Assembly: GCF_012184425.1 (NCBI RefSeq)
Contig: NZ_VTOW01000001.1
Location: forward strand, 372,001 to 436,000
Direction: 5' to 3'
DNA: 64,000 nucleotides
Origin: Candidatus Manganitrophus noduliformans
GTDB lineage: Bacteria > Nitrospirota > Nitrospiria > SBBL01 > Manganitrophaceae
Every line of letters begins with the position of its first letter. Position 1 is the stretch's first letter. Shown here piece after piece: positions 1 to 64,000 of the stretch. Under the pieces are notes generated by a model. The model saw nothing but the letters and a program-made list of their open reading frames with translations. It did not search any database and had not been told where the DNA came from. The position numbers and the translations under genes are program-made.

Positions 1-1
1 A

Positions 2-325
2 TACGGCTTCTATCTGGTCGCCGAGATCAACGGGGAGGTCGTCGGAGGGCTGATGGTCACCTATGAGTGGAGCGACTGGAGAGACGGCCTCTTCTGGTGG
101 CTTCAGAGCGTCTATGTCCTCCCATCGCAACGGGGGAAAGGGATCTACAAACGGCTCTACGCAGCGGTAAAGCGCCGGGCGATAGAACGAGGGGATGTCT
201 GCGGCTTCCGGCTTTATGTCGAGCGGGAGAATCGGCGGGCACAAGAGACCTATCGGGCACTCGGGATGGCGGAGACCCACTATAAGATCTATGAGGAATT
301 GTTGAACAGAGGCAAAAACGTTTGA
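2..325 (+). CDS. GNAT family N-acetyltransferase, 3' part only
   Basis: The gene is cut by the left window edge; the frame is open from base 2, well before the first ATG at 53. The visible part shows the GNAT fold core: a strand ending in VYVLPSQRGKGIYKRLY, which contains the Q/R-x-x-G-x-G acetyl-CoA pyrophosphate loop, then a strand/helix with NRRAQETYRALGM, the usual C-terminal N-x-x-A-x-x-x-Y-x-x-x-G-F/M motif. Such enzymes transfer an acetyl group from acetyl-CoA to an amine. The substrate cannot be read from this fragment. It ends 37 bases before the SDR gene on the same strand, so the two may be co-transcribed. Confidence 0.85.
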   Translation, partial: YGFYLVAEINGEVVGGLMVTYEWSDWRDGLFWWLQSVYVLPSQRGKGIYKRLYAAVKRRAIERGDVCGFRLYVERENRRAQETYRALGMAETHYKIYEELLNRGKNV

Positions 326-362
326 ACCGGCCGCCGGAGAGACCGCCGCATCAGGGAGGAAT

Positions 363-1181
363 ATGACGACGCTGCAAGGCAAGACTCTCTTCATCACCGG
401 CGCGAGCCGGGGGATCGGAAAAGCGATCGGCCTGCGGGCCGCCCGGGACGGCGCCAACATCGTTCTGGTCGCCAAGACGGTCACCCCTCAGAAGAACCTC
501 CCCGGCACGATCTACACCGCCGCCGAGGAGATCATCGCCGCCGGAGGCCAGGCGCTCGCCTGCCCGGCCGACATTCGATTTGAAGATCAGGTCCAGGCGG
601 CGGTGAAGAAGGGGGTCGAGACATTCGGCGGAATCGATATCCTGATCAACAACGCCAGCGCCCTCGGCCTGACCGGCATCCTTCAAACGTCGATGAAGCG
701 GTTTGATCTGATGCATCAGGTCAACGTTCGCGGGACTTTTCTCTGCGCTCAGGCCTGCTTTTCCTATTTGACGGAATCGGCCAATCCGCATATCCTCAAC
801 ATCGCCCCCCCGCTGAACCTCGACGCGAAGTGGTTCGCGCCGCATCTGGCTTACACCCTCTCGAAATATGGAATGAGCCTCTGCACCCTCGGAATGGCGG
901 AAGCGTTCAAGGAAAAGGAGATCGCCGTCAATTCCCTCTGGCCGCAAACCGCCATCGCGACCGCCGCGATGGTCAGCTTGGCGGGAGAGGTGGCGCTCCA
1001 GCGCTGCCGGAGACCGGAGATCATGGCCGATGCGGCTTATCTCATCCTGACGAAGTCGAGCCGGGAGTGCACCGGAAACTTCTTTCTCGATGAAGCGCTT
1101 CTCCGATCGGCCGGGATCACCGATTTCGACCGCTATGCCGTCTCGCCCGGAACCCCGCTGATTCCCGACCTCTTCGTTTAG
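363..1181 (+). CDS. HSDL2-like short-chain dehydrogenase/reductase
   Basis: A 272-residue SDR with a Rossmann NAD(P) motif TGASRGIG at about residues 13-20, NNAS at about 97, and YTLSK carrying the YxxxK catalytic pair. The C-terminal stretches (SLWPQTAIATAAM, the TGNFF segment, and a Y-A-x-x-P-G-x-P-L-x-P-D tail) match the hydroxysteroid dehydrogenase-like 2 group rather than classical FabG. In that group the catalytic serine normally sits in ISPPLNL; here the segment reads IAPPLNL, so the serine appears replaced by alanine. The start ATG follows GGAGG closely. The stop TAG overlaps the SD of the next small gene. The substrate is unknown. Confidence 0.85.
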   Translation: MTTLQGKTLFITGASRGIGKAIGLRAARDGANIVLVAKTVTPQKNLPGTIYTAAEEIIAAGGQALACPADIRFEDQVQAAVKKGVETFGGIDILINNASALGLTGILQTSMKRFDLMHQVNVRGTFLCAQACFSYLTESANPHILNIAPPLNLDAKWFAPHLAYTLSKYGMSLCTLGMAEAFKEKEIAVNSLWPQTAIATAAMVSLAGEVALQRCRRPEIMADAAYLILTKSSRECTGNFFLDEALLRSAGITDFDRYAVSPGTPLIPDLFV

Positions 1182-1190
1182 GAGCGCCCT

Positions 1191-1529
1191 CTGAAAAAAA
1201 AGCGTGCGCGATCTCGAACCGGAAAAGAGATTCTTTCTGATCAACGACAGGAGCCGATCTGGACCGTCTACATCGTCGAATGCAGCGACGGGACCTTCTA
1301 CACCGGCATCACCAACAAGCTGGCGCGGCGGCTCGATCAACACAACGCGGGGCGCGCCTCCCGTTACACGCGCTCCCGGCGCCCGGTCCGAGTGCTCTAT
1401 CAAGAAGCTTGCGTCAGCCGTTCCGAAGCATCCATCAGGGAGGGGGCGCTCAAGGCGCTCTCTCGGAAAGAAAAAGAAAAACTGATTCTGGAGAGGAGGA
1501 TCGATGTCACAATTAGTCCGATCGATTAG
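1191..1529 (+). CDS. GIY-YIG nuclease superfamily protein (UPF0213/YhbQ-like), probable CTG start
   Basis: The frame encodes WTVYIVECSDGTFYTGITN, then L-A-R-R-L-D-Q-H-N-A-G-R-A and YTRSRRPV. These are the hallmark GIY-YIG core, R-x-x-x-H-N and Y-T-x-x-R-R-P-V motifs of the small stand-alone YhbQ-like proteins. The frame is open from the SDR stop at 1181 and contains no ATG, GTG or TTG before the domain. The only well-placed candidate is CTG at 1191, 6 bases after AGGAG (1180-1184), which gives a basic KKKRARSRTGK leader and a 112-residue protein. Family members are usually about 90-100 residues. They are predicted DNA-processing nucleases. Identity is secure; the CTG start is an inference. 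Confidence 0.8.
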   Translation: MKKKRARSRTGKEILSDQRQEPIWTVYIVECSDGTFYTGITNKLARRLDQHNAGRASRYTRSRRPVRVLYQEACVSRSEASIREGALKALSRKEKEKLILERRIDVTISPID

Positions 1530-1579
1530 CGGGGTTGCTTTTATATCTTCTTGGCGCTTAATTTGTTTAGGGTGATCTG

Positions 1580-2860
1580 ATGAATCTTTATGGAATTATC
1601 ATTCTCGCCGCGCTTCTTCTCGACTACATCCTGAATCTCGCCGCCGATCTCCTCAACCTCAAGTCGATGCGGCGGGAGCTGCCGGAGGAATTTCAAGGGG
1701 TCTACGACCCGGAGGCCTACCGCAAATCGCAGGAGTATCTCCGCGTGAAGACGCGGTTCGGGATTCTCACCGCGACGGTCGGCTTGATCGCCCTTCTCGC
1801 CTTCTGGTTCTCCGGCGGATTCAATCTCATCGACTTATGGGTCCGGAGTTGGGGGTACGGTCCGATCGTAACGGGCCTCGCCTATATCGGCATTCTGGTT
1901 TTCCTGAGAAGCCTTCTGTCGCTTCCCTTCCAGATTTATGACACCTTCATCATCGAGCAGCGGTTCGGCTTTAACAAGATGACGCCGGCGACCTTCGTTG
2001 CCGATTTGATCAAGGGGACCGCGCTCGGCCTGCTGCTCGGGGGGCCGCTTCTCGCCGGCATTCTCTTTTTCTTCCACTTCGCCGGGGAGCTCGCCTGGCT
2101 TTATGCCTGGGCCGCCTTTACCCTCTTCGTCTTCTTCGTCCAATTTATCGCCCCCACCTGGATTATGCCGATCTTCAACAAGTTCACCCCGCTCGGAGAG
2201 GGGGAGCTGAAGGAGCGGATTCTCTCCTATGCCCGCTCGGTCGATTTTCCGGTGGAGCAGATCTACGTGATCGACGGCTCGCGCCGCTCCACCAAAGCGA
2301 ACGCCTTCTTTTCCGGCTTCGGCCGGCACAAACGGATCGCCCTCTTCGATACGTTGATTGCGAAGCAGACGGTTCCGGAGCTGGTCGCTATCTTAGCGCA
2401 TGAAATCGGGCATTATAAGAAAAAGCACATTCTCCTGGGAATGGCCCTCTCCATCGCCCACGCGGGGCTGATGTTCTTCCTCCTCTCCATTTTTCTCTAC
2501 CGGCCCGGACTTTATGAGGCCTTCTACATGGATCAGCCGTCGATCTATGCGGGGCTGGTTTTCTTCAGCCTTCTCTTCACCCCGGTCGAGTCGATCCTGT
2601 CTATTTTTCTACAAGCTCTGTCGCGGAGGAACGAATACGAAGCCGACCGCTTCGCCGCAGAGACTTTTGAGCAGCCGGAGGCGATGATCGGCGCGTTGAA
2701 AAAACTGGCGGTCGATCATCTCTCCAACCTGACGCCGCACCCGCTCCATGTGATCCTCAACGATTCTCATCCTCCGATCCTGCAGCGTATCCAGGCAATC
2801 CGCCAGGCAGCGCAACCCCCTCGGCATCCGGGACGAACGGCGCAGGCTCAAACTTCCTGA
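1580..2860 (+). CDS. M48 family (Ste24/CAAX-type) membrane metalloprotease
   Basis: A 426-residue integral membrane protease. Hydrophobic segments lie at about residues 4-20, 65-80, 95-115, 143-165, 175-192, 285-305 and 325-345. The zinc motif HEIGH is at 274-278, and NEYEADRFA near 351-359 supplies the downstream glutamate ligand typical of M48A peptidases. The region before it (T-K-A-N-A-F-F-S-G-F-G) is the conserved Ste24 stretch. Length and layout match the STE24 endopeptidase type rather than HtpX, which is about 290 residues. Bacterial members are thought to act in membrane protein quality control; the substrate is not predictable. The C-terminal tail is proline-rich and poorly conserved. 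Confidence 0.92.
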   Translation: MNLYGIIILAALLLDYILNLAADLLNLKSMRRELPEEFQGVYDPEAYRKSQEYLRVKTRFGILTATVGLIALLAFWFSGGFNLIDLWVRSWGYGPIVTGLAYIGILVFLRSLLSLPFQIYDTFIIEQRFGFNKMTPATFVADLIKGTALGLLLGGPLLAGILFFFHFAGELAWLYAWAAFTLFVFFVQFIAPTWIMPIFNKFTPLGEGELKERILSYARSVDFPVEQIYVIDGSRRSTKANAFFSGFGRHKRIALFDTLIAKQTVPELVAILAHEIGHYKKKHILLGMALSIAHAGLMFFLLSIFLYRPGLYEAFYMDQPSIYAGLVFFSLLFTPVESILSIFLQALSRRNEYEADRFAAETFEQPEAMIGALKKLAVDHLSNLTPHPLHVILNDSHPPILQRIQAIRQAAQPPRHPGRTAQAQTS

Positions 2861-2927
2861 CCCTTCAAAAGGGCTTGATCTCTCCGGCCTCTTTCTTTAT
2901 GCTAAGACAACTTTTTTGAGGAGAGCC

Positions 2928-3620
2928 ATGTTAAAAGCGATTATTTTTGACTGCGATGGGGTGATCGTCGACAGCGAGCCGCACCATATGAAAGCGCTGC
3001 AGCAGGTGTTGCAGGAGGAGGGGATCACCCTCAGCAAAGAGGAATATTATTCGAAGTACCTTGCGATGGACGACAAAGGGTGCTTCGAGACGGCGCTCGC
3101 CGCCCATCAGCAACCGATCAACAACAAAATCCTCAAGGATTTGATCATTCGGAAGATGGCCGTCTATCGGACCCTCTCTCAGCAGGAGCTTTATCTCTAT
3201 CCGGGGGTGGTGGAGTTTGTGAAGAAGGCGGCAGGGGTCTACCGGCTGGCGATCGCCTCCGGCGCTTTTCGGGGGGAGATCAAGTTTGCCCTCGATAAAG
3301 GGGGGATGCGGTCGGCTTTTCCGGTGATCGTGAGCGCGCAGGATGTGCGAAACGGGAAACCCCACCCGGAGGCCTTCCTCACGGCGCTCGCAAAGCTAAA
3401 CGAGCTGCCGCCGGTGCCGAACCCACCGATCCGGCCGGACGAATGTGTGGTGATTGAAGACTCCCTCCATGGGGTGGAGGCGGCCCGCCTGGCGGGGATG
3501 AAATGTCTGGCGGTCACCAACTCCTATGCGCGGGAAAGTTTGGAGGGAAAAGCCGATCGGATTATCACAAGCCTGACGGAGATGGAGCCCAAGGAGCTTG
3601 AAGCGCTCTGCGCGGGTTGA
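2928..3620 (+). CDS. HAD superfamily hydrolase, beta-phosphoglucomutase/phosphatase-like
   Basis: A 230-residue haloacid dehalogenase-type protein. Motif I is FDCDGVIVDSEP at residues 7-18 (nucleophile D8, acid D10), motif II is the S of AIASG, motif III is the K of NGKPHPEAF, and motif IV is VIEDSLHGVEAA. The cap is the helical type inserted after motif I, as in beta-phosphoglucomutase, CbbY and phosphoglycolate phosphatase relatives. The ATG at 2928 is preferred because it follows AGGAG by 5 bases; a TTG 12 bases upstream is in frame but lies within that SD. Substrate unknown. A perfect palindrome follows the stop. Confidence 0.88.
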   Translation: MLKAIIFDCDGVIVDSEPHHMKALQQVLQEEGITLSKEEYYSKYLAMDDKGCFETALAAHQQPINNKILKDLIIRKMAVYRTLSQQELYLYPGVVEFVKKAAGVYRLAIASGAFRGEIKFALDKGGMRSAFPVIVSAQDVRNGKPHPEAFLTALAKLNELPPVPNPPIRPDECVVIEDSLHGVEAARLAGMKCLAVTNSYARESLEGKADRIITSLTEMEPKELEALCAG

Positions 3621-3644
3621 CTGTGGATCGATATAGGTGGTTGT

Positions 3645-3672
3645 GTAGGGGCACAGCATGCTGTGCCCCTAC
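3645..3672. repeat. 28-bp perfect palindrome (REP/hairpin-like)
   Basis: Bases 3645-3672 equal their own reverse complement; each arm is GTAGGGGCACAGCA. It lies between two convergent genes. There is no T-run on either side, so it is not an ordinary Rho-independent terminator. It resembles short dispersed palindromic repeats seen in many bacterial genomes. Confidence 0.85.
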
Positions 3673-3696
3673 GAATCGGAACACAAAGAAAGAGAT

Positions 3697-4224
3697 CTAT
3701 TTTCGTTTTGGCCGGGGGGAGTGGTTCTGGTTTTCGGGACGGATCGGAATTACCTCCGCCTGATTCTCCTCTTCCACATCGAAGCTGAGACGGACCACCG
3801 GAAAGGGACGCATCTCCTTCCAATCGGGGGTGCGCAGCTTGTTCTCTTCCAGGGCCATTACAAAACAGGCCCGCTTGTTTTGGTAATCGACATCTTTGAG
3901 AACTTTCGGAGGGAGCCGCTGTTCCAGTTGAAGGAAGGAGACAAAAAGGCGGAGCGCTTCTTTTAAGGGGAGTTCGGCTTTCGCTTGCTGATAGAGATCG
4001 TCCATCTTGTAATCTCTTAAGAGATCTTTGATTGAGATTTCTCCCATCCGATAGTGGAAATCGTCTTTTTTGATCTCCAGCTCGAAGTGGTTGAGCGAAT
4101 CGTGAAGCTCCGGATCGTCCGCCCATTTCTCTTTGATCTCTTCGAAAAAAGAATACATATCAATGACGGCACTCATCGGGAATTCGACCTTGACGTCTCC
4201 CTGAACGGCCCACTTTTTCTCCAT
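3697..4224 (-). CDS. conserved hypothetical protein, acidic/charged, no recognised domain
   Basis: I do not recognise a family. The protein is about 175 residues, soluble, and rich in Lys/Glu/Asp with predicted alpha-beta character. The first half contains FEEIKEKW and LNHFELEIKKDDFHYRMG; the tail is proline- and lysine-rich (NQNHSPRPKRK). There is no signal peptide or membrane segment. The start ATG at 4224 is chosen because GGGGAGAG lies just upstream; a start 15 bases further up is also open but sits inside that SD. It stands alone and is convergent with the HAD gene. Confidence 0.65.
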   Translation of the reverse strand: MEKKWAVQGDVKVEFPMSAVIDMYSFFEEIKEKWADDPELHDSLNHFELEIKKDDFHYRMGEISIKDLLRDYKMDDLYQQAKAELPLKEALRLFVSFLQLEQRLPPKVLKDVDYQNKRACFVMALEENKLRTPDWKEMRPFPVVRLSFDVEEENQAEVIPIRPENQNHSPRPKRK

Positions 4225-4413
4225 GTCTCTCCCCTTCAAGGTGATTCAGTATTAACCAATCGGTCCGTGTCTATGTTTTTTCTATTGTACTTGAAGTTGA
4301 ACCCCAAATACCAGCCCCCAAAAGACCTTCGCCCGGCGCCTTCGCCTCCCGCTTGCCAACGATGCCCTACTTATATTAAGATCGGCCCGTCTTTTACTTT
4401 CAAGGAGGTTTGA

Positions 4414-5016
4414 ATGCAGCTGACTCTCTGGATCTTAAGTTTCATTGTCGTTGGTTTGGCCCTCATTCCCGAGGGAGCGGCCGAGGAGAAGAAGCTCCCT
4501 CCCGGCGTTTACGCGGTGATGGAGACATCGCAAGGCAACATCACCCTGGAGCTCTTTGAGAAAGAGGCCCCGAAAACGGTGGCGAACTTCATCGGGCTGG
4601 CCGAGGGAACCAAAGAGTGGACCGATCCGAAAACGAGACAAAAAGTGAAGCGGCCGCTCTACGACGGCGTGATCTTTCATCGCGTCATTCCCGGCTTTAT
4701 GATCCAAGGGGGAGATCCGCTCGGGAACGGGAGCGGCGGACCCGGCTACCAATTTGAGGATGAGTTCTCGGCCGACTTGAAATTCGATCGCCCCGGCCGC
4801 CTGGCGATGGCGAACGCCGGCCGCAACACCAACGGGAGCCAGTTCTTTATTACGGAAGGACCGACCGATTGGTTGAACAACCGCCACACGATCTTCGGCC
4901 AGGTCATCGAAGGCCAGGAGGTGGTCAAGAAGATCGTCGCCCTCCCGCGCGACGAGCGCGACCGGCCGAAAAGTGAAGTGGTCATCAAAAAGGTGAAGAT
5001 CATCAGATCAAAGTAA
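4414..5016 (+). CDS. exported cyclophilin-type peptidyl-prolyl cis-trans isomerase
   Basis: A 200-residue protein with an N-terminal hydrophobic signal segment (residues 3-22, followed by GAAEEK), suggesting export to the periplasm. The cyclophilin fold is complete: [16 protein letters not shown], then [20 protein letters not shown] with the catalytic Arg in FHR, then F-x-[19 protein letters not shown] and [11 protein letters not shown] strong SD (AGGAGG) lies 5 bases before the ATG. It catalyses isomerisation of X-Pro bonds, presumably helping secreted proteins fold. It stands alone between divergent and convergent neighbours, and a long inverted repeat follows. Confidence 0.93.
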
Positions 5017-5029
5017 CGGAGAAAAAAAT

Positions 5030-5116
5030 GGATTAGGAGGACACGGGATAGATGAACCCGGGGTAAAAATCTTTTGAGCCTTGCCCCGCCCTCCCTAATC
5101 CGTGTCCTCCTAATCC
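5030..5116. repeat. 17-bp inverted repeat with 53-base spacer between convergent genes
   Basis: The arm GGATTAGGAGGACACGG at 5030-5046 is perfectly complementary to CCGTGTCCTCCTAATCC at 5100-5116. It sits between the 3' ends of the cyclophilin and glgC genes. It may be a bidirectional transcription stop or a dispersed intergenic repeat. No clear T-run follows. Confidence 0.75.
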
Positions 5117-5132
5117 GCTATCCCCTTCCTCT

Positions 5133-6368
5133 TTACCTCTTCTCGAATTTATATTCCTTCGGAACCACCACAACCCCTCCCTCGGAGATCGTAAATCCCC
5201 GGCAGCGATCTTGTTCGTGATCCCAACCGATCGTCTCTCCCGCCGGAACATAAACTCCTTTGTCGAGGATGCAATGCCGCAAGCGGGCCCTGGCGCCGAC
5301 CTGAACCCCTTCGAACAGAATCGCATCCTCGACGAGCGCCCCCGATTCGACCCAAACATTCGGCGAGAGGATCGAATGGAGAACCCTTGCGCCGATAATG
5401 ACATCCCCTCCGGCCAACAGGGTGTTGACGACCGATCCCGCCTCGCCGGTGGCCGAAGGGGCCATCCGGGCCGCGGGATATTGGCCGTGGTAGGTCCGAA
5501 TCCCCCAATCGCTCTGGTAGAGATCGATCGGAGGGACCGGTTCGATGAGATCCATGTTCGCCTGGTAGTACGCATCCAGGGTTCCGACGTCGCGCCAGTA
5601 GCCGTCGCGGGTGACCCGGCCCTCCTTGCCCCCGAAGTGATACGCCCCGACGGAATGGGTATTGATGACGCTTGGGAGGATATTCTTTCCGAAATCGTGA
5701 CCGGAGGTGTCGTCCTCGTGGTCCTGGGCGAGGACCTTCAAGAGAAAAGGAAGATTGAAGACGTAAACCCCCATCGAGGCGAGGGCATGTTGAGGGTCAT
5801 TCGGCATGGTCGGGGGATGGGGAGACTTTTCAATGAAACTCCGGACCCGGAGCTCCGGGTCGATGTCGATGACGCCGAAGGAGCGGGCATCGGCGATCGG
5901 CACCGGCATACAGGCGACCGTCACGTCGAATTTTCGGCGGGCATGCTCCTCCAGCATCCGGGCGTAATCCATCCGATAGATGTGATCTCCCGCGAGAATC
6001 AGGACATACTCCGCCCCGCTCCGCTCGAGGAGATAGCGATTTTGGTTGATCGCATCGGCAGTCCCGGCATACCATCCCTCTCCCACCCGCATCTGCGCCG
6101 GAACGGCGGTGATGAACTCGCCGATTTCCGGGATGAAGATCGACCAGCCGTCTCGAAGATGTTTGTGAAGCGAATGTGATTTGTATTGTGTGAGAATCAG
6201 GATGCGCCGGAGGCCCGAGTGAAGGCAGTTCGAGAGGGTAAAATCGATGATCCGGTAAATCCCGCCGAAGGGAACCGCCGGCTTGGCCCGATCGGCCGTC
6301 AGGGGATGAAGACGGGAGCCGACCCCGCCGGCCAGTACGATCGATAATGTCTTATCGACAACCTGCAT
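5133..6368 (-). CDS. glgC: glucose-1-phosphate adenylyltransferase (ADP-glucose pyrophosphorylase)
   Basis: A 411-residue enzyme that makes ADP-glucose from glucose-1-phosphate and ATP, the committing step of bacterial glycogen synthesis. The N-terminal nucleotidyltransferase signature SIVLAGGVGSRLHPLT is followed by RAKPAVPFGG, and GWYAGTADAINQN and ILAGDHIYRMDY are also present. The C-terminal third is the left-handed beta-helix domain. The ATG at 6368 follows GGAGG; a longer open start at 6416 lacks one. No other glycogen gene is next to it. A promoter with a 17-base spacer lies just upstream. Confidence 0.96.
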   Translation of the reverse strand: MQVVDKTLSIVLAGGVGSRLHPLTADRAKPAVPFGGIYRIIDFTLSNCLHSGLRRILILTQYKSHSLHKHLRDGWSIFIPEIGEFITAVPAQMRVGEGWYAGTADAINQNRYLLERSGAEYVLILAGDHIYRMDYARMLEEHARRKFDVTVACMPVPIADARSFGVIDIDPELRVRSFIEKSPHPPTMPNDPQHALASMGVYVFNLPFLLKVLAQDHEDDTSGHDFGKNILPSVINTHSVGAYHFGGKEGRVTRDGYWRDVGTLDAYYQANMDLIEPVPPIDLYQSDWGIRTYHGQYPAARMAPSATGEAGSVVNTLLAGGDVIIGARVLHSILSPNVWVESGALVEDAILFEGVQVGARARLRHCILDKGVYVPAGETIGWDHEQDRCRGFTISEGGVVVVPKEYKFEKR

Positions 6369-6394
6369 GGTCACCTCCGAAGGATTATTCAGGG

Positions 6395-6423
6395 AGTGTA
6401 TTCGAAAAAAAACCAAATTTCAA
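6395..6423 (-). promoter_or_regulatory. promoter of glgC
   Basis: On the minus strand TTGAAA (6423-6418) and TACACT (6400-6395) are separated by 17 bases, about 27 bases before the glgC start. Read from sequence only. Confidence 0.6.
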
Positions 6424-6458
6424 CTGTAAATCATCCACTTCTCTTCCTTTATCAGTCA

Positions 6459-6488
6459 TTGACACACGGGTAGGGTCTCCTGTATCTT
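6459..6488 (+). promoter_or_regulatory. promoter of the HTH-metallo-beta-lactamase gene
   Basis: TTGACA at 6459-6464 and TATCTT at 6483-6488 with an 18-base spacer; the -10 is preceded by TG. The GTG start is 20 bases further on, with GAGGA between. Confidence 0.6.
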
Positions 6489-6507
6489 CGATCAAAGAGG
6501 AAAACAA

Positions 6508-7356
6508 GTGCTCGAAGATACCTTTTCAGATATTATCGGCAAAGCCCGCTTCGGAAAGGGATGGTCTCCGGACGAGCTGGCGCAAAAGGCGCAAATGACG
6601 GGCGCTCGGATCGGCGCCTTGGAAGGGGGATCCGACCCGAGCGCCGACGAGATCGAGCGCCTCTCCGCAGCCCTTTCGCTGGATGCGCGTAAGCTGGCCG
6701 CCATCGCGCGCTCGGAATGGGAACCCCGGTCGCGCGAGCCGATTCCGATGGTCCGGTGGATCGACGGCAAAATCGGAACCTATCCGGTAAACGGCTATCT
6801 CTTTATCGATCCCGCCACGGGGGAGGGGGCCCTCTTCGATACCGGCTACAGTCCCGATCAGGTCTTGGCGGAGATCAAAAAGGAGAAGATCCGATTGGTT
6901 GCTCTTTGCATCACGCATACACACGCCGATCATGTCGGCGGGGCCGATCGGATCCACGCCGCGACGGGCGCTCCGATCTATCTCCATTCGGATGAATTCT
7001 CGGGCGGGGGCCGACCCCCTCAAGGGATCACTTTTCTGAAAGAGGGAGGGGAGATCCCGGTCGGGCGGTTTCGAATCCGCCACCGGCGGAGCCCCGGCCA
7101 CACCCCCGGCGGAACCACCTTCTTCATTGAGCCGACAAACGGTCTGGAGAAACCGGTCGCCTTTGTCGGCGACGCCCTCTTCGCCGGATCGCTCGGCCGG
7201 GCGCAATCGACCTCGACCTACCCTGTTTTGCTTCGGTCGGTCCGGGAGGCGATCCTTTCTCTTCCGAAAGAGACCCGCCTCTTTCCCGGCCATGGGCCGG
7301 CCACCACGGTCGAGGAGGAGCAACAGCACAATCCCTTTTTTACCGCCTCGTTCTAG
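6508..7356 (+). CDS. XRE-type helix-turn-helix domain fused to a metallo-beta-lactamase-fold hydrolase
   Basis: A 282-residue two-domain protein. Residues about 5-65 look like an XRE/Cro helix-turn-helix: K-G-W-S-P-D-E-L-A-Q-K-A, then I-G-A-L-E-G-G, then ending A-A-L-S-L-D-A-R-K-L. Residues about 85-280 are a metallo-beta-lactamase fold with the metal motif T-H-T-H-A-D-H at 136-142, a histidine in R-S-P-G-H-T-P-G-G, an aspartate in FVGDALF, and a final histidine in FPGHGP. This arrangement is typical of glyoxalase II-like hydrolases of thioesters or persulfides. GTG start after GAGGA. The fusion suggests either a DNA-binding enzyme or a sensor using the hydrolase fold; the substrate is unknown. 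Confidence 0.85.
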   Translation: MLEDTFSDIIGKARFGKGWSPDELAQKAQMTGARIGALEGGSDPSADEIERLSAALSLDARKLAAIARSEWEPRSREPIPMVRWIDGKIGTYPVNGYLFIDPATGEGALFDTGYSPDQVLAEIKKEKIRLVALCITHTHADHVGGADRIHAATGAPIYLHSDEFSGGGRPPQGITFLKEGGEIPVGRFRIRHRRSPGHTPGGTTFFIEPTNGLEKPVAFVGDALFAGSLGRAQSTSTYPVLLRSVREAILSLPKETRLFPGHGPATTVEEEQQHNPFFTASF

Positions 7357-7542
7357 AGGTGTTTTCCGTATCGATGTCGCGGTCAGCCCCTTTCGGTGTA
7401 AAACCGCTTCCGTTTGAAAGGTGTTCTCTGTTACAATTATCTTGATTCTTTTAGTCTTTTTTTTTAAAATCCATCAGACGTCTCGAATGAAATCTCCATC
7501 TGGTATCACGCGTTATGCGGCAGTCAATAGGAGAATCCTGTT

Positions 7543-8241
7543 ATGGATGCGAAAAGTATCGAGCGGGCTTATACCGTCTTCTCGGGGTTTTATGATCTGG
7601 TCTTTGGAAAACTCTTCCACCAATCCCGCGCGGATGCAATCCAGCTCTTAAATATCCGGGGAGGAGAGAACATTCTCGAAGTGGGGGTCGGCACCGGCCT
7701 CTCCCTTCCTTATTACCCGAGAAACTGCAAAGTGATCGGGATCGACTTCTGCGAGCCGATGCTGGAGAAGGGGCGGCAACGCGTCGGCCAGTATCAGCTC
7801 TCTCACATCCAGCTGATGAAGATGGATGCGATGAAGATGAACTTTCCCGACAACTCCTTCGACTCCGTCTTCGCCGCCTACGTGATCTCGGCCGTGCCCG
7901 ATCCCCATCAGGTCATCGCGGAGATGATCCGCGTCTGCAAGGTGGGGGGAAAGATCGTCCTCCTCAATCACTTCAAAAATATGAACCCCTTCATCTCAGG
8001 CTGTGAAAAGGCCATCTCCCCCTTTACCAAGAAGATCGGCTTCCAGGCCGACCTCGATTTGAGCAGCCTCTTGAGCGGAAAGCCGCTGGTCGTGGAAAAA
8101 AAGAGAAGCGTTAAACCGCTCAACTACTGGAAGGTGGTTCAGTGCACGAACCGAAAGGGGCTCAATGGAAACGGCAACGGACATGGAAACGGAAGCGGCA
8201 ACGGGGCTTATCCGGCGGCTTATTCTACGCTGAAGAGATAA
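7543..8241 (+). CDS. class I SAM-dependent methyltransferase, PmtA-like (phosphatidylethanolamine N-methyltransferase type)
   Basis: A 232-residue methyltransferase. The motif I glycine loop ILEVGVGTGLSLPYYP is at about 44-59, the acidic residue after strand 2 is in VIGIDFCEPML, and motif IV is in SFDSVFAAYVISAVPDP. The opening (Y-x-x-x-S-x-x-Y-D-x-x-F-G) and the S-L-P-Y-Y-P stretch match bacterial PmtA enzymes that methylate phosphatidylethanolamine to phosphatidylcholine at the inner membrane. The last 25 residues are a Gly/Asn/His-rich low-complexity tail not typical of the family. It stands alone; start ATG after AGGAG. A related methyltransferase (ubiquinone or other) cannot be excluded. 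Confidence 0.75.
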   Translation: MDAKSIERAYTVFSGFYDLVFGKLFHQSRADAIQLLNIRGGENILEVGVGTGLSLPYYPRNCKVIGIDFCEPMLEKGRQRVGQYQLSHIQLMKMDAMKMNFPDNSFDSVFAAYVISAVPDPHQVIAEMIRVCKVGGKIVLLNHFKNMNPFISGCEKAISPFTKKIGFQADLDLSSLLSGKPLVVEKKRSVKPLNYWKVVQCTNRKGLNGNGNGHGNGSGNGAYPAAYSTLKR

Positions 8242-8346
8242 CATTCTACGTGTGATTGTTTTAGACAATGGCAATGCCATCTGTTTTATCCCGATCTTCT
8301 TTACATCGATGTTATCTGAAGCGGCCGACGAAAGGCTTCATCAGCG

Positions 8347-8937
8347 ATGGATCCCATACGACGATTGGCAAGAAGTGCTCTCGCACTGATTCTCCTTTTC
8401 ACACAACTAACCGCTTGCATCACAACTTATCGTGATTTCCCGGAAACCGCGCTCGATCAAACCCTTCCTCCGAAACGGGACGGTGTTCTCTACTACACCA
8501 TTCAGAAATTTCCAATCTTGGACGCGGGAGGATTTCATACCCTCAACAAGAGATTTAGAGAAAATGCGGTCTTCTCAGAAACCATAAAAGCGCAAGAACC
8601 TCCTGCAAAAGGAATGTATTGTCTTGTGGAGGTGGAATACAAGCCTCTATCTCTTCCTGCTTTGATCTTTGGATATCTTTCGGTCTCGACGCTCGGTCTC
8701 ATTCCGGCCTATAGCGGAAATGATGGTTACTGGGTACGATATCAGGTTTTCTTCGATCAACAACGTATCAAAACATATGAGTATCAAGTGACGAGAAAGT
8801 TCGGGCTCTGGCTCTTTCTTCTTCCCTTCGCTTGGATCAACCTGGCGACCTATAGCGAGGAGGATGTTTTTACGGCGACCACTCATCAGTTCTTTTTGGA
8901 CGCGCTGAAAGATAAAACTTTTGATCAAGAAGTATAG
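8347..8937 (+). CDS. hypothetical lipoprotein with a predicted membrane helix
   Basis: A 196-residue protein with a lipoprotein signal peptide: a basic n-region, hydrophobic residues about 8-22, and the lipobox LTAC with the cysteine near residue 24. A hydrophobic stretch around 98-115 (ALIFGYLSVSTLGLIPAYSG) and another near 150-160 could be short membrane segments. The rest is of mixed alpha-beta character. I do not recognise the family. It precedes the DUF3015 gene but has its own spacing of about 200 bases, so co-transcription is uncertain. Confidence 0.65.
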   Translation: MDPIRRLARSALALILLFTQLTACITTYRDFPETALDQTLPPKRDGVLYYTIQKFPILDAGGFHTLNKRFRENAVFSETIKAQEPPAKGMYCLVEVEYKPLSLPALIFGYLSVSTLGLIPAYSGNDGYWVRYQVFFDQQRIKTYEYQVTRKFGLWLFLLPFAWINLATYSEEDVFTATTHQFFLDALKDKTFDQEV

Positions 8938-8998
8938 ACCTTCGCGAAATCTCTTTGCTTCTCCGGCGGGAAGCAGGTTTGATGTCTCTCCATTTCCC

Positions 8999-9026
8999 TT
9001 GACACATTCATCCCGCAAATGATAAC
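8999..9026 (+). promoter_or_regulatory. probable promoter of the DUF3015 gene
   Basis: TTGACA at 8999-9004 and GATAAC at 9021-9026, 16-base spacer, about 110 bases before the ATG at 9136. Confidence 0.45.
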
Positions 9027-9135
9027 TTTTTAGGTGCACCGTGCAGCAGAAACGCGGACCAGGTTCTCTCGGTCCGGATCCAGTGAACACAGATCAGTCG
9101 TACCTTCCTCACCAACCCAAAAAGGAGAATCACTA

Positions 9136-9627
9136 ATGAAAAGATTGCTCTATGCAGCGGTTGTGTTCGCTTTGATTCCTGTCTCTCAGAGTTTTGCCGA
9201 CGGCGAGGGGCCCGGCTGCGGCGCCGGAACGATGATTTTTAAAGGACAGAAAGGGGTCGTCCCGCAGGTGCTGGCCGCAACAACCAATGGGACATTTGGC
9301 AACCAGACGTTCGGAATTTCAACAGGCACCTTGGGTTGCACCCAAGATGGCGTTGTAAAGAACGAAGAGAAAGTCAACGTCTTCGCCAGCGCGAATCTGG
9401 ATAACCTTTCTCAAGAGATGGCCCAGGGTCAAGGGGAGCACCTCGCTTCATTGGCTTCTCTTCTCGGCATCCCTGCAGAGCATCAAACCGACTTCTTTAC
9501 ATTGACCCAGGCGAAATATACCGCGATCTTCCCCACGGAGAAGACGACTTCCGGGGAGATGCTGGTTGCGCTCAACCAAGAGATGTCGACCCATCCAAAT
9601 CTTTCCACTTTTATTTCAAGTCACTAA
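9136..9627 (+). CDS. periplasmic DUF3015-family protein
   Basis: A 163-residue exported protein: signal peptide at residues 1-19 (cleavage after SFA), then the mature start DGEGPGCGAGTMIFKGQKG. The mature part has the DUF3015 pattern: an early G-C-G-x-G segment, a repeated T-F-G-x-x-T-F-G-I-S-T-G-T-L-G-C turn, and a helical C-terminal half with NLDNLSQEMAQGQGEHL. Two cysteines (G-C-G and L-G-C) could form a disulfide. Function is unknown in this family. The ATG at 9136 follows AAAGGAG; longer in-frame starts are rejected because they remove the signal peptide. A GC-rich hairpin follows the stop. Confidence 0.8.
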   Translation: MKRLLYAAVVFALIPVSQSFADGEGPGCGAGTMIFKGQKGVVPQVLAATTNGTFGNQTFGISTGTLGCTQDGVVKNEEKVNVFASANLDNLSQEMAQGQGEHLASLASLLGIPAEHQTDFFTLTQAKYTAIFPTEKTTSGEMLVALNQEMSTHPNLSTFISSH

Positions 9628-9635
9628 TCTCTCTT

Positions 9636-9661
9636 CGGCCCCCGGCTTCGGTCGGGGGCCG
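9636..9661 (+). terminator. GC-rich hairpin between the DUF3015 and DUF4105 genes
   Basis: Nine-base perfect arms CGGCCCCCG (9636-9644) and CGGGGGCCG (9653-9661) with an 8-base loop. No T-run follows, so it may attenuate rather than stop transcription. It ends 10 bases before the next start codon. Confidence 0.5.
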
Positions 9662-9671
9662 AGTAGGGCCG

Positions 9672-11678
9672 ATGTTGTCTTTCGCCTCAGCGTTCTTCTT
9701 CGGTTTGAAACCAATTAAGTTATATTTTTTCGGCCGCCGATCTCCGCTTCTACAGAGCGTAACGACGTTCCTTTTGTTTTTTCTCCTCCTGATTTGTGCG
9801 AGGCCTGCTTTTGCTGGAGATGCTCAGGACTATCTGCAAGAGCTGATCGAAGCCTCACGTCAGAATGAGCTTTCTCAACAACGCTACTGGCATCTTCTTC
9901 TTCATTATCGTCCGGCCCTCCTCGGGGGTGTCGTCAGCGAGGCCGATCCGGCCGGCTTCTTCCTGGCGCCCGACGGGAAAACGAACCCCCAGGCCGAGCT
10001 GGAGGCCACCCTTGCCGCTTTTTTTAGTGAGGAGCTCGTCGCCACATCAAAACAGCCGGCCCAGTGCGCCTTCATCGCCCGGTATCATTGGCTTAAGACG
10101 GAGCTCGGCATCGATCCGACACGCCTCCCGGAACAGCAATGCGGCCGGTTCGATGCCTGGTATGCGGCGCTCAATCCTCAATCGATGACCTTGATTTTCC
10201 CTTCGGCCTACATGAACAACCCCTCATCTATGTTCGGCCACACCCTTCTTCGGATCGACCAGAAGGACCAGACGGAACAGACAGAGATTCTCGACTACAC
10301 CGTCAACTACGCCGCCAACGTGACGACCGATAACGGTGTTCTCTTTGCGGTGCTTGGAATTACCGGCGGCTTCAAGGGGAATTTTTCGACGATTCCCTAT
10401 TATCTCCAGGTTCGCAAATACAGCGATATGGAAAACCGAGACATTTGGGAATATCGGTTGAACCTCACCGAGGAGCAGATCCGGCGAATGCTGATGCATG
10501 CCTGGGAGCTCGGCAATACCGCCTTCACTTATTACTTCTTCAAGCAGAACTGCTCCTATCAACTGCTTCCCCTGCTGGAGGTCGCCGACCCCGATCTTCA
10601 CCTGACAGATTCCTTCTGGTTCTGGACAATTCCAGCCGACACCGTTCGCCTGATCGCATCGGTGCCGGGGCTCGTCGGCGAGATCACCTACCGCCCTGCG
10701 CGCGGAACCCAGATCCGTCAAAAAAGAGACCATCTTTCATCCGAGGAGCGTCGGCTTTTGACGGAGATCGATCGAAATACCTCGGCAGCGATCGAATCCG
10801 AGCCGTTCAATACCCTCCCGATCGACCGGCAGGCGTTTCTTCTCGATATCGCTTACGACTACACCCGTTATCAGACGGCGAAGGAAGAGACCGGTCCCGA
10901 GGCGATCAAGAAAAAGCAGCGATTATTGCTCGCGCGCCGAAGCGGGCTGCGGGTGCAGAGTCCGGCGGTCCGATTCGAGCCGACGACGGTCCCCCCCGAG
11001 CAGGGGCATGAGACGGCGCGCGTCGGCCTGGGTCTCGGCTGGCGGGAGGGGGAGCCGTTTGAAGAAATTGCCATTCGGCCGGCCTACCAAGATCTGCTCG
11101 ATGATGAGACTGGTTACACACCCGGCGCGCAGATCGAGCTGATGAACGCGCGGCTTCGCCATTACAATCACCAAGACAAGACCGTGCTCCACTCTCTCTC
11201 CTTCGCCAACATCATTTCCCTCTTTCCGCTCGATCCCCTCTTTAAGAAACCCTCTTGGAAGGTGAGCGTCGGCCTGGAAACGTTGACCGGTAGTCCTTGC
11301 CGCAACTGCCGCTATTTTGCTTTGAACGCCGGCACCGGGAGCGCCTTGGAAGCGCATCTGCTCCGGCGAGAGCTGATTTATTTCTTTATCGAAGTGGATG
11401 GGAATTATGGAGGATTCTTCGACCCGAATTATCGGGCCGGCATCGGCGGGACGATCGGAGTATTGGCCGACCTGGCGTCTCGGTGGAAGGCACATCTTTT
11501 TGCAACGTATCTATCCTATCCTCTCGGCGATCGCTCCCACGATCTGAAGATGTCGCTCCAGCAGCGGGTGACCCTGCAAAAAGACTTGGCACTACGCGTG
11601 GAGCTCAACCGCCGGCAGGAATTCGATCGACGCGACTTCCTGAATGAGGCGCTTGTCACGGTTCATTTTTATTTTTAG
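9672..11678 (+). CDS. DUF4105 (Lnb-type N-terminal periplasmic domain) protein
   Basis: A 668-residue envelope protein. A hydrophobic signal segment spans about residues 30-47, with a cleavage-like AFA at 46-48. The region around 150-290 carries the DUF4105 hallmarks: L-I-F-P-S-A-Y-M-N-N-P-S-S-M-F-G-H-T-L-L-R, then Y-T-V-N-Y-A-A, and Y-Y-F-F-K-Q-N-C-S-Y-Q-L-L with an invariant-looking cysteine and nearby histidine, reminiscent of a papain-like catalytic arrangement. The C-terminal 250 residues are beta-strand-rich and end in HFYF, suggesting an outer-membrane barrel. The exact start is uncertain because no SD is visible. Family function is not established for this lineage. Confidence 0.78.
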   Translation: MLSFASAFFFGLKPIKLYFFGRRSPLLQSVTTFLLFFLLLICARPAFAGDAQDYLQELIEASRQNELSQQRYWHLLLHYRPALLGGVVSEADPAGFFLAPDGKTNPQAELEATLAAFFSEELVATSKQPAQCAFIARYHWLKTELGIDPTRLPEQQCGRFDAWYAALNPQSMTLIFPSAYMNNPSSMFGHTLLRIDQKDQTEQTEILDYTVNYAANVTTDNGVLFAVLGITGGFKGNFSTIPYYLQVRKYSDMENRDIWEYRLNLTEEQIRRMLMHAWELGNTAFTYYFFKQNCSYQLLPLLEVADPDLHLTDSFWFWTIPADTVRLIASVPGLVGEITYRPARGTQIRQKRDHLSSEERRLLTEIDRNTSAAIESEPFNTLPIDRQAFLLDIAYDYTRYQTAKEETGPEAIKKKQRLLLARRSGLRVQSPAVRFEPTTVPPEQGHETARVGLGLGWREGEPFEEIAIRPAYQDLLDDETGYTPGAQIELMNARLRHYNHQDKTVLHSLSFANIISLFPLDPLFKKPSWKVSVGLETLTGSPCRNCRYFALNAGTGSALEAHLLRRELIYFFIEVDGNYGGFFDPNYRAGIGGTIGVLADLASRWKAHLFATYLSYPLGDRSHDLKMSLQQRVTLQKDLALRVELNRRQEFDRRDFLNEALVTVHFYF

Positions 11679-11698
11679 AAGGGAGAGTCCGCACCGGA

Positions 11699-12307
11699 TT
11701 AGAAATGATATTTTATACCGGCATTTACGGTGGTCATTGCCCCTTTCACATCCTCAATTAATTCGAAGTCGAGGTAATCGAGTTCGTCATACTCCACAAA
11801 CCGTTGCGTCACCCCGAACACGACGCTGAATTGCGGCCGAGGATATATCTCTATTCCGATCCCGACGTCGAACCCGTCCCCGGTCAATTCAAGGTCGTCT
11901 CGACGGCCGGAGCCGTCTCTGACCCCGTCAATGACGAGAGCATATGAGCCGAACCCCGCCCGAAAAAAGGCTTCCGCCGGCATGCCCGCAAAAGAAAAGG
12001 TCAATGGAAAGTAACGGAGATTTATCGCCAAAAACGCAATTCCCGCGTCTTCATCATCCACCATATGCCCAGAAGCCCCGAATTCAACCTCAAGGGCAAG
12101 AGGAATGGGAAAGCGATAACCCAGGTTGAGACGGAATCCGGAGCCGGGATCAACCTCGGCAAAGTCGCCGCTGAGGTCTTGCTCAGGGACGTTCACGATC
12201 AGATCCGCCCCGATATACAATCCGTCTTTTGCCTCAAAGGTTTCTGCGCGGGATACATTCACCGTCAGAAGAAACGCAACGATCATTGCGATTAGAAGCC
12301 TCGGCAT
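11699..12307 (-). CDS. small outer-membrane beta-barrel protein
   Basis: A 202-residue protein with a signal peptide (residues 1-21, cleavage near SRA-ET). Alternating strands follow: DGLYIGADLIVNVP, GFRLNLGYRFPIPLALEVEFG, AINLRYFPLTF, FDVGIGIEIYP, FSVVFGVTQRF and VNAGIKYHF. The C-terminal phenylalanine preceded by alternating hydrophobic residues is the usual BAM recognition signature, so an eight-stranded OmpA/OmpX-like barrel is likely. Ligand or role unknown. It is convergent with the DUF4105 gene, whose stop is only 20 bases away, and has its own upstream promoter. Confidence 0.8.
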   Translation of the reverse strand: MPRLLIAMIVAFLLTVNVSRAETFEAKDGLYIGADLIVNVPEQDLSGDFAEVDPGSGFRLNLGYRFPIPLALEVEFGASGHMVDDEDAGIAFLAINLRYFPLTFSFAGMPAEAFFRAGFGSYALVIDGVRDGSGRRDDLELTGDGFDVGIGIEIYPRPQFSVVFGVTQRFVEYDELDYLDFELIEDVKGAMTTVNAGIKYHF

Positions 12308-12356
12308 TTTTTTCTCCTCTCCAGGTGTAGGGAATATCCCTTTCCAGGGTCGAAGA

Positions 12357-12386
12357 GCTATACCAAAGATTGAGGTGAGATGTCAA
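12357..12386 (-). promoter_or_regulatory. promoter of the outer-membrane barrel gene
   Basis: On the minus strand TTGACA (12386-12381) and TATAGC (12362-12357) with an 18-base spacer, about 50 bases before the start codon. Confidence 0.6.
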
Positions 12387-12443
12387 TTAAAATTTCTTAC
12401 GGGAACGCAGAGAGGATAACAAGGAAGGGTTATCGGCAGCGGC

Positions 12444-14327
12444 TTACGACGGCAGCGATTCGTTCGTCTCGGGGAGCTCGCCCGAGCCTTCGATCGCTTT
12501 GGAGGGAAGCGCAAGCTTCCGGCCGCTGCCGGCCCAGAAAATTAACACGGCGAGAAACCAGAAAATCGCCACGTTGAGGAGGACCATCCCGACCGCGTAG
12601 GTGAGGCCGGGGGTCGCGGCCCAAGGGGTGGCGTCGTGCATGATCTCGGTGATGTGCCAATCGAGACGGACCGACGACCGGATGTATCCCATCAGCGCCA
12701 TCGTCATGGTGATGAAGACGGCCAGGGAAAAAAGCGCGATGGCTCCGCCGACCGGAAGTTTTCCCCATTGGATGGGGCCGAGCGACCGGGACCGCCGGAG
12801 CATCAGCCAATTCAGGAGATACCCCCCTCCCAGCGCGATCATCGCCGCCATAAACTGCGGAAAGGCAAACCGGACCCGGACGTTGGCCGGAACGTAAAAG
12901 CCGGAGACGCCGAGGTAGATCACGATCAACTCGGCCCCCCCGAAGAGGGCGATCAGGGCGGCGTTTCCCCATTTTCTCCAAGCAACGGTGATCTCTTTGT
13001 TGCATCTTTTGAAGATGATCATGCAAAGGCCGAAGGCGAGGATCATCGTATTGATGGCGGTGTTCTTCGCCGCCATCGTCCCGTAATAGCCGACGATCGG
13101 GTGCTGCGCCCCTCCCATCTGTTTTACCTCGCTCTGGCTCGCCGGAAGGGTGTGCGGGGTCGTCCAGATGATGAACGAGACGGTCAAGATGATCAGCAGA
13201 TACTTGACCAGATAGTTATACCGCTCCGACCCGTTCATCCGGGAAGTTCCCTGCCAAAGGTAATAGGTCACCGTCATGAAAATCAGGCCGATCAGCATCG
13301 CCTGAATCACGAACGGCCAGCTCATCTGCCCTCCCATCAACGTGACCCCCATCCGCTGCCGGTAAATGAAAATCATCTTGGCGAACCAGTAGCCGGCAAA
13401 GGGAAGAAGAAAAAGGTTCACGATGGCGATCATGATGTTCACATGCCCCATCCAATCGAAGTGGGCGCGCCGCGCGGGGTCGCGCGTGGTGAGCATCTTG
13501 TAGGCGGCATACGCCGCGATCACCGCCCCGCTGAACATGATGCTCGCCAAGATCCGATGGACGTTCAGCGGATTCCAGAGAGCGGTGTGCATGATCCGCC
13601 AGACACTGCCGAGGTAGCGTCCTTCGGAATCAATTCCGGCCGGGGACATCATAAACGCCATCCAGGCGTTGGCCAGGCAGACGATCACCACGCCGTTGGT
13701 GACGGTGAGGGCCCCGATGCTCAGGTGAAGCCACTTCCGATCGCCGCGCCGCCAGCGCTCCCAGGTCAGCGTGTAGCCGTAAAGAAGAATACTCTCCAGA
13801 ATAAAACAGAGGGCATAGAGATAGACGACCGGCCGAAAGAGTTGGGCCATATACTGGAAAAATGAATTGTAGAGAAAGAGAAAGGCACCCAGAAGGGCGA
13901 CCCCGAAGAAGATCGTGATCGGATAAAAAGGCATTCCAATCTCCATGATCTCCCGGGCCAGGCTGTCCTGTTTCTCCGACTGCTCCCGATGGCCCCGGCG
14001 GCGGAGATGGCCGAAGAGCTCGATCATCCAGGCGATCATCGGGACGCCGAGGATAAAGCTCCCCATAAAGAAGTGCTGCTGAATGAAAAACCAGAGGAGC
14101 GATCGGCCGTCGATCCCGCCGGTCCGACCGTAGCTCTCCGGATAAGACATCTTGGGCGCAGGGGGACCGGAGACGGGCCCTCCCCCTTGGTAATAGATGT
14201 CTTTTGAAACTTCTCCCGAGATTGCTCCAGAAGGGACCGGCTCCTCTGCGAAAGCCGGCTGAAAGAGGCAGAGGGTGAGAAGAAAAAAAGAGATAAAAAA
14301 AGGGGGTGCGAGGAAATTCCTTTTCAT
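12444..14327 (-). CDS. cytochrome bd-like oxidase, large single-subunit type
   Basis: A 627-residue protein with an N-terminal signal-like segment (1-27, cleavage near AFA-EE), a short Gly/Pro-rich linker, and roughly 13-14 hydrophobic helices. QQHFFMGSFILGVPM near residue 83 and MHTALWNPLNVHRILASIMFSGAVIAAYAAYKM near 245-280 resemble helix 1 and the helix 5 region of CydA and contain candidate heme-ligand histidines. The protein is longer than CydA (about 450-520), and the classical quinol-loop motif GRQPW is not visible. No CydB gene is adjacent. This matches the bd-like oxidases described in Nitrospira relatives, whose electron donor and oxygen activity are debated. It has its own promoter. 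Confidence 0.78.
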   Translation of the reverse strand: MKRNFLAPPFFISFFLLTLCLFQPAFAEEPVPSGAISGEVSKDIYYQGGGPVSGPPAPKMSYPESYGRTGGIDGRSLLWFFIQQHFFMGSFILGVPMIAWMIELFGHLRRRGHREQSEKQDSLAREIMEIGMPFYPITIFFGVALLGAFLFLYNSFFQYMAQLFRPVVYLYALCFILESILLYGYTLTWERWRRGDRKWLHLSIGALTVTNGVVIVCLANAWMAFMMSPAGIDSEGRYLGSVWRIMHTALWNPLNVHRILASIMFSGAVIAAYAAYKMLTTRDPARRAHFDWMGHVNIMIAIVNLFLLPFAGYWFAKMIFIYRQRMGVTLMGGQMSWPFVIQAMLIGLIFMTVTYYLWQGTSRMNGSERYNYLVKYLLIILTVSFIIWTTPHTLPASQSEVKQMGGAQHPIVGYYGTMAAKNTAINTMILAFGLCMIIFKRCNKEITVAWRKWGNAALIALFGGAELIVIYLGVSGFYVPANVRVRFAFPQFMAAMIALGGGYLLNWLMLRRSRSLGPIQWGKLPVGGAIALFSLAVFITMTMALMGYIRSSVRLDWHITEIMHDATPWAATPGLTYAVGMVLLNVAIFWFLAVLIFWAGSGRKLALPSKAIEGSGELPETNESLPS

Positions 14328-14356
14328 GACAAGCCTTTGCTTTTACGAATGAACGG

Positions 14357-14386
14357 ATCATACCGGCCCCGGGGGGCGGGTGTCAA
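14357..14386 (-). promoter_or_regulatory. promoter of the bd-like oxidase gene
   Basis: On the minus strand TTGACA (14386-14381) and TATGAT (14362-14357), 18-base spacer with a very GC-rich middle, about 30 bases before the start codon. Confidence 0.65.
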
Positions 14387-14552
14387 GCTTTTATTCAGGA
14401 AGAAGGGCTCGCTTCTCGCTGACGGATGATCCAACTGGAGTAGTCCTTTCGGGAGGGTAGACATCCCCCCTTTCAAGGAGATATTTTTATTTGGGGAGTC
14501 TTGTAGGTCTACCGGAGCCGTTTATCGAGGAACTAAAATGTAAGGAGGTCCC

Positions 14553-15041
14553 ATGAGGAGAAAGATCGAAGGAATCAAAGTGGAAAAGAGCGTAATTATT
14601 CGGAAACCCCCCGAAATCCTTTATCATTTTTGGAGAAATTTCGGGAACCTGCCGGAGATCATGAATCATCTTAAATCGGTGAAGGTTCTCGATCGGAATC
14701 GGTCTCATTGGGTTGCCAAGGCCCCGGCCGGAACGACGGTGGAATGGGATGCCGAAATCATTAAAGATTTGCAGAACGAGCTGATCTCCTGGAAATCGCT
14801 CGAAGGGGCCGACGTCGACAACACCGGATCGGTCCATTTCGATCGGGTGCCGGAGGGAACCCAGGTCCGGGTGATGCTTCAGTACAACCCGCCCGGCGGG
14901 AAGGTCGGCGCGGCCTTTGCGAAGCTCTTCGGGGAGGAGCCTTCTCAACAGGTCGAAGATGATCTCAACCGGTTCAAAGCGTTTATGGAAGGAACGGAAA
15001 CCCCTCCGGCGGAGGAAGCCCTTGAGCCAAAGGTGGCGTAA
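14553..15041 (+). CDS. SRPBCC/START-like fold protein (polyketide cyclase/coenzyme Q-binding type)
   Basis: A 162-residue single-domain protein. The pattern VEKSVIIRKPPEILYHFWRN, then NLPEIMNHLKSVKVLDRNRSHWVAK, then WDAEIIKD, ISWKSLEGADVDNTGSVHFD, and a long C-terminal helix (D-D-L-N-R-F-K-A-F-M-E) is the usual SRPBCC layout seen in the cyclase/dehydrase group. Such proteins bind hydrophobic ligands or quinones. Start ATG after AGGAGG. It stands alone and ends at a strong terminator. Ligand unknown. Confidence 0.88.
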   Translation: MRRKIEGIKVEKSVIIRKPPEILYHFWRNFGNLPEIMNHLKSVKVLDRNRSHWVAKAPAGTTVEWDAEIIKDLQNELISWKSLEGADVDNTGSVHFDRVPEGTQVRVMLQYNPPGGKVGAAFAKLFGEEPSQQVEDDLNRFKAFMEGTETPPAEEALEPKVA

Positions 15042-15072
15042 CCGACGGAAAATATCTTTAATTCTCACCCAA

Positions 15073-15096
15073 GGGGGCGCTCTTCGCCCCCTTTTT
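15073..15096 (+). terminator. Rho-independent terminator after the SRPBCC gene
   Basis: Arms GGGGGCG (15073-15079) and CGCCCCC (15085-15091), loop CTCTT, then five Ts at 15092-15096. Confidence 0.9.
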
Positions 15097-15102
15097 AATT
15101 CC

Positions 15103-15130
15103 TTGACTCCCTCCACCGAGACCGTTATTC
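15103..15130 (+). promoter_or_regulatory. possible promoter of the hypothetical/kelch pair
   Basis: TTGACT at 15103-15108 and TTATTC at 15125-15130, 16-base spacer, directly after the preceding terminator and about 33 bases before the next ATG. The -10 is weak. Confidence 0.4.
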
Positions 15131-15163
15131 TCCACCCAAACCGATAGGAGTAACCCTGCGCCG

Positions 15164-15814
15164 ATGGACCGATCGATCCAGTTTACCCCGGCCGAACGAA
15201 GCCTCATCCAAGAGACCCATTTCTTCCAGACAAAAGCCATCATCTCGCGGAAGGTCAAGCAGATTTTGGAGCAGCTTCATGTCGCCCTCAAAGAAGAGTT
15301 GTTTACCGTTTCCCTCCTCGCGCCGGAGGGGGTCGATACGACCATCGGCCAGTTCGTAAAAGGGGAACACCTGCACGATTTTCCATATCAATATCTCGAC
15401 TTGCCAAAGTACTTTTCTCAGGACGAGAAGTTCACCTTCCGCTCCCTTTTCTGGTGGGGTCACCATTTTGTCTTCGCCCTGATCCTGGAGGGACCCCATC
15501 TCGACCGGTACACGCGGAACCTTCTGAGCTCCTACGACCGGCTGGCCGATCAAGGGCTTTACATTCTCATGGCCCCGACCCTCTGGGAGTGGGAGAAGCG
15601 GCCCGAGCTGCTCCTGGAGATCCGCAAAGACAATCGGGAGGCGGTTGAAGCGGCGCTGGCGATCCGGCCCTTTTTGAAGATCCATCGATTCATCCCTTTC
15701 GAAAGCCCGATATTTGAAAAAGGGGGACTCGTCGCGGAGGGGATAAAGACGTTTCGACTGATGAGCGACATTGTGGCAAATGAAGGAATCACCCATCACC
15801 CGATGAGACGTTGA
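15164..15814 (+). CDS. conserved hypothetical protein, 216 residues
   Basis: I do not recognise a family. The protein is soluble with mixed alpha-beta character. The N-terminus is helical (residues 1-50). A central aromatic-rich stretch contains D-F-P-Y-Q-Y-L-D-L-P-K-Y-F, then W-W-G-H-H-F-V-F-A-L-I-L-E-G, and later APTLWEWEKRPELLLEIRKD. No signal peptide or metal motif is obvious, although the HH pair within the aromatic patch is notable. Its stop is 2 bases before the kelch gene start, so the two are almost certainly co-transcribed. Confidence 0.75.
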   Translation: MDRSIQFTPAERSLIQETHFFQTKAIISRKVKQILEQLHVALKEELFTVSLLAPEGVDTTIGQFVKGEHLHDFPYQYLDLPKYFSQDEKFTFRSLFWWGHHFVFALILEGPHLDRYTRNLLSSYDRLADQGLYILMAPTLWEWEKRPELLLEIRKDNREAVEAALAIRPFLKIHRFIPFESPIFEKGGLVAEGIKTFRLMSDIVANEGITHHPMRR

Positions 15815-15816
15815 TC

Positions 15817-16737
15817 ATGGCGACTTCCTCCTCCTGGCTCACCTTGGCACCGATGAACACCATCCGCTCCCACTGCGGCGCCGCGGCGATGGGTGGAAAG
15901 CTCTATGTCTTCGGCGGCGGGGGGCCGGAGTTCAAGAGCCTTCAGACGGTCGAGATCTACGATCCCAAAACGGACCGGTGGACCTTCGGGCCGGAGATGC
16001 CGACGCTCCGTTCGGGGGTGGTCGCGGTAAATTTGAATGAACAAGCCTACGTCATGGGGGGGGGATTTCGGCGTCCGGACGGCACCTTCAACTTCCTCAC
16101 TGTCGTCGAGGTCTTCAATCCGAAAACCGGCGCCTGGTCGAAAGGGCCCGGCCTGCTGCAGCGGCACGACGCGCCGGCGGCGACCACCTTCAACGATACG
16201 ATCTATCTTTTCGGCGGGCACCATCCGGAGGCGACCGGCGGCCCGATGACCGATCCGGCGTTTGCATTCTCCGAGCGGCTCGATCGGAAAGAAGGGTTGT
16301 GGTGGGAGATTGCTCCGATGCCGACCCCCCGCTTTTCGCTGGCGACGGTGCCGTTCTCGGAAAAGATTCTGGCGATCGGCGGGGCCGGGTTTCGGGAGGG
16401 GGTCTTTCACAATTACGATCTGATCGAGCAGTACGATCCGGCCGAAAACCGTTGGTCGTCCGACCCGCGATTTCACCTACCGTGGCGCGCGGCGGGGGTC
16501 GGGAGCTGTCTCGTTGATGAGAAGATTTATCTCTTCGGGGGGCACAGCGGCGATCGAGTCCAGGACCGGGCGGCGGTGCTTAATCCTAAGACAAGAAAAT
16601 GGATCGAACTGCCGCTGATGCCCGACGCCCGGGTGGCGATGGCGACCGTTTTTTTGGAGGGGAGAATCTATCTGATCGGGGGACGGGGACCGGACGGAAG
16701 AACACCGACGAACCGGGTCACCGCCTTCACCCCCTAG
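15817..16737 (+). CDS. kelch-repeat beta-propeller protein
   Basis: A 306-residue protein made of about six kelch repeats. Each repeat has the paired glycines (VFGGGG, VMGGGF, LFGGHH, AIGGAG, LFGGHS, LIGGRG), followed by Y-D-P/N-P-K and a tryptophan about 6 residues later (DRWTF, GAWSK, NRWSS, RKWIE). No signal peptide, so it is probably cytoplasmic. Bacterial kelch propellers include mutarotase/epimerase relatives such as NanM, but no such residues can be assigned here. The ATG at 15817 begins 2 bases after the upstream stop. Its TAG overlaps the stop of the convergent NuoF-like gene at the palindrome CTAG. Confidence 0.92.
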   Translation: MATSSSWLTLAPMNTIRSHCGAAAMGGKLYVFGGGGPEFKSLQTVEIYDPKTDRWTFGPEMPTLRSGVVAVNLNEQAYVMGGGFRRPDGTFNFLTVVEVFNPKTGAWSKGPGLLQRHDAPAATTFNDTIYLFGGHHPEATGGPMTDPAFAFSERLDRKEGLWWEIAPMPTPRFSLATVPFSEKILAIGGAGFREGVFHNYDLIEQYDPAENRWSSDPRFHLPWRAAGVGSCLVDEKIYLFGGHSGDRVQDRAAVLNPKTRKWIELPLMPDARVAMATVFLEGRIYLIGGRGPDGRTPTNRVTAFTP

Positions 16738-18140
16738 AGCGCCGGCTCGATGATGTACCGCCCCTCCGCGAAGCTCCGATCGAAATAGTTCTCATCGAAC
16801 GTAAAGGTGTGGGTCGCTTCGTCGAAATCTTTGATCTTCGGCAGGGGGAGATGTCGATCCTTCAGGCAGCCATACTCCAGGTGCTCGACGACATCATCCG
16901 GGAAATTGTAGAAGATGCTGCTGATGTCGATCCCCGTTTCGGTCACCAGATAGCAACGACCGGAGCCTTTGGTGTGAAGGCAGTCTTCCAAAATGGCGAA
17001 GACATCCTGCTCCGTCCCTTTTCCCTCCTCGATCAGCCCCAGCCGGTGAGCGATCCGGCCCGTTCCGGTTTTGCAGGAGGCGCACTGCCCGCACGATTCG
17101 ATCGCCAGGAAACGGGCGAAGTTCAGGCCGGCTTTCAGGATGCAGGCGGTGTCGTCGTAGACGATGAAGCCGCCGGAGCCGATACCGGAAGGGATCTTCC
17201 GCATCGATGCGAAATCGAGCGGGGTATCGAGTTTGTCGGCCGGGATCACGGCGTTGGTGGGACCGGAGAAGACCGCCCGGATATGGCGATCGAGCTTGGC
17301 GCCGCCGCCGTAGACCTCGATTAGAGTTCGCAGCGAAGTCCCCATCGGCAGCTCATACATCCCAGGGCGATTGACATCGCCGGTGAGGGTGAAGATCATC
17401 GTACCGGCGGTGTCGGCCGTTCCGATCGACTTGAACCAATCGGCTCCCCGCAGAATAATATAAGGAACGGTCGAGAGGGTTTCGACATTGTTGACGACGG
17501 TCGGTTGACCGAAGAGACCGTACTCCACCGGAATCATCCCTTTGGCGCGCGGCCAGGCCGGTTTTCCTTCAAGCACTTCCAACTGCGCGCGGTCTTCTCC
17601 GAGAAGATACGAGTCGGGACCGAAGCCGAGCTCAAGGGGGAGGTTCCGCCCCGTCCCCATGACGTTGTCGCCGATGTAGCCGGCGTCGGCGCATTCCTTC
17701 AACGCCCGCTGGAGAATGGCGATCTCTTTTTTAAAAATCTCTTTGATACAGATAATCGCCTTGTAGGTGCCGATGGCATACGACGCGATCATCATTCCTT
17801 CGATCAGCGAGTATGGATTCTTTTGAATGAGGTAGCGATCTTTGTAGGTGCCCGGCTCTCCTTCCGAGCCGTTGCAGACGAGGTATTTCGTGGGGATCAT
17901 GCCGAGGATGTCGGCTTGTTTCTTGTAAACCCCTTCCCATTTGATCCCGGTCGGGAAACCGGCGCCGCCGCGACCGCGAAGGCTCGACCGCTTGATCTCG
18001 TCGATCACCTGCATCTGCGTCATCCCCAGCGCCTTTTTAAGGGCCTGGAAGCCGCCGCGGGCGAGATAATCGTCGAGCGTTTTGAGCGGCTCTTCATGTT
18101 GAAGAAGGATCTTCTGCTCCATCGTTTTCTGATCGGACAT
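16734..18140 (-). CDS. NuoF-like NADH dehydrogenase 51 kDa-type flavoprotein (orphan)
   Basis: A 468-residue protein of the NuoF/HoxF/FdhB superfamily. The FMN/NADH-binding region reads RGRGGAGFPTG at 55-65 and CNGSEGEPGTYKDR at 89-102. The SLBB-like segment is about 245-320. The [4Fe-4S] site has C350, C353 and C356 in ESCGQCASC, with a fourth cysteine C396 forty residues on, as in NuoF. The loop usually reading GEETALL is GEDRAQL here. No nuoE, nuoG or other complex I gene is nearby, so it probably serves another NAD(P)H- or ferredoxin-linked complex, or is a stand-alone diaphorase. Promoter at 18169-18197. Confidence 0.88.
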   Translation of the reverse strand: MSDQKTMEQKILLQHEEPLKTLDDYLARGGFQALKKALGMTQMQVIDEIKRSSLRGRGGAGFPTGIKWEGVYKKQADILGMIPTKYLVCNGSEGEPGTYKDRYLIQKNPYSLIEGMMIASYAIGTYKAIICIKEIFKKEIAILQRALKECADAGYIGDNVMGTGRNLPLELGFGPDSYLLGEDRAQLEVLEGKPAWPRAKGMIPVEYGLFGQPTVVNNVETLSTVPYIILRGADWFKSIGTADTAGTMIFTLTGDVNRPGMYELPMGTSLRTLIEVYGGGAKLDRHIRAVFSGPTNAVIPADKLDTPLDFASMRKIPSGIGSGGFIVYDDTACILKAGLNFARFLAIESCGQCASCKTGTGRIAHRLGLIEEGKGTEQDVFAILEDCLHTKGSGRCYLVTETGIDISSIFYNFPDDVVEHLEYGCLKDRHLPLPKIKDFDEATHTFTFDENYFDRSFAEGRYIIEPAL

Positions 18141-18442
18141 GATTCAATTCCCCCAACGAGTTCACCGAATTATAGCCAAACGAAATCGGAAAGGCAACCG
18201 GTTTGTGAGCGCGGAAGAAGATCCGATCGGCAGACCAGACGCCCGGCGACAGGAGCTGTTTTTTCTGTTCCTTTTTGACATTTCTATTGACGGAAATGAT
18301 TTCTGCTTGACATGGAGAGGGAGATTCTGATACCAAAATCGATACCCCTGTCCACGGAGAGGGGAGCGGCAAGCACTCTTCCGCTGCCGAACCGTTGTTA
18401 CCCCTGATTCATCCAATCACCGCCATCGAAAGGGAGGTCAGA
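18141..18442. other. 302-base divergent intergenic region (NuoF-like / carbonic anhydrase)
   Basis: Besides the minus-strand promoter of the NuoF-like gene, this region has two plus-strand TTGACA boxes (18275-18280 and 18307-18312). Neither has a strong -10; GATACC at 18329-18334 is the better partner (16-base spacer). No RNA gene or coding frame is recognised. Confidence 0.5.
18169..18197 (-). promoter_or_regulatory. promoter of the NuoF-like gene
   Basis: On the minus strand TTGCCT (18197-18192) and a perfect TATAAT (18174-18169), spacer 17, about 28 bases before the start codon. Confidence 0.65.
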
Positions 18443-19213
18443 ATGAACAGAACAGCCCAGGCACTCGCCACATGGACCTTTGCTTTATCGCTCTTTGCCC
18501 CGATCACCCACGCGATTGCCGCAGGAGGTCACGGGCCCCACTGGGATTATGACGGGAAAGAGGGGCCGGAGCACTGGGGAGAGCTCGATCCGAAATTTCA
18601 GACGTGTAAATCGGGAAAGAACCAATCCCCCATCGATATCACCTCCGGCAAGCCGGAGAAGCTCGGTCCGATTGAATTCAAATATCATCCCTTCCCCCTG
18701 ACCATTGTCAACAACGGCCACACCATCCAGGTGAACGCGCCGAAGGGGAGCTCCATCACCGTGGGGGGAAAGAAATACGATTTGCTTCAATTCCACTTCC
18801 ACAGCCCGAGCGAGCACAAAAAGAGCGGTAAAGCCGGCGACATGGAGGTCCACCTCGTTCACAAGAACGACGCGGGAGAGCTGGCGGTCGTCGGGGTCTT
18901 TATGAACGCCGGAAAGGAGCATCCCCTCGTCAAAACGCTCTGGGAGCATCTCCCCGCCGAGGCCGGCAAAGAAAAGACGGTCGGTCAAGTCGTCATCAAC
19001 CCGTTTGACTTCCTCCCCGCCAAGAAGACCTTCTCGAACTATCCCGGCTCGTTGACCACCCCCCCCTGCTCCGAAGGGGTCAACTGGATGGTCATGAACG
19101 ACTCGATTGAAGTCTCGAAGGCCCAGGTGGAAAAATTCACCGCGATCTTCCCGATGACGGCCAGACCGGTTCAGCCGCTGCACGAAAGATCGATCAAAGT
19201 CGCCGCCGAATAA
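18443..19213 (+). CDS. periplasmic alpha-carbonic anhydrase
   Basis: A 256-residue enzyme that interconverts CO2 and bicarbonate. A signal peptide spans residues 1-27 (THAIAAGG), then H-W-D-Y-D-G-K-E-G-P-E-H-W and NQSPIDI, both alpha-class hallmarks. Zinc ligands are H118 and H120 in QFHFHSPSEH, and H137 in MEVHLVH. SLTTPPCSEGVNW carries the conserved T-T-P-P-C-x-E-x-V-x-W; C55 and this cysteine probably form the usual disulfide. The ATG at 18443 follows GGGAGG; a longer open start lacks one. It ends at a strong terminator. Periplasmic CA fits CO2 supply or pH control. Confidence 0.97.
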   Translation: MNRTAQALATWTFALSLFAPITHAIAAGGHGPHWDYDGKEGPEHWGELDPKFQTCKSGKNQSPIDITSGKPEKLGPIEFKYHPFPLTIVNNGHTIQVNAPKGSSITVGGKKYDLLQFHFHSPSEHKKSGKAGDMEVHLVHKNDAGELAVVGVFMNAGKEHPLVKTLWEHLPAEAGKEKTVGQVVINPFDFLPAKKTFSNYPGSLTTPPCSEGVNWMVMNDSIEVSKAQVEKFTAIFPMTARPVQPLHERSIKVAAE

Positions 19214-19250
19214 TCCACTCCTTCGGCCGCTGCAAACCAAGAGAAAAATG

Positions 19251-19286
19251 CGGAGGGCGAACCGGATGGTTCGCCCTCCGTTGTTT
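19251..19286 (+). terminator. Rho-independent terminator after carbonic anhydrase
   Basis: Thirteen-base perfect arms at 19251-19263 and 19268-19280 (CGGAGGGCGAACC and its complement) with a GGAT loop, followed by TTGTTT. Confidence 0.85.
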
Positions 19287-19373
19287 CTCGAACCGGCCTG
19301 TCAACAATGCGCCTGGATTTTATCCGACAATCTGCAACAAGAAAAGCGTGGGTCTCTGTGGACGGAAACCGAC

Positions 19374-19994
19374 CTACGAATGTGTGGCAAGAAGGGAGAG
19401 GGCATTGATGATCGCCGCTGCCACGGCGCTTCCCCCTTTTCTCCCCCGACAGGTGATGAAGGGGGTGGAGATGGAGAGAAGCTCCTCTTTCGCCTCGGCG
19501 GCCCCGATAAAGCCGACCGGGACCCCGATAATCAGCGACGGCTTCGCTTTTCCTTCTTTTACGAGGCGGATCAGATGCAGAAGCGCGGCGGGGGCGTTTC
19601 CAATCGCGTAGATCGATCCATCGCTCGTTTCGGCCGCCTTCTCCATTGCGACGGCGGTGCGGGGGAGGTTGACCTCTTTTGACTTTAAAATCACATCATC
19701 GTCGGAGATAAAGCACCAAACGGTCCCGCCATATTTTCTTAAGCGGTCTTTGGCGATCCCGACATCGACCGTCGGGGTATCGGCGACGATATCGGCGCCG
19801 AAACGGACCGCCGCCACCCCCGCTTCGACCGCGGCGGGGTGGAAGACCATCTCTCGGGCAAAATCAAAATCGGCGGTGGCATGGATGACCTGCCGGACCA
19901 CCGACCACTGGCCGGGATGGAAGGAATGCGCCCCGGCCTCTTGATCAATTATTTTTAAGCCAGCCTCTTCAACCGCCTGCGGATCTTGCATCAT
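19374..19994 (-). CDS. cbiC: precorrin-8X / cobalt-precorrin-8 methylmutase
   Basis: A 206-residue enzyme of the CobH/CbiC family that moves a methyl group from C11 to C12 in corrin-ring synthesis. The catalytic histidine lies in V-I-H-A-T-A-D-F-D-F (H38). F-G-A-D-I-V-A-D-T-P-T-V-D-V-G-I, then AIGNAPAALLHL, then G-V-P-V-G-F-I-G-A-A-E-A-K are family signatures. It is the last gene of a minus-strand series after a cupin gene, 53 bases away. No other cobalamin gene is in the window, so the rest of the pathway must lie elsewhere, or this copy serves a reduced pathway. Confidence 0.94.
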   Translation of the reverse strand: MMQDPQAVEEAGLKIIDQEAGAHSFHPGQWSVVRQVIHATADFDFAREMVFHPAAVEAGVAAVRFGADIVADTPTVDVGIAKDRLRKYGGTVWCFISDDDVILKSKEVNLPRTAVAMEKAAETSDGSIYAIGNAPAALLHLIRLVKEGKAKPSLIIGVPVGFIGAAEAKEELLSISTPFITCRGRKGGSAVAAAIINALSLLATHS

Positions 19995-20047
19995 GGTGTG
20001 CTCTCCACTTTGGTTTGAACTCAGCTTTTGCTCCCAACTTATTACTT

Positions 20048-20374
20048 CTAATGATGATGCGGCTTCGGAGCCATCAAAACCAACACCACCAGCCGCTGGG
20101 AAGAGCGGTTGGTGACACCATGATCGACGCCGGCCGGTGCGAGGACGGCCGAGTGGGCTTTCACCGTCTGCTCCTCCGCCCCGACGCGGAACGACCCTTC
20201 CCCCTCCAATACATAGTAGACTTTGTCCTCTCCTTCGTGGGCATGCGGCTTCTGCGCCTGCCCCGGCTCAAAGCAGTAAAGATCGCAGAAGAGGTTCTTC
20301 GTGTCAAAGAGGTTGATCTTCTTCATCTTCTCCGGGGAGAAGCTCTTCATCTTTTCAATCGTCGTGACCTGCAT
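20048..20374 (-). CDS. small cupin-domain protein
   Basis: A 108-residue single cupin. Motif 1 reads K-P-H-A-H-E-G-E-D-K-V-Y-Y-V-L-E-G-E-G (two His, Glu, Glu-Gly), and motif 2 reads A-G-V-D-H-G-V-T-N with the last histidine, so all metal ligands seem present. It ends with a PKPHHH metal-binding-like tail. The function of such small cupins ranges from binding of small ligands to isomerases and oxygenases and cannot be chosen here. It lies between a membrane protein gene and cbiC on the same strand. Confidence 0.88.
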   Translation of the reverse strand: MQVTTIEKMKSFSPEKMKKINLFDTKNLFCDLYCFEPGQAQKPHAHEGEDKVYYVLEGEGSFRVGAEEQTVKAHSAVLAPAGVDHGVTNRSSQRLVVLVLMAPKPHHH

Positions 20375-20436
20375 TCACTCCCTCCGCTCCGTCGAATTTT
20401 GTTCTTATCTTTTTCCAGCTCCCCGGCATCCTCTTT

Positions 20437-21243
20437 TTAGAGAAATCCCACATCGACGAGAAGGAAAAAACGGGAGAAGATCTCGCCGATAATCACCATC
20501 ATCATCGCGATGTAAAGAAGACCGGTCGCCGACATCGTAGCGCGCTCTTTCACGGTTTGCAAGATCATCGGGGCAATAATCATCGGGCCGCCGATGCCGA
20601 TCAGCAAACGAATCCAGAGGTAGAGCCCTTCAAACGTATTCAAGAGAAGCGCGTTCCGAAGCCGCTCCGACTCGGAGGTCAGCAGCAGATTCAAGAGGGC
20701 CAGCCCCCCTTCCACAAAGACAAGCCACATGAAGAGCTTCGCCAGATTCCGAAGGGGAACGATCGAAAGCGACGGGCGCGTCAAATAGCTGTGCCCCAAC
20801 AACATCGCCAAAACTCCCGCCCCCAGGAGAAGACTGGAGATCAGAAAATAGAGAGAAAGGGAGAGGGCGCGAATCGGCCCCGCCGACGGGGGGAGGTAGT
20901 AGACAACGCTCGCCAGAATCGCGACCACCCCCGCGCCGGTCGCCCCCCAGAGAAGGGGCCGGCTGTGGTGCGGATGGCGAAACCAGAGACGAAGATTATA
21001 GATGAAAAGAAGGAGGGCAAAGAGAGAATAACCGAAGAGAATCGCGCCGCTCCATCCGAGCCCCGCGGAAAAGGGGATCGGAAAGAGAAAAAGTCCCAGA
21101 AGAAGGGTGAGAAAAAAGACCAGCCCGTTGGTCCTGAAGAACCCCAGGCCGACCGTCTCCAAGGAGGGAAGCGAGAGGAGAAAGGCTCCCCCCACGGCCA
21201 ACTGTCCGAAGACTAAAAATGCGATTTCCTGAATTCTTCCCAT
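20437..21243 (-). CDS. polytopic membrane protein, about 8 transmembrane helices
   Basis: A 268-residue hydrophobic protein with helices at about residues 5-25, 35-60, 63-85, 98-115, 125-150, 165-190, 212-235 and 240-262. It has the general layout of small quinol-interacting anchors (NrfD/DmsC-like): the opening GRIQEIAFLVFGQLAVGGAFLL and the final MMMVIIGEIFSRFFLLVDVGFL resemble the C-terminal helix of DmsC-type subunits. No partner iron-sulfur or molybdoenzyme subunit is adjacent, so the assignment is tentative. It is probably co-transcribed with the flanking NTF2-like and cupin genes (spacings of 39 and 62 bases). Confidence 0.7.
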   Translation of the reverse strand: MGRIQEIAFLVFGQLAVGGAFLLSLPSLETVGLGFFRTNGLVFFLTLLLGLFLFPIPFSAGLGWSGAILFGYSLFALLLFIYNLRLWFRHPHHSRPLLWGATGAGVVAILASVVYYLPPSAGPIRALSLSLYFLISSLLLGAGVLAMLLGHSYLTRPSLSIVPLRNLAKLFMWLVFVEGGLALLNLLLTSESERLRNALLLNTFEGLYLWIRLLIGIGGPMIIAPMILQTVKERATMSATGLLYIAMMMVIIGEIFSRFFLLVDVGFL

Positions 21244-21282
21244 GATTCCATAAAGCGCGAAGGCGGCCTATGCGGCGGGTTT

Positions 21283-21753
21283 TTAAGAAGTCTCTTCGGG
21301 CGGGTTCTCTTCATCGATCATCGGCAACTCTTCTTCCCCCTCTTCCTCCTCGTGTTCTTCCTCCAGAGAGAGAAGGGGAGAGCCATGATGATGAATCAAC
21401 AGCCAGCGCCCGTCGCGCCGCTCGAAGAGATTGGTGGAGAGGACCCGCCCCTCGACCCATCTTCCCTGATCCTGCGTGGAGATCATCTCAAGACAGACGA
21501 CCCAGGCCCAATCCGATCTGATGACAATGTCGATCAGGTTGACGGAAAATTTAATCTGATAGGTATGGTTGAAGATCAGCACCCAGCTGTCGCGAACTTC
21601 CGCCCAGCCGCTGCGCACCTCCCACCCCGGATGAATGCATTTGACGTAATCTTCCTTGATCCAGAGGGCGTCCATCTCCTGGATATCGAGTTTTTCAAAG
21701 GCCTGGTAGAAGGTCTCATTCGCTTTTCGGACCGCCTCGATGTCGCTCTCCAC
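21283..21753 (-). CDS. NTF2-like (SnoaL/YybH-type) domain protein
   Basis: A 156-residue protein of the nuclear transport factor 2 fold: V-R-K-A-N-E-T-F-Y-Q-A-F-E-K-L-D, then M-D-A-L-W, C-I-H-P-G-W-E, W-A-W-V-V-C-L-E, and T-N-L-F-E-R-R-D-G-R-W-L-L-I-H-H-H-G-S-P. The C-terminal 30 residues are extremely acidic (runs of Glu), an unusual extension. Members bind small molecules or act as isomerases and are commonly of unknown role. The ATG at 21753 directly abuts the stop codon of glpD, so translation is probably coupled. Confidence 0.87.
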   Translation of the reverse strand: MESDIEAVRKANETFYQAFEKLDIQEMDALWIKEDYVKCIHPGWEVRSGWAEVRDSWVLIFNHTYQIKFSVNLIDIVIRSDWAWVVCLEMISTQDQGRWVEGRVLSTNLFERRDGRWLLIHHHGSPLLSLEEEHEEEEGEEELPMIDEENPPEETS

Positions 21754-23349
21754 TCACTCCACCTCCCGCTGGTAGTCGTCGATCTCGCTTTGTATTTGCT
21801 CCCGGTTCCAACCGAGTGTTTGTCCCATCTGTTCCGCGATCTGAATGATCATGTTCGAATCCCGCTTGTAGGGGCCGAGCGCCAGTGCCGTCCGCCGCCG
21901 CATGAAATCGGAGAGGCGCTTCGCCATCTCCACCCGGACCGCATAGACCGCCTCCGCCAGGAAGGGATATCCGAGCGGGGTGAGCGGTTTGAGCAATCCT
22001 TTCTCTTGTTTTCCCAAAGCGAGGACCGCATGGAACTTCGTTCCATAGGCCCCGATCAAATACCGGATTCCCTCGTCGCTGAGCCGATAGTGCTCCCGCG
22101 CTGCCGGCGCCTCCTCTTTCAGATATTCGGCCAGGGAAGGCATCTCCCCGCCATAAAGTGAAGGGTCGCTCGGAGGCCGGGGATGCGCCTTCAGATCGGC
22201 CGCCTTCTTTACGACGGCATTGACGGCCCTTTCGGCGGTCGATCGAAAGAGGGTGAATTTTCCGCCGGCCAGGATCATCATCCCTCCCGGCGTCCATTCG
22301 ATCCTTCCTTCCCGGGAAACATCGGAGGCGCTCCCACCCGGATTATAAATCAACGGCCGGACCCCCGCGTACCGCCCGATGATCTCTTCCGGCCCCAGCC
22401 GCTCCTTGGGAAAGAGCCGCGCCGTCTCCCGAAGGAGCCAGGCGACCTCCTCCTCTTCAACCCGAATGTGATCGAGGTCTCCGGCAAAATCAGTGTCGGT
22501 GGTGCCGATGAGACTTTTTCCTTTCCAAGGAATGACGAAAAAGATCCGCCGGTCCTTCTCGCTCGATACCACGACGGCGTGACTTCGCGTCAGGCTCGGG
22601 AAAACCAGGTGGATCCCCTTGGTCTGCCGAATCCGGCGGGGTGCTTCCCCCTCCATCCGGCAAATCGCGTCGACCCAGGGACCGGCCGCGTTCACGACGA
22701 TGCGGGCATAAATATCGTAATTCGCGCCGGTCAGGACCTCCTGCACCCGAACGCCGCAGACGCGCTCTTTCTCCCGGATGAGACCGGTGACGGCGACATA
22801 ATTGAAAATCGACGCCCCCCACTCCCGCGCGGAGAGCAGGACGGTCAGGCAGAGCCGGGCGTCGTCCATCCGGCAGTCGTAAAAACGGGCGGCGCCGACC
22901 AGCCCTTCCGACTGCAGGCCGGGCTCCTCCGCCAGCGCTTCCGCTGGAGTGAACATCCGGTGCGGTCCGATTCTCTTCGATCCGGCGAGGAGGTCGTACA
23001 GGATCATCCCGGCCCGGATCTTCCACTTTCCCCTCGCGTCGCCGCGATAAACGGGGAAGAGAAAGGGGAGGGGCCGGACAAGGTGCGGGGCAAGCCGGGA
23101 GAGAACAGAGCGTTCATGCACCGCCTCGTGAACGAGGCGAAGCGCTCCCTGTTCAAGATACCGGATGCCGCCATGGATCAGGTGAGAAGTTCGGCTGGAG
23201 GTTCCCCCCGCGAAGTCACCCTTTTCGAAGAGAGCGACCGACAACCCGCGCAAGGCCGCCTCCCGGGCCACCCCTGCTCCCTGGATACCGCCTCCGATAA
23301 CAACCAGATCAACGGGGGCCGTCTGTAGCCGGTCCAAACCCGATGCCAT
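21754..23349 (-). CDS. glpD: aerobic-type glycerol-3-phosphate dehydrogenase (FAD)
   Basis: A 531-residue flavoprotein that oxidises sn-glycerol-3-phosphate to dihydroxyacetone phosphate, passing electrons to the quinone pool at the inner membrane. The FAD dinucleotide motif VVIGGGIQGAGVAREAALRG is at about 15-34, and F-A-G-G-T-S-S-R-T-S-H-L-I-H-G-G-I-R-Y-L-E follows. G-R-Y-A-G-V-R-P-L and the C-terminal DAO_C-like helical domain are complete. The ATG lies only 6 bases after a TATAAA -10 element and has no SD, so the mRNA may be leaderless. The NTF2-like gene follows without a gap. Confidence 0.95.
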   Translation of the reverse strand: MASGLDRLQTAPVDLVVIGGGIQGAGVAREAALRGLSVALFEKGDFAGGTSSRTSHLIHGGIRYLEQGALRLVHEAVHERSVLSRLAPHLVRPLPFLFPVYRGDARGKWKIRAGMILYDLLAGSKRIGPHRMFTPAEALAEEPGLQSEGLVGAARFYDCRMDDARLCLTVLLSAREWGASIFNYVAVTGLIREKERVCGVRVQEVLTGANYDIYARIVVNAAGPWVDAICRMEGEAPRRIRQTKGIHLVFPSLTRSHAVVVSSEKDRRIFFVIPWKGKSLIGTTDTDFAGDLDHIRVEEEEVAWLLRETARLFPKERLGPEEIIGRYAGVRPLIYNPGGSASDVSREGRIEWTPGGMMILAGGKFTLFRSTAERAVNAVVKKAADLKAHPRPPSDPSLYGGEMPSLAEYLKEEAPAAREHYRLSDEGIRYLIGAYGTKFHAVLALGKQEKGLLKPLTPLGYPFLAEAVYAVRVEMAKRLSDFMRRRTALALGPYKRDSNMIIQIAEQMGQTLGWNREQIQSEIDDYQREVE

Positions 23350-23355
23350 CGCCTA

Positions 23356-23384
23356 TTTATATCCTACTTTCCGTGAGAGGTCAA
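23356..23384 (-). promoter_or_regulatory. promoter of glpD, leaderless arrangement
   Basis: On the minus strand TTGACC (23384-23379) and TATAAA (23361-23356), spacer 17. The glpD ATG begins 6 bases after the -10, so the transcript would start at or next to the A of ATG. Confidence 0.65.
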
Positions 23385-23391
23385 ATTGCGG

Positions 23392-23421
23392 TTGACGATC
23401 AAAACAAAGTGAGTTTATGAT
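23392..23421 (+). promoter_or_regulatory. promoter of the rhodanese gene
   Basis: TTGACG at 23392-23397 and TATGAT at 23416-23421, 18-base spacer, divergent from and almost touching the glpD promoter. The GTG start is 48 bases downstream. Confidence 0.6.
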
Positions 23422-23469
23422 GAAGATTCCAAAGGAACCGTTGTCATTCCGAAAGAAAAGGAGCCGGTC

Positions 23470-23793
23470 GTGACCTATCAGATTTCACCCCAGGAACTCA
23501 AAAAAAAGAAGGACCAGGGAGAGCCGTTTCTCTTGTTGGACGTGCGGGAACAGGTCGAGTTTGACTTCGCGCGGATTCCCGATTCGGTGTTGATCCCGCT
23601 CAGCCAGCTTCCGTCGCGAATCGGCGAGCTCGACCCCGAGCAGGAGATCGTCACCGTCTGCCACCATGGCGTCCGCAGCCTCACCGCGCTCGGAATTTTG
23701 GTTAAAAACGGCTTCACGAATGTGAAGAATTTGACCGGCGGGATCGACGCTTACTCCGTGACGGCCGACCCGAGTATTCCGCGGTACCGCTAG
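23470..23793 (+). CDS. single-domain rhodanese-like sulfurtransferase
   Basis: A 107-residue rhodanese domain. The opening strand LLLDVREQVEFDFARIP is followed by LIPLSQLPSRIGEL, and the active-site loop CHHGVRS has the catalytic cysteine at residue 64. The CHHGxRS loop is typical of the rhodanese domains linked to ThiF/MoeB sulfur relay, but no such partner is adjacent. The GTG at 23470 follows AAAAGGAG and starts the protein right at the domain edge. Presumably cytoplasmic and handles persulfide sulfur. It has its own promoter. Confidence 0.92.
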   Translation: MTYQISPQELKKKKDQGEPFLLLDVREQVEFDFARIPDSVLIPLSQLPSRIGELDPEQEIVTVCHHGVRSLTALGILVKNGFTNVKNLTGGIDAYSVTADPSIPRYR

Positions 23794-23847
23794 GGCTCCA
23801 TTTCATTCAACTCCAACCGGGCCTCCTCTGCCACCAACCCCACCCTC

Positions 23848-23877
23848 TTGACAGATAAATCTCCTTTTCTCGATGAT
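23848..23877 (+). promoter_or_regulatory. possible promoter of the coiled-coil gene
   Basis: TTGACA at 23848-23853 and GATGAT at 23872-23877, 18-base spacer; start codon 40 bases downstream after AGGAGG. Confidence 0.45.
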
Positions 23878-23917
23878 GAAATGAAGGATGCATTCATTCA
23901 TCCTGCAAGGAGGTCTC

Positions 23918-24295
23918 ATGACACAGAAGACAAAAACCAAAAAGACGGCGGCCCCAAAAAAGGCGACCGCAACACAGACACGGAAAAAAACCGAGGGGAA
24001 GCCGGAGGAGATGATTCGCCTTTTAAAAGAGGTCGATGATCATCTCTCTTCCCTCGGCGAACTATACAACGAATACAAAAAAGCGTTCGAACAGGTGACG
24101 CACAAATTGGATCAGTGGGAAGAGCGGTTCGGCCGATTCAACACCCTCGCCTCCCGGCTGGCGGAGCTGGAATCGGAAATCCACGATCTGACGCGCGGCT
24201 ATTTAGAGCGGATCGAGGCGCTGGAGAGAAGGCAGGCAAATATCGAAGCACTGGAAAGGAGACTCGCGCGAATGACAGAGCAAGAGGCGGCTTAG
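23918..24295 (+). CDS. small coiled-coil protein with basic N-terminus
   Basis: A 125-residue protein. Residues 1-32 are rich in Lys/Thr/Ala (MTQKTKTKKTAAPKKATAT), resembling histone H1-like or phasin-like tails. Residues 35-122 form a long amphipathic coiled coil with heptads of Leu (RLLKEVDDHLSSLGELYNEY and later LERIEALERRQANIEALERR). Nothing indicates a catalytic function. The ATG at 23918 follows AGGAGG; a start 30 bases upstream has no SD. Possible roles include polymer- or DNA-associated structural protein; I cannot choose. Confidence 0.7.
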   Translation: MTQKTKTKKTAAPKKATATQTRKKTEGKPEEMIRLLKEVDDHLSSLGELYNEYKKAFEQVTHKLDQWEERFGRFNTLASRLAELESEIHDLTRGYLERIEALERRQANIEALERRLARMTEQEAA

Positions 24296-24339
24296 CCCCC
24301 CCTTATCCGCTGAAATCTTTCTTCCCCGCATTTTGTTCA

Positions 24340-24369
24340 TTGACATTTTCTTCGTTCTTTCATTACAAT
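24340..24369 (+). promoter_or_regulatory. promoter of acs
   Basis: TTGACA at 24340-24345 and TACAAT at 24364-24369, 18-base spacer, 62 bases before the start codon. Confidence 0.65.
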
Positions 24370-24431
24370 TCGGCATCTGGTACGGTTCGTTTTCGTGAAT
24401 ATCCATCAATGATTTACGCGGGGAGGAAGGG

Positions 24432-26384
<1,953 letters not shown>

Positions 26385-26449
26385 AGAGGGGCCTCCTGAT
26401 CCCCCGGGAAATACGGAAGAAAATACGGAAATCACGCGACATTAATTTC

Positions 26450-26477
26450 TTGACTTTTATACCAACCTTGGTAAAAT
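26450..26477 (+). promoter_or_regulatory. promoter of the Slp-like lipoprotein gene
   Basis: TTGACT at 26450-26455 and TAAAAT at 26472-26477, 16-base spacer, 13 bases before the first ATG. Confidence 0.6.
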
Positions 26478-26490
26478 CTCCGATACCTTT

Positions 26491-26985
26491 ATGGACTATC
26501 CCATGAAACAGAAGTGGCCGATCTTTTTGGCCCTCCTCCTCTTGATGTCGACCTCGGCCTGCAACGCCGTCCTCTCCGAGCAGGTTCGGTCGACGGCCAA
26601 CGAGGAAACCCTCTTCGAAGAGATTTTTGAAGATCCGAAGCAACACGTCGGGAAGATTATTATCCTCGGCGGGGAGGTTCTTCGTCTTCAATATAAAGGG
26701 CAGCAAACGGAGGTGGAGTTCGCAGAGATTCCCCTCTACCGGACCGGCAAGCCTGCTTTGGGATTCGATCCGGGAGAGCACTTTTTCGTGATCTTCCCGT
26801 ACCGGGTCGATGAGACCCTTCTTAAAAAGGGAAAGGTCATCACGGTTGCAGGCCGGGTCATCGGGACCCACAACGTCCGCGGCTTCGACTACCCCCTCTT
26901 CGCATACGAAGAAGCCTACGTCTGGGACAAGCTCCGGCAAGATCGTTTCCCTTCGTACGGCGCTTTCCTCGGACAATCGTCCTAA
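26491..26985 (+). CDS. Slp-family outer-membrane lipoprotein
   Basis: A 164-residue protein with a lipoprotein signal peptide (hydrophobic 10-20, lipobox S-T-S-A-C). The mature part has the Slp pattern: F-E-D-P-K-Q-H-V-G-K-I-I-I-L-G-G-E-V, then T-E-V-E-F-A-E-I-P-L-Y, then F-L/I-V-I-F-P-Y near D-E-T-L-L-K-K-G-K-V-I-T-V-A-G-R-V-I-G, and F-D-Y-P-L-F-A. Slp proteins are starvation- or stationary-phase-inducible outer-membrane lipoproteins in enterics. Two in-frame ATGs (26491 and 26503) are possible; the second gives a more standard signal peptide. It is convergent with the archease gene. Confidence 0.85.
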   Translation: MDYPMKQKWPIFLALLLLMSTSACNAVLSEQVRSTANEETLFEEIFEDPKQHVGKIIILGGEVLRLQYKGQQTEVEFAEIPLYRTGKPALGFDPGEHFFVIFPYRVDETLLKKGKVITVAGRVIGTHNVRGFDYPLFAYEEAYVWDKLRQDRFPSYGAFLGQSS

Positions 26986-27003
26986 CCCTCACTTTTATCC
27001 TCA

Positions 27004-27438
27004 TCAGATATCGAGAACGACCGTCGCCTTCCATCCGCTCGCATCGGAGGCCACTTCGAACTTGTGCATCGTGACCGCTTTGACATCGACCCGGGGTTGA
27101 TGCCGGGAGACGTCGATCGGCTCCCCCCGACCAGTTCCGATCAAATGATATTTCCCATCCGCTTTCTGACGAATCGAAAGGTCAAACGATTTAAAGAGGA
27201 GCAGATCGACATCCTTCCAGTAGATCAACTCCTGAAGGAAATTAAAAAGAAGCATGTCGATTGCTTTGTTCGTCAGATCAAACGTGCGGGATTCCTTCTT
27301 TCGAATCGTCCGAAGATCATGCAATTGAGCGGCGGTCACCGCCTGACCCGCCGAGGAGAAAAGCGCCTCCAGCGTCTTGCCGCGCGCCTCAAAGGCGATG
27401 TCGGCCACGGTCAACCCCTCAATGAAACGATACGGCAT
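27004..27438 (-). CDS. archease (RtcB cofactor), copy 1
   Basis: A 144-residue archease. The start M-P-Y-R-F-I-E-G-L-T-V-A-D-I-A-F-E-A-R-G-K-T-L-E-A-L-F aligns with the family's H-T-A-D-x-x-x-x-x-x-x-x-x-L-E-x-L-F block, and this copy keeps the aspartate. It ends in V-K-A-V-T-M-H-K-F-E-V and V-V-L-D-I, the canonical C-terminal strand with the second metal-binding aspartate. Archease speeds guanylylation and turnover of RtcB. It lies 7 bases after the G3E GTPase stop and downstream of rtcB, so all three form one transcription unit. Confidence 0.92.
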   Translation of the reverse strand: MPYRFIEGLTVADIAFEARGKTLEALFSSAGQAVTAAQLHDLRTIRKKESRTFDLTNKAIDMLLFNFLQELIYWKDVDLLLFKSFDLSIRQKADGKYHLIGTGRGEPIDVSRHQPRVDVKAVTMHKFEVASDASGWKATVVLDI

Positions 27439-27445
27439 CTGATTC

Positions 27446-28375
27446 TCAGGATCGGTCTGATGAATGATCAGGGGGAATTGCGCAAGCGGCGATCTGCGCT
27501 TCGATCACCGGTTGAAGGGAGAGAACCTTTTCTCCAATGAAGATGATGCCGAGCGCATTCTCCTCCGGAAAAGAGATCAGCTCCGATCGGCCCGCGACGA
27601 AGTTAAAAAGAAAGACCCCCTCGGGAAATCGGACAAATCCTTTCGCGCGATAAATCTGCGGCGGAAATTGACCCATCCTCTTCTCGAAGCAATCCCGCTC
27701 AAGGGTTTGATCCGTGCGGAGTTGAAAGGACTCCATGGACGGATGATGCCCCTCCTTCTCTCTCTCGTGCACCTCTTTCCGGTTGTCTCTCCGGAGCGGC
27801 TTTCCAAAGATGAGGGCCGGATCGATCTCACAGCGTGTCGTCTCCAAAATGAGAGCGGCGGGGTTGATCGCCCGGATCATCTCGCGGGCCTTGCGGCGCT
27901 GTTCGTCGGTGACCAGATCAATCTTGTTGAGAAGGAGAAGATCGGCCATCTCGATCTGAATCCGGCCGGTATGGCCGATGGAAGGAAATCGGACCGTCGC
28001 ATCGGCATCAACCACGGTGACGACGGCATCGATCGGGTAATCGGGGAGGTTTTCTTGGATATCGCCGATCAGGGCATCGGGCTCCGCCAATCCGGTCGTC
28101 TCGACGATAATCTCATCCGGCCCGACCGTCTCGACGATCTCTTTCACCGCCGCCTCGAAATCGCCCAGCAGGGAACAGCAGACGCATCCCCCTTCCAGCT
28201 CGGCAATCTTGATATTTTTCCCGGCCACCACGCGGGCATCGACCGCCAGCGCGCCGAACTCGTTCATTATAATCGCAAGGCGCTGGTCCGACAGCGCGAC
28301 CAACCGTCGCAGCAGTGTCGTTTTGCCGCTCCCGAGATAACCGGTAAGGATGACGATGGGTGTTTTAGTCGCCAC
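27446..28375 (-). CDS. G3E family P-loop GTPase (CobW/YjiA-like)
   Basis: A 309-residue G3E GTPase. Walker A is GYLGSGKTTLL (about residues 12-22), the metal-binding GGCVCC loop (C-x-C-C) is near residue 60, Walker B is E-T-T-G-L-A-E-P, and NKIDL is the guanine-specificity motif. The shorter C-terminal CobW_C domain is present. Such proteins deliver or insert metals (Zn, Co, Ni, Fe) into client enzymes. The GTG at 28375 starts 2 bases after the rtcB stop, and the longer open frame into rtcB is rejected. The position between rtcB and archease suggests a client in RNA ligation; that is inference. Confidence 0.9.
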   Translation of the reverse strand: MATKTPIVILTGYLGSGKTTLLRRLVALSDQRLAIIMNEFGALAVDARVVAGKNIKIAELEGGCVCCSLLGDFEAAVKEIVETVGPDEIIVETTGLAEPDALIGDIQENLPDYPIDAVVTVVDADATVRFPSIGHTGRIQIEMADLLLLNKIDLVTDEQRRKAREMIRAINPAALILETTRCEIDPALIFGKPLRRDNRKEVHEREKEGHHPSMESFQLRTDQTLERDCFEKRMGQFPPQIYRAKGFVRFPEGVFLFNFVAGRSELISFPEENALGIIFIGEKVLSLQPVIEAQIAACAIPPDHSSDRS

Positions 28376-28377
28376 AG

Positions 28378-29835
28378 CTACCCTTTGACATTTCCGATCG
28401 GGGCGAACTTCACCACCCGTCTTGAGATTCCGGCACGCTCGCACGCGTCGACCACTTCGTCGATATCTTTGTAGGTCGGTCCGGCTTCTTCGGCCAGACC
28501 GGCGAAGGAAGCGGAACGGACATAGATTCCCCGGGCGCGAAGCTCCTTCTGCAGCCGGTCGCCGCGGAACTGCTTGCGCGCCTGCGTCCGGCTCATCGTT
28601 CGGCCGGAGCCGTGGGCGGTGCTTCCGAAGGTCTCCTTCATCGCCCCCTCGGTTCCGACCAAAAGATAACTGCCGGTCTCCATGCTCCCGCCGATGATCA
28701 CCGGCTGGCCGTACGGTTGATACCGCTCCGGCAGCGCCTCGTGTCCCGGGCCGAAGGCGCGGGTCGCCCCTTTCCGATGAACCAGAAGCTCGCGCGATTT
28801 CCCGTCGATCGGGTGGCGCTCCAGCTTGGCGGTATTGTGGGCCACATCATAGATCATCCGCATCCCGAGCGCTTCGGCGCTTTTCCCGAAGATCCGCGCG
28901 AAACACTCCCGAATCCGATGGAGAATCGTCTGCCGGTTGGCGAACGACATGTTGAGGCCGCACTTCATCGCCGAGAAATAATCCCGTCCCTCCGGAGAGC
29001 GGAACGGCGCGCAGGCAAGCTCCCGGTCGAGGATCTTGATTCCATACTTCGCCGCCATCACCTCCAGGAAAACCTGAAGATAATCGGTCGCCACCTGGTG
29101 GCCGAAGCCGCGCGAGCCGCAGTGGAACATCACCACCACCTGATTCGGGAAGAGCCCCATCGCCTCGGCCATCTTCCGATCGAATATGTTCCCTTCCCGG
29201 ACCACCTGGACCTCCAGGTAGTGGTTCCCGGAGCCGAGCGTTCCGATCTGGCTCAGGCCGCGGTCGATCGCCTTCTGGCTGACCTTCTCCGGATTCGCCC
29301 CCGCGATGCACCCGCTCTCCTCGGTGAGCGCGAGATCCTCCGGCCACGCATAACCGTTCTTGAGACACCACTGAGACCCTTCGGCAATGACCTCTTTAAA
29401 CTCGTTCGGCGCCAGCTTCACGAACCCCTTGCTTCCGACCCCCGCCGGAACGCGGGTGTAGAGAAGATCGACCAGCTCCGTCAACTTCGGCGCCACCTCC
29501 GCCTCGGTCAAATCGGTCCGGACCAGGCGCATCCCGCAATTGATGTCGAACCCGATCCCCCCCGGGCTGATCACCCCCTTCTCGGCATCCATCGCCGCGA
29601 CCCCGCCGATCGGAAAGCCGTAGCCGGAGTGGCCGTCGGGCATGCAGTAGGCGGCGCGGAGAAGGCCGGGGAGGGTCGCCACATTGGTGATCTGCTCGAT
29701 CACCGCGTCATCCATCTCCCGAATCAGCTTCTCCGTTCCGATGATCCGGGCCGGCACCCGCATCCCTTCTTTATAGGAGGGATCGATCTCCCAGATCGTC
29801 TCGCTGAGCTGTTTGACTTTATCTCCGAAAACCAT
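28378..29835 (-). CDS. rtcB: RtcB-type RNA ligase (3'-phosphate/5'-hydroxyl)
   Basis: A 485-residue RNA ligase of the usual length. It joins 3'-phosphate or 2',3'-cyclic phosphate to 5'-OH RNA ends using GTP and Mn2+. The metal/guanylate site is visible in G-I-G-F-D-I-N-C-G-M-R (Asp and Cys ligands), then GTLGSGNHYLEVQ, M-F-H-C-G-S-R-G-F-G-H-Q and A-H-N-T-A. The catalytic histidine lies in the block with G-S-T-A-H-G-S-G-R-T-M-S-R. This is the canonical bacterial form. A G3E GTPase and archease follow within 10 bases of each other, and a second archease lies 124 bases upstream. Confidence 0.97.
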   Translation of the reverse strand: MVFGDKVKQLSETIWEIDPSYKEGMRVPARIIGTEKLIREMDDAVIEQITNVATLPGLLRAAYCMPDGHSGYGFPIGGVAAMDAEKGVISPGGIGFDINCGMRLVRTDLTEAEVAPKLTELVDLLYTRVPAGVGSKGFVKLAPNEFKEVIAEGSQWCLKNGYAWPEDLALTEESGCIAGANPEKVSQKAIDRGLSQIGTLGSGNHYLEVQVVREGNIFDRKMAEAMGLFPNQVVVMFHCGSRGFGHQVATDYLQVFLEVMAAKYGIKILDRELACAPFRSPEGRDYFSAMKCGLNMSFANRQTILHRIRECFARIFGKSAEALGMRMIYDVAHNTAKLERHPIDGKSRELLVHRKGATRAFGPGHEALPERYQPYGQPVIIGGSMETGSYLLVGTEGAMKETFGSTAHGSGRTMSRTQARKQFRGDRLQKELRARGIYVRSASFAGLAEEAGPTYKDIDEVVDACERAGISRRVVKFAPIGNVKG

Positions 29836-29959
29836 CGCTTTGCTCCCGTCCTAACGGCATCCGCTCTTTAAAAAACTTCTCTTTATATTTTAGTCAAAGG
29901 AGACGATGAATTGAAGGGGATCGATGCGGTCGATCGTTGAGCCGTCCAAAGGAGAGGCC

Positions 29960-30388
29960 TCAACGGTCGAATAGGATATTCACCTGCCAGGCCTCGCCCC
30001 GGCGGACGATCTGAAAGGGATTCGATCGGATCGCCGCCACCTCGTTCCGGACCGGGTGGCGGGTCGGATCGATCAGCTCTCCCATGGCGACCCCTTGTAT
30101 CCGATGCCGGGGGCCGCGTTCGATTTTCACCTCGAAGAAGCTGAAGTAAAGATTCTCCCGATCTCTGAGCTGAATCAATTCCGAGAGCCAATGGAAGAGA
30201 AGCCGGTCGATGCTGTCGGCCGAGAGGAGCAGTTCTTTCCCGATCTCGGGGCGGACCTCCTCGGTATCGACCATCGTCTCAAAGAGTCCCTTCGCCGTCG
30301 CCCGGAAGAGCCCTTCGAGCGAGTCGCCCCGCGCCGCCAGCGACATCTCTCCGGTGGCGATCTCCTCCGATACTTGAAACTCTTCCAA
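29960..30388 (-). CDS. archease-family protein, divergent copy 2
   Basis: A 142-residue archease homologue. It follows the same fold order as copy 1: E-E-I-A-T-G-E-M-S-L-A-A-R-G-D-S-L-E-G-L-F, then a central L-L-F-H-W-L-S-E-L-I-Q-L-R-D, then D-P-T-R-H-P-V-R-N-E-V-A-A-I and a C-terminal N-I-L-F-D-R. The conserved T-A-D of the N-terminal motif is replaced by T-G-E, so the first metal-ligand aspartate becomes glutamate, while the C-terminal aspartate is kept. It may act with the adjacent RtcB on a different substrate or as a regulator. It probably heads toward rtcB with the upstream methyltransferase. Confidence 0.83.
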   Translation of the reverse strand: MEEFQVSEEIATGEMSLAARGDSLEGLFRATAKGLFETMVDTEEVRPEIGKELLLSADSIDRLLFHWLSELIQLRDRENLYFSFFEVKIERGPRHRIQGVAMGELIDPTRHPVRNEVAAIRSNPFQIVRRGEAWQVNILFDR

Positions 30389-30426
30389 AGAGATGCCTCG
30401 CTTCTACCGACGCCGAGCGGATGCCG

Positions 30427-30951
30427 TTAACCCGGCCGTTCGGCGATCAGTTGGACCATCCAGCGATCCCCTTTGAATCCCTCGAAATAGAAGAGAATCC
30501 GAAAATCGAGAAAGAGCCGGAGCAGCTCATTGTGCCCCCAGCAAAACTCCTTCCGCCCCGGCTTTCCGAACCGCTCGTGCTGATCGATCAAGAAAGTCTC
30601 ATAGACGAGATGCCCCCCCGGGCGAACGGCCCGCTTCATCGCGGGAAGGAGGTTCCGGTCGAGATAGTAGAAGCAGCCCACCAGGGTGTATCCCTCGCCG
30701 GGAATCGGGGCCGGCTGCTCCAGATCGACGGCGCGCGCGGTGAACGAGAGGCCGCGACGGGTCGCTTCGGCGTTGCAGAAGGCCACCGCCTCCGGGTCGC
30801 GATCGAGCCCCATGACCTCGAAGCCCTGCGAGGCGAGATAAAAGGCGTTTCGGCCGAAGCCGCACGCCACCTCCAATGCTTTCCCTTTTTGGAAGCGTGC
30901 AAGGTGTTCGGTCAACAACGCGGACGGTTCTTGGGAGTGATGTTTTTCCAT
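30427..30951 (-). CDS. small class I SAM-dependent methyltransferase (TehB-like)
   Basis: A 174-residue methyltransferase. Motif I is A-L-E-V-A-C-G-F-G-R-N-A-F-Y-L-A (about residues 25-40), with the post-strand-2 acid in V-M-G-L-D-R-D-P. Later come G-E-G-Y-T-L-V-G-C-F-Y-Y-L-D-R-N-L-L and V-R-P-G-G-H-L-V-Y-E-T-F. The short, helix-poor layout and the GxGRNAFYLA pattern resemble TehB-type methyltransferases. The substrate is unknown. It sits between the ChaN-like gene (34 bases) and archease copy 2 (38 bases), so it is likely part of the same transcript. Confidence 0.85.
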   Translation of the reverse strand: MEKHHSQEPSALLTEHLARFQKGKALEVACGFGRNAFYLASQGFEVMGLDRDPEAVAFCNAEATRRGLSFTARAVDLEQPAPIPGEGYTLVGCFYYLDRNLLPAMKRAVRPGGHLVYETFLIDQHERFGKPGRKEFCWGHNELLRLFLDFRILFYFEGFKGDRWMVQLIAERPG

Positions 30952-30985
30952 CGATCGGTTCGATTTCGTCGGATCTGCGGAACAG

Positions 30986-32311
30986 TCAGGGGTGCCGGGA
31001 CGATTTCATCTCGGCCTCGGTCTCGATCACCTTCCCGTCGCGGAGGAGCTTCATCTTGACGCGATCGCCGGGCGACTTCTGGCCGACGGCGTAGGTGAGG
31101 TCGAACGGCTCACGCATCTCTTCCCCGTCGAAGGAGACGACGATGTCGCCCTGTTGGATCCCGGCCGCCTCCGCGGTGGAGTTCGGGGAAACATCGGTAA
31201 TGCGCACCCCGGATTGAAACGGCTCGATCATGACCCCCAATCGAACTTTTTTCGTTTCGACCTCTTTATAGCCGACCCCCCAGATGAAATCGGCCAGATG
31301 CAACGGGAAATCGGGGAGCTTGAGCTCCACCTGGAAGCGCTTCGCCTCCGGGACCTCTTGCGTGTTCGGGATGACGATCTGGTACGGCTCCGGCAGGCGC
31401 CGGAAAGCCCGCCGCGGGATGCCGAAGCCGTAGCCGACGTGGAAGCCCCCCGCAAAGACGACCATCTTCTTATCGGCCCCTTCGGGAGAGGTGAGATACC
31501 GGGCGATGCTCTCCGCCATCGTCTCATCCCAGAGGAGCATCGTGTCGTAGAAAGAGGAGAACCCCCCGCCGTCCTGCCGGCCCATCGGACCATGTCCTTT
31601 GAAAATCGCCTGCAACGCCTGGCGGTGATACCGATCGCTCCGATCGATCTCGGGAAGCGCTTTTTGCTCTTCGGAAGAGAGGGCATCGATCCCCTTCATT
31701 CCAACTTTGGCCTCCCACTCCTGGGGAGCGTTCAAGGCAACAAGCGGGATCTTGTTCTCTTTGATGAAGTTGAGCAGCTCCTGATAATAGCCCATCTCCA
31801 TCCCCCAATTCTCAATCCAGAGCTTGCGGAAGTCTTTGTCGCTGAGGTTCCCCTCCAGCCACCGGTCGAGCTGGGGCTGGGCGGGCCGCCGGAACATCTC
31901 CATCCCGACCGCCACCTTTCCCGGAAATTTTTCGTTCAGCGCCTTTAGAATTTCCAGCTGCACCCGATGGTCTTCGAGGTTGTCGTGAACCTCCCCGACG
32001 TAAATGATCCGCGCCGGCGTCAGAAAATCGATCAGCCGCTCCTTCGAGACAGCGACGCCGGTGGGAACATGGACGATCTTTCCCTCCTCGATCTCGTCGA
32101 GGTGGATATAAGGAGACTCCGCGGCGAGAGACTCCTCCGCGGGGGGGGTTGTCGGGGCGTCGGCGACGGGGGTTGGAGCGGGTCGCGTCGAATGGGGGTT
32201 TGAAGCGTCCTTCGGTTGTTCCTGGGAACGGGTCGGCCCGGCGCAGCCGAGCGCGAGAAATAAGAAGACCGCCGTTAATGAGAAAAGATAAAAATGTCGG
32301 AAGGTTCGCAT
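30986..32311 (-). CDS. ChaN-like lipoprotein with C-terminal PDZ domain
   Basis: A 441-residue protein. A lipoprotein signal ends in L-A-L-G-C (C23), then a Pro/Ala-rich linker to about 70. The ChaN (heme-binding uptake) domain spans about 80-330: A-R-I-I-Y-V-G-E-V-H-D-N-L-E-D-H-R-V-Q-L-E-I-L, then V-A-V-G-M-E-M-F-R-R-P, and F-A-G-G-F-H-V-G-Y-G-F-G-I. A PDZ domain of about 85 residues follows (S-P-N-S-T-A-E-A-A-G-I-Q-Q-G-D-I-V-V-S-F-D-G, G-D-R-V-K-M-K-L-L-R-D-G). ChaN proteins bind heme or metal at the outer membrane. The ATG is 6 bases after a -10 element, so the mRNA may be leaderless. Confidence 0.87.
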   Translation of the reverse strand: MRTFRHFYLFSLTAVFLFLALGCAGPTRSQEQPKDASNPHSTRPAPTPVADAPTTPPAEESLAAESPYIHLDEIEEGKIVHVPTGVAVSKERLIDFLTPARIIYVGEVHDNLEDHRVQLEILKALNEKFPGKVAVGMEMFRRPAQPQLDRWLEGNLSDKDFRKLWIENWGMEMGYYQELLNFIKENKIPLVALNAPQEWEAKVGMKGIDALSSEEQKALPEIDRSDRYHRQALQAIFKGHGPMGRQDGGGFSSFYDTMLLWDETMAESIARYLTSPEGADKKMVVFAGGFHVGYGFGIPRRAFRRLPEPYQIVIPNTQEVPEAKRFQVELKLPDFPLHLADFIWGVGYKEVETKKVRLGVMIEPFQSGVRITDVSPNSTAEAAGIQQGDIVVSFDGEEMREPFDLTYAVGQKSPGDRVKMKLLRDGKVIETEAEMKSSRHP

Positions 32312-32317
32312 GGAATC

Positions 32318-32347
32318 ATTCTACAGACATGGGGAGGGAAGTGTCAA
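32318..32347 (-). promoter_or_regulatory. promoter of the ChaN-PDZ gene, leaderless arrangement
   Basis: On the minus strand TTGACA (32347-32342) and TAGAAT (32323-32318), 18-base spacer; the ATG begins 6 bases after the -10 with no SD between. Confidence 0.65.
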
Positions 32348-32386
32348 ACGGAGAAATGGCCCCTTGCGGAAAGGGGTGAACCCTTT

Positions 32387-32415
32387 TTGACACGAACCTA
32401 CAAAATCATTATAGT
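32387..32415 (+). promoter_or_regulatory. promoter of the cupin/ogt pair
   Basis: TTGACA at 32387-32392 and TATAGT at 32410-32415, 17-base spacer, divergent from the ChaN-PDZ promoter. Confidence 0.7.
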
Positions 32416-32442
32416 ATTCTATCGCCAACCCATGGGTCCATC

Positions 32443-32787
32443 GTGTCCGATCACCCTTCTTACCATGAAGCGCTTCCGAAAGGAATCGAGGTCCTCCGCT
32501 GGCCGCACAAGCACTCGCTGCCGGAGCCGGAGGTGATCGCCTTTTTCGAAAGCCGCAACCTCACCCCCAGCCGATGGTCGAACGGGCCGGGGGAGGTCTA
32601 CTCCGTCCACACGCACAACTATCAAAAGACCCTCTTCTGCGTAAAGGGAAGCATTACTTTCTCGCTTCCCGATCTTAAAAAAGAGGTCGCGCTCCGCCCC
32701 GGCGACCGCCTGACCCTTCCCCCCGGCACCCGCCACGGAGCGATCGTCGGACCGGACGGGGTCACCTGTATTGAGGCGGGGGATTGA
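32443..32787 (+). CDS. cupin-domain protein next to ogt
   Basis: A 114-residue single cupin beginning at GTG. The core reads V-H-T-H-N-Y-Q-K-T-L-F-C-V-K-G-S-I-T-F, where the two histidines and K-T-L-F-C correspond to motif 1 but the usual glutamate is lysine or threonine. Motif 2 reads L-P-P-G-T-R-H-G-A-I-V-G-P-D-G. The metal site may therefore be incomplete. The stop TGA is a base away from the start of ogt, so translation is coupled. Role unknown. Confidence 0.82.
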   Translation: MSDHPSYHEALPKGIEVLRWPHKHSLPEPEVIAFFESRNLTPSRWSNGPGEVYSVHTHNYQKTLFCVKGSITFSLPDLKKEVALRPGDRLTLPPGTRHGAIVGPDGVTCIEAGD

Positions 32788-32788
32788 G

Positions 32789-33328
32789 ATGAATCTTTAT
32801 ACCGATATCGATTCGCCGCTCGGGTCGATTTTGCTGGTCTCGGACGGCGCTGCACTGACCGGCTTCTATTTCATCGGCCAGAAGTATGCTCCGGACGCGG
32901 AGCCTTGGAAACGGGATCCGAAACTTCAGCTGTTTCGCAATGCCGAGGCCCAGATCGCCGCGTACACATCGGGAAGACTGCAAACGTTTGATCTGCCGAT
33001 CCGGTTCAAAGGAACCCCCTTTCAACTCCAGGTCTGGCAGGCGATCGCGGCGATTCCGTTCGGCGCGACGCTCAGCTACTCGGCGCTGGCAGCGCGGATC
33101 GGCGCGCCGTCGAGCATGCGCGCCGTCGGCTCGGCGACGGGACGCAATCCGATTTCGCTGATCGTCCCCTGTCATCGGGTCGTCGGCCGCGACGGGGCCC
33201 TCACCGGATACGCCGGCGGCCTCGATCGGAAACGGGCATTGCTGAACTTCGAATCCAAAAACAAAAAAGGGGAGAAGATCCAATTGAATCTTCTCCCCTT
33301 GAAAACTGGTGGAGGCGGCGGGAATTGA
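32789..33328 (+). CDS. ogt: methylated-DNA-protein-cysteine methyltransferase with a C-terminal tail encoded across the ssrA terminator
   Basis: A 179-residue suicide repair protein that removes methyl groups from O6-methylguanine. The acceptor motif I-V-P-C-H-R-V (C128) is preceded by V-G-S-A-T-G-R-N-P, and the helix-turn-helix region P-F-Q-L-Q-V-W-Q-A-I is present. The normal end is near Y-A-G-G-L-D-R-K-R-A-L-L-N-F-E; about 24 further residues (S-K-N-K-K-G-E-K-I-Q and a G-rich end) read through the Rho-independent terminator of the opposite-strand tmRNA and stop inside the tmRNA 3' end. The ATG at 32789 follows the cupin stop immediately. Confidence 0.93.
   Translation: MNLYTDIDSPLGSILLVSDGAALTGFYFIGQKYAPDAEPWKRDPKLQLFRNAEAQIAAYTSGRLQTFDLPIRFKGTPFQLQVWQAIAAIPFGATLSYSALAARIGAPSSMRAVGSATGRNPISLIVPCHRVVGRDGALTGYAGGLDRKRALLNFESKNKKGEKIQLNLLPLKTGGGGGN
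33255..33300 (-). terminator. Rho-independent terminator of ssrA, embedded in the ogt coding end
   Basis: Thirteen-base arms (33267-33279 and 33288-33300) with an 8-base loop. On the minus strand the stem is followed by T-rich sequence (TTTTTTGTTTTTGG). It lies entirely within the ogt reading frame on the other strand. Confidence 0.88.
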
Positions 33329-33653
33329 ACCCGCGTCCGAAGATATTCAGAAAAAGAACACTACATGCTTAGTCTCTAATTTGGAATTCGCGTCCAAGGT
33401 CGCCCAGAGACAGGCTCCCTCTTCCGCTAGCCTCGAAAGATCTCACCCAACTCCCCAAGGCGAAGAGTCAGGCCAGCCTGCTATCTGGCATCTTCCCCCC
33501 GCACAGGCGACGGAAAGTCGATGTCACTGCGTTTAGGCAGCGAGAGCTAATTGTTCATTAGCAATTATGTTTTTCCCATTTGTTTAACGAGCCCAATGGG
33601 ACCTCGGCATGCGTTCCTTAACCTCTTTATCCCCGTCGAATCCGATCGCCCCC
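33307..33653 (-). ncRNA. ssrA: transfer-messenger RNA (tmRNA)
   Basis: The 5' end reads GGGGGCGATCGGATTCGAC, and the 3' end has a T-arm (GCGGG, TTCAATT, CCCGC), then the acceptor CGCCTCC and ACCA. Positions 1-7 pair with the acceptor (one G-U), closing a tRNA-like domain. The tag frame at 33562-33533 is GCT AAT GAA CAA TTA GCT CTC GCT GCC TAA, encoding ANEQLALAA. The length is about 347 bases. Together with SmpB it rescues stalled ribosomes and marks the product for proteolysis. smpB is the next gene upstream on the same strand. Confidence 0.97.
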
Positions 33654-33861
33654 TGTCTATTTTTATGTGGGGCCCGTCCGGCGAACCCTAAAAAGAGGGT
33701 CCTCCGATGCCCCACACCCGTGGCTCGGACAGGCAAAGCCTGATCCTCGCCTTATTCTTTTTCCGGCTCGGAGATCTATAATCCCCTCACGCTCGCGGAG
33801 CCAGTCGCTCGCTTGATCCAGAGATTGTCTTTTCGCGGGCCTCACGCCCCTCACTCAATCT
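33654..33861 (-). other. hairpin-rich spacer between smpB and ssrA
   Basis: A 208-base region. The main element is a branched stem-loop at 33666-33716: outer arms TGTGGGGC (33666-33673) and GCCCCACA (33709-33716), inner pairs CGG/CCG (33679-33681, 33704-33706) and ACCCT/AGGGT (33685-33689, 33696-33700) around a short loop. A second small hairpin has arms CAGGC and GCCTG around AAA (about 33736-33750). No T-run, no coding frame and no known RNA family recognised. Confidence 0.5.
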
Positions 33862-34341
33862 CTAAAACTTGTCTTGTCTCTTTCCCCGAACGGCCTTTTC
33901 GATCTCGCGCTGGGCCGACTTCTTTGATTCGGTCTCGCGCTTGTCGTACAGCTTCTTTCCGACCGCCAACCCGATCTCTACTTTGGCCCAACCCCGTTTA
34001 AAATAGATCTTCAGCGGCACCAGCGTGTATCCCTTCTGCTGGGCCTTCCCGAGGAGCCGTTCGATTTCTCGCCTTTGAAGGAGAAGCTTTCGCGTCCGCG
34101 TCGGGTCGTGGTTGGAAATGTTGCCGTGGCTGTAGGGACTGATGTGGCAATTATATAGCAAGACCTCTCCATTTTCAACCCGGGCGAAGCTGTCTTTCAG
34201 GTTGATCCGTCCCTCGCGAAGCGATTTGACCTCGGTCCCGGCGAGGACGATTCCCGCCTCCAGCGTCTCCTCGATAAAATAATCGTGGAAGGCCTTCCGG
34301 TTGCTGACCACCAATGAATCGTTCTCTTTTTCAACCGCCAT
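33862..34341 (-). CDS. smpB: SsrA-binding protein SmpB
   Basis: A 159-residue tmRNA partner. Hallmarks are [20 protein letters not shown], then [17 protein letters not shown], then Y-N-C-H-I-S-P-Y, and the C-terminal basic tail [13 protein letters not shown]. It binds tmRNA's tRNA-like domain and enters the decoding centre of stalled ribosomes. It lies directly upstream of ssrA in the same direction, the common arrangement, and is divergent from dciA. Confidence 0.97.
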
Positions 34342-34384
34342 GATCTATTCCGCTCGAACGGGCCCGCGGGCCGATCCTTTCACG

Positions 34385-34411
34385 TTGACTTCACCTGGGC
34401 GCTATTATAAC
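34385..34411 (+). promoter_or_regulatory. possible promoter of dciA
   Basis: TTGACT at 34385-34390 and TATAAC at 34406-34411, spacer only 15 bases. The ATG at 34421 is 9 bases after the -10, so any transcript would have almost no leader. Confidence 0.4.
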
Positions 34412-34420
34412 ATCGATCCC

Positions 34421-34936
34421 ATGTCGAAGGGATTCTCTCCAACATCGATTTCGCCGATCCTCAAGGGAATCATCAAAGATTTCGGTCTGGAGAAGGGGAT
34501 TTCCGGCGCATTGTTGCAGATCCGCTGGAGAGAGATCGTCGGCCCCCAGATCGCCTCCCATACCTATCCCGCCGAGATCCGCTTCGACACCCTTCATCTC
34601 ACGGTCGACAGCGCCGTCTGGATGCATCAGCTCTCTTTCTTAAAGAAAGAGATCATCGAGAAATGCAACCGGCTCTTGGGGAAAGAGTCCATCCGGAAGA
34701 TTCAGCTCCGGACCGGCCCGCTTCCGCCCCCCCTCGAATCGCCCGCGGAGACCCCGGTACCGGTAGGGGAATGCACGGCCGAAGAGGCCGCCTTCATCGA
34801 AAAGCAGATCGCATCGATCCCGGATACGGAGTTGAAGGAGTCGGTCCGCCGCGCGCTTCGGCGGCATCTTCTCCATCGGCAAGGCGAAATTAAGGAGTCG
34901 GCGCCGGGGAGCTCGCCGGATCAGGCGCAGCGCTGA
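34421..34936 (+). CDS. dciA: DciA/DUF721-type replicative helicase loader
   Basis: A 171-residue protein. The N-terminal region has I-L-K-G-I-I-K-D-F-G-L-E-K-G-I-S, then W-R-E-I-V-G-P-Q-I-A-S-H-T-Y-P, and L-T-V-D-S-A-V-W-M-H-Q-L-S-F-L-K-K-E-I. This is the DUF721 pattern of DciA, which loads DnaB in bacteria lacking DnaC/DnaI. The C-terminal helices are less conserved. It lies close to gyrA/gyrB/dnaN/dnaA, as is common. The ATG at 34421 is favoured; a 40-residue upstream extension overlaps smpB and lacks an SD. Its 3' end overlaps the convergent TPR gene by 47 bases. Confidence 0.82.
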   Translation: MSKGFSPTSISPILKGIIKDFGLEKGISGALLQIRWREIVGPQIASHTYPAEIRFDTLHLTVDSAVWMHQLSFLKKEIIEKCNRLLGKESIRKIQLRTGPLPPPLESPAETPVPVGECTAEEAAFIEKQIASIPDTELKESVRRALRRHLLHRQGEIKESAPGSSPDQAQR

Positions 34937-35780
34937 CCGGCTCCGCCGCGGCGGTTCCGGCATTTTTCGGCAGCCCCTTCTCGAGCCGCCGGATCTTCGC
35001 TTCGAGAAGCTCCTTGTTCGGATAGCGCCCTTCCAGCTGGCGATAAAGCTGAAGGGCCTCTTCGGCCCGGTTTCCCTCTTCCAAACAGTTCGCCGTCCGG
35101 AATTGCGCGAACGGGCTCATCTCGCTGTCGGAATAGTCGGCGATAAGACGCCGATAAAATCCGACCGCCTCTTTGCATCTCCCCTCGATAAAGTAGCTGC
35201 TTCCCTGGCGATAGAGCGCCGCCGGCGCCCAACGGCTTTTCGGATCGCGCTTGATCAGAAGATCCCATTCGGTCCGGGCCTGCTCGACATTTCCCTGCGC
35301 GAAATAGAGCTCGCCGATCTTGAACTGGCTCTCCAAAATCTGATCGGAGTCGTCGCTGAGCTCCATCACCTTCTCGTGCTCGGAGATCGCCTCACGGAGT
35401 TTGCCATATTTCTTTTCATAGACTTCGGCGAGGTAGCGGCGGGCGGAGAGGGCATGCGCATTTTTCGGGGTGGCGGCGGTGAGGCGGACCGTCTTCTGGA
35501 ATGCATCGACCGCCTTCTGCGGATCGTTTAGATAGAGGTGATAGAGGACGCCGCTCCAGAAGACGGCCTCCGGAATGAATTTGCTTCGGGGGTATTCCTC
35601 CGAGATCTTTTCATATTCCCGGACCGCGCCGAGATAATCATCGGCCCGCCATTTCTGCTCGGCCGATTCAAGATACCGCTTGGGAACCCGCTCGGCGCTC
35701 GACCAGACGCTCCAGACGGTCAAAATGAGGGCGGCGAGAACGACCCCTCCCCAGGAGAGGGCTTTGGCCTTCCATCTCAC
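34890..35780 (-). CDS. membrane-anchored TPR-repeat protein (BamD/YbgF-like)
   Basis: A 296-residue protein with one N-terminal membrane anchor (residues 9-28). From about 38 onward there are six or so tetratricopeptide repeats, for example [16 protein letters not shown], then [19 protein letters not shown] and [15 protein letters not shown]. The tail is Ala/Pro-rich. The layout resembles periplasmic assembly-scaffold TPR proteins, but a lipobox is absent, so BamD itself is unlikely. It follows gyrA with a 4-base overlap (ATGA type), so translation is coupled. Confidence 0.83.
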
Positions 35781-38245
35781 GCGTCATCCCCGGCATCCGC
35801 CGATTCTTCGCGTTCTCCCTTCTCCGCCAGGCGGGCCACGCCGCAGACCCGCTCTTCCCCTTCGAGATCGATCAGGCGGACCCCCTGTGTGTTTCGGCCG
35901 ATCACCCGGATGTCTCCCGCCCTAAGACGAAGAATCTTTCCGATCGTCGTGACGAGCATGACCTCTTCTTCGTCTTTCACCTGCAGGGCGGCGATGACGC
36001 AGCCGTTGCGGGGACTGGTCTGGATGGTGATGATGCCGTGGCCGCCGCGCCCCTGCGTCCGATACTCCGAGAGCTCCGTCCGCTTGCCGTAGCCCTTTTC
36101 CGTAATGGTCATGATGCTCGCCTGGGCGTTCGGAGCGAGGACCTCGGCGCTGATCACCTCGTCTCCTTCCTCGAGACGAATCCCCCAAACGCCGGTCGCC
36201 ACCCGGCCGACGGCGCGCGCCTCCTCCTCGTGAAAGCGGATCGAGAGTCCATGTTTGGTCCCGAGCAGGATCTCGTGATTTCCGGAGGTCAGGCGGGCCG
36301 CCATGAGCCGATCCCCCTCCTCCAGATTGATCGCCCGGATTCCTCCGGCGCGGGGATTGCTGTAGGCGGAGAGGGCCGTCTTCTTGATCAATCCCTTTTG
36401 GGTCGCCATGACGACGAACTTCCCCTCCTGGAATTGATCGACCGAGAGGATCGCGGTGATCTGCTCCGTCTGCGCGATCTGCAACAGGTTGACGATCGCC
36501 TTTCCCTTCGTCGCGCGGCCCGCTTCGGGGATTTGGTGGACCTTCAGCCAGTAGACCCGGCCGGCGTCGGTGAAGAAGAGGAGGTAGTCATGCGTCGAGG
36601 CGGCGAAGAGATGTTCGACGAAGTCCTCTTCTTTCAGGCCGGCGCCGATTTTTCCCTTCCCGCCGCGCCGCTGGCTTCGGTAGACCGAGGAGGGGGTCCG
36701 CTTGATGTAACCGGTGTGGGTGACGGTGATGACCATCTCCTCCGGCGCGATCAGATCTTCGATGTGAATTTCGCCCGCCTCGGGGAGGATCTCGGTCCGC
36801 CGGTCGTCGGCATACTTCTCTCGAATCTCAGTCAGCTCATCCTGAATCGCTTTTCGGATGAGGGCGTCGCTCGCCAAGAGCGCTTTGAGCTGCTCGATCT
36901 TCTGGAGGACCTCCCGATATTCCGCGATGAGTTTGTCCCGCTCCAGCCCGGTCAGCCGCTGCAGCCGCATGTCGAGGATCGCTTGCGCCTGGAGCTCGGA
37001 GAGGCCGAACCGCCGCATCAGGCCGGTCTTCGCTTCGTCCGGAGAAGGGGAGCTGCGGATTAGGGCGATCACTTCATCCAGGTGGTCGAGGGCAATCTTG
37101 AGCCCTTCCAAAATGTGGGCGCGCGCCTCCGCCTCCCGCAATTCGAAACGGGTTCGGCGAATAATCACTTCCCGGCGGAAGTCGAGGAAGTACTGGAGCA
37201 TCTGCTTGAGGTTCAATACCTGCGGCTGGTTGTTGACCAGCGACAACATGATGACGCCGAAAGAGGACTGCATCTGCGTGTGCTTGTAGAGCTGGTTGAG
37301 GATAATTGAAGCGATCTCGCCCCGCTTCAATTCGATGACGATCCGCATCCCGTCGCGGTCCGACTCGTCGCGCAGGTCGGAGATCCCTTCGATTTTTCGA
37401 TCGCGGATCAGCTCGGCGATCTTCTCGATCAGCCGCGCCTTGTTGACCTGGTAGGGGAGCTCGGTGACGACGATCGTCTCTTTTTCCGTCTTCTCGCTCA
37501 CCTCGATGACGGCGCGGGCGCGAAGCTGGATGGAGCCGCGGCCGGTCTGGTAGGCGTCTTGAATCCCCTTGGTTCCATAGATGAAGCCGGCGGTCGGAAA
37601 GTCGGGTCCTTTAATCGTCTGCATCAGCGTTTCGACCGTGAGGGCCGGATCGTTGAGGAGCTGGATCAGCCCGTCGATCAACTCGCCGAGATTGTGCGGC
37701 GGAATGTTGGTGGCCATTCCGACGGCAATGCCCGAAGAGCCGTTCATCAGAAGCTGGGGAATCCGGGTCGGGAGGACGGTCGGCTCCACGACCGACTCGT
37801 CGAAGTTCGGGACGAAGTCGACCGTTTCCATGTCGATGTCGGCGAGCATCTCCTCGGCGAGCTTGGTGAGACGCGCCTCGGTGTAGCGGTAGGCCGCCGG
37901 GGGGTCGCCGTCGATCGAGCCGAAATTCCCCTGGCCGTCGACCAGGAGGTAGCGCATGTTGAATTCTTGGGCCATCCGGACCATCGCGTCGTAGACCGCC
38001 GCATCGCCGTGAGGATGATATTTCTTGATCACCTCGCCGACGACACCGGCCGACTTCGAATAACGACGATTGGAGAGGAGCCCTTCGCGGAACATCGCGT
38101 AGAGGATCCGCCGGTGGACCGGCTTGAGACCGTCCCGGACGTCGGGAAGGGCGCGGCCGACGATCACGCTCATGGCGTAATTGATGTATGCCGACTTCAT
38201 CTCGGTCTCGAGATTGACGGTGTTTCTCTGTTCGTCTACTGGCAT
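35777..38245 (-). CDS. gyrA: DNA gyrase subunit A
   Basis: An 822-residue type IIA topoisomerase subunit. The N-terminal breakage-reunion part has the catalytic tyrosine region [11 protein letters not shown] near residue 122, preceded by [10 protein letters not shown]. The C-terminal beta-pinwheel starts after the GyrA box Q-R-R-G-G-K-G, which supports gyrase rather than ParC. It cuts and religates DNA to introduce negative supercoils together with GyrB. gyrB lies upstream with a 152-base spacer containing an imperfect inverted repeat. The TPR gene overlaps its 3' end. Confidence 0.98.
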
Positions 38246-38261
38246 TGCAACTCCTAAAAAC

Positions 38262-38393
38262 TGGGGGCCGGAGGCCGGGGGTCAGGTGTTGGGGAAGAGC
38301 AAAAACGAAAACAGAAAAGTTTCGGTCAATTCGACCGTGAAAACCCCCTTACCTCTCGTTCACTATTTCCCTGATACCCGGCCCCCGACACCC
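38262..38393 (-). repeat. imperfect inverted repeat between gyrB and gyrA
   Basis: GGGGGCCGG at 38263-38271 is complementary to CCGGCCCCC at 38378-38386, and GGCCGGGGGTCAGG nearby can pair with CCTGATACCCGGCC at about 38370-38384. The region between is unremarkable. It could moderate expression between the two gyrase genes or be a dispersed repeat. Confidence 0.45.
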
Positions 38394-38397
38394 GCAT

Positions 38398-40824
<2,427 letters not shown>

Positions 40825-40871
40825 CTATTCCTTACAAACCTGTTTTATCTGGATCCGTCCGGAGTGGACGA

Positions 40872-41996
40872 TTACACGCGCATCGGCATCACCACCGCCA
40901 GAAATCCTTTTCCTTCCTCTTTGATCAGGCAAGGAGAGAGAGCATCTTTAAATTCCAGCGTCGCTTCTTCCCCTTCCAGCACCGACAACGCATCCAGGAG
41001 GTAGCGCGCATTGAAACCGGTGCTGAAGCCCTCCCCCGCGAAAGAGGCGGAGACCTCTTCATTCGCCTCTCCCATCTCCGGGTTGTTGGAGTTAAGCAGA
41101 ATCCGGCCGCTCTCGAGCGTAAATTTCACCGCATTGGTCTTCTCCCGGGCGAGAAGGGAGACGCGGCGGAGACCCCCTTCGAGCTCCTCCCGATTGACCG
41201 AGACCCTTTTATCATTTCCGTTCGGGATGACCTGCCGATAATTCGGGTAGTTCCCTTCCATGAGACGGGAGGTCAGGATGAACGATCCGCGCCGAAAGAC
41301 CAGCTGATTTTTCCCGATCGCCAGCTCCGGCGCCCCTTCGTCTCCCCCTTCATCGAGCGCCTTCTTGATCTCCAAGATCGCTTTTTTCGGGACGATAATG
41401 TTCTGCTCCGAGAGAGACCCGGCATCAGCGGTGATTGGAACCTCGGCCAGTGAGAGGCGATGTCCATCGGTGGCGACAAAGCGGATCAGCTTTTTCTTCC
41501 CGTCCGCCTCTTGTAGCTGAACCAAGACACCGTTGAGGATATACCGGGCGTCGTTCTCCCCGGAGGCATACAAGGTCCGCCGAATCAGATCGGATAAGGC
41601 GGCCGCATCGATCGGGAGCTTGCTCTCCGCGTCCGAGGAGGGTGGGGTCGGAAACTCCTCCGGGGGGAGTCCCACGATTCTGAAATGGCTCTTTCCCGAT
41701 TGAATGACAACCCAGTTGTTCGCCTCGCCGGTAATTTCCACTTTTCCTTCCGGAAATTCTCGGATGATCTCATAGAGCTTTCGCGCCGAGAAAGTGAGGC
41801 GGCCCGGCTCCAGGATTTCCGCCGGGTAAGCTCCCTGGATGCCAATCTCCAGATCGGTCGCGAAGAGGGCGATCTTCTCCCGCTGCGCTTCCATGAGGAT
41901 ATGAGAGAGGATCGGCATCGTATTGCGTTTTTCGACCACCCCTTGCACGCGTTGGATCCCGGTGAGCAGCTCCTTCCGCTCGATCTTGATCTTCAT
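40872..41996 (-). CDS. dnaN: DNA polymerase III beta sliding clamp
   Basis: A 374-residue clamp with three repeated domains, as expected for the family. It starts M-K-I-K-I-E-R-K-E-L-L-T-G-I-Q-R-V-Q-G-V-V-E-K-R-N-T-M-P-I-L-S and ends V-V-M-P-M-R-V, the usual M-P-M-R end. The ATG at 41996 is chosen because AGGAGG lies 8 bases upstream; the TTG at 42002 overlaps dnaA's stop. It keeps the polymerase on DNA during replication. Only 2 bases separate it from dnaA. Confidence 0.97.
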   Translation of the reverse strand: MKIKIERKELLTGIQRVQGVVEKRNTMPILSHILMEAQREKIALFATDLEIGIQGAYPAEILEPGRLTFSARKLYEIIREFPEGKVEITGEANNWVVIQSGKSHFRIVGLPPEEFPTPPSSDAESKLPIDAAALSDLIRRTLYASGENDARYILNGVLVQLQEADGKKKLIRFVATDGHRLSLAEVPITADAGSLSEQNIIVPKKAILEIKKALDEGGDEGAPELAIGKNQLVFRRGSFILTSRLMEGNYPNYRQVIPNGNDKRVSVNREELEGGLRRVSLLAREKTNAVKFTLESGRILLNSNNPEMGEANEEVSASFAGEGFSTGFNARYLLDALSVLEGEEATLEFKDALSPCLIKEEGKGFLAVVMPMRV

Positions 41997-41998
41997 TC

Positions 41999-43306
41999 TC
42001 AATCCTCCTTCAAGTTTTGGGTCAAGCTGTCGAGTGTGGTTTTCAAACTGAAGTCTTCTCCCATCCCTTTTTCAATCTGTTTGCAGGCATGGATCACGGT
42101 GGAATGGTCCTTCCCCCCAAAGTGCTTCCCGATCTCCGGGAAAGAGAGGCTGGTCAGCTCCCGGCAGAGGAACATGCAGATCTGCCGCGGAATGACCAGA
42201 TTTTTGGTCCGCTTCTTCGATTTGAGCTCGACCAGTTTGATCTGGAACCGCTCCGCGACGGCCCGCTGGATATCCTCGATGGTGACGACCCTTTTCTTCT
42301 CCTGGATGGTGTCGCGCAGGACACGCTTGGCCATCTCGACGGTGATCTCCTGCCCCGTCAGCGAACTGAACGCGCCGAGCCGAATCAACGCCCCCTCCAA
42401 TTCTCGAACGTTTGTTTTGATATGGGTCGCAAGGAGGAGCGCCACATCATTCGGCAGCGGAATTCCCTCCCCCTCCGCCTTCCGCCGAAGAATGACGATC
42501 TTCGTCTCCAGATCGGGGGGCTGGATATCGGCGATCAACCCCATTTCAAATCGGGAGCGGAGACGCTCTTCGATGTCGGACATCTCTTTGGCCGAGCGAT
42601 CGCTTGAAATGACCACCTGTTTATTTGCCTCGTAGAGCGTGTTGAACGTGTGGAAGAACTCTTCCTGGGTCCGCTCCTTGCCGGAGATAAACTGGATGTC
42701 GTCGATCAAAAGAGCGTCGACATTCCGGTACTTGTTTCGAAACTCGATCATCTTGTCATATCGGATGGAGTTAATCACATCGTTCGTAAACTGTTCCGAG
42801 GAAAGATAGGCGATACGGAGAAGAGGGTCGCGCGTGGAGATGAAATTACCGATGGCGCTCAGAAGATGGGTCTTGCCCAATCCGACCCCGCCGTAGAGAA
42901 AGAGCGGATTGTACGAGGTGCCCGGCCGTTCCGCGACTTTTCGGGAAGCGGCATGGGCAAACTGATTGCTTGATCCTACCACGAACGAATCGAAGGTGTA
43001 GCGCGGGTTGAGGTTTCCTTTTCGTCTCTCGCGCTCAGGCGATCCGGCAGCCTCTCCCTTCTCATCGACTACGAAATGAATACGTAGCCCTTCCTCCGAT
43101 AATTCCCTTTCCAGTGCCTCCTGCATCTGCGGGTAGTAATGTTCTTTAATCCACTCCCCGAAGAATCGATTCGGCACAGCAACATGGACATCCTTTCCGG
43201 AAATGGAAACCAAGGAGGTCGGTTTCAGCCATGTCTCAAAGCTCTGCCTGTTAATATTAGGCTCCAGCTGAACAAGGAGTTGCTTCCAGATCTGGTCCAA
43301 CTGCAT
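41999..43306 (-). CDS. dnaA: chromosomal replication initiator DnaA
   Basis: A 435-residue AAA+ initiator. Domain I opens I-W-K-Q-L-L-V-Q-L-E-P. Domain III has Walker A G-G-V-G-L-G-K-T-H-L, Walker B A-L-L-I-D-D-I-Q-F and the N-P-L-F-L-Y-G region. Domain IV ends with K-D-H-S-T-V-I-H-A-C-K-Q-I, the DnaA-box-binding signature. Domain II is short. It is divergent from rpmH across an AT-rich region with DnaA-box-like sequences, marking the probable replication origin. The start is an ATG at 43306. Confidence 0.98.
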   Translation of the reverse strand: MQLDQIWKQLLVQLEPNINRQSFETWLKPTSLVSISGKDVHVAVPNRFFGEWIKEHYYPQMQEALERELSEEGLRIHFVVDEKGEAAGSPERERRKGNLNPRYTFDSFVVGSSNQFAHAASRKVAERPGTSYNPLFLYGGVGLGKTHLLSAIGNFISTRDPLLRIAYLSSEQFTNDVINSIRYDKMIEFRNKYRNVDALLIDDIQFISGKERTQEEFFHTFNTLYEANKQVVISSDRSAKEMSDIEERLRSRFEMGLIADIQPPDLETKIVILRRKAEGEGIPLPNDVALLLATHIKTNVRELEGALIRLGAFSSLTGQEITVEMAKRVLRDTIQEKKRVVTIEDIQRAVAERFQIKLVELKSKKRTKNLVIPRQICMFLCRELTSLSFPEIGKHFGGKDHSTVIHACKQIEKGMGEDFSLKTTLDSLTQNLKED

Positions 43307-43685
43307 CCGACTTTCCTGGAGTTACACACAATCTTATCAACAGTTGTTAATAGTTTTATTTCTTAGGTATATCAGTGTTTTAGAGATTACCCTGTGAAGA
43401 ACTCAACCGCTGAGGAACAGATTCCGACAAAAATGCTGTTCTAATATACCAAATCGCCTAAAATGAATCAAGTGATTAATCGGGTGAATCGGCTATCCAC
43501 ACGGCTATCCCCGGCATTTCTTCCTTTAATAAAAGGACCTTGCCATCTTATCAAGAAGTCCCCTCCCCTTACTATTACTTCTATCTTTTTTTTAGCTCTA
43601 AAAATTCAAAACGAGTTTAGTCTTGACAATAACGCTAAAATTTAGGAAAATATACATTTTCATATTCACAACGTAAGGAGAAACT
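43307..43685. other. oriC: probable chromosomal origin region (oriC) between dnaA and rpmH
   Basis: A 379-base, AT-rich intergenic segment between dnaA (minus) and rpmH (plus). Near-consensus DnaA boxes: TTACACACA (43322-43330), TTATCAACA (43334-43342), CTATCCACA (43493-43501) and TTATCAAGA (43548-43556); weaker matches are CTATCCCCG (43505-43513) and TGTGAAGAA (43393-43401). The stretch 43560-43670 is especially AT-rich, with T-runs and A-runs, and could unwind. Gene context (dnaA, dnaN, gyrB, gyrA, rpmH, rnpA, parAB) supports the assignment; no computed skew was available. Confidence 0.65.
43623..43651 (+). promoter_or_regulatory. promoter of rpmH-rnpA-yidD-yidC
   Basis: TTGACA at 43623-43628; -10 is GAAAAT at 43646-43651 with a 17-base spacer, or a slightly later TATAC-like box. 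The rpmH ATG is at 43686 after AAGGAG. Confidence 0.55.
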
Positions 43686-43826
43686 ATGTCGGTTACCTAC
43701 CGCCAACCGAGCAAACTGAGAAGAAGTCGCACACATGGTTTTTTGAAGAGGATGTCTACTCCCAATGGTAGAAGGGTTATTAAGAACCGCCGCGCTAAAG
43801 GACGGAAGCGCCTCACAAACGCCTAG
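43686..43826 (+). CDS. rpmH: 50S ribosomal protein L34
   Basis: A 46-residue basic protein that reads [20 protein letters not shown] and continues [23 protein letters not shown]. This is the usual L34 pattern, and it lies next to dnaA and rnpA in the usual order. The ATG follows TAAGGAG by 5 bases. It is too short for most ORF cut-offs, so it is easily missed. It is co-transcribed with rnpA, yidD and yidC. Confidence 0.98.
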
Positions 43827-44151
43827 CGTCAAGCTAAAGCGGTTGACTCGAAAAGAAGAGGTTCAAAGGGTTTTCTCAGAGGGAAGAAAGTTTGTCTCTC
43901 CCTCCTTTGTTATTTTTTCTTTGAAGTATCCGTTTCCGGATCTGCTCTATGCCATTCACATTCGTAAGAAGCTTGGATCGGCGGTAGAGCGCAATCGTAT
44001 CAAACGAGTCTATCGCGAGGCCCTCCGGCGCCAACAGATTTCACTCCGCGGTCACAAATTAGTTGTGATTCCAAGGGTCGGATCAAAACTCCTTACTTTA
44101 AATCAGGTGTCCGATCAAATCAAAGCTCTTTTTCCGAAACCCCCAGAATAA
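43765..44151 (+). CDS. rnpA: ribonuclease P protein component
   Basis: RnpA binds the RNase P RNA and helps remove tRNA 5' leaders. Family hallmarks are [17 protein letters not shown] and the strong motif [13 protein letters not shown]. The start is uncertain. The ATG at 43765 overlaps rpmH by 62 bases and gives 128 residues. A TTG at 43843 would give 102 residues, but it cuts very close to the conserved R-L. Neither has a good SD. The stop is directly followed by the yidD ATG. Confidence 0.9.
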
Positions 44152-44361
44152 ATGGCCTTAATCTATATTTTCATTGTTCGTTTCTATCAAGGCATTATAT
44201 CCCCTTTGCTTCCACCTGCGTGTCGGTTTTACCCGACCTGTTCGTCCTATTCCATTGAGGCGGTCAAGCGTCATGGTTTTTTTCGTGGGATGATTATGAC
44301 GATTAAACGCCTTATTCGCTGTCACCCATTCTGCTCGGGCGGCTACGATCCGGTAAATTAA
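44152..44361 (+). CDS. yidD: membrane protein insertion efficiency factor YidD
   Basis: A 69-residue protein with the family signature [22 protein letters not shown] (two cysteines) and a further cysteine pair in [14 protein letters not shown]. An N-terminal hydrophobic stretch is amphipathic. It helps YidC insert inner-membrane proteins. The ATG follows the rnpA stop with no gap, and yidC follows 32 bases later: the classical rpmH-rnpA-yidD-yidC order. Confidence 0.97.
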
Positions 44362-44393
44362 GTTTTCTTTATTTAGAGGAACCCAGACAAGTG

Positions 44394-46013
44394 ATGGAAA
44401 AACGTCTTATTGTGTTTTTAATTTTATCCTTAGCGATCATTTTTGCATACCCATTTTTCATGGAACAGATGATCGGCCCCACTCCGCAAGCTCCTGAAGT
44501 GACGCAAGCGCCAATGGAAACGACACCGAAAAGCGCGCCCTCTTCCTCGACGCAGGAAGGTGCTTCGGTTGGAGAACCTGTTGTAGAGGAAAAAGATGCG
44601 AAAGAGAAGATAATAGAGAGCGATCTCTACCGTATCGTCCTGTCGAACATCGGGGGGACCGTCAAAGAATGGCAGCTTAAAAAGTACACCGAGAAAACAG
44701 AGGCGGGAGGAGCGGCTCCGATCGAGCTCCTTCAGGAGGATGTGAAAACCTTGCCCTTGACCGTTTTCACTGAAGAAGAACCGAATGGATCGAAGCAGCT
44801 ATACAGCCTCGATGAGAAGACCGTTCAACTCAGCCCGGAGAATCCGATGGAGGTGGTGACCCTCACCGCCGTCGGCCCGGACGGTCGGAAGATAACGAAA
44901 GAGTTGACCTTCCACAACGATCACTACTTGGTCGACACCCGAATTGCGACAGAAGGCTATACAGAGGGCTACAAGATCTCACTCGGCACGAACTTCGGCA
45001 TTAATAACTGGGCGGTGGAGTTCGGCGGGAGCATCGGCGCGGCGACATTCGTCAATAATGAAATGATCAAGAATGCGGAGTCGGATATAAGCGGAGCAGT
45101 GGCTCACGAAGGGGAGGTTTTATGGACAGCGCTACAGGATAAATACTTTATCAGCGCCCTGATTCCAAAGGAAGTCGGTCAAATGAACACAGTCACGGTG
45201 GAAAAAGAGGGAGCGCAGCAAATTCGGGTCGACTTGAAGATTCCGGCGGAGCAGGCCGGTCAAAAACAGCTGGGGCTCTATGCCGGTCCGAAAGAATACG
45301 ATCGACTGGCACAGATCGGCGCCGGTCTTCAAGAAAGCATCGACTTCGGCTGGTTTATCATGGGAAGCTGGGCCCCCGTTCGTTTTGTAGCAAAGCCGAT
45401 CTATTTTATCCTTCGATTCTTCTACCAATTCACCCACAATTACGGGGTCGCCATCATTCTTGTTACCGTCCTCGTGAAGGTCCTCTTCTTCCCGATTACC
45501 CGAAAGAGCCTTGCGTCGATGAAAGATATGGCGGCGATCCAGCCAAAGGTGGCAGCCCTTCGAAAGAAGTATGCGGGCGATCGTGAAAAGATGAATCGGG
45601 AGCTGATGAACCTTTACAAAGAGCACCAGATCAACCCCTTCGGCGGCTGTCTGCCGATGCTGGCGCAAATACCCGTTTTTATCTCCTTATTTAATGTTCT
45701 TTACACGACGATCGACCTGCGGCAGGCGCCGTTCATGTTCTGGATTCAAGACCTTTCCGATAAAGACCCTTTTTACGTATTGCCTGTGATTATGGGGATC
45801 AGCATGTTTTTCCAGCAATGGACGCAGCCGACAACAATGGACCCGATGCAGGCAAAAATCATGCTCTTCCTCCCTGTGATTTACACCTTCTTCTTTCTCA
45901 ATTTCCCATCGGGCTTGGTCCTCTATTGGCTCGTCAACAACATCCTGACGATCGGACAGCAATACCTCATGAACCGGGAAGGGCTGGCGATTCCCAAGGC
46001 GGGAACGACGTAA
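44394..46013 (+). CDS. yidC: membrane protein insertase YidC
   Basis: A 539-residue Gram-negative-type YidC. An N-terminal helix (residues 4-20) precedes a large periplasmic domain of about 300 residues (beta-rich, containing the S-N-I-G-G-T-V-K-E-W block). Five core helices follow: H-N-Y-G-V-A-I-I-L-V-T-V-L, then the conserved G-G-C-L-P-M-L-A-Q-I-P-V-F-I-S-L-F, W-I-Q-D-L-S and N-F-P-S-G-L-V-L-Y-W-L-V-N-N. It inserts membrane proteins alone or with SecYEG. The GTG 3 bases before the ATG is also possible. mnmE follows after 12 bases. Confidence 0.97.
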   Translation: MEKRLIVFLILSLAIIFAYPFFMEQMIGPTPQAPEVTQAPMETTPKSAPSSSTQEGASVGEPVVEEKDAKEKIIESDLYRIVLSNIGGTVKEWQLKKYTEKTEAGGAAPIELLQEDVKTLPLTVFTEEEPNGSKQLYSLDEKTVQLSPENPMEVVTLTAVGPDGRKITKELTFHNDHYLVDTRIATEGYTEGYKISLGTNFGINNWAVEFGGSIGAATFVNNEMIKNAESDISGAVAHEGEVLWTALQDKYFISALIPKEVGQMNTVTVEKEGAQQIRVDLKIPAEQAGQKQLGLYAGPKEYDRLAQIGAGLQESIDFGWFIMGSWAPVRFVAKPIYFILRFFYQFTHNYGVAIILVTVLVKVLFFPITRKSLASMKDMAAIQPKVAALRKKYAGDREKMNRELMNLYKEHQINPFGGCLPMLAQIPVFISLFNVLYTTIDLRQAPFMFWIQDLSDKDPFYVLPVIMGISMFFQQWTQPTTMDPMQAKIMLFLPVIYTFFFLNFPSGLVLYWLVNNILTIGQQYLMNREGLAIPKAGTT

Positions 46014-46025
46014 CAGGAAGACGAA

Positions 46026-47411
46026 ATGCGACGGCAAGCGGGGCAGGACGATACCATCTGCGCTATTTCGACCGCGATCGGATTGGCGGGCATCGGTGTC
46101 GTGCGGGTGAGCGGCGCCAAAGCATTCCAAGTCGTCCAGTCTCTTTTCAAGGGTTCCGGCGAGCTCGCGAAAGTTCAAAGCCACACCGCGCACTACGGTC
46201 ACGTCATCGATCCAAACAGTCTGGAAATTGTCGACGAAGCCCTCTTCTTGGTCATGAAAGCCCCGCGGACCTATACCGGCGAAGATGTTGTCGAAATCCA
46301 GACCCACGGCAGTCCGCTCATCCTTGAAAAAATCCTCTCCCTTCTTGTGATGCAGGGTGCAAGGCTGGCCGCCCCTGGAGAATTTACGCGCAGGGCTTTC
46401 TTATTAGGTAGAATAGACCTTGTCCAAGCGGAAGCGGTGATGGAGGTGATCACTGCGGAGAATTGGGACCATCATGGATGGGCGCTCAAACAGTTAAAAG
46501 GGAGTTTATCCCGTCAAGTTGAGTTCTTACGAGAACATTTGCTCCAGATTCTCGCTCATATTGAGGCTTCGATTGATTTTTCGGAAGAGGGAATCCACTT
46601 CTGGACCGATTCTGAAATGGGCAAGGAGATCGGGTCTGTTTCAGAAGAAGTGGAGCGCCTCCTGGCAGGGTATGCAGAGGGACGGAAAATCCGGGAGGGA
46701 TTTACCGCCGTCATCATCGGGCGGCCCAACGTCGGGAAATCGAGCCTGATGAATCTTCTCCTGGAAGAAGACCGGGCGATTGTGACCCCCCTCCCCGGCA
46801 CGACAAGGGATATTCTTCAGGAGACCGTTCACATCGAAGGCCTTCCTCTTCGAATCACCGATACCGCCGGCTACCGAGCGACAGAGGATCCGATCGAAGC
46901 AGAGGGGGTGCGCCGCGGAGAAGAAGCCTTGGAGAAGGCCGATCTGATTCTCTGGATGCTCGATTCGAGCGAACCGCTCCAAATTGAAGACGATGTCTTA
47001 GCGCGACGTCTGAAAGGGAAGCGAAAAATCATTCTCCTGAACAAATCCGATTTGCCTGAGTGTCTCGATCACTCTCGGATAAGAACGGAGCATCCGCAGG
47101 AGGTGATCCTCCCGTTTTCGACGGTGACCGGTTCCGGGCTCGGCGATTTAAAACGAGAGATCAAGCAGCTTCTTCGGAAACAACCTGAGAAAGAGCAACC
47201 GCTGGTCGCCCTCCTTCGGCATCGCACCGCCCTGGAGGCGGCGTCCAAGAGTCTTCATCGTGCCATAAAAGCGGTCGAAGAGAACGCTTCATGGGAGTTT
47301 CTTGCTGCAGACCTGAGGGAAGGAGCCGATTCCTTGGGAGAGATTATCGGCGAAACGACAACCGATGAGATTCTCGATCAGATCTTCAACAACTTTTGTA
47401 TCGGCAAGTAA
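46026..47411 (+). CDS. mnmE: tRNA U34 carboxymethylaminomethyl-modifying GTPase MnmE
   Basis: A 461-residue GTPase that works with MnmG to add the carboxymethylaminomethyl group to wobble uridine 34. The N-terminal folate domain opens I-C-A-I-S-T-A-I-G-L-A-G-I-G-V-V-R-V-S-G. The G domain has G-R-P-N-V-G-K-S-S-L-M-N-L-L, D-T-A-G-Y-R and N-K-S-D-L. The C-terminal hook F-C-I-G-K carries the required cysteine. It is full length, and mnmG follows after a 35-base gap that contains a parS site. Confidence 0.98.
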   Translation: MRRQAGQDDTICAISTAIGLAGIGVVRVSGAKAFQVVQSLFKGSGELAKVQSHTAHYGHVIDPNSLEIVDEALFLVMKAPRTYTGEDVVEIQTHGSPLILEKILSLLVMQGARLAAPGEFTRRAFLLGRIDLVQAEAVMEVITAENWDHHGWALKQLKGSLSRQVEFLREHLLQILAHIEASIDFSEEGIHFWTDSEMGKEIGSVSEEVERLLAGYAEGRKIREGFTAVIIGRPNVGKSSLMNLLLEEDRAIVTPLPGTTRDILQETVHIEGLPLRITDTAGYRATEDPIEAEGVRRGEEALEKADLILWMLDSSEPLQIEDDVLARRLKGKRKIILLNKSDLPECLDHSRIRTEHPQEVILPFSTVTGSGLGDLKREIKQLLRKQPEKEQPLVALLRHRTALEAASKSLHRAIKAVEENASWEFLAADLREGADSLGEIIGETTTDEILDQIFNNFCIGK

Positions 47412-47415
47412 AAAG

Positions 47416-47431
47416 TGTTCCACGTGGAACA
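47416..47431. promoter_or_regulatory. parS: parS centromere site (ParB-binding palindrome)
   Basis: TGTTCCACGTGGAACA, a perfect 16-base palindrome matching the parS consensus (TGTTTCACGTGAAACA) except for the symmetric fifth bases. It lies in the mnmE-mnmG gap, 15 bases before the mnmG start, and about 2.7 kb from parA-parB. Confidence 0.88.
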
Positions 47432-47446
47432 TGAATCGGAGAGGGG

Positions 47447-49378
47447 ATGAACAAAGCGGCATATGATGTCATCGTTGTCGGCGCAGGCCATGCTGGCTGC
47501 GAAGCGGCCCTTGCTGCCGCTCGAATGGGGGCAAAGACCCTTCTCTTTACGCTGAAGCTCGACAATATCGGCCAAATGTCGTGTAATCCCGCCATCGGCG
47601 GTATTGCAAAAGGTCATCTTGTCCGGGAGATCGATGCTTTGGGGGGAGAGATGGGCCGGGTCATCGATCAGGCCGGCATTCAATTTAGAATGCTCAATAT
47701 GCGAAAGGGGCCTGCGGTCCGCGCCCTCCGGGCGCAAGCAGATCGGGACGTCTACCGGTCCGTGATGACCGATGTTCTCCTCAAACAGCCCAATCTGACG
47801 GTGATTGAAGGGATGGTCGACGAGGTTCTGGTAGAAAACGGCCGTGCGGTGGGGGTTGCGCTTCAAGACGGGACCCGATTTCATAGCGGCGCGGTCATTT
47901 TAACGACAGGGACCTTTCTTCGAGGATTGATCCATATCGGCCTGCGCCGATTTTCAGCGGGACGGATCGGTGAAGCACCGGCCGAAAAAGCCTCGCAGAG
48001 CCTGATCAATCTCGGCTTCACCTTAGGAAGGTTGAAGACCGGAACCCCTCCCAGGCTCGACGGAAACACCATTGATTATGCTCAGCTTCAGCCGCAATAT
48101 GGAGATCAGCCCCCCCTTCCGTTTTCATATTCCACCGACCGGCTGGAGATCAACCAGCTTCCCTGCCATCTCACCTATACCGGGGAGAAGACGCACGACG
48201 TCATCCGAGCCCACCTGACCGAATCGCCTCTTTACTCCGGGGTGATTACCGGGATCGGACCGCGTTACTGTCCCTCCATCGAAGATAAGATCGTGAAGTT
48301 CTCCGACCATCCGCGCCACCAAGTATTTCTGGAGCCGGAAGGGAGAAATACGAATGTCATCTACCCTAACGGCGTTTCAACCAGCCTCCCGGAAGAGGTT
48401 CAACTGGAATTTGTTAGAACCATTCCGGGTCTTGAGAACGTAAAAATGCTCCGACCCGGTTATGCGATCGAATATGATTATGTTCCGCCGATTCAGCTTC
48501 ATCCAACTTTGGAGACGAAGCCTGTCGCCGGGCTCTATCACGCCGGGCAGATCAACGGGACCTCCGGGTATGAAGAAGCAGCCGCACAAGGAATCATGGC
48601 GGGGATCAATGCCGTTCTGAAACTGCGGGATCAGCCCCCGCTGATCCTCGACCGATCCGACGCGTATATCGGTGTTTTAATTGATGATTTGGTCACACTG
48701 GGGACCGAGGAACCGTACCGGATGTTCACCTCTCGTGCAGAGTATCGCCTTTTACTCCGGCACGATAATGCAGACTTACGCTTAATGGAAAACGGATATC
48801 ATATTGGCCTTCTTCCCGAGCGGCAATATCAGGCCTACCTTTCGAAGCGGGAGCGGATCGGACGGGAAAGGGCCTGGCTTGAATCGACATCGATCCGGAC
48901 GATTCCCCGTTCCGCCGAGATCTTGGCGAATGCCGGCATTCAGGGGATTCTTCCCTCAATGAACCTCGCGCAACTGATGAAGCGGCCGGAGATCGACTAC
49001 AACAGCCTCGTCTCCTGGTTCAACCTGGAGAATCAAACCGATCCCTCGATCGCAGACGAGATCGAGATCCAGATCAAATATGACGGGTATATTCAACGGG
49101 AACTTGCCCACGTCGCCCGGTTCAAGCAGATGGAGGGAAAGCGAATTCCGGAGACATTTAGCTATGATGCGGTCATCGGCCTCTCAAGAGAAGTCCTTGA
49201 GAAGTTGAAAAAGATCCAACCCCGCTCTCTCGGCCAGGCCTCTCGAATCTCCGGCGTCACGCCGGCGGCGATCTCGATTCTGATGCTGGCGCTCGAACGT
49301 CGAAGGCGAAAAGAGCTCTCCGGTCGGCACGATGGGGACGAACCGATTACCCCGAATGTGATGGAGAGCGGACACTGA
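47447..49378 (+). CDS. mnmG: tRNA U34 carboxymethylaminomethyl synthase subunit MnmG (GidA)
   Basis: A 643-residue flavoprotein partner of MnmE. The N-terminal FAD motif is [19 protein letters not shown]. Conserved blocks include [33 protein letters not shown] and C-P-S-I-E-D-K. The C-terminal helical domain that contacts MnmE and tRNA ends with a less conserved tail (H-D-G-D-E-P-I-T-P). Its stop codon overlaps the probable CTG start of rsmG, implying coupled translation. Confidence 0.98.
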
Positions 49379-50028
49379 ATGAAGAGCAGAGAAACCTTCT
49401 CGTCCGCGGCGCCGGGGAGCTTGGAATCGTACTTTCGTCGGAACAGGTCGACCGTCTTCTCCTTTACCTCTCTGAGCTGATCCGCTGGAACCGTTCGATC
49501 AATCTCACCGGTCTTCGAAGCGACCGGGAGATCCTCATCAAACACTTTTTGGATTCGCTCACCCCGCTGACCCTGCTGCAGCCGAGGAAGGGGGAGCGCT
49601 GGATTGATGTGGGGACCGGCGCCGGTTTTCCGGGCCTGGTCCTGAAGATTGCGCGCCCCGAGCTGGAGATGACCCTCCTGGAAGCGACCGGAAAGAAGGC
49701 CGCCTTCCTCCACCATTTCATCGGCCTGCTCCGGTTGGAAGGGATTTCCGTCCTTCAGGATCGTCTAGAGCATCTGCACGGGCCGAGGTGGGAGGAGCAG
49801 TACGATCTCCTGCTGACGCGCGCGGTTTCTCCCGCCGTCATCCTCCAAAACGGGGTCGGATTGGTCCAGAGTGAAGGAAGAATCCTTTTCTTCCAGGGAC
49901 CGCCCGATGCGTCGCGGTGGGAGAAAGCGTTGAAGGGAAATCGGCGGCTGGTTTTGGAGGGGATCCACCCGGTTTCGCTCCCTTTCACGGACGAACCCCG
50001 GTCGCTGGTCCTCCTCAAAGTGGTCTGA
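49375..50028 (+). CDS. rsmG: 16S rRNA (guanine-527-N7) methyltransferase RsmG, probable CTG start
   Basis: RsmG (GidB) methylates G527 of 16S rRNA. Motifs: [38 protein letters not shown] (SAM loop), [13 protein letters not shown] and L-T-R-A-V-S. The N-terminal helix block begins upstream of the first TTG (49549), so that TTG is not the start. In the required frame the only upstream candidate is CTG at 49375, overlapping the mnmG stop and about 8 bases after GGAG. That gives 217 residues, the normal size. The CTG start is an inference; the identity is secure. Confidence 0.9.
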
Positions 50029-50108
50029 TGGTTTATCGACTAATGCTTTTTTTCCAAAACGGAATATGCTAGGATAGCGCATTTCGGCAAGCGCTAGGTC
50101 AAGAATTG

Positions 50109-50876
50109 ATGGGAAAAGTCATCGCAATCGCCAATCAGAAGGGGGGGGTCGGAAAGACGACCACGTCGATCAATCTTGCCGCGTCACTCGCGGTCGCCGA
50201 AAAGAAGGTGTTGTTGATCGACCTCGATCCCCAGGGAAACGCCACCAGCGGCATCGGGATCTCCCGAGAGGGATTGTCCGGAAGCGTGTACGATCTTCTG
50301 ATCGGCCGCAAGGGGCTCTCGGAGTTGGTCGTTCCGCTTGAAGTCCCCTGGTTGAGCGTCGTTCCGGCGCATATCGATCTGGTCGGCGCCGAGATCGAAC
50401 TCGTCGGCATGGACGGCCGGGAGCAGGTCCTGAAAGATCGGCTGAAGGGATCCATCGAACACTACGACTTTATCCTGATCGATTGTCCCCCCTCGCTCGG
50501 GCTGCTGACGCTCAACGCGTTGACCGCCGCCGACTCTCTCCTCATCCCGATGCAGTGCGAATATTACGCCATGGAGGGATTGGCGCAGCTGATGAACACC
50601 TTCGAGCTGGTCCGCCGATCGCTCAACCCGTCCCTCCAAGTGGAAGGGGTTTTGTTGACGATGTTCGACGGCCGGAACAATCTCAACAACCAGGTTCAGG
50701 CGGAGATTCGATCGCATTTCGGAGACCGGGTGTTCCAGAGCACCATCCCGCGCAACATCACCCTCGCCGAGGCGCCGAGCCACGGCAAGCCGGCGGTTTT
50801 TTACGATGCGGTCTCGAAGGGGGCGCAGGCCTACCTCGCCCTCGCCAAGGAGGTCTTGGAGCATGCAGCAGCGTAA
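50109..50876 (+). CDS. parA: chromosome-partitioning ATPase ParA (Soj)
   Basis: A 255-residue MinD/ParA-type ATPase. The deviant Walker A is I-A-N-Q-K-G-G-V-G-K-T-T-T-S-I-N-L-A. A-prime and Walker B regions are V-L-L-I-D-L-D-P-Q-G-N-A and F-I-L-I-D-C-P-P-S-L-G. The C-terminus has R-N-I-T-L-A-E-A-P-S-H-G-K-P. It dynamically moves ParB-bound origin DNA. The ATG at 50109 is preferred over a TTG just upstream. parB overlaps its 3' end by 14 bases, showing tight coupling. Confidence 0.97.
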   Translation: MGKVIAIANQKGGVGKTTTSINLAASLAVAEKKVLLIDLDPQGNATSGIGISREGLSGSVYDLLIGRKGLSELVVPLEVPWLSVVPAHIDLVGAEIELVGMDGREQVLKDRLKGSIEHYDFILIDCPPSLGLLTLNALTAADSLLIPMQCEYYAMEGLAQLMNTFELVRRSLNPSLQVEGVLLTMFDGRNNLNNQVQAEIRSHFGDRVFQSTIPRNITLAEAPSHGKPAVFYDAVSKGAQAYLALAKEVLEHAAA

Positions 50877-51723
50877 GGCGTTAGGAAAAGGTCTTGGACT
50901 GACCGCCCTGGTCCCGCCGGTGGAGCCGCCGAAGGGAGATATTCGGGAGATCGAGATCGGGAAGATCATCCCGAACCGATACCAGCCGCGGCAGTATTTC
51001 GATCCGGAAGCGCTCGCCGCGCTCGCCGCCTCGCTCAAGAGCCACGGGCTGATCCAGCCGATCACCGTCCGGAAGGAAGAAAACGGGCGGTTCGAGCTGA
51101 TCGCGGGGGAGCGCCGATGGCGCGCGGCGCAACTCGCCGGCTTGGCGGCCATCCCGGCGATCGTGAAGCCGGTCCAGGATCAGGAACTGATGGAGTGGGC
51201 GCTCCTCGAAAACGTCCAACGGGAAGATCTCAACCCGATCGAGAAGGCGCAAGCCTATCAACGGCTGATCTCCGAATTCTCCCTGACGCAGGAGGCGATC
51301 GCCGCCCGGATGGGGATCGACCGGTCGAGCGTGGCGAATTTCCTCCGTCTGCTCCTCCTCCCCGAGTCGTTGTGGGGATCGATTGCCGACGGCGTCTTGA
51401 CAATGGGACATGCCAAGGCGCTTCTTTCTTTGGAGCGGAAAGAAGACCAGCTTCGCATCGCCGGGGAGATCAAGGCGAAGGGGTGGTCGGTCCGTCAGGT
51501 CGAAGCGTTGGTTCAAAAGATGAAACGAGAGGCGCGCCCGGAGCCGCCGAAGGCCCCGCGGAGCGCCGCGCCGGAAACGGCGGAATTGGAGAGCCGTCTC
51601 CGCCTCGCGCTGGGGACAAAGGTTCGTCTGGTGCAGCAGGGAAAAGGGGGGGAGATCCGGATCGAGTATTACTCCTTTGAAGATCTCGACCGGATTCTCG
51701 AGAAGCTGACCGGCACGAATTAA
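50863..51723 (+). CDS. parB: chromosome-partitioning protein ParB (Spo0J), CTPase
   Basis: A 286-residue ParB. The N-terminal block reads K-A-L-G-K-G-L-G-L-T-A-L-V. The CTP-binding/ParB-Sulfiredoxin part has N-R-Y-Q-P-R, then I-T-V-R, G-E-R-R-W-R-A-A and E-N-V-Q-R-E-D-L-N-P-I-E-K-A. The HTH has L-T-Q-E-A-I-A-A-R-M-G-I-D-R-S-S-V-A-N-F-L-R. The C-terminal dimerisation domain is present. It binds the parS palindrome found upstream in the window. The ATG at 50863 overlaps parA. Confidence 0.97.
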   Translation: MQQRKALGKGLGLTALVPPVEPPKGDIREIEIGKIIPNRYQPRQYFDPEALAALAASLKSHGLIQPITVRKEENGRFELIAGERRWRAAQLAGLAAIPAIVKPVQDQELMEWALLENVQREDLNPIEKAQAYQRLISEFSLTQEAIAARMGIDRSSVANFLRLLLLPESLWGSIADGVLTMGHAKALLSLERKEDQLRIAGEIKAKGWSVRQVEALVQKMKREARPEPPKAPRSAAPETAELESRLRLALGTKVRLVQQGKGGEIRIEYYSFEDLDRILEKLTGTN

Positions 51724-51783
51724 GATGAATAACCGTGAGGAGATCACGATTCGGGATCTCCTCCAGGCCATGTAGGGGGGATC

Positions 51784-52203
51784 ATGTTGCGAAGGGATGA
51801 AAAGGAAAAGGGAGCCCAGTCGGATGAGATCATTGCGTTCCTGGGAAAGGGGACTGAATTTAAGGGGATCATCACCTACAGCGGCACCGTCCGGATCGAC
51901 GGCAAGGTCGAGGGGGAAATCGTCACCCAAGGCAAGCTGGTCGTCGGCGAGACGGCGGTGATCAATGCGGAGATCTCCGCCGGCACGGTGATCTGCGGCG
52001 GAAAAATCTCCGGAAATATCCGGGCCTCGGAGCGGATCCATCTCCTCTCCAAGGCGGTGATGACCGGCTCCGTGAACACCCCCAATCTGATCATCGAAGA
52101 GGGGGTCAGCTTCAACGGCAAGTGCCAGATGGGGCAGGAAGAGGCCTCACAGGCTGAGATCCGGCCGCTGCAAGCGGTCGGGCACGATTCGAACGGGAGT
52201 TAG
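51784..52203 (+). CDS. bactofilin, copy 1 (plus strand, next to parB)
   Basis: A 139-residue bactofilin (polymer-forming cytoskeletal family). The core of about residues 18-120 is a right-handed beta-helix with repeating hydrophobic strands: T-E-F-K-G-I-I-T-Y-S-G-T-V-R-I-D-G-K-V-E-G-E-I, G-K-L-V-V-G-E-T-A-V-I-N-A and so on to N-L-I-I-E-E-G. Both flanking tails are disordered, as usual. Bactofilins form filaments used in cell shape and, in some bacteria, in placing ParAB. Co-location directly after parB fits the latter. It stops 1 base before mnmA. Confidence 0.93.
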   Translation: MLRRDEKEKGAQSDEIIAFLGKGTEFKGIITYSGTVRIDGKVEGEIVTQGKLVVGETAVINAEISAGTVICGGKISGNIRASERIHLLSKAVMTGSVNTPNLIIEEGVSFNGKCQMGQEEASQAEIRPLQAVGHDSNGS

Positions 52204-52204
52204 G

Positions 52205-53308
52205 TTGAACGGCACGCAAAAGGGAAGACGGGTCGTGGTCGGGATGAGCGGCGGGATCGACTCCGCCGTCACCGCCGCCCTGCTGAAAGAGGCCGGCTAT
52301 GACGTCATCGGCGTCACCCTGACCCTCTGGAAGGATGAGGGGGAAGACGAAAAGCGCTGGCAGGACCGCTCCTGCTGCAAAGTGGGGCTGGCCCGCCATG
52401 TGGCGAAGCTTCTCTCGATCCCGCATCACGTCCTCGACATCCAAGAAGAATTCCGCTCTGAAATCATCGACGATTTCTGCGACGCCTATCTCGTCGGCCA
52501 GACCCCCAACCCCTGCGTCCGCTGCAACGAGCGGATGAAATTCGGCCGTCTTCTCACGGTGGCGTGCGACCTGGGGGCCGATCTTCTCGCCACCGGCCAT
52601 TATGCCCGGATTCGGCATCGACCCGAACGGGGCCGCTATTCCTTGCTGAAGGGGGCCGATCTTCAGAAGGATCAGAGCTACTTCCTCTATCGTCTCAATC
52701 AGGAACAACTTGCTGCAACCCTTTTCCCCCTGGGAGAAATGCACAAGGAAGCGGTCTGTAAGAAGGCGGCGGCGCTGGGCCTTCCGTATGAAGAGGTCTT
52801 GGAGAGCCAGGAGGTCTGCTTCGTCACGCAGAAAGATTATCGGGCGTTTCTCTCGGAGCATCGCCCCGAATCGCAGGCCCCCGGAAAGATCGTCACCGAG
52901 TCGGGGGAGGTGGTCGGAGAACATGCCGGCGTCGCCTTCTACACGATCGGCCAGCGCCGGGGTCTCGGCGTCGCAGCGGGGGAGCGGATTTATGTCACGC
53001 AGCTCAATCCGGCGCGGCGCGAAGTGGTGGTCGGGTCGGAGGAGTCGCTTTTGAAGAAAGAGGTGTTTGCCGATCGTCTTGTCTGGGGAGGGGAGGGTTG
53101 TCCGGAAGCCCCCCTCCGGGTTCAGGCGAAGATCCGCTATCGGTCTCCGGCCGGGGAGGCGACGCTGGTTCCGTTTTCAGAGGGCCGGGTCCGGATCCTT
53201 TTTGATGAGCCGCAGCGCGGGGTCACCCCGGGGCAATCGGTCGTCTTCTATCGGGGGGAGGAAGTGATCGGCGGCGGGATGATCCTGGAGGCGGGGCCGG
53301 AATCGTGA
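52205..53308 (+). CDS. mnmA: tRNA-uridine 2-sulfurtransferase MnmA (TrmU)
   Basis: A 367-residue thiolase that makes 2-thiouridine at wobble U34, complementing MnmE-MnmG. The PP-loop is V-V-V-G-M-S-G-G-I-D-S-A-V, with isoleucine where most have valine. The first cysteine site is G-Q-T-P-N-P-C-V-R-C-N-E-R-M-K-F, and the second catalytic cysteine is in E-S-Q-E-V-C-F-V. The C-terminal OB-like part has Q-R-R-G-L-G-V-A and V-T-Q-L-N-P. It starts at TTG one base after the bactofilin stop; no other start in frame is suitable. A long hairpin follows. Confidence 0.96.
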   Translation: MNGTQKGRRVVVGMSGGIDSAVTAALLKEAGYDVIGVTLTLWKDEGEDEKRWQDRSCCKVGLARHVAKLLSIPHHVLDIQEEFRSEIIDDFCDAYLVGQTPNPCVRCNERMKFGRLLTVACDLGADLLATGHYARIRHRPERGRYSLLKGADLQKDQSYFLYRLNQEQLAATLFPLGEMHKEAVCKKAAALGLPYEEVLESQEVCFVTQKDYRAFLSEHRPESQAPGKIVTESGEVVGEHAGVAFYTIGQRRGLGVAAGERIYVTQLNPARREVVVGSEESLLKKEVFADRLVWGGEGCPEAPLRVQAKIRYRSPAGEATLVPFSEGRVRILFDEPQRGVTPGQSVVFYRGEEVIGGGMILEAGPES

Positions 53309-53375
53309 TGATCCGCTCGCGCCGGGTCGCGACATCGGCCTCGGCGGCGAGAGAGATAAAACAGGAAGATAAAAC

Positions 53376-53417
53376 CACAGCGGCCCTGCTCATCAGATCG
53401 TGAGCAGGGCCGCTGTG
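53376..53417 (-). terminator. terminator between mnmA and the second bactofilin
   Basis: Perfect 17-base arms CACAGCGGCCCTGCTCA (53376-53392) and its complement (53401-53417), loop of 8. On the minus strand it is followed by a T-rich run (TTTTATC), so it should end the bactofilin transcript; on the plus strand it may also slow mnmA transcription. Confidence 0.75.
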
Positions 53418-53429
53418 TCATCAGCACAG

Positions 53430-53858
53430 TTATCGGACGGCCATGGCCTCCGATTTCATCAGCTCCGCCTCGTAATGCTCCTGAGAGCTATGGCTGGTCA
53501 TTTTGCAGCTTCCATTAAATTGAGCGCCATCCTCAATGAGGAGCGACGGGGTGATCAGGTCTCCGGTGAAGATGGAGGTCCGAAGCAGCTGGATCTTCTG
53601 GTGCGCGACGATCCTTCCGGTCACCTTTCCACCGACCACCACGGTGTCTCCCTCCACGTCGGAGGTGATCACGGCGCCGTCTCCAAAAATAATGCTTCCC
53701 TTCACCGTAATTTTCCCTTCGACTTTTCCGTCGATCCGTCCCGAGCCCTCAAAGTTGACGTTCCCTTTGATCTCGACGTTCTTCCCCATATAAATGATGA
53801 TATCTTCAACCGCCCGCTTGCCGTTTTCTTCCTTCCCGTTTCCGAACACCGATCCCAT
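53430..53858 (-). CDS. bactofilin, copy 2 (minus strand)
   Basis: A 142-residue bactofilin with the same beta-helix core (residues about 20-120: I-I-I-Y-M-G-K-N-V-E-I-K-G-N-V-N-F-E-G-S-G-R-I-D-G-K-V-E-G-K-I, then G-D-G-A-V-I-T-S-D-V-E-G-D-T-V-V-V-G-G-K-V). It shares R-I-D-G-K-V-E-G with copy 1 but differs in the charged N-terminal tail and the longer C-terminal tail. The two copies are convergent around mnmA. It has its own promoter. Two paralogues suggest separate or co-assembled filaments. Confidence 0.92.
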   Translation of the reverse strand: MGSVFGNGKEENGKRAVEDIIIYMGKNVEIKGNVNFEGSGRIDGKVEGKITVKGSIIFGDGAVITSDVEGDTVVVGGKVTGRIVAHQKIQLLRTSIFTGDLITPSLLIEDGAQFNGSCKMTSHSSQEHYEAELMKSEAMAVR

Positions 53859-53896
53859 ATCCCCTCCTGCGCTTGATGATGAACCGTACTTCGGAA

Positions 53897-53924
53897 AGTA
53901 TAACCGATGATCGGGATTTGTCTA
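53897..53924 (-). promoter_or_regulatory. promoter of the second bactofilin gene
   Basis: On the minus strand TAGACA (53924-53919) and TATACT (53902-53897), spacer 16, about 40 bases before the start codon. Confidence 0.55.
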
Positions 53925-53970
53925 GGGCGGCGAGAGGTATTTCGCGGCGCCGGTCTTCGAAATGTTGAGA

Positions 53971-56900
53971 TCAGGGCTCGGAGAGGGTGACCTCCCAGCG
54001 GACGGTTCCGGTATTCCCCGCGATATCGGTCGCGGAGAGAACCAGAGTGTTCGCGCCGGGAGAGAGCACCACCGGAAATGTAAACGCGCCCTCTTTCACC
54101 GGAACGGGATTTCCGTCGAGGGTGACGGAGCGAAGCGGGCCGGCATCGGTGACGGTTCCCGAGAGAATAATCACCGAAGTGGAAATCGGCGCGCCGGCCG
54201 GAGGAGCGTCGATCGTGATCTTCGGAGGACGGGTATCGAGGATCACTTTTCGTGAAAGGGTTTTGACGTTGCCGGCCGCGTCGGTCGCGGTAAGCTGGAG
54301 GGTATTCTCCCCTTCTTTCAGCGCAACAATCGTTTTGAACCGACCCTCCTTCAGCGGAACGGAGACGTCGTCGACCCTGACCGAAACGGCCGAGCCCCCC
54401 CGGTCCGACGCGGTCCCCGTCAAGGGAAGGGTCGGCTCGTCGGTGTAACGGCCTCCGGCGGGATGCACGAGCGAAAGGTCGGGCGGCACCGTATCCCGGA
54501 TCACCGTCAGGCTTGCTGAAACATGATTGCCGGCGAGGTCGCTTGCCATGAAATCAAACCGATTTTCTCCTTCAACGTTTAAAGGGAAAACGGTGGCGAA
54601 GTCGCCTGTCACGGTCGGTACGATCCGGATTCCATTGATCATGACCCAAGAGATCGAAGAGGTCGGATCGGCCACCCGCCCGACCAGGTCGACCGTTTTG
54701 GATGCGATCAGCTGGCCCTCTCTCGGGGAAGTAATCTTCATTTCAGGCAATGTCGGGTCGAGTAGGATCGTTCGATGCGCTTCAGTGTTGTTTCCCGCCG
54801 CATCGGTCGCCGAGAAGCGGAGGGTGTTCTCGCCGGTCTGAAGCGGGATCTCCGCTGAAAATCGGTTTCCCTGAAGGGCAACGGGCCGACCGTTGAGGGA
54901 GAAGGCCGTGATCGGCCCGGCATCGAGTATTTTCCCCGTCACGACGGACGGGCTGCTGGCAACGCTCGAGCCGGGAACGGGTTGCACCACCTCGACGACC
55001 GGCGGCGCCGTGTCCCTGACCACGGAAAAGCGGGGGTAGACGGTCTGATGGCCCGTCTCGTCGACGGCCATGATTTCGATCGGGTTCTCCCCCTCTACCG
55101 GCAGGGGGACTTCCACGGAAAAGCGGTCTCCCTGTTCGGGGGCGAACGGAATGGCCGCTCCATTGATTTGGAGCGAGACCACCCCGGTTGCAAGATCCCG
55201 CACCCTCCCGGAGAGGGTGACCGTCGGCTGCCGGCTAAACGATCCCGGCGCGGGGGCCATCTCGCTGAATTCGGGACCGACGGTATCCCGAACCAGGTTG
55301 ATCTCCTTGACGGCGACATTTCCCGCTTCGTCGACCGCTTCGATCTTTAAGGAATTCAGCCCCTCGTTGAGGAGCGGAAAAGGAGCCGTAAATTCCCCCC
55401 CGGTCTGGAGGGGGATTTCGATTTCGTTCACCCGGAGGGAGCGGACCGACGTCGTTGCATCGACCGCTTTGCCGATCAGGCGGGCCGCCGTCGCTTTGAT
55501 GGGCCGGTCCCCCTCGGCGGCGGCGACGGTCAGCTCCGGCGGGAGGGTATCGATGGTAAACCGGCGGGTCAGCTCGGTTTTATTCCCGGCCCGGTCTTCG
55601 ATCGAGGCGATCAGAAGATATTCCCGATCGGCCATCGCAAAGGTCTTTGTCGCCTGGCCCTCCTGCGGTCTGAAGACCGGCGAGAGATCGACCCGGTTCA
55701 GGACGACCGTCAAGCGGTCGGGCCGAACCTGCGAGAGGGAATCGCTGAAGGAAAAGGTCAGGGGGACCGCTTTCGTGGCGAGCGCGGCTTCCTCCGGAAC
55801 GGAATCCAAAGAAAGAATCGGCGGGGTTTTGTCGATCCAGATCGAGGCCGCGATCCTCGTCTCGTTCCCGGCGCGATCGACGGCGATCCCTTGCGCCGGC
55901 TGATTCTCCCCCTCGGCGGTGATCGGCATCGGCGGGGTTGTCGAGGCGAGTCCGGAGAGGAGATCCGTGGCCTCGAAACTGACGGTCACGTCGGTTCGAT
56001 GCCAGCCGAATTCGTTCGGCGGCGGAGAGAGATGCGCCTTGATCTGCGGCGGTGTCCCGTCGATCTGAACGGTCCGCTGCTGCACCGCCTCCTGATTCCC
56101 GGCGCGGTCGATTGCATAATAGAGGAGATCGAACTTTCCCTCCTGCGGAAGCGGGGCCGAGAGGGTGCGCCGCTCGGAGAAGAGAAGATCGGCGTCGGGC
56201 CGGATGACGACCTCCGGATGGGAGTCGATCCGATATCGAAGCTCGGTCAGCCCCGCGCCCCCCTCCGGGTCGGATGCTTCGAGGCGGGAGGCCGGATACC
56301 AGTCTGATCCGCCGGGGGGGTCCGACGGCAGAAGACGGGTCTCGGGGGGGGTGGCATCGAGCTGGAAGGTCGCCCTCGCCTCGGCGCGGTTTTCCGCAAA
56401 ATCGGCGATCGATGCCACGAAGGTATACGCATCGTCCGGGAGACGATCGGGGGTATAGGTCCCCTCCGTCTCCCCCAGCTCAAACAGAGACGCAATATCT
56501 TTTCCATTCAGAACAGCCCGAAGGCTCTTGCGATCGACGCCGGCGGTAGCGTCTTCATATTTGAGGATAAACGTCGGCCGGGGATCATTGATGAGAAGCC
56601 GCGTCTTCGGCGCGAGGATCGACAGCTGCGGCGTGATCCGATCGGTTCCTTCGATGCGCAGCGTCATCTCCCCCCCCGGTCTCCCCTTGAGCTTCACCTG
56701 GAGGATATTCTTTTCTTTGAGGGTGATCGGTTTTTTAAAGGAGGTTTCTCTTTGGCTAAACCGAGAGGAGCCGACGATCTGGACCCCGTTCAGCAAAATC
56801 TCGGAGGCGCCGACCTTTTCATTCGGGGCATCTTTCAGTCCATTGCTTGAGATCTTCAGCAGGTAGGACGCTTCCGGATCGATCACGGTAAATTCGCTCT

Positions 56901-57114
56901 CAACCAGGATCGGCTCCCCTTCCCCGCGAGAAAAGGTCTTTTCGAACGCGGTAAACGTCCCTGCCCCTTCAGAGGGGGCCGGCTGGAAAAGAAGCCAGAA
57001 AAGAAGAACGGGGAACAAAAGAGAGATCGGTGCGGGAAAGGAAGCAATGAGGAATCGGCGTTTCGAAGCGGGAAAGCCTCTCTCCCTGGTATCGGGGGAT
57101 TCGGCCTCTGTCAT
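53971..57114 (-). CDS. 1047-residue multi-Ig-like repeat protein (Glucodextranase/Big-type)
   Basis: A very long secreted or surface protein. An N-terminal signal/anchor helix lies at about residues 30-48 (L-L-F-P-V-L-L-F-W-L-L-F). From about 150 to the end there are roughly nine to ten Ig-like beta-sandwich repeats of about 85-100 residues, each with a D-T/D-x-x-P-P linker (for example IRDTVPPDLSL, LDTRPPKITI, VRDTAPPVVE) and a closing A-T-D-x-A-G-N or similar. The repeats closest to the C-terminus are most alike. No catalytic domain or sortase signal is visible. The role is probably adhesion, scaffolding or wall interaction, unproven. Confidence 0.82.
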   Translation of the reverse strand: MTEAESPDTRERGFPASKRRFLIASFPAPISLLFPVLLFWLLFQPAPSEGAGTFTAFEKTFSRGEGEPILVESEFTVIDPEASYLLKISSNGLKDAPNEKVGASEILLNGVQIVGSSRFSQRETSFKKPITLKEKNILQVKLKGRPGGEMTLRIEGTDRITPQLSILAPKTRLLINDPRPTFILKYEDATAGVDRKSLRAVLNGKDIASLFELGETEGTYTPDRLPDDAYTFVASIADFAENRAEARATFQLDATPPETRLLPSDPPGGSDWYPASRLEASDPEGGAGLTELRYRIDSHPEVVIRPDADLLFSERRTLSAPLPQEGKFDLLYYAIDRAGNQEAVQQRTVQIDGTPPQIKAHLSPPPNEFGWHRTDVTVSFEATDLLSGLASTTPPMPITAEGENQPAQGIAVDRAGNETRIAASIWIDKTPPILSLDSVPEEAALATKAVPLTFSFSDSLSQVRPDRLTVVLNRVDLSPVFRPQEGQATKTFAMADREYLLIASIEDRAGNKTELTRRFTIDTLPPELTVAAAEGDRPIKATAARLIGKAVDATTSVRSLRVNEIEIPLQTGGEFTAPFPLLNEGLNSLKIEAVDEAGNVAVKEINLVRDTVGPEFSEMAPAPGSFSRQPTVTLSGRVRDLATGVVSLQINGAAIPFAPEQGDRFSVEVPLPVEGENPIEIMAVDETGHQTVYPRFSVVRDTAPPVVEVVQPVPGSSVASSPSVVTGKILDAGPITAFSLNGRPVALQGNRFSAEIPLQTGENTLRFSATDAAGNNTEAHRTILLDPTLPEMKITSPREGQLIASKTVDLVGRVADPTSSISWVMINGIRIVPTVTGDFATVFPLNVEGENRFDFMASDLAGNHVSASLTVIRDTVPPDLSLVHPAGGRYTDEPTLPLTGTASDRGGSAVSVRVDDVSVPLKEGRFKTIVALKEGENTLQLTATDAAGNVKTLSRKVILDTRPPKITIDAPPAGAPISTSVIILSGTVTDAGPLRSVTLDGNPVPVKEGAFTFPVVLSPGANTLVLSATDIAGNTGTVRWEVTLSEP

Positions 57115-57174
57115 TCCAGAAGCCCTTTCACCTTATAAAACATAGAGATATCCTTCAATCACAGAAACGAGCTA

Positions 57175-57193
57175 AAAGGCTATCATAGCCTTT
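57175..57193. repeat. short inverted repeat upstream of the Ig-repeat gene
   Basis: AAAGGCTA (57175-57182) and TAGCCTTT (57186-57193) with a 3-base loop, between the Ig-repeat and glnE-like genes, both on the minus strand. It could be a weak terminator for the glnE-like gene. Confidence 0.45.
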
Positions 57194-57250
57194 CTCTAAG
57201 GTCAATTGAAAAGGCCGCCGTAGAGGATTCGATAGGTTCGATCAGATCGA

Positions 57251-58933
57251 TCAGCGGGGTTTCTTCTGAAAGGCGGGCCACTGTGACGGCGTTCCGAAGA
57301 GGAGACGAAAAAGGGTGTGGACCCGGCCGGTGTGGGCGCGATAATCGCGCATCAATTGATCTTGCGCAAACGTGGTCGCTTCATCCCGGTAGCCGAGCCG
57401 AAGGGCGCAGGCCCGGACCCCCTTTGGATCGATCGGCAGAAGGTGGGTTTGCGAATCGTTCACAACCTGAAGCTTGTTCTCCGCGTTCCTCAAGAAAAGA
57501 TAAGCCTCTTTGAGAGAACGGGAGTCCTCTTTGGAAAGAAACTTGGATCGCGATAACTTCTCGATCGCCTTCAGGGTGTTTCGCTCCCGGATCGCGGGGT
57601 GTTTCGCGCCGAAGTAAATCTGCAATGCCTGTACGATAAATTCGATCTCGCGAATCCCTCCCCGGCCGAGCTTGACGTGGTTTTCGGTCTGTTTCGAGAG
57701 GTCGATCTTCTCATCGATCCGCGCTTTCAACGCGCCGACCTCCTGCAATCCGGGGAGGCCGAACGGTTTGCCGTAGAGAAAGGGGATCACCCTTTTCAGA
57801 AATTCCCGGCCCAGGGAACGATCCCCCCCCGCCGGCCAGGCCTTCAGCAGGGAGAGCCGCTCCCAGGTCTCCCCGCGGGTGGCGTAGTAGCGCCGGTAGC
57901 CCTGGAGCGGCTGGACGATCAGCCCCTTTTCCCCTTCGGGGCGAAGCCGTAGATCGACGCGATAGACGTAGCCCTGGCCGGTCGCCGTGTTCAACGCCGC
58001 CGTGATCTGCTGGGCGAGCCGCCGGAAATAGTCGGCGTTCGCGATCCGGCTTGCCGCCTCTCCTCGAACGCCGGAGGTCCGGCCGGTTCGGGTCGCGTAA
58101 AGATAGAGAAGATCGACGTCGGAGCTGAAGTTGAGCTCGCCGCCGCCCAGTTTTCCCATGGCGATGATGGTGAATCCGGTCCGCACCCGCCTCCCCGAGC
58201 GGTCCCGGTAGGAAGGAATCCCATACCGCTCGCGCAAGCCCCGGTCGCAAATCTCATACGCCTTCTGGATCAGAACCTCGGCCAGCTCGGAAAGCTCCGT
58301 CAGAGTCTCCTCTACGGAAGCCTCCCGCAAGAGATCGCGCACGCCGATCCGGAGGATCTCCTTTCGTTTGAAGGCGCGAAGGAGATCGAGCCGATCTTCC
58401 TTTGTTTTAAGGAGCCGCAGCGCCTGCGAGAAGTCCCGCGCGATCTCCCGCCGGCTCCGGTGCCCCTTCAGCACCGCCGGGTCGAAAACCCAATAAAAAT
58501 ATTCCGGATTCCGAATCAAAATTTCGGCCAGAAACGCGCTTCCGCCAAAAATCGTGGCGGCTCTCGATACGGTGGCGGGATCGTCCCGGAGATACGAAAA
58601 GAGTTGGGTCTTGCTGATGGCGGCCCGGGTAAACCGCTCGAAGTCGTTCAGCCCCCGATCGGGCTCGGCTGTTTGACCCAGGGGGCTTAAGAAATCCTCC
58701 AGAATTTCGGCGAAGAACTGTCGGACCCGCGGCTCCTCGGCGATCAATTGAAGGTTCGTATCGGCCCGCTTGATCTCTTCGAAACCATAAGGGCTGAGCA
58801 GAGAAGCGACCTCCTCGCCGCTCAGCTGAGGGGCGAGGAGGAGGTCCTTCAACTGCAACGGCGGTTTCGTAGAGGGGGAAGGTTCCTTCCGACGCGGATC
58901 TTTTGACTCATTTTTTGGTTCGAGAGGCGGCAC
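57251..58933 (-). CDS. stand-alone GlnE N-terminal-type (adenylyl-removing-like) nucleotidyltransferase
   Basis: A 560-residue protein equal to one half of glutamine-synthetase adenylyltransferase GlnE (about 950 residues). It has the helical lead T-I-F-G-G-S-A-F-L-A-E-I-L-I-R-N-P, the nucleotidyl motif A-M-G-K-L-G-G-G-E-L-N-F-S-S-D-V-D-L-L (GKLGG at 260-264, both aspartates kept in SDVD 271-274), D-L-R-L-R-P-E-G and the R-G-G-I-R-E-I-E-F-I-V-Q block. These match the N-terminal (adenylyl-removing) domain of enteric GlnE. No second catalytic domain follows, and the C-terminus is a complete helical end. The matching half is the divergent gene at 60347. Confidence 0.82.
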   Translation of the reverse strand: MPPLEPKNESKDPRRKEPSPSTKPPLQLKDLLLAPQLSGEEVASLLSPYGFEEIKRADTNLQLIAEEPRVRQFFAEILEDFLSPLGQTAEPDRGLNDFERFTRAAISKTQLFSYLRDDPATVSRAATIFGGSAFLAEILIRNPEYFYWVFDPAVLKGHRSRREIARDFSQALRLLKTKEDRLDLLRAFKRKEILRIGVRDLLREASVEETLTELSELAEVLIQKAYEICDRGLRERYGIPSYRDRSGRRVRTGFTIIAMGKLGGGELNFSSDVDLLYLYATRTGRTSGVRGEAASRIANADYFRRLAQQITAALNTATGQGYVYRVDLRLRPEGEKGLIVQPLQGYRRYYATRGETWERLSLLKAWPAGGDRSLGREFLKRVIPFLYGKPFGLPGLQEVGALKARIDEKIDLSKQTENHVKLGRGGIREIEFIVQALQIYFGAKHPAIRERNTLKAIEKLSRSKFLSKEDSRSLKEAYLFLRNAENKLQVVNDSQTHLLPIDPKGVRACALRLGYRDEATTFAQDQLMRDYRAHTGRVHTLFRLLFGTPSQWPAFQKKPR

Positions 58934-59013
58934 CGTATCTCAACAAATGAAAGAATGCTAAAAATGAGCCCCCGCCCCCGATTACTCTATCAATAAAATG
59001 CGACGGCTTTTTT

Positions 59014-59029
59014 GCGGTTGGCTCCAGTG
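59014..59029. repeat. 16-bp near-direct repeat, copy 1, flanking the toxin-antitoxin genes
   Basis: GCGGTTGGCTCCAGTG here and GCGGTGGGCTCCAGTG at 59590-59605 differ at one base; they lie on either side of the RelE/antitoxin pair. This could reflect an insertion boundary or simple chance. Confidence 0.4.
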
Positions 59030-59042
59030 TTGGCTGGTACGT

Positions 59043-59297
59043 TTATCGGTAAATATCTCGACGATGCCCAACGTGCATAATCGTAATCAAACGGCTCGCG
59101 TCATTGATTTCATAAACCACACGATAAGAGCCTACTCGGATTCTCCACCCGGATCGACTGGCCAACTTCTTCGATCCATTCGGACGAGGGTTCTCCGCCA
59201 GCTTTCGGATCTCATCTCGTACCCGAGTGTAGGAATTCTGCGGCAGATCCGACAGTTCCTTCAACGCGCGCCGTAAAATGGTGATCGTATAGGTCAC
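59043..59297 (-). CDS. RelE/ParE-superfamily toxin
   Basis: An 84-residue toxin. It has L-R-R-A-L-K-E-L-S-D-L-P, then V-R-D-E-I-R-K-L-A-E-N-P-R-P, G-W-R-I-R-V-G-S-Y-R-V-V-Y-E-I-N and I-M-H-V-G-H-R-R-D-I-Y-R, the RelE pattern with terminal H-R-x-x-x-Y-R. RelE-type toxins cleave mRNA in the ribosome A site, while ParE types poison gyrase; the terminal R-D-I-Y-R favours RelE. Its ATG overlaps the antitoxin stop by 4 bases. It lies in a lower-GC island. Confidence 0.9.
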   Translation of the reverse strand: MTYTITILRRALKELSDLPQNSYTRVRDEIRKLAENPRPNGSKKLASRSGWRIRVGSYRVVYEINDASRLITIMHVGHRRDIYR

Positions 59298-59497
59298 TTT
59301 CGGTCACGCTCAATTTCATCGACCGCCTGCTCGAACGGAATGGCTTGGTCGTTTGCCGCCTTGGCTGCATCGTACGCGCGAATCTCTTCTAGCTCTTCCG
59401 CCTCCTCAATTAATTTTTCATACTCCTCGATCGTTAATATGACCGCTGTCTTCTTCCCGTTATCGTCAATGACGAATTGATGTTTTTGAACTGCCAT
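59294..59497 (-). CDS. type II antitoxin (Phd/YefM- or RelB-like)
   Basis: A 67-residue antitoxin that precedes and overlaps the RelE toxin by 4 bases. It opens M-A-V-Q-K-H-Q-F-V-I-D-D-N-G-K-K-T-A-V-I-L-T-I-E-E-Y-E-K-L-I-E-E, the Phd/YefM DNA-binding start, and ends in an acidic helix that would wrap the toxin (F-E-Q-A-V-D-E-I-E-R-D). Expected to repress its own promoter together with the toxin. The order antitoxin-toxin and tight overlap are typical. Confidence 0.88.
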   Translation of the reverse strand: MAVQKHQFVIDDNGKKTAVILTIEEYEKLIEEAEELEEIRAYDAAKAANDQAIPFEQAVDEIERDRK

Positions 59498-59775
59498 TTT
59501 GATTCACCTTTCTCTATGGAATTTTGTTGCAGCTAATGTTAAATTGAGCTGTCCGCCCACCGAGCCTCCCCAAATTGCTACGACTTTACGCGGTGGGCTC
59601 CAGTGAGCTGGGCAGCAGGAGCACCATATTAAGATATTGCATGACCTGGCCCCAATCGCCTATATTTTTTATATTATCCCTTCCCGATCATTTATGAGAC
59701 CCCTCAATAATCTGGGAGCGACATAACCTAAACTTTGCCATTTCCTTCGCTGAATCTCTGCGCCCAGGGAACTTT
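59498..59775. other. 278-base gap left of the disrupted gene
   Basis: Low-GC spacer. It contains the second 16-bp repeat (59590-59605) and an 8-base inverted repeat GCCCACCG/CGGTGGGC (about 59555-59598). On the minus strand, a frame that continues the gene at 59776 in a shifted reading frame is open down to a TGA at 59688-59690. No further gene recognised. Confidence 0.5.
59590..59605. repeat. 16-bp near-direct repeat, copy 2
   Basis: GCGGTGGGCTCCAGTG, one mismatch from copy 1 at 59014-59029; part of a larger imperfect hairpin with GCCCACCG to its left. Confidence 0.4.
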
Positions 59776-60222
59776 TTAACACACACTTCGATTACCCTTG
59801 CCTCTCGTCTTACAAATTCGGATATGGACAATCCATACATGATAGCCTCGGTGCAATTGTAATATTCCCTGGGGCGGATTGGGGTTGTCTGTCAAAGTTT
59901 CCTTTATCAGCTTGAGTTTTTGTTCCAGAAATGTCGCATGCATTCTCTCAGGGTAATCGGTGGATTTCATGAGGTTTGCCAGGTCAATATTAGCTTCAAA
60001 CATGCTTCGCAAAAGAAGGGGGAGTCCAACGAGAGTGTTCTTTTCGAGCAGTACGCTACACCCGCTGGCTAATTCAAGCAGACGCGAATAGAGACAGACT
60101 GAGTAAAGCTGTTGGGGGTTTCTACGGTCGAAGCGGAGACAACCGAGAAAATGCATTGCCAGTCCAAGAACCGATGAAAGGGTGTCTTGGCACTGCTCGG
60201 TAAGTTGATTTCTATCGATCAT
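59688..60222 (-). pseudogene. probable frameshifted hypothetical gene (DUF5677-like N-terminal part)
   Basis: The open part at 60222-59776 encodes M-I-D-R-N-Q-L-T-E-Q-C-Q-D-T-L-S-S-V, then C-L-Y-S-R-L-L-E-L-A-S-G-C, L-P-L-L-L-R-S-M-F-E-A-N-I-D-L-A-N-L. This looks like the helical start of DUF5677-type proteins, although I cannot confirm the family. After about codon 120 the sequence becomes low-quality (GYHVWIVHIRICKTRGKG). The next frame over reads E-Y-Y-N-C-T-E-A-I-M-Y-G-L-S-I-S-E-F-V-R-R-E-A-R-V-I-E-V and stops at 59688, a better protein-like end. A single-base indel near 59880 would join the two. It lies in the low-GC island. Confidence 0.5.
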
Positions 60223-60309
60223 ATCGTCCGCTCTCCTCTTCCCAGGATCTCACTGAGCCGAATTATACATCCCCTTTGCTTCCGCTGCAATTTGTTTTGC
60301 AGAGCCGAT

Positions 60310-60338
60310 TTGATGGGGCGTCCCCGATTCTGTATAAT
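60310..60338 (+). promoter_or_regulatory. promoter of the ACT-GlnE gene
   Basis: TTGATG at 60310-60315 and a perfect TATAAT at 60333-60338, 17-base spacer. The first in-frame start (TTG at 60347) lies 8 bases after the -10, suggesting very short or no leader; a later TTG at 60368 has GAGG just before it. Confidence 0.7.
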
Positions 60339-60346
60339 GAACCCGG

Positions 60347-62587
60347 TTGAGGTTGAGCGCGAGGCAATTGGGCTTCAAAGAATTAGAAAAAAAACTACAG
60401 GCGCTTTCCGCGCCGAGAGAGACGGTTCAAGACTTTCTCTCCCGGATGGATCGGGATTATTTCTCCCTCTACTCCGCCGCGGAGATCGCCGATCATATCG
60501 GGATGGCCTCCCGTCTTGACCGCGATCGTCCCGCCGCCTTGAAAATCGTCTCCAAAGGGGAGCGCGCCTTTGAGATCACAGTGGTCGCCTTCGACTACTT
60601 CTCGGAGTTCTCGATCCTCTGCGGCCTCTTGGCCTCGTTCGGCTTCGATATTCAGGCGGGGAACGTCCACACCTCTTCGGATGAAGAGGCCGCGCCGGCG
60701 CGGGGCCCGCTTGCGCGCCCGAAGCGGCCGGCCCCTCGAACGATCGTCGATGTTTTTCAGGCCTCCCTGATTCCGGGAGAGGAGTTCGATGCCGGCCGGC
60801 GGCAGCGGCTCGAAGAGGCGCTCCTCTTGCTCGTCCGTCTTCTCGACCAAGACAAGTTCAACGAGGCGAGGGATCAGGTCAATCGGCACCTGATCGCTTA
60901 TCTCTCCAAGGCGAAGGTTCCGGAGGGGGGGCTTCTTTCGCCGCTGAAGGTCCGGTTCGACAATCGGAGTTCGGCACGGTGGACGATTCTCGATATCCAC
61001 GGCAAGGATACCCCCGGCTTTCTCTACGCCTTCTCCAACGCCCTCTCGCTGCGCGGCATTTATATTCACAAGGTCCAGATCAAAAATGCCGGGGCCGAGA
61101 TCCAAGACCGGTTCTACATCTCCGACCGACGAGGACGAAAGATCGCCGGGGAGCGGGAGAAAAAAGCGCTTCGGATCTCGGCCGCCCTCATCAAGCAGTT
61201 CACTCATTTCCTGGTCCGCTCCCCCGATCCGACGAAGGCGATCGCCCACTTCGATCAACTGCTCGACAAAATCATCGAGGAAGAAAAATCAAGTTCACTC
61301 ATCTCTTTTCTGAAGAAGCGGGAGACACTCCACCTCTTGGCGCGCCTCTTCGGGACCTCGGATTATCTGTGGGAAGATTTTCTTCGGATTCAGTTCGAAA
61401 ACCTTCTTCCTCTGCTCGATCAATACAAGGGGAAAAAACTCCGGATCGGGAAAGAGGCGCTTCGCCGGGGCCTGCGCCGGGAGCTTCGGAAAGGAACCGG
61501 ACTGGAAGAGCAAAAACGGATCTTGAATGAATACAAAGACCGGGAGCTTTTCCGGATCGACATCAAACATCTCCTCGAACCCTCCCTGACGTTGACCGAT
61601 TTCTCTCAGGCGCTGACCGATCTCGCGGAGGTGGTCATTGAAGAGACCGATCTTCTCTGCCGGGCCGATCTGGTGAAGCGATACGGCGCGCCCCGCCTTG
61701 AAAACCGACGCCCCTCTTCCTTCGCCATCTGCGGACTGGGAAAACTCGGCGGGGCCGAGCTGGGGTATGCCTCCGATATCGAGCTCCTCTTTGTCTACGA
61801 AGGACCGGGCCAGACCGACGGCCGGGAGCCGATCGATAACAGATTCTTCTTTGAGAAGCTGGCGCAGCAGATCACCCATTTCATCACGGCGAAGCAGGAG
61901 GGGATCTTTCATATCGATACGCGGCTGCGGCCGCATGGAAACGCGGGGGTTCTGGCGAACCCGCTCTCTCAGCTCGCCGCCTATTACGCGCCGGCCGGCG
62001 AGGCCGCCCCCTTCGAGCGCCAGGCGCTGATCAAGCTGAGGTGGATCGCCGGCGATGAGACATTGGGCAGGAAGGTAGAGGCCCACCGCGACCGGTTTGT
62101 CTACGGCGGGGCGCCGTGGGATTTAAAGACCGCGCTGGCGTTAAGAGAGCGTCAGCGGAACGAGCTGGTTCCGAAGGGGAAGGTCAATGTGAAATACAGC
62201 GCCGGAGGCCTCCTCGACATCGAATATGCGGTCCAGTATCTTCAGATCATGCACGGCGCCCGCCATCCGGCGCTGCGAACCCCGCATACCCTCGCGGCGC
62301 TCGAGCAGCTCCGCCGGCTGAAGATCCTCCCGAAAGAGATCTGGATCGATTTTCAGGCCGGTTATCTTTTTCTGAGAAGCCTCATCGACGCGCTCCGGAT
62401 CGTCCGGGGCCACGCGAAAGATCTGATCCTTCCCGACGTTCGGACGGAGGAGTTTACCTTTCTTGCGCGGAGAATGGGATACGGGCAGCGCGATTGGGAG
62501 CGGGGGAGAAAAGAGCTCGAAGAGGAGATTCAACACCACATGCGCCGGGTCCGGGACGACTTCATCCGGCTGTTCGAAGGGAAATAG
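60347..62587 (+). CDS. tandem ACT domains fused to a GlnE C-terminal-type (adenylylating-like) nucleotidyltransferase
   Basis: A 746-residue protein. Residues about 73-140 and 208-267 look like two ACT domains: F-E-I-T-V-V-A-F-D-Y-F-S-E-F-S-I-L-C-G-L-L, ending in T-I-V-D-V-F-Q-A-S, and W-T-I-L-D-I-H-G-K-D-T-P-G-F-L-Y-A-F-S, ending in D-R-F-Y-I-S-D. This resembles the paired glutamine-sensing ACT domains at the GlnD C-terminus. After about 310 comes a GlnE half: G-L-G-K-L-G-G-A-E-L-G-Y-A-S-D-I-E-L-L (463-481), D-T-R-L-R-P-H-G-N-A-G and G-G-L-L-D-I-E-Y-A-V-Q-Y-L, closest to the C-terminal adenylylating domain. The second acidic residue is Glu (SDIE) rather than Asp. Start uncertain (TTG 60347 or 60368). 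Confidence 0.8.
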   Translation: MRLSARQLGFKELEKKLQALSAPRETVQDFLSRMDRDYFSLYSAAEIADHIGMASRLDRDRPAALKIVSKGERAFEITVVAFDYFSEFSILCGLLASFGFDIQAGNVHTSSDEEAAPARGPLARPKRPAPRTIVDVFQASLIPGEEFDAGRRQRLEEALLLLVRLLDQDKFNEARDQVNRHLIAYLSKAKVPEGGLLSPLKVRFDNRSSARWTILDIHGKDTPGFLYAFSNALSLRGIYIHKVQIKNAGAEIQDRFYISDRRGRKIAGEREKKALRISAALIKQFTHFLVRSPDPTKAIAHFDQLLDKIIEEEKSSSLISFLKKRETLHLLARLFGTSDYLWEDFLRIQFENLLPLLDQYKGKKLRIGKEALRRGLRRELRKGTGLEEQKRILNEYKDRELFRIDIKHLLEPSLTLTDFSQALTDLAEVVIEETDLLCRADLVKRYGAPRLENRRPSSFAICGLGKLGGAELGYASDIELLFVYEGPGQTDGREPIDNRFFFEKLAQQITHFITAKQEGIFHIDTRLRPHGNAGVLANPLSQLAAYYAPAGEAAPFERQALIKLRWIAGDETLGRKVEAHRDRFVYGGAPWDLKTALALRERQRNELVPKGKVNVKYSAGGLLDIEYAVQYLQIMHGARHPALRTPHTLAALEQLRRLKILPKEIWIDFQAGYLFLRSLIDALRIVRGHAKDLILPDVRTEEFTFLARRMGYGQRDWERGRKELEEEIQHHMRRVRDDFIRLFEGK

Positions 62588-62610
62588 CATCGGCGGATTC
62601 GCAGGCCTGC

Positions 62611-62640
62611 TTGACAATGCCCCCTCGCCTCCCCTAGGCT
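62611..62640 (+). promoter_or_regulatory. possible promoter of the sorbosone-dehydrogenase-like gene
   Basis: TTGACA at 62611-62616 with TAGGCT at 62635-62640, 18-base spacer. The -10 is poor; start codon at 62670 after AGGAGG. Confidence 0.35.
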
Positions 62641-62669
62641 GGATATCACACCCTAGGAGGGCCTTGCGC

Positions 62670-63869
62670 ATGATCTCTTTCGGAAAGGCGTTCTCTTTCT
62701 TGCTCTTCGGTCTTTGGCTCGTCTTCCCCGCCTCCTGCAATTCGTCTTCTTCTAAAAGTACCTCGTCTACGATCGGCGGGGGGACCTCCGGCGCGCCGGC
62801 GATTCGGCTCGAATCGGTTGCCACCGGGCTGGACGACCCGATCGGGCTTTTCAACGCGGGGGACGGGAGCGGTCGGCTCTTCGTGATTGAACAGGGGGGG
62901 ACGATTCGGATCTTGCAAAACGGAGCGGTCGGCGAAACACCCTTCCTTGATATCCAAGACCGGGTCAGCGCCGGGGGGGAAAGGGGACTCCTCGGGTTGG
63001 CCTTTCACCCCAAGTTTGAAGAGAACCGCCGCTTCTTCGTCAACTACACCTCCGACGCCGGGGGACTCCACACCGTCATTTCCGAATTTACGGTCGATCC
63101 GGCCACCGGCCGGGCCGATCCGGCGAACGAGCGGATTCTCCTCACGATCCCCCAGCCCTTTTCCAACCACAACGGAGGGACGATCCTCTTCGGGCCCGAC
63201 GGCTTTCTCTATATCGGGATGGGGGACGGCGGAGCGGGAAACGATCCGCAGAACAATGCCCAAAGTCTCGGCACCCCCCTCGGCAAAATGCTCCGGATCG
63301 ATGTCGATCAGAAGGCGGGCGGAAAAGAATACGCCGTCCCCGCCGACAATCCCTTTGTCAGCACGCCGGGGGCCGCTCCCGAAATCTGGGCTTACGGTCT
63401 CCGGAATCCTTGGCGCTTCTCGTTTGACCGCCAGGCCGGCCTCCTCTACGCAGGCGATGTCGGCCAGAACGCGCGGGAGGAGATCGACGTGATCCGAAAA
63501 GGGGGGAACTACGGCTGGAGGGTGATGGAGGGGATGATCTGCACGCCGGGGGTGAGCCCCGATTGCGATAAAAGCCAATATCTCCTCCCGATCCTCGATT
63601 ATCCCCGCTCGGAAGGGACGACGGTCATCGGCGGATATGTCTACCGGGGAAGCGCGATCCCGAACCTGCCGGGAGCGTATCTCTACGCCGATTTCGGAAG
63701 CGGCCGGCTCTGGATGCTCCGGTACGATGGGAAAGCGGTTTCCGACCAGCGGCTGCTCCTGGAGACCGGAAAGAACATCAGCTCCTTTGGGGAAGACGAG
63801 CAGGGGGAGCTCTACATCACCGCCTACGATGGGGAGATCTTCAAAATCGTTTCCGGACAGGCGACTTAG
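62670..63869 (+). CDS. PQQ-dependent sugar dehydrogenase-like (glucose/sorbosone dehydrogenase fold) lipoprotein
   Basis: A 399-residue protein with a lipoprotein signal (lipobox P-A-S-C, C23), a Ser-rich linker, then a six-bladed beta-propeller of the GSDH type: V-A-T-G-L-D-D-P-I-G-L-F, then G-G-E-R-G-L-L-G-L-A-F-H-P-K-F, N-H-N-G-G-T-I-L-F-G-P-D-G-F-L-Y-I-G-M-G-D-G-G, Y-G-L-R-N-P-W-R-F-S-F-D and N-Y-G-W. The RNPW and NHNGG patterns are family hallmarks. Enzymes of this fold oxidise aldose sugars using PQQ; many homologues have no proven activity. The ATG at 62670 follows AGGAGG. Confidence 0.9.
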   Translation: MISFGKAFSFLLFGLWLVFPASCNSSSSKSTSSTIGGGTSGAPAIRLESVATGLDDPIGLFNAGDGSGRLFVIEQGGTIRILQNGAVGETPFLDIQDRVSAGGERGLLGLAFHPKFEENRRFFVNYTSDAGGLHTVISEFTVDPATGRADPANERILLTIPQPFSNHNGGTILFGPDGFLYIGMGDGGAGNDPQNNAQSLGTPLGKMLRIDVDQKAGGKEYAVPADNPFVSTPGAAPEIWAYGLRNPWRFSFDRQAGLLYAGDVGQNAREEIDVIRKGGNYGWRVMEGMICTPGVSPDCDKSQYLLPILDYPRSEGTTVIGGYVYRGSAIPNLPGAYLYADFGSGRLWMLRYDGKAVSDQRLLLETGKNISSFGEDEQGELYITAYDGEIFKIVSGQAT

Positions 63870-63870
63870 A

Positions 63871-64000
<130 letters not shown>

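Follow-up and report, generated by a model that had tools for sequence, protein, structure and literature searches.

The bd-like gene and its product

A single open reading frame encoding 627 residues (ATG start, GC3 0.78) runs uninterrupted on the minus strand of the window, the 64,000-nucleotide stretch of the Candidatus Manganitrophus noduliformans genome analysed here (Table 1). A sigma-70-like promoter (TTGACA-18-TATGAT, scoring 11/12) precedes it, with both hexamers kept in the same place in each of the six genus genomes, in agreement with the first-pass annotation, which had given the gene a strong promoter of its own. The region held seven promoter-like sites where 2.0 were expected, and the conservation of the hexamers is stronger evidence for the promoter than this excess in site count. 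Comparison with the orthologues of the genus gave dN/dS values of 0.04-0.14 and by this measure the gene is under purifying selection. In the genus genomes inspected the bd-like gene is followed by one for a beta-barrel outer membrane protein, duplicated in two of them and near an Lnb_N/DUF7840 protein. On the other side is a stand-alone NuoF-like gene (Complex1_51K; its score falls below the NCBIfam cut-off for NuoF), in whose immediate neighbourhood no further complex I genes were seen, and a tmRNA gene with the tag ANEQLALAA is found further along the window.

Table 1. Positions of the features discussed in the text; coordinates are those of the window unless a contig (C) or locus (L) is named.
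Feature	Position	Strand	Basis
Orphan membrane protein, cytochrome bd-like (OR-N type), 627 residues	12444..14327	minus	ORF, Pfam, trees
CydA-homologous N-terminal half (residues 80-321; H85, E178, H201, H257)	13365..14090	minus	PF01654, 5doq_A profile match, hhalign
Sec-type signal peptide, residues 1-27 (AFA/EE)	14247..14327	minus	sequence and hydropathy
Predicted TM6-TM8 (residues 292-396), replacing the canonical periplasmic Q-loop	13140..13454	minus	alignment, hydropathy
VRLDWHITEIM (residues 553-563), degenerate GRQPW counterpart; R554 and H558 invariant, D556 replaces His	12639..12671	minus	alignment
Sigma-70-like promoter TTGACA-18-TATGAT	14357..14386	minus	30 bp upstream of ATG, conserved in 6/6 genomes of genus
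Beta-barrel outer membrane protein gene, near Lnb_N/DUF7840 protein	11699-12307 and 9672-11678
Stand-alone NuoF-like gene	16734-18140
tmRNA gene	33307-33653
TO_1-type bd-like copy	C2:787150-788880 (L039)
Second solo bd-like copy	C3:156181-157947 (L040 8119-10032)
Membrane-anchored FGE/SUMF1-like genes	L039 9800-10633, L113 8972-9802, L110 7764-9643
Interrupted bd-like copy, GAC4-like genome	L010 about 10080-10160
Interrupted TO_2-type gene, GAC4-like genome	G005:C1:984016-985603

The protein exceeds the Pfam cut-off for the cytochrome bd superfamily at the CydA N-terminal homology, PF01654 matching with 46 bits (cut-off 26.2, E=3.6e-12) over residues 80-321 of 627 only. A profile built from 34 relatives matched the solved CydA structure 5doq_A over the same N-terminal half (E=1.4e-14), and hhalign comparison with eight canonical CydA/CioA sequences was limited to about residues 80-285. 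As a single sequence the protein found no match in a PDB search, none of the NCBIfam models matches it and it contains no CXXCH motif. An internal duplication relating the N- and C-terminal halves was considered and found no support (hhalign Prob below 1%).

The N-terminus reads as a predicted Sec signal peptide (MKRNFLAPPFFISFFLLTLCLFQPAFA followed by EE) on the basis of sequence and hydropathy. About 13 membrane helices are predicted after it from family-averaged hydropathy, whereas CydA has nine, so that both the signal-like N-terminus and the surplus of helices given in the first-pass annotation held. Other bd-like oxidases have been described with additional helices where the Q-loop would be (PMC3578206). 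An AlphaFold2 model from five sequences (pLDDT 40.6) was too poor for use.

Heme ligands and quinol site

Residues H85, H201, H257, H392, H409, M418 and H558 are invariant in all twelve members of the window clade and, H201 excepted, are predicted by hydropathy to lie at or near the periplasmic face. In E. coli CydA the counterparts of H85, H201, H257 and M418 are H19, H126, H186 and M393, the last being matched by MAFFT only, as hhalign detects nothing significant over the C-terminal half; E178, the counterpart of E107, is also kept. M418 is probably the Met ligand, acting with H257 for the low-spin heme, and H85 would be the ligand for the high-spin heme. The mapping of heme ligands that had been proposed as a check of the annotation thus found H85, H257 and M418 unchanged throughout the clade. 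Across the canonical CydA sequences aligned, H19, E99, E107, H126, H186, M393 and E445 are all invariant, but the window protein lacks the full canonical quinol-oxidising (qOR) ligand set of H19, E99, H186, M393 and E445, since Leu stands in place of both Glu residues that bind the second active-site heme (L170 for E99, L545 for E445). The remaining long bd-like proteins in the alignment likewise have no Glu at the E99 or E445 column.

One Nitrospira bd-like variant has been reported to hold all heme-copper-type ligands, with other variants exchanging a CuB His for Gln and the high-spin heme His for Phe (PMC8026999). Columns 408 and 556 of our alignment would match these published ligand positions, and they carry His and His in NIDE0901-type proteins, Gln and either Phe or His in bd-like_3, and Gln and Asp in the window protein. 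With Q408 and D556 the window protein lacks, at the putative CuB and high-spin heme columns, the full His set on which the heme-copper-type proposal for NIDE0901-like proteins appears to be based. Residues particular to the window clade (S262, S266, H295, A316 and R325) are grouped near the helix of the low-spin heme and the helix after it, and could reflect a different electron donor.

The residues of the canonical quinol site are missing. The GRQPW motif is absent from the window protein, the aligned stretch being VRLDW at residues 553-557, and the Q-loop residues K252 and E257 of E. coli align with M326 and Q334. CydB (PF02322) had no match anywhere in the 5.17-Mb genome, the same search being positive in 10 of 14 control genomes. 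The gene therefore has neither the K252/E257 and GRQPW residues nor the CydB partner that define a canonical quinol-oxidising CydA, and the first-pass description of a 627-residue bd-like protein without GRQPW or CydB was correct. Helices added where the Q-loop would be, retained b-heme ligand residues and missing quinol residues, the features expected of a Nitrospirota bd-like oxidase (OR-N type), agree with the account of bd-like oxidases in PMC3578206.

Phylogeny

A tree of the CydA-homologous half separates the long bd-like proteins, united at 99/98, from the nine canonical CydA/CioA sequences included, united at 100/100, and placement of the window protein with canonical CydA/CioA was rejected (AU p=0.000235), the phylogenetic check thus setting it outside the ordinary CydA proteins. 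The 99/98 group holds the window protein together with the Nitrospira bd-like and NIDE0901-type proteins, for which the label OR-N is taken from PMC12342949 and PMC10839748. The full-length tree recovers a monophyletic window clade (100/100) within a narrower group (99/99) that also holds Nitrospira bd-like_3 and bd-like_4, TO_1 and solo copy 2, upholding the proposed kinship with Nitrospira and Manganitrophus bd-like proteins. The names bd-like_3 and bd-like_4 follow PMC6606698, a study that describes bd-like_3 in a cluster with two cytochromes c and an alternative NxrC, and a duplicate of it a few genes downstream; here the pair was located by gene order in one genome (G247, L110).

Three candidates compete as sister of the window clade: grouping with bd-like_4 had support of 65/89, the order's TO_1 as sister gave AU p=0.55 and solo copy 2 gave p=0.08. 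The origin of the gene in a duplication of TO_1 specific to the Troglogloeales is accordingly not rejected by the AU test. The stem branch of the window clade is long, at about 1.2 changes per site. Scans of viral contigs with the family alignment found no relative, nor were any found on plasmids.

Distribution and gene context

Among named relatives with the gene, Ca. Manganitrophus sp. GAC4 is nearest at 93%, followed by a Ca. Manganitrophaceae MAG at 89%. One copy is present in each of the six family genomes at 80-100% identity and, among 296 Nitrospirota genomes, copies of at least 60% identity occur only in the nine sampled genomes of the same order, Troglogloeales according to named records. 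Because each of these nine has one copy, the gene is a core gene of the order and not specific to manganese oxidisers, and its order-wide presence cautions against calling it manganese-specific. All nine also hold one TO_1-type copy at 46-50% identity, while TO_1-type copies without the second copy occur in another family (f8). In the GAC4-like genome the bd-like copy and a TO_2-type gene are each interrupted. The frame of the former breaks in the signal-peptide region and this, together with the splitting of the TO_2-type gene in the same genome, makes assembly errors likely.

The window gene is one of eight bd-like genes in the genome, which also has one heme-copper oxidase. Four clusters, TO_1 to TO_4, have been described for Manganitrophus, the main text of that study placing the bd-like proteins inside them (PMC9040806); loci were assigned to these numbers here by gene content. 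The TO_1-type copy (L039) is found with cytochromes c and an alternative NxrC of the EB_dh domain type, the copy matching TO_2 (L041) is a bd-like protein fused to a heme-c domain and adjoining two MrpD-like genes, and two short bd-like pairs (L042, L043) lie beside Rieske-type and alternative complex III-type genes, resembling TO_3 and TO_4 in kind. A second solo copy of 637 residues has no cytochrome genes nearby and is present in only two of the six genus genomes (G000 and G002). The window gene lies outside all clusters resembling TO_1 to TO_4. Membrane-anchored FGE/SUMF1-like genes adjoin the TO_1/bd-like_3 cluster in every inspected locus with a long enough contig.

OR-N genes usually, though not by definition, cluster with cytochrome c genes or another CydA-like gene. 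No such clustering was seen in the genus of the window, whose copies lie far from cytochrome c genes of any kind. A TO_1-type neighbour occurs only in G160, G176 and G255. A distance of about 2 kb and an FGE-like gene separate the orthologue from a TO_1-type cytochrome c/alternative NxrC cluster in G160 and G176, and in G255 it is about 2.2 kb from a TO_1-type copy. Genomes of the window's genus, and G293 (L120), have the stand-alone NuoF gene near the bd-like gene, in G293 at 130 bp upstream and in the same orientation; no such neighbour was seen around the orthologues of G140, G160, G176 or G241, and those of G140, G241 and G185 have other surroundings. Because contexts differ among the genomes of the order the position of the gene is not fixed, and "orphan" is a fair word. 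As used in the first-pass annotation the term stands in so far as neither a cytochrome gene nor a TO cluster lies alongside in the genus, but not in the sense of a lone bd-like gene in the genome.

Proposed role

The reading we prefer, to which we give an even chance, is that of a periplasm-facing, cytochrome c-linked heme subunit, possibly acting in trans with TO_1. The protein would keep the heme site on the periplasmic side of the CydA N-terminal bundle and have exchanged the quinol loop for extra helices; c-type cytochromes, not quinol, would supply electrons from the periplasm, to be passed on to O2 or to a partner. A periplasmic heme protein fed by cytochrome c would be the most economical model because there are no quinol residues, there is no CydB and the ligands are nearly all predicted to be periplasmic. 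The protein would work in trans with a TO_1-type complex (bd-like protein, diheme c, monoheme c and alternative NxrC), either as the second CydA-like (CydA') subunit of that complex or as a parallel cytochrome c-linked oxidase, and O2 reduction by it is plausible. The TO_1-type cluster adjoining the gene in sister-family genomes and the single TO_1-type paralogue in all nine order genomes support such a partnership. The reading as a whole draws on the N-terminal homology to CydA, the place in the long bd-like clade, the invariant residues, the conserved promoter and the low dN/dS. Against it are the TO_1 copies without a second copy in f8, the Leu residues at E99 and E445, the match of M418 to M393 by MAFFT only and the distance from cytochrome c genes in the genus, and the varied contexts of the orthologues argue against an obligate complex with TO_1. 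The function of bd-like proteins has been described as unproven (PMC3578206; PMC8026999; PMC10839748).

That the protein is instead a stand-alone cytochrome c:O2 oxidoreductase, a homomeric terminal oxidase serving a chemolithotrophic chain alone, is possible if unlikely. The ligands of the low-spin and one high-spin heme and E178 are kept, the promoter is its own and conserved, and most genomes have no partner gene in cis; however, E99 and E445 are lost, Q408 and D556 stand where NIDE0901-type proteins have His, seven further bd-like genes and a heme-copper oxidase are encoded, and OR-N1 and OR-N2 are expected to pair as CydAA' (PMC12342949; PMC10839748). In view of these other oxidases, the missing E99, E445 and extra His pair and the order-wide occurrence, the first-pass suggestion that this is the terminal oxidase of a chemolithotrophic chain was not sustained as stated, and the protein may be an accessory or trans subunit. 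Similarly doubtful, at a like low probability, is a further bd-like oxidase specific to the Troglogloeales and outside TO_1 to TO_4, in which S262, S266, H295, A316 and R325 would adapt the surroundings of the low-spin heme helix to a donor of its own, making it a separate oxidase of the chain for cytochrome c or another donor. Less probable again is the alternative raised by Lucker et al. 2013 for other bd-like proteins (PMC3578206), which the NuoF synteny conserved in the genus and G293 would fit, as would the loss of the second active-site heme ligands and the bd-like gene which that study reports in anaerobic anammox bacteria; but no known quinone-binding residues are left, NuoF is a cytoplasmic-side protein and its neighbourhood was not seen in four of the order genomes. 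Decay of a paralogue without respiratory function could account for the long stem branch, the shifting contexts and the frame interruption in GAC4, but is very improbable given the low dN/dS, the promoter kept in 6/6 genomes, ligands invariant across the order and the likely assembly error.

The window gene is a conserved, relocated member of a described but biochemically uncharacterised bd-like family. The terminal oxidase and electron path of the nitrite and manganese oxidisers of the Nitrospirota are unsettled, with none of the papers examined reporting a purified long bd-like protein. A conserved single-copy member which the TO_1 to TO_4 scheme appears to omit would be an extra, overlooked piece of the respiratory chain, offering H85, H257, H392, H409, M418, H558 and D556 as candidate sites for testing along with the partner hypothesis.

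Comparison with known systems

Canonical CydA (E. coli cytochrome bd-I; 5doq chain A) shares the N-terminal helices with the window protein, including counterparts of H19, E107, H126 and H186, but the latter lacks the Q-loop, GRQPW, E99, E445, K252, E257 and CydB, has extra helices and falls in a separate clade. The NIDE0901-type (OR-N2) and TO_2 proteins have the same long architecture without the Q-loop at 35-38% identity and share H85, H257, H392, H409 and H558; they differ in having His at the Q408 column and, in 9/10, His at the D556 column where the window protein has Gln and Asp. The TO_2 protein additionally carries a C-terminal CXXCH heme-c domain, which the window protein does not, and has the two MrpD-like genes alongside.

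Closer to the window protein is the bd-like_3/TO_1 protein, with 48% identity over residues 37-609 and a shared ligand pattern that includes Q408. It heads a run of genes with cytochromes c and alternative NxrC, whereas the window gene has no adjoining redox cytochrome genes, and D556, H295 and R325 of the window protein correspond to F or H, Y and Q in this group. Nitrospira bd-like_4, beside bd-like_3, is about 42-46% identical to the window protein and adjoins FGE-like genes and the bd-like_3 cluster, as does the window orthologue in G160 and G176. Solo copy 2 (38% identity) likewise has no cytochrome genes near it, but its counterparts of E107 and M393 have been lost (to L and E).
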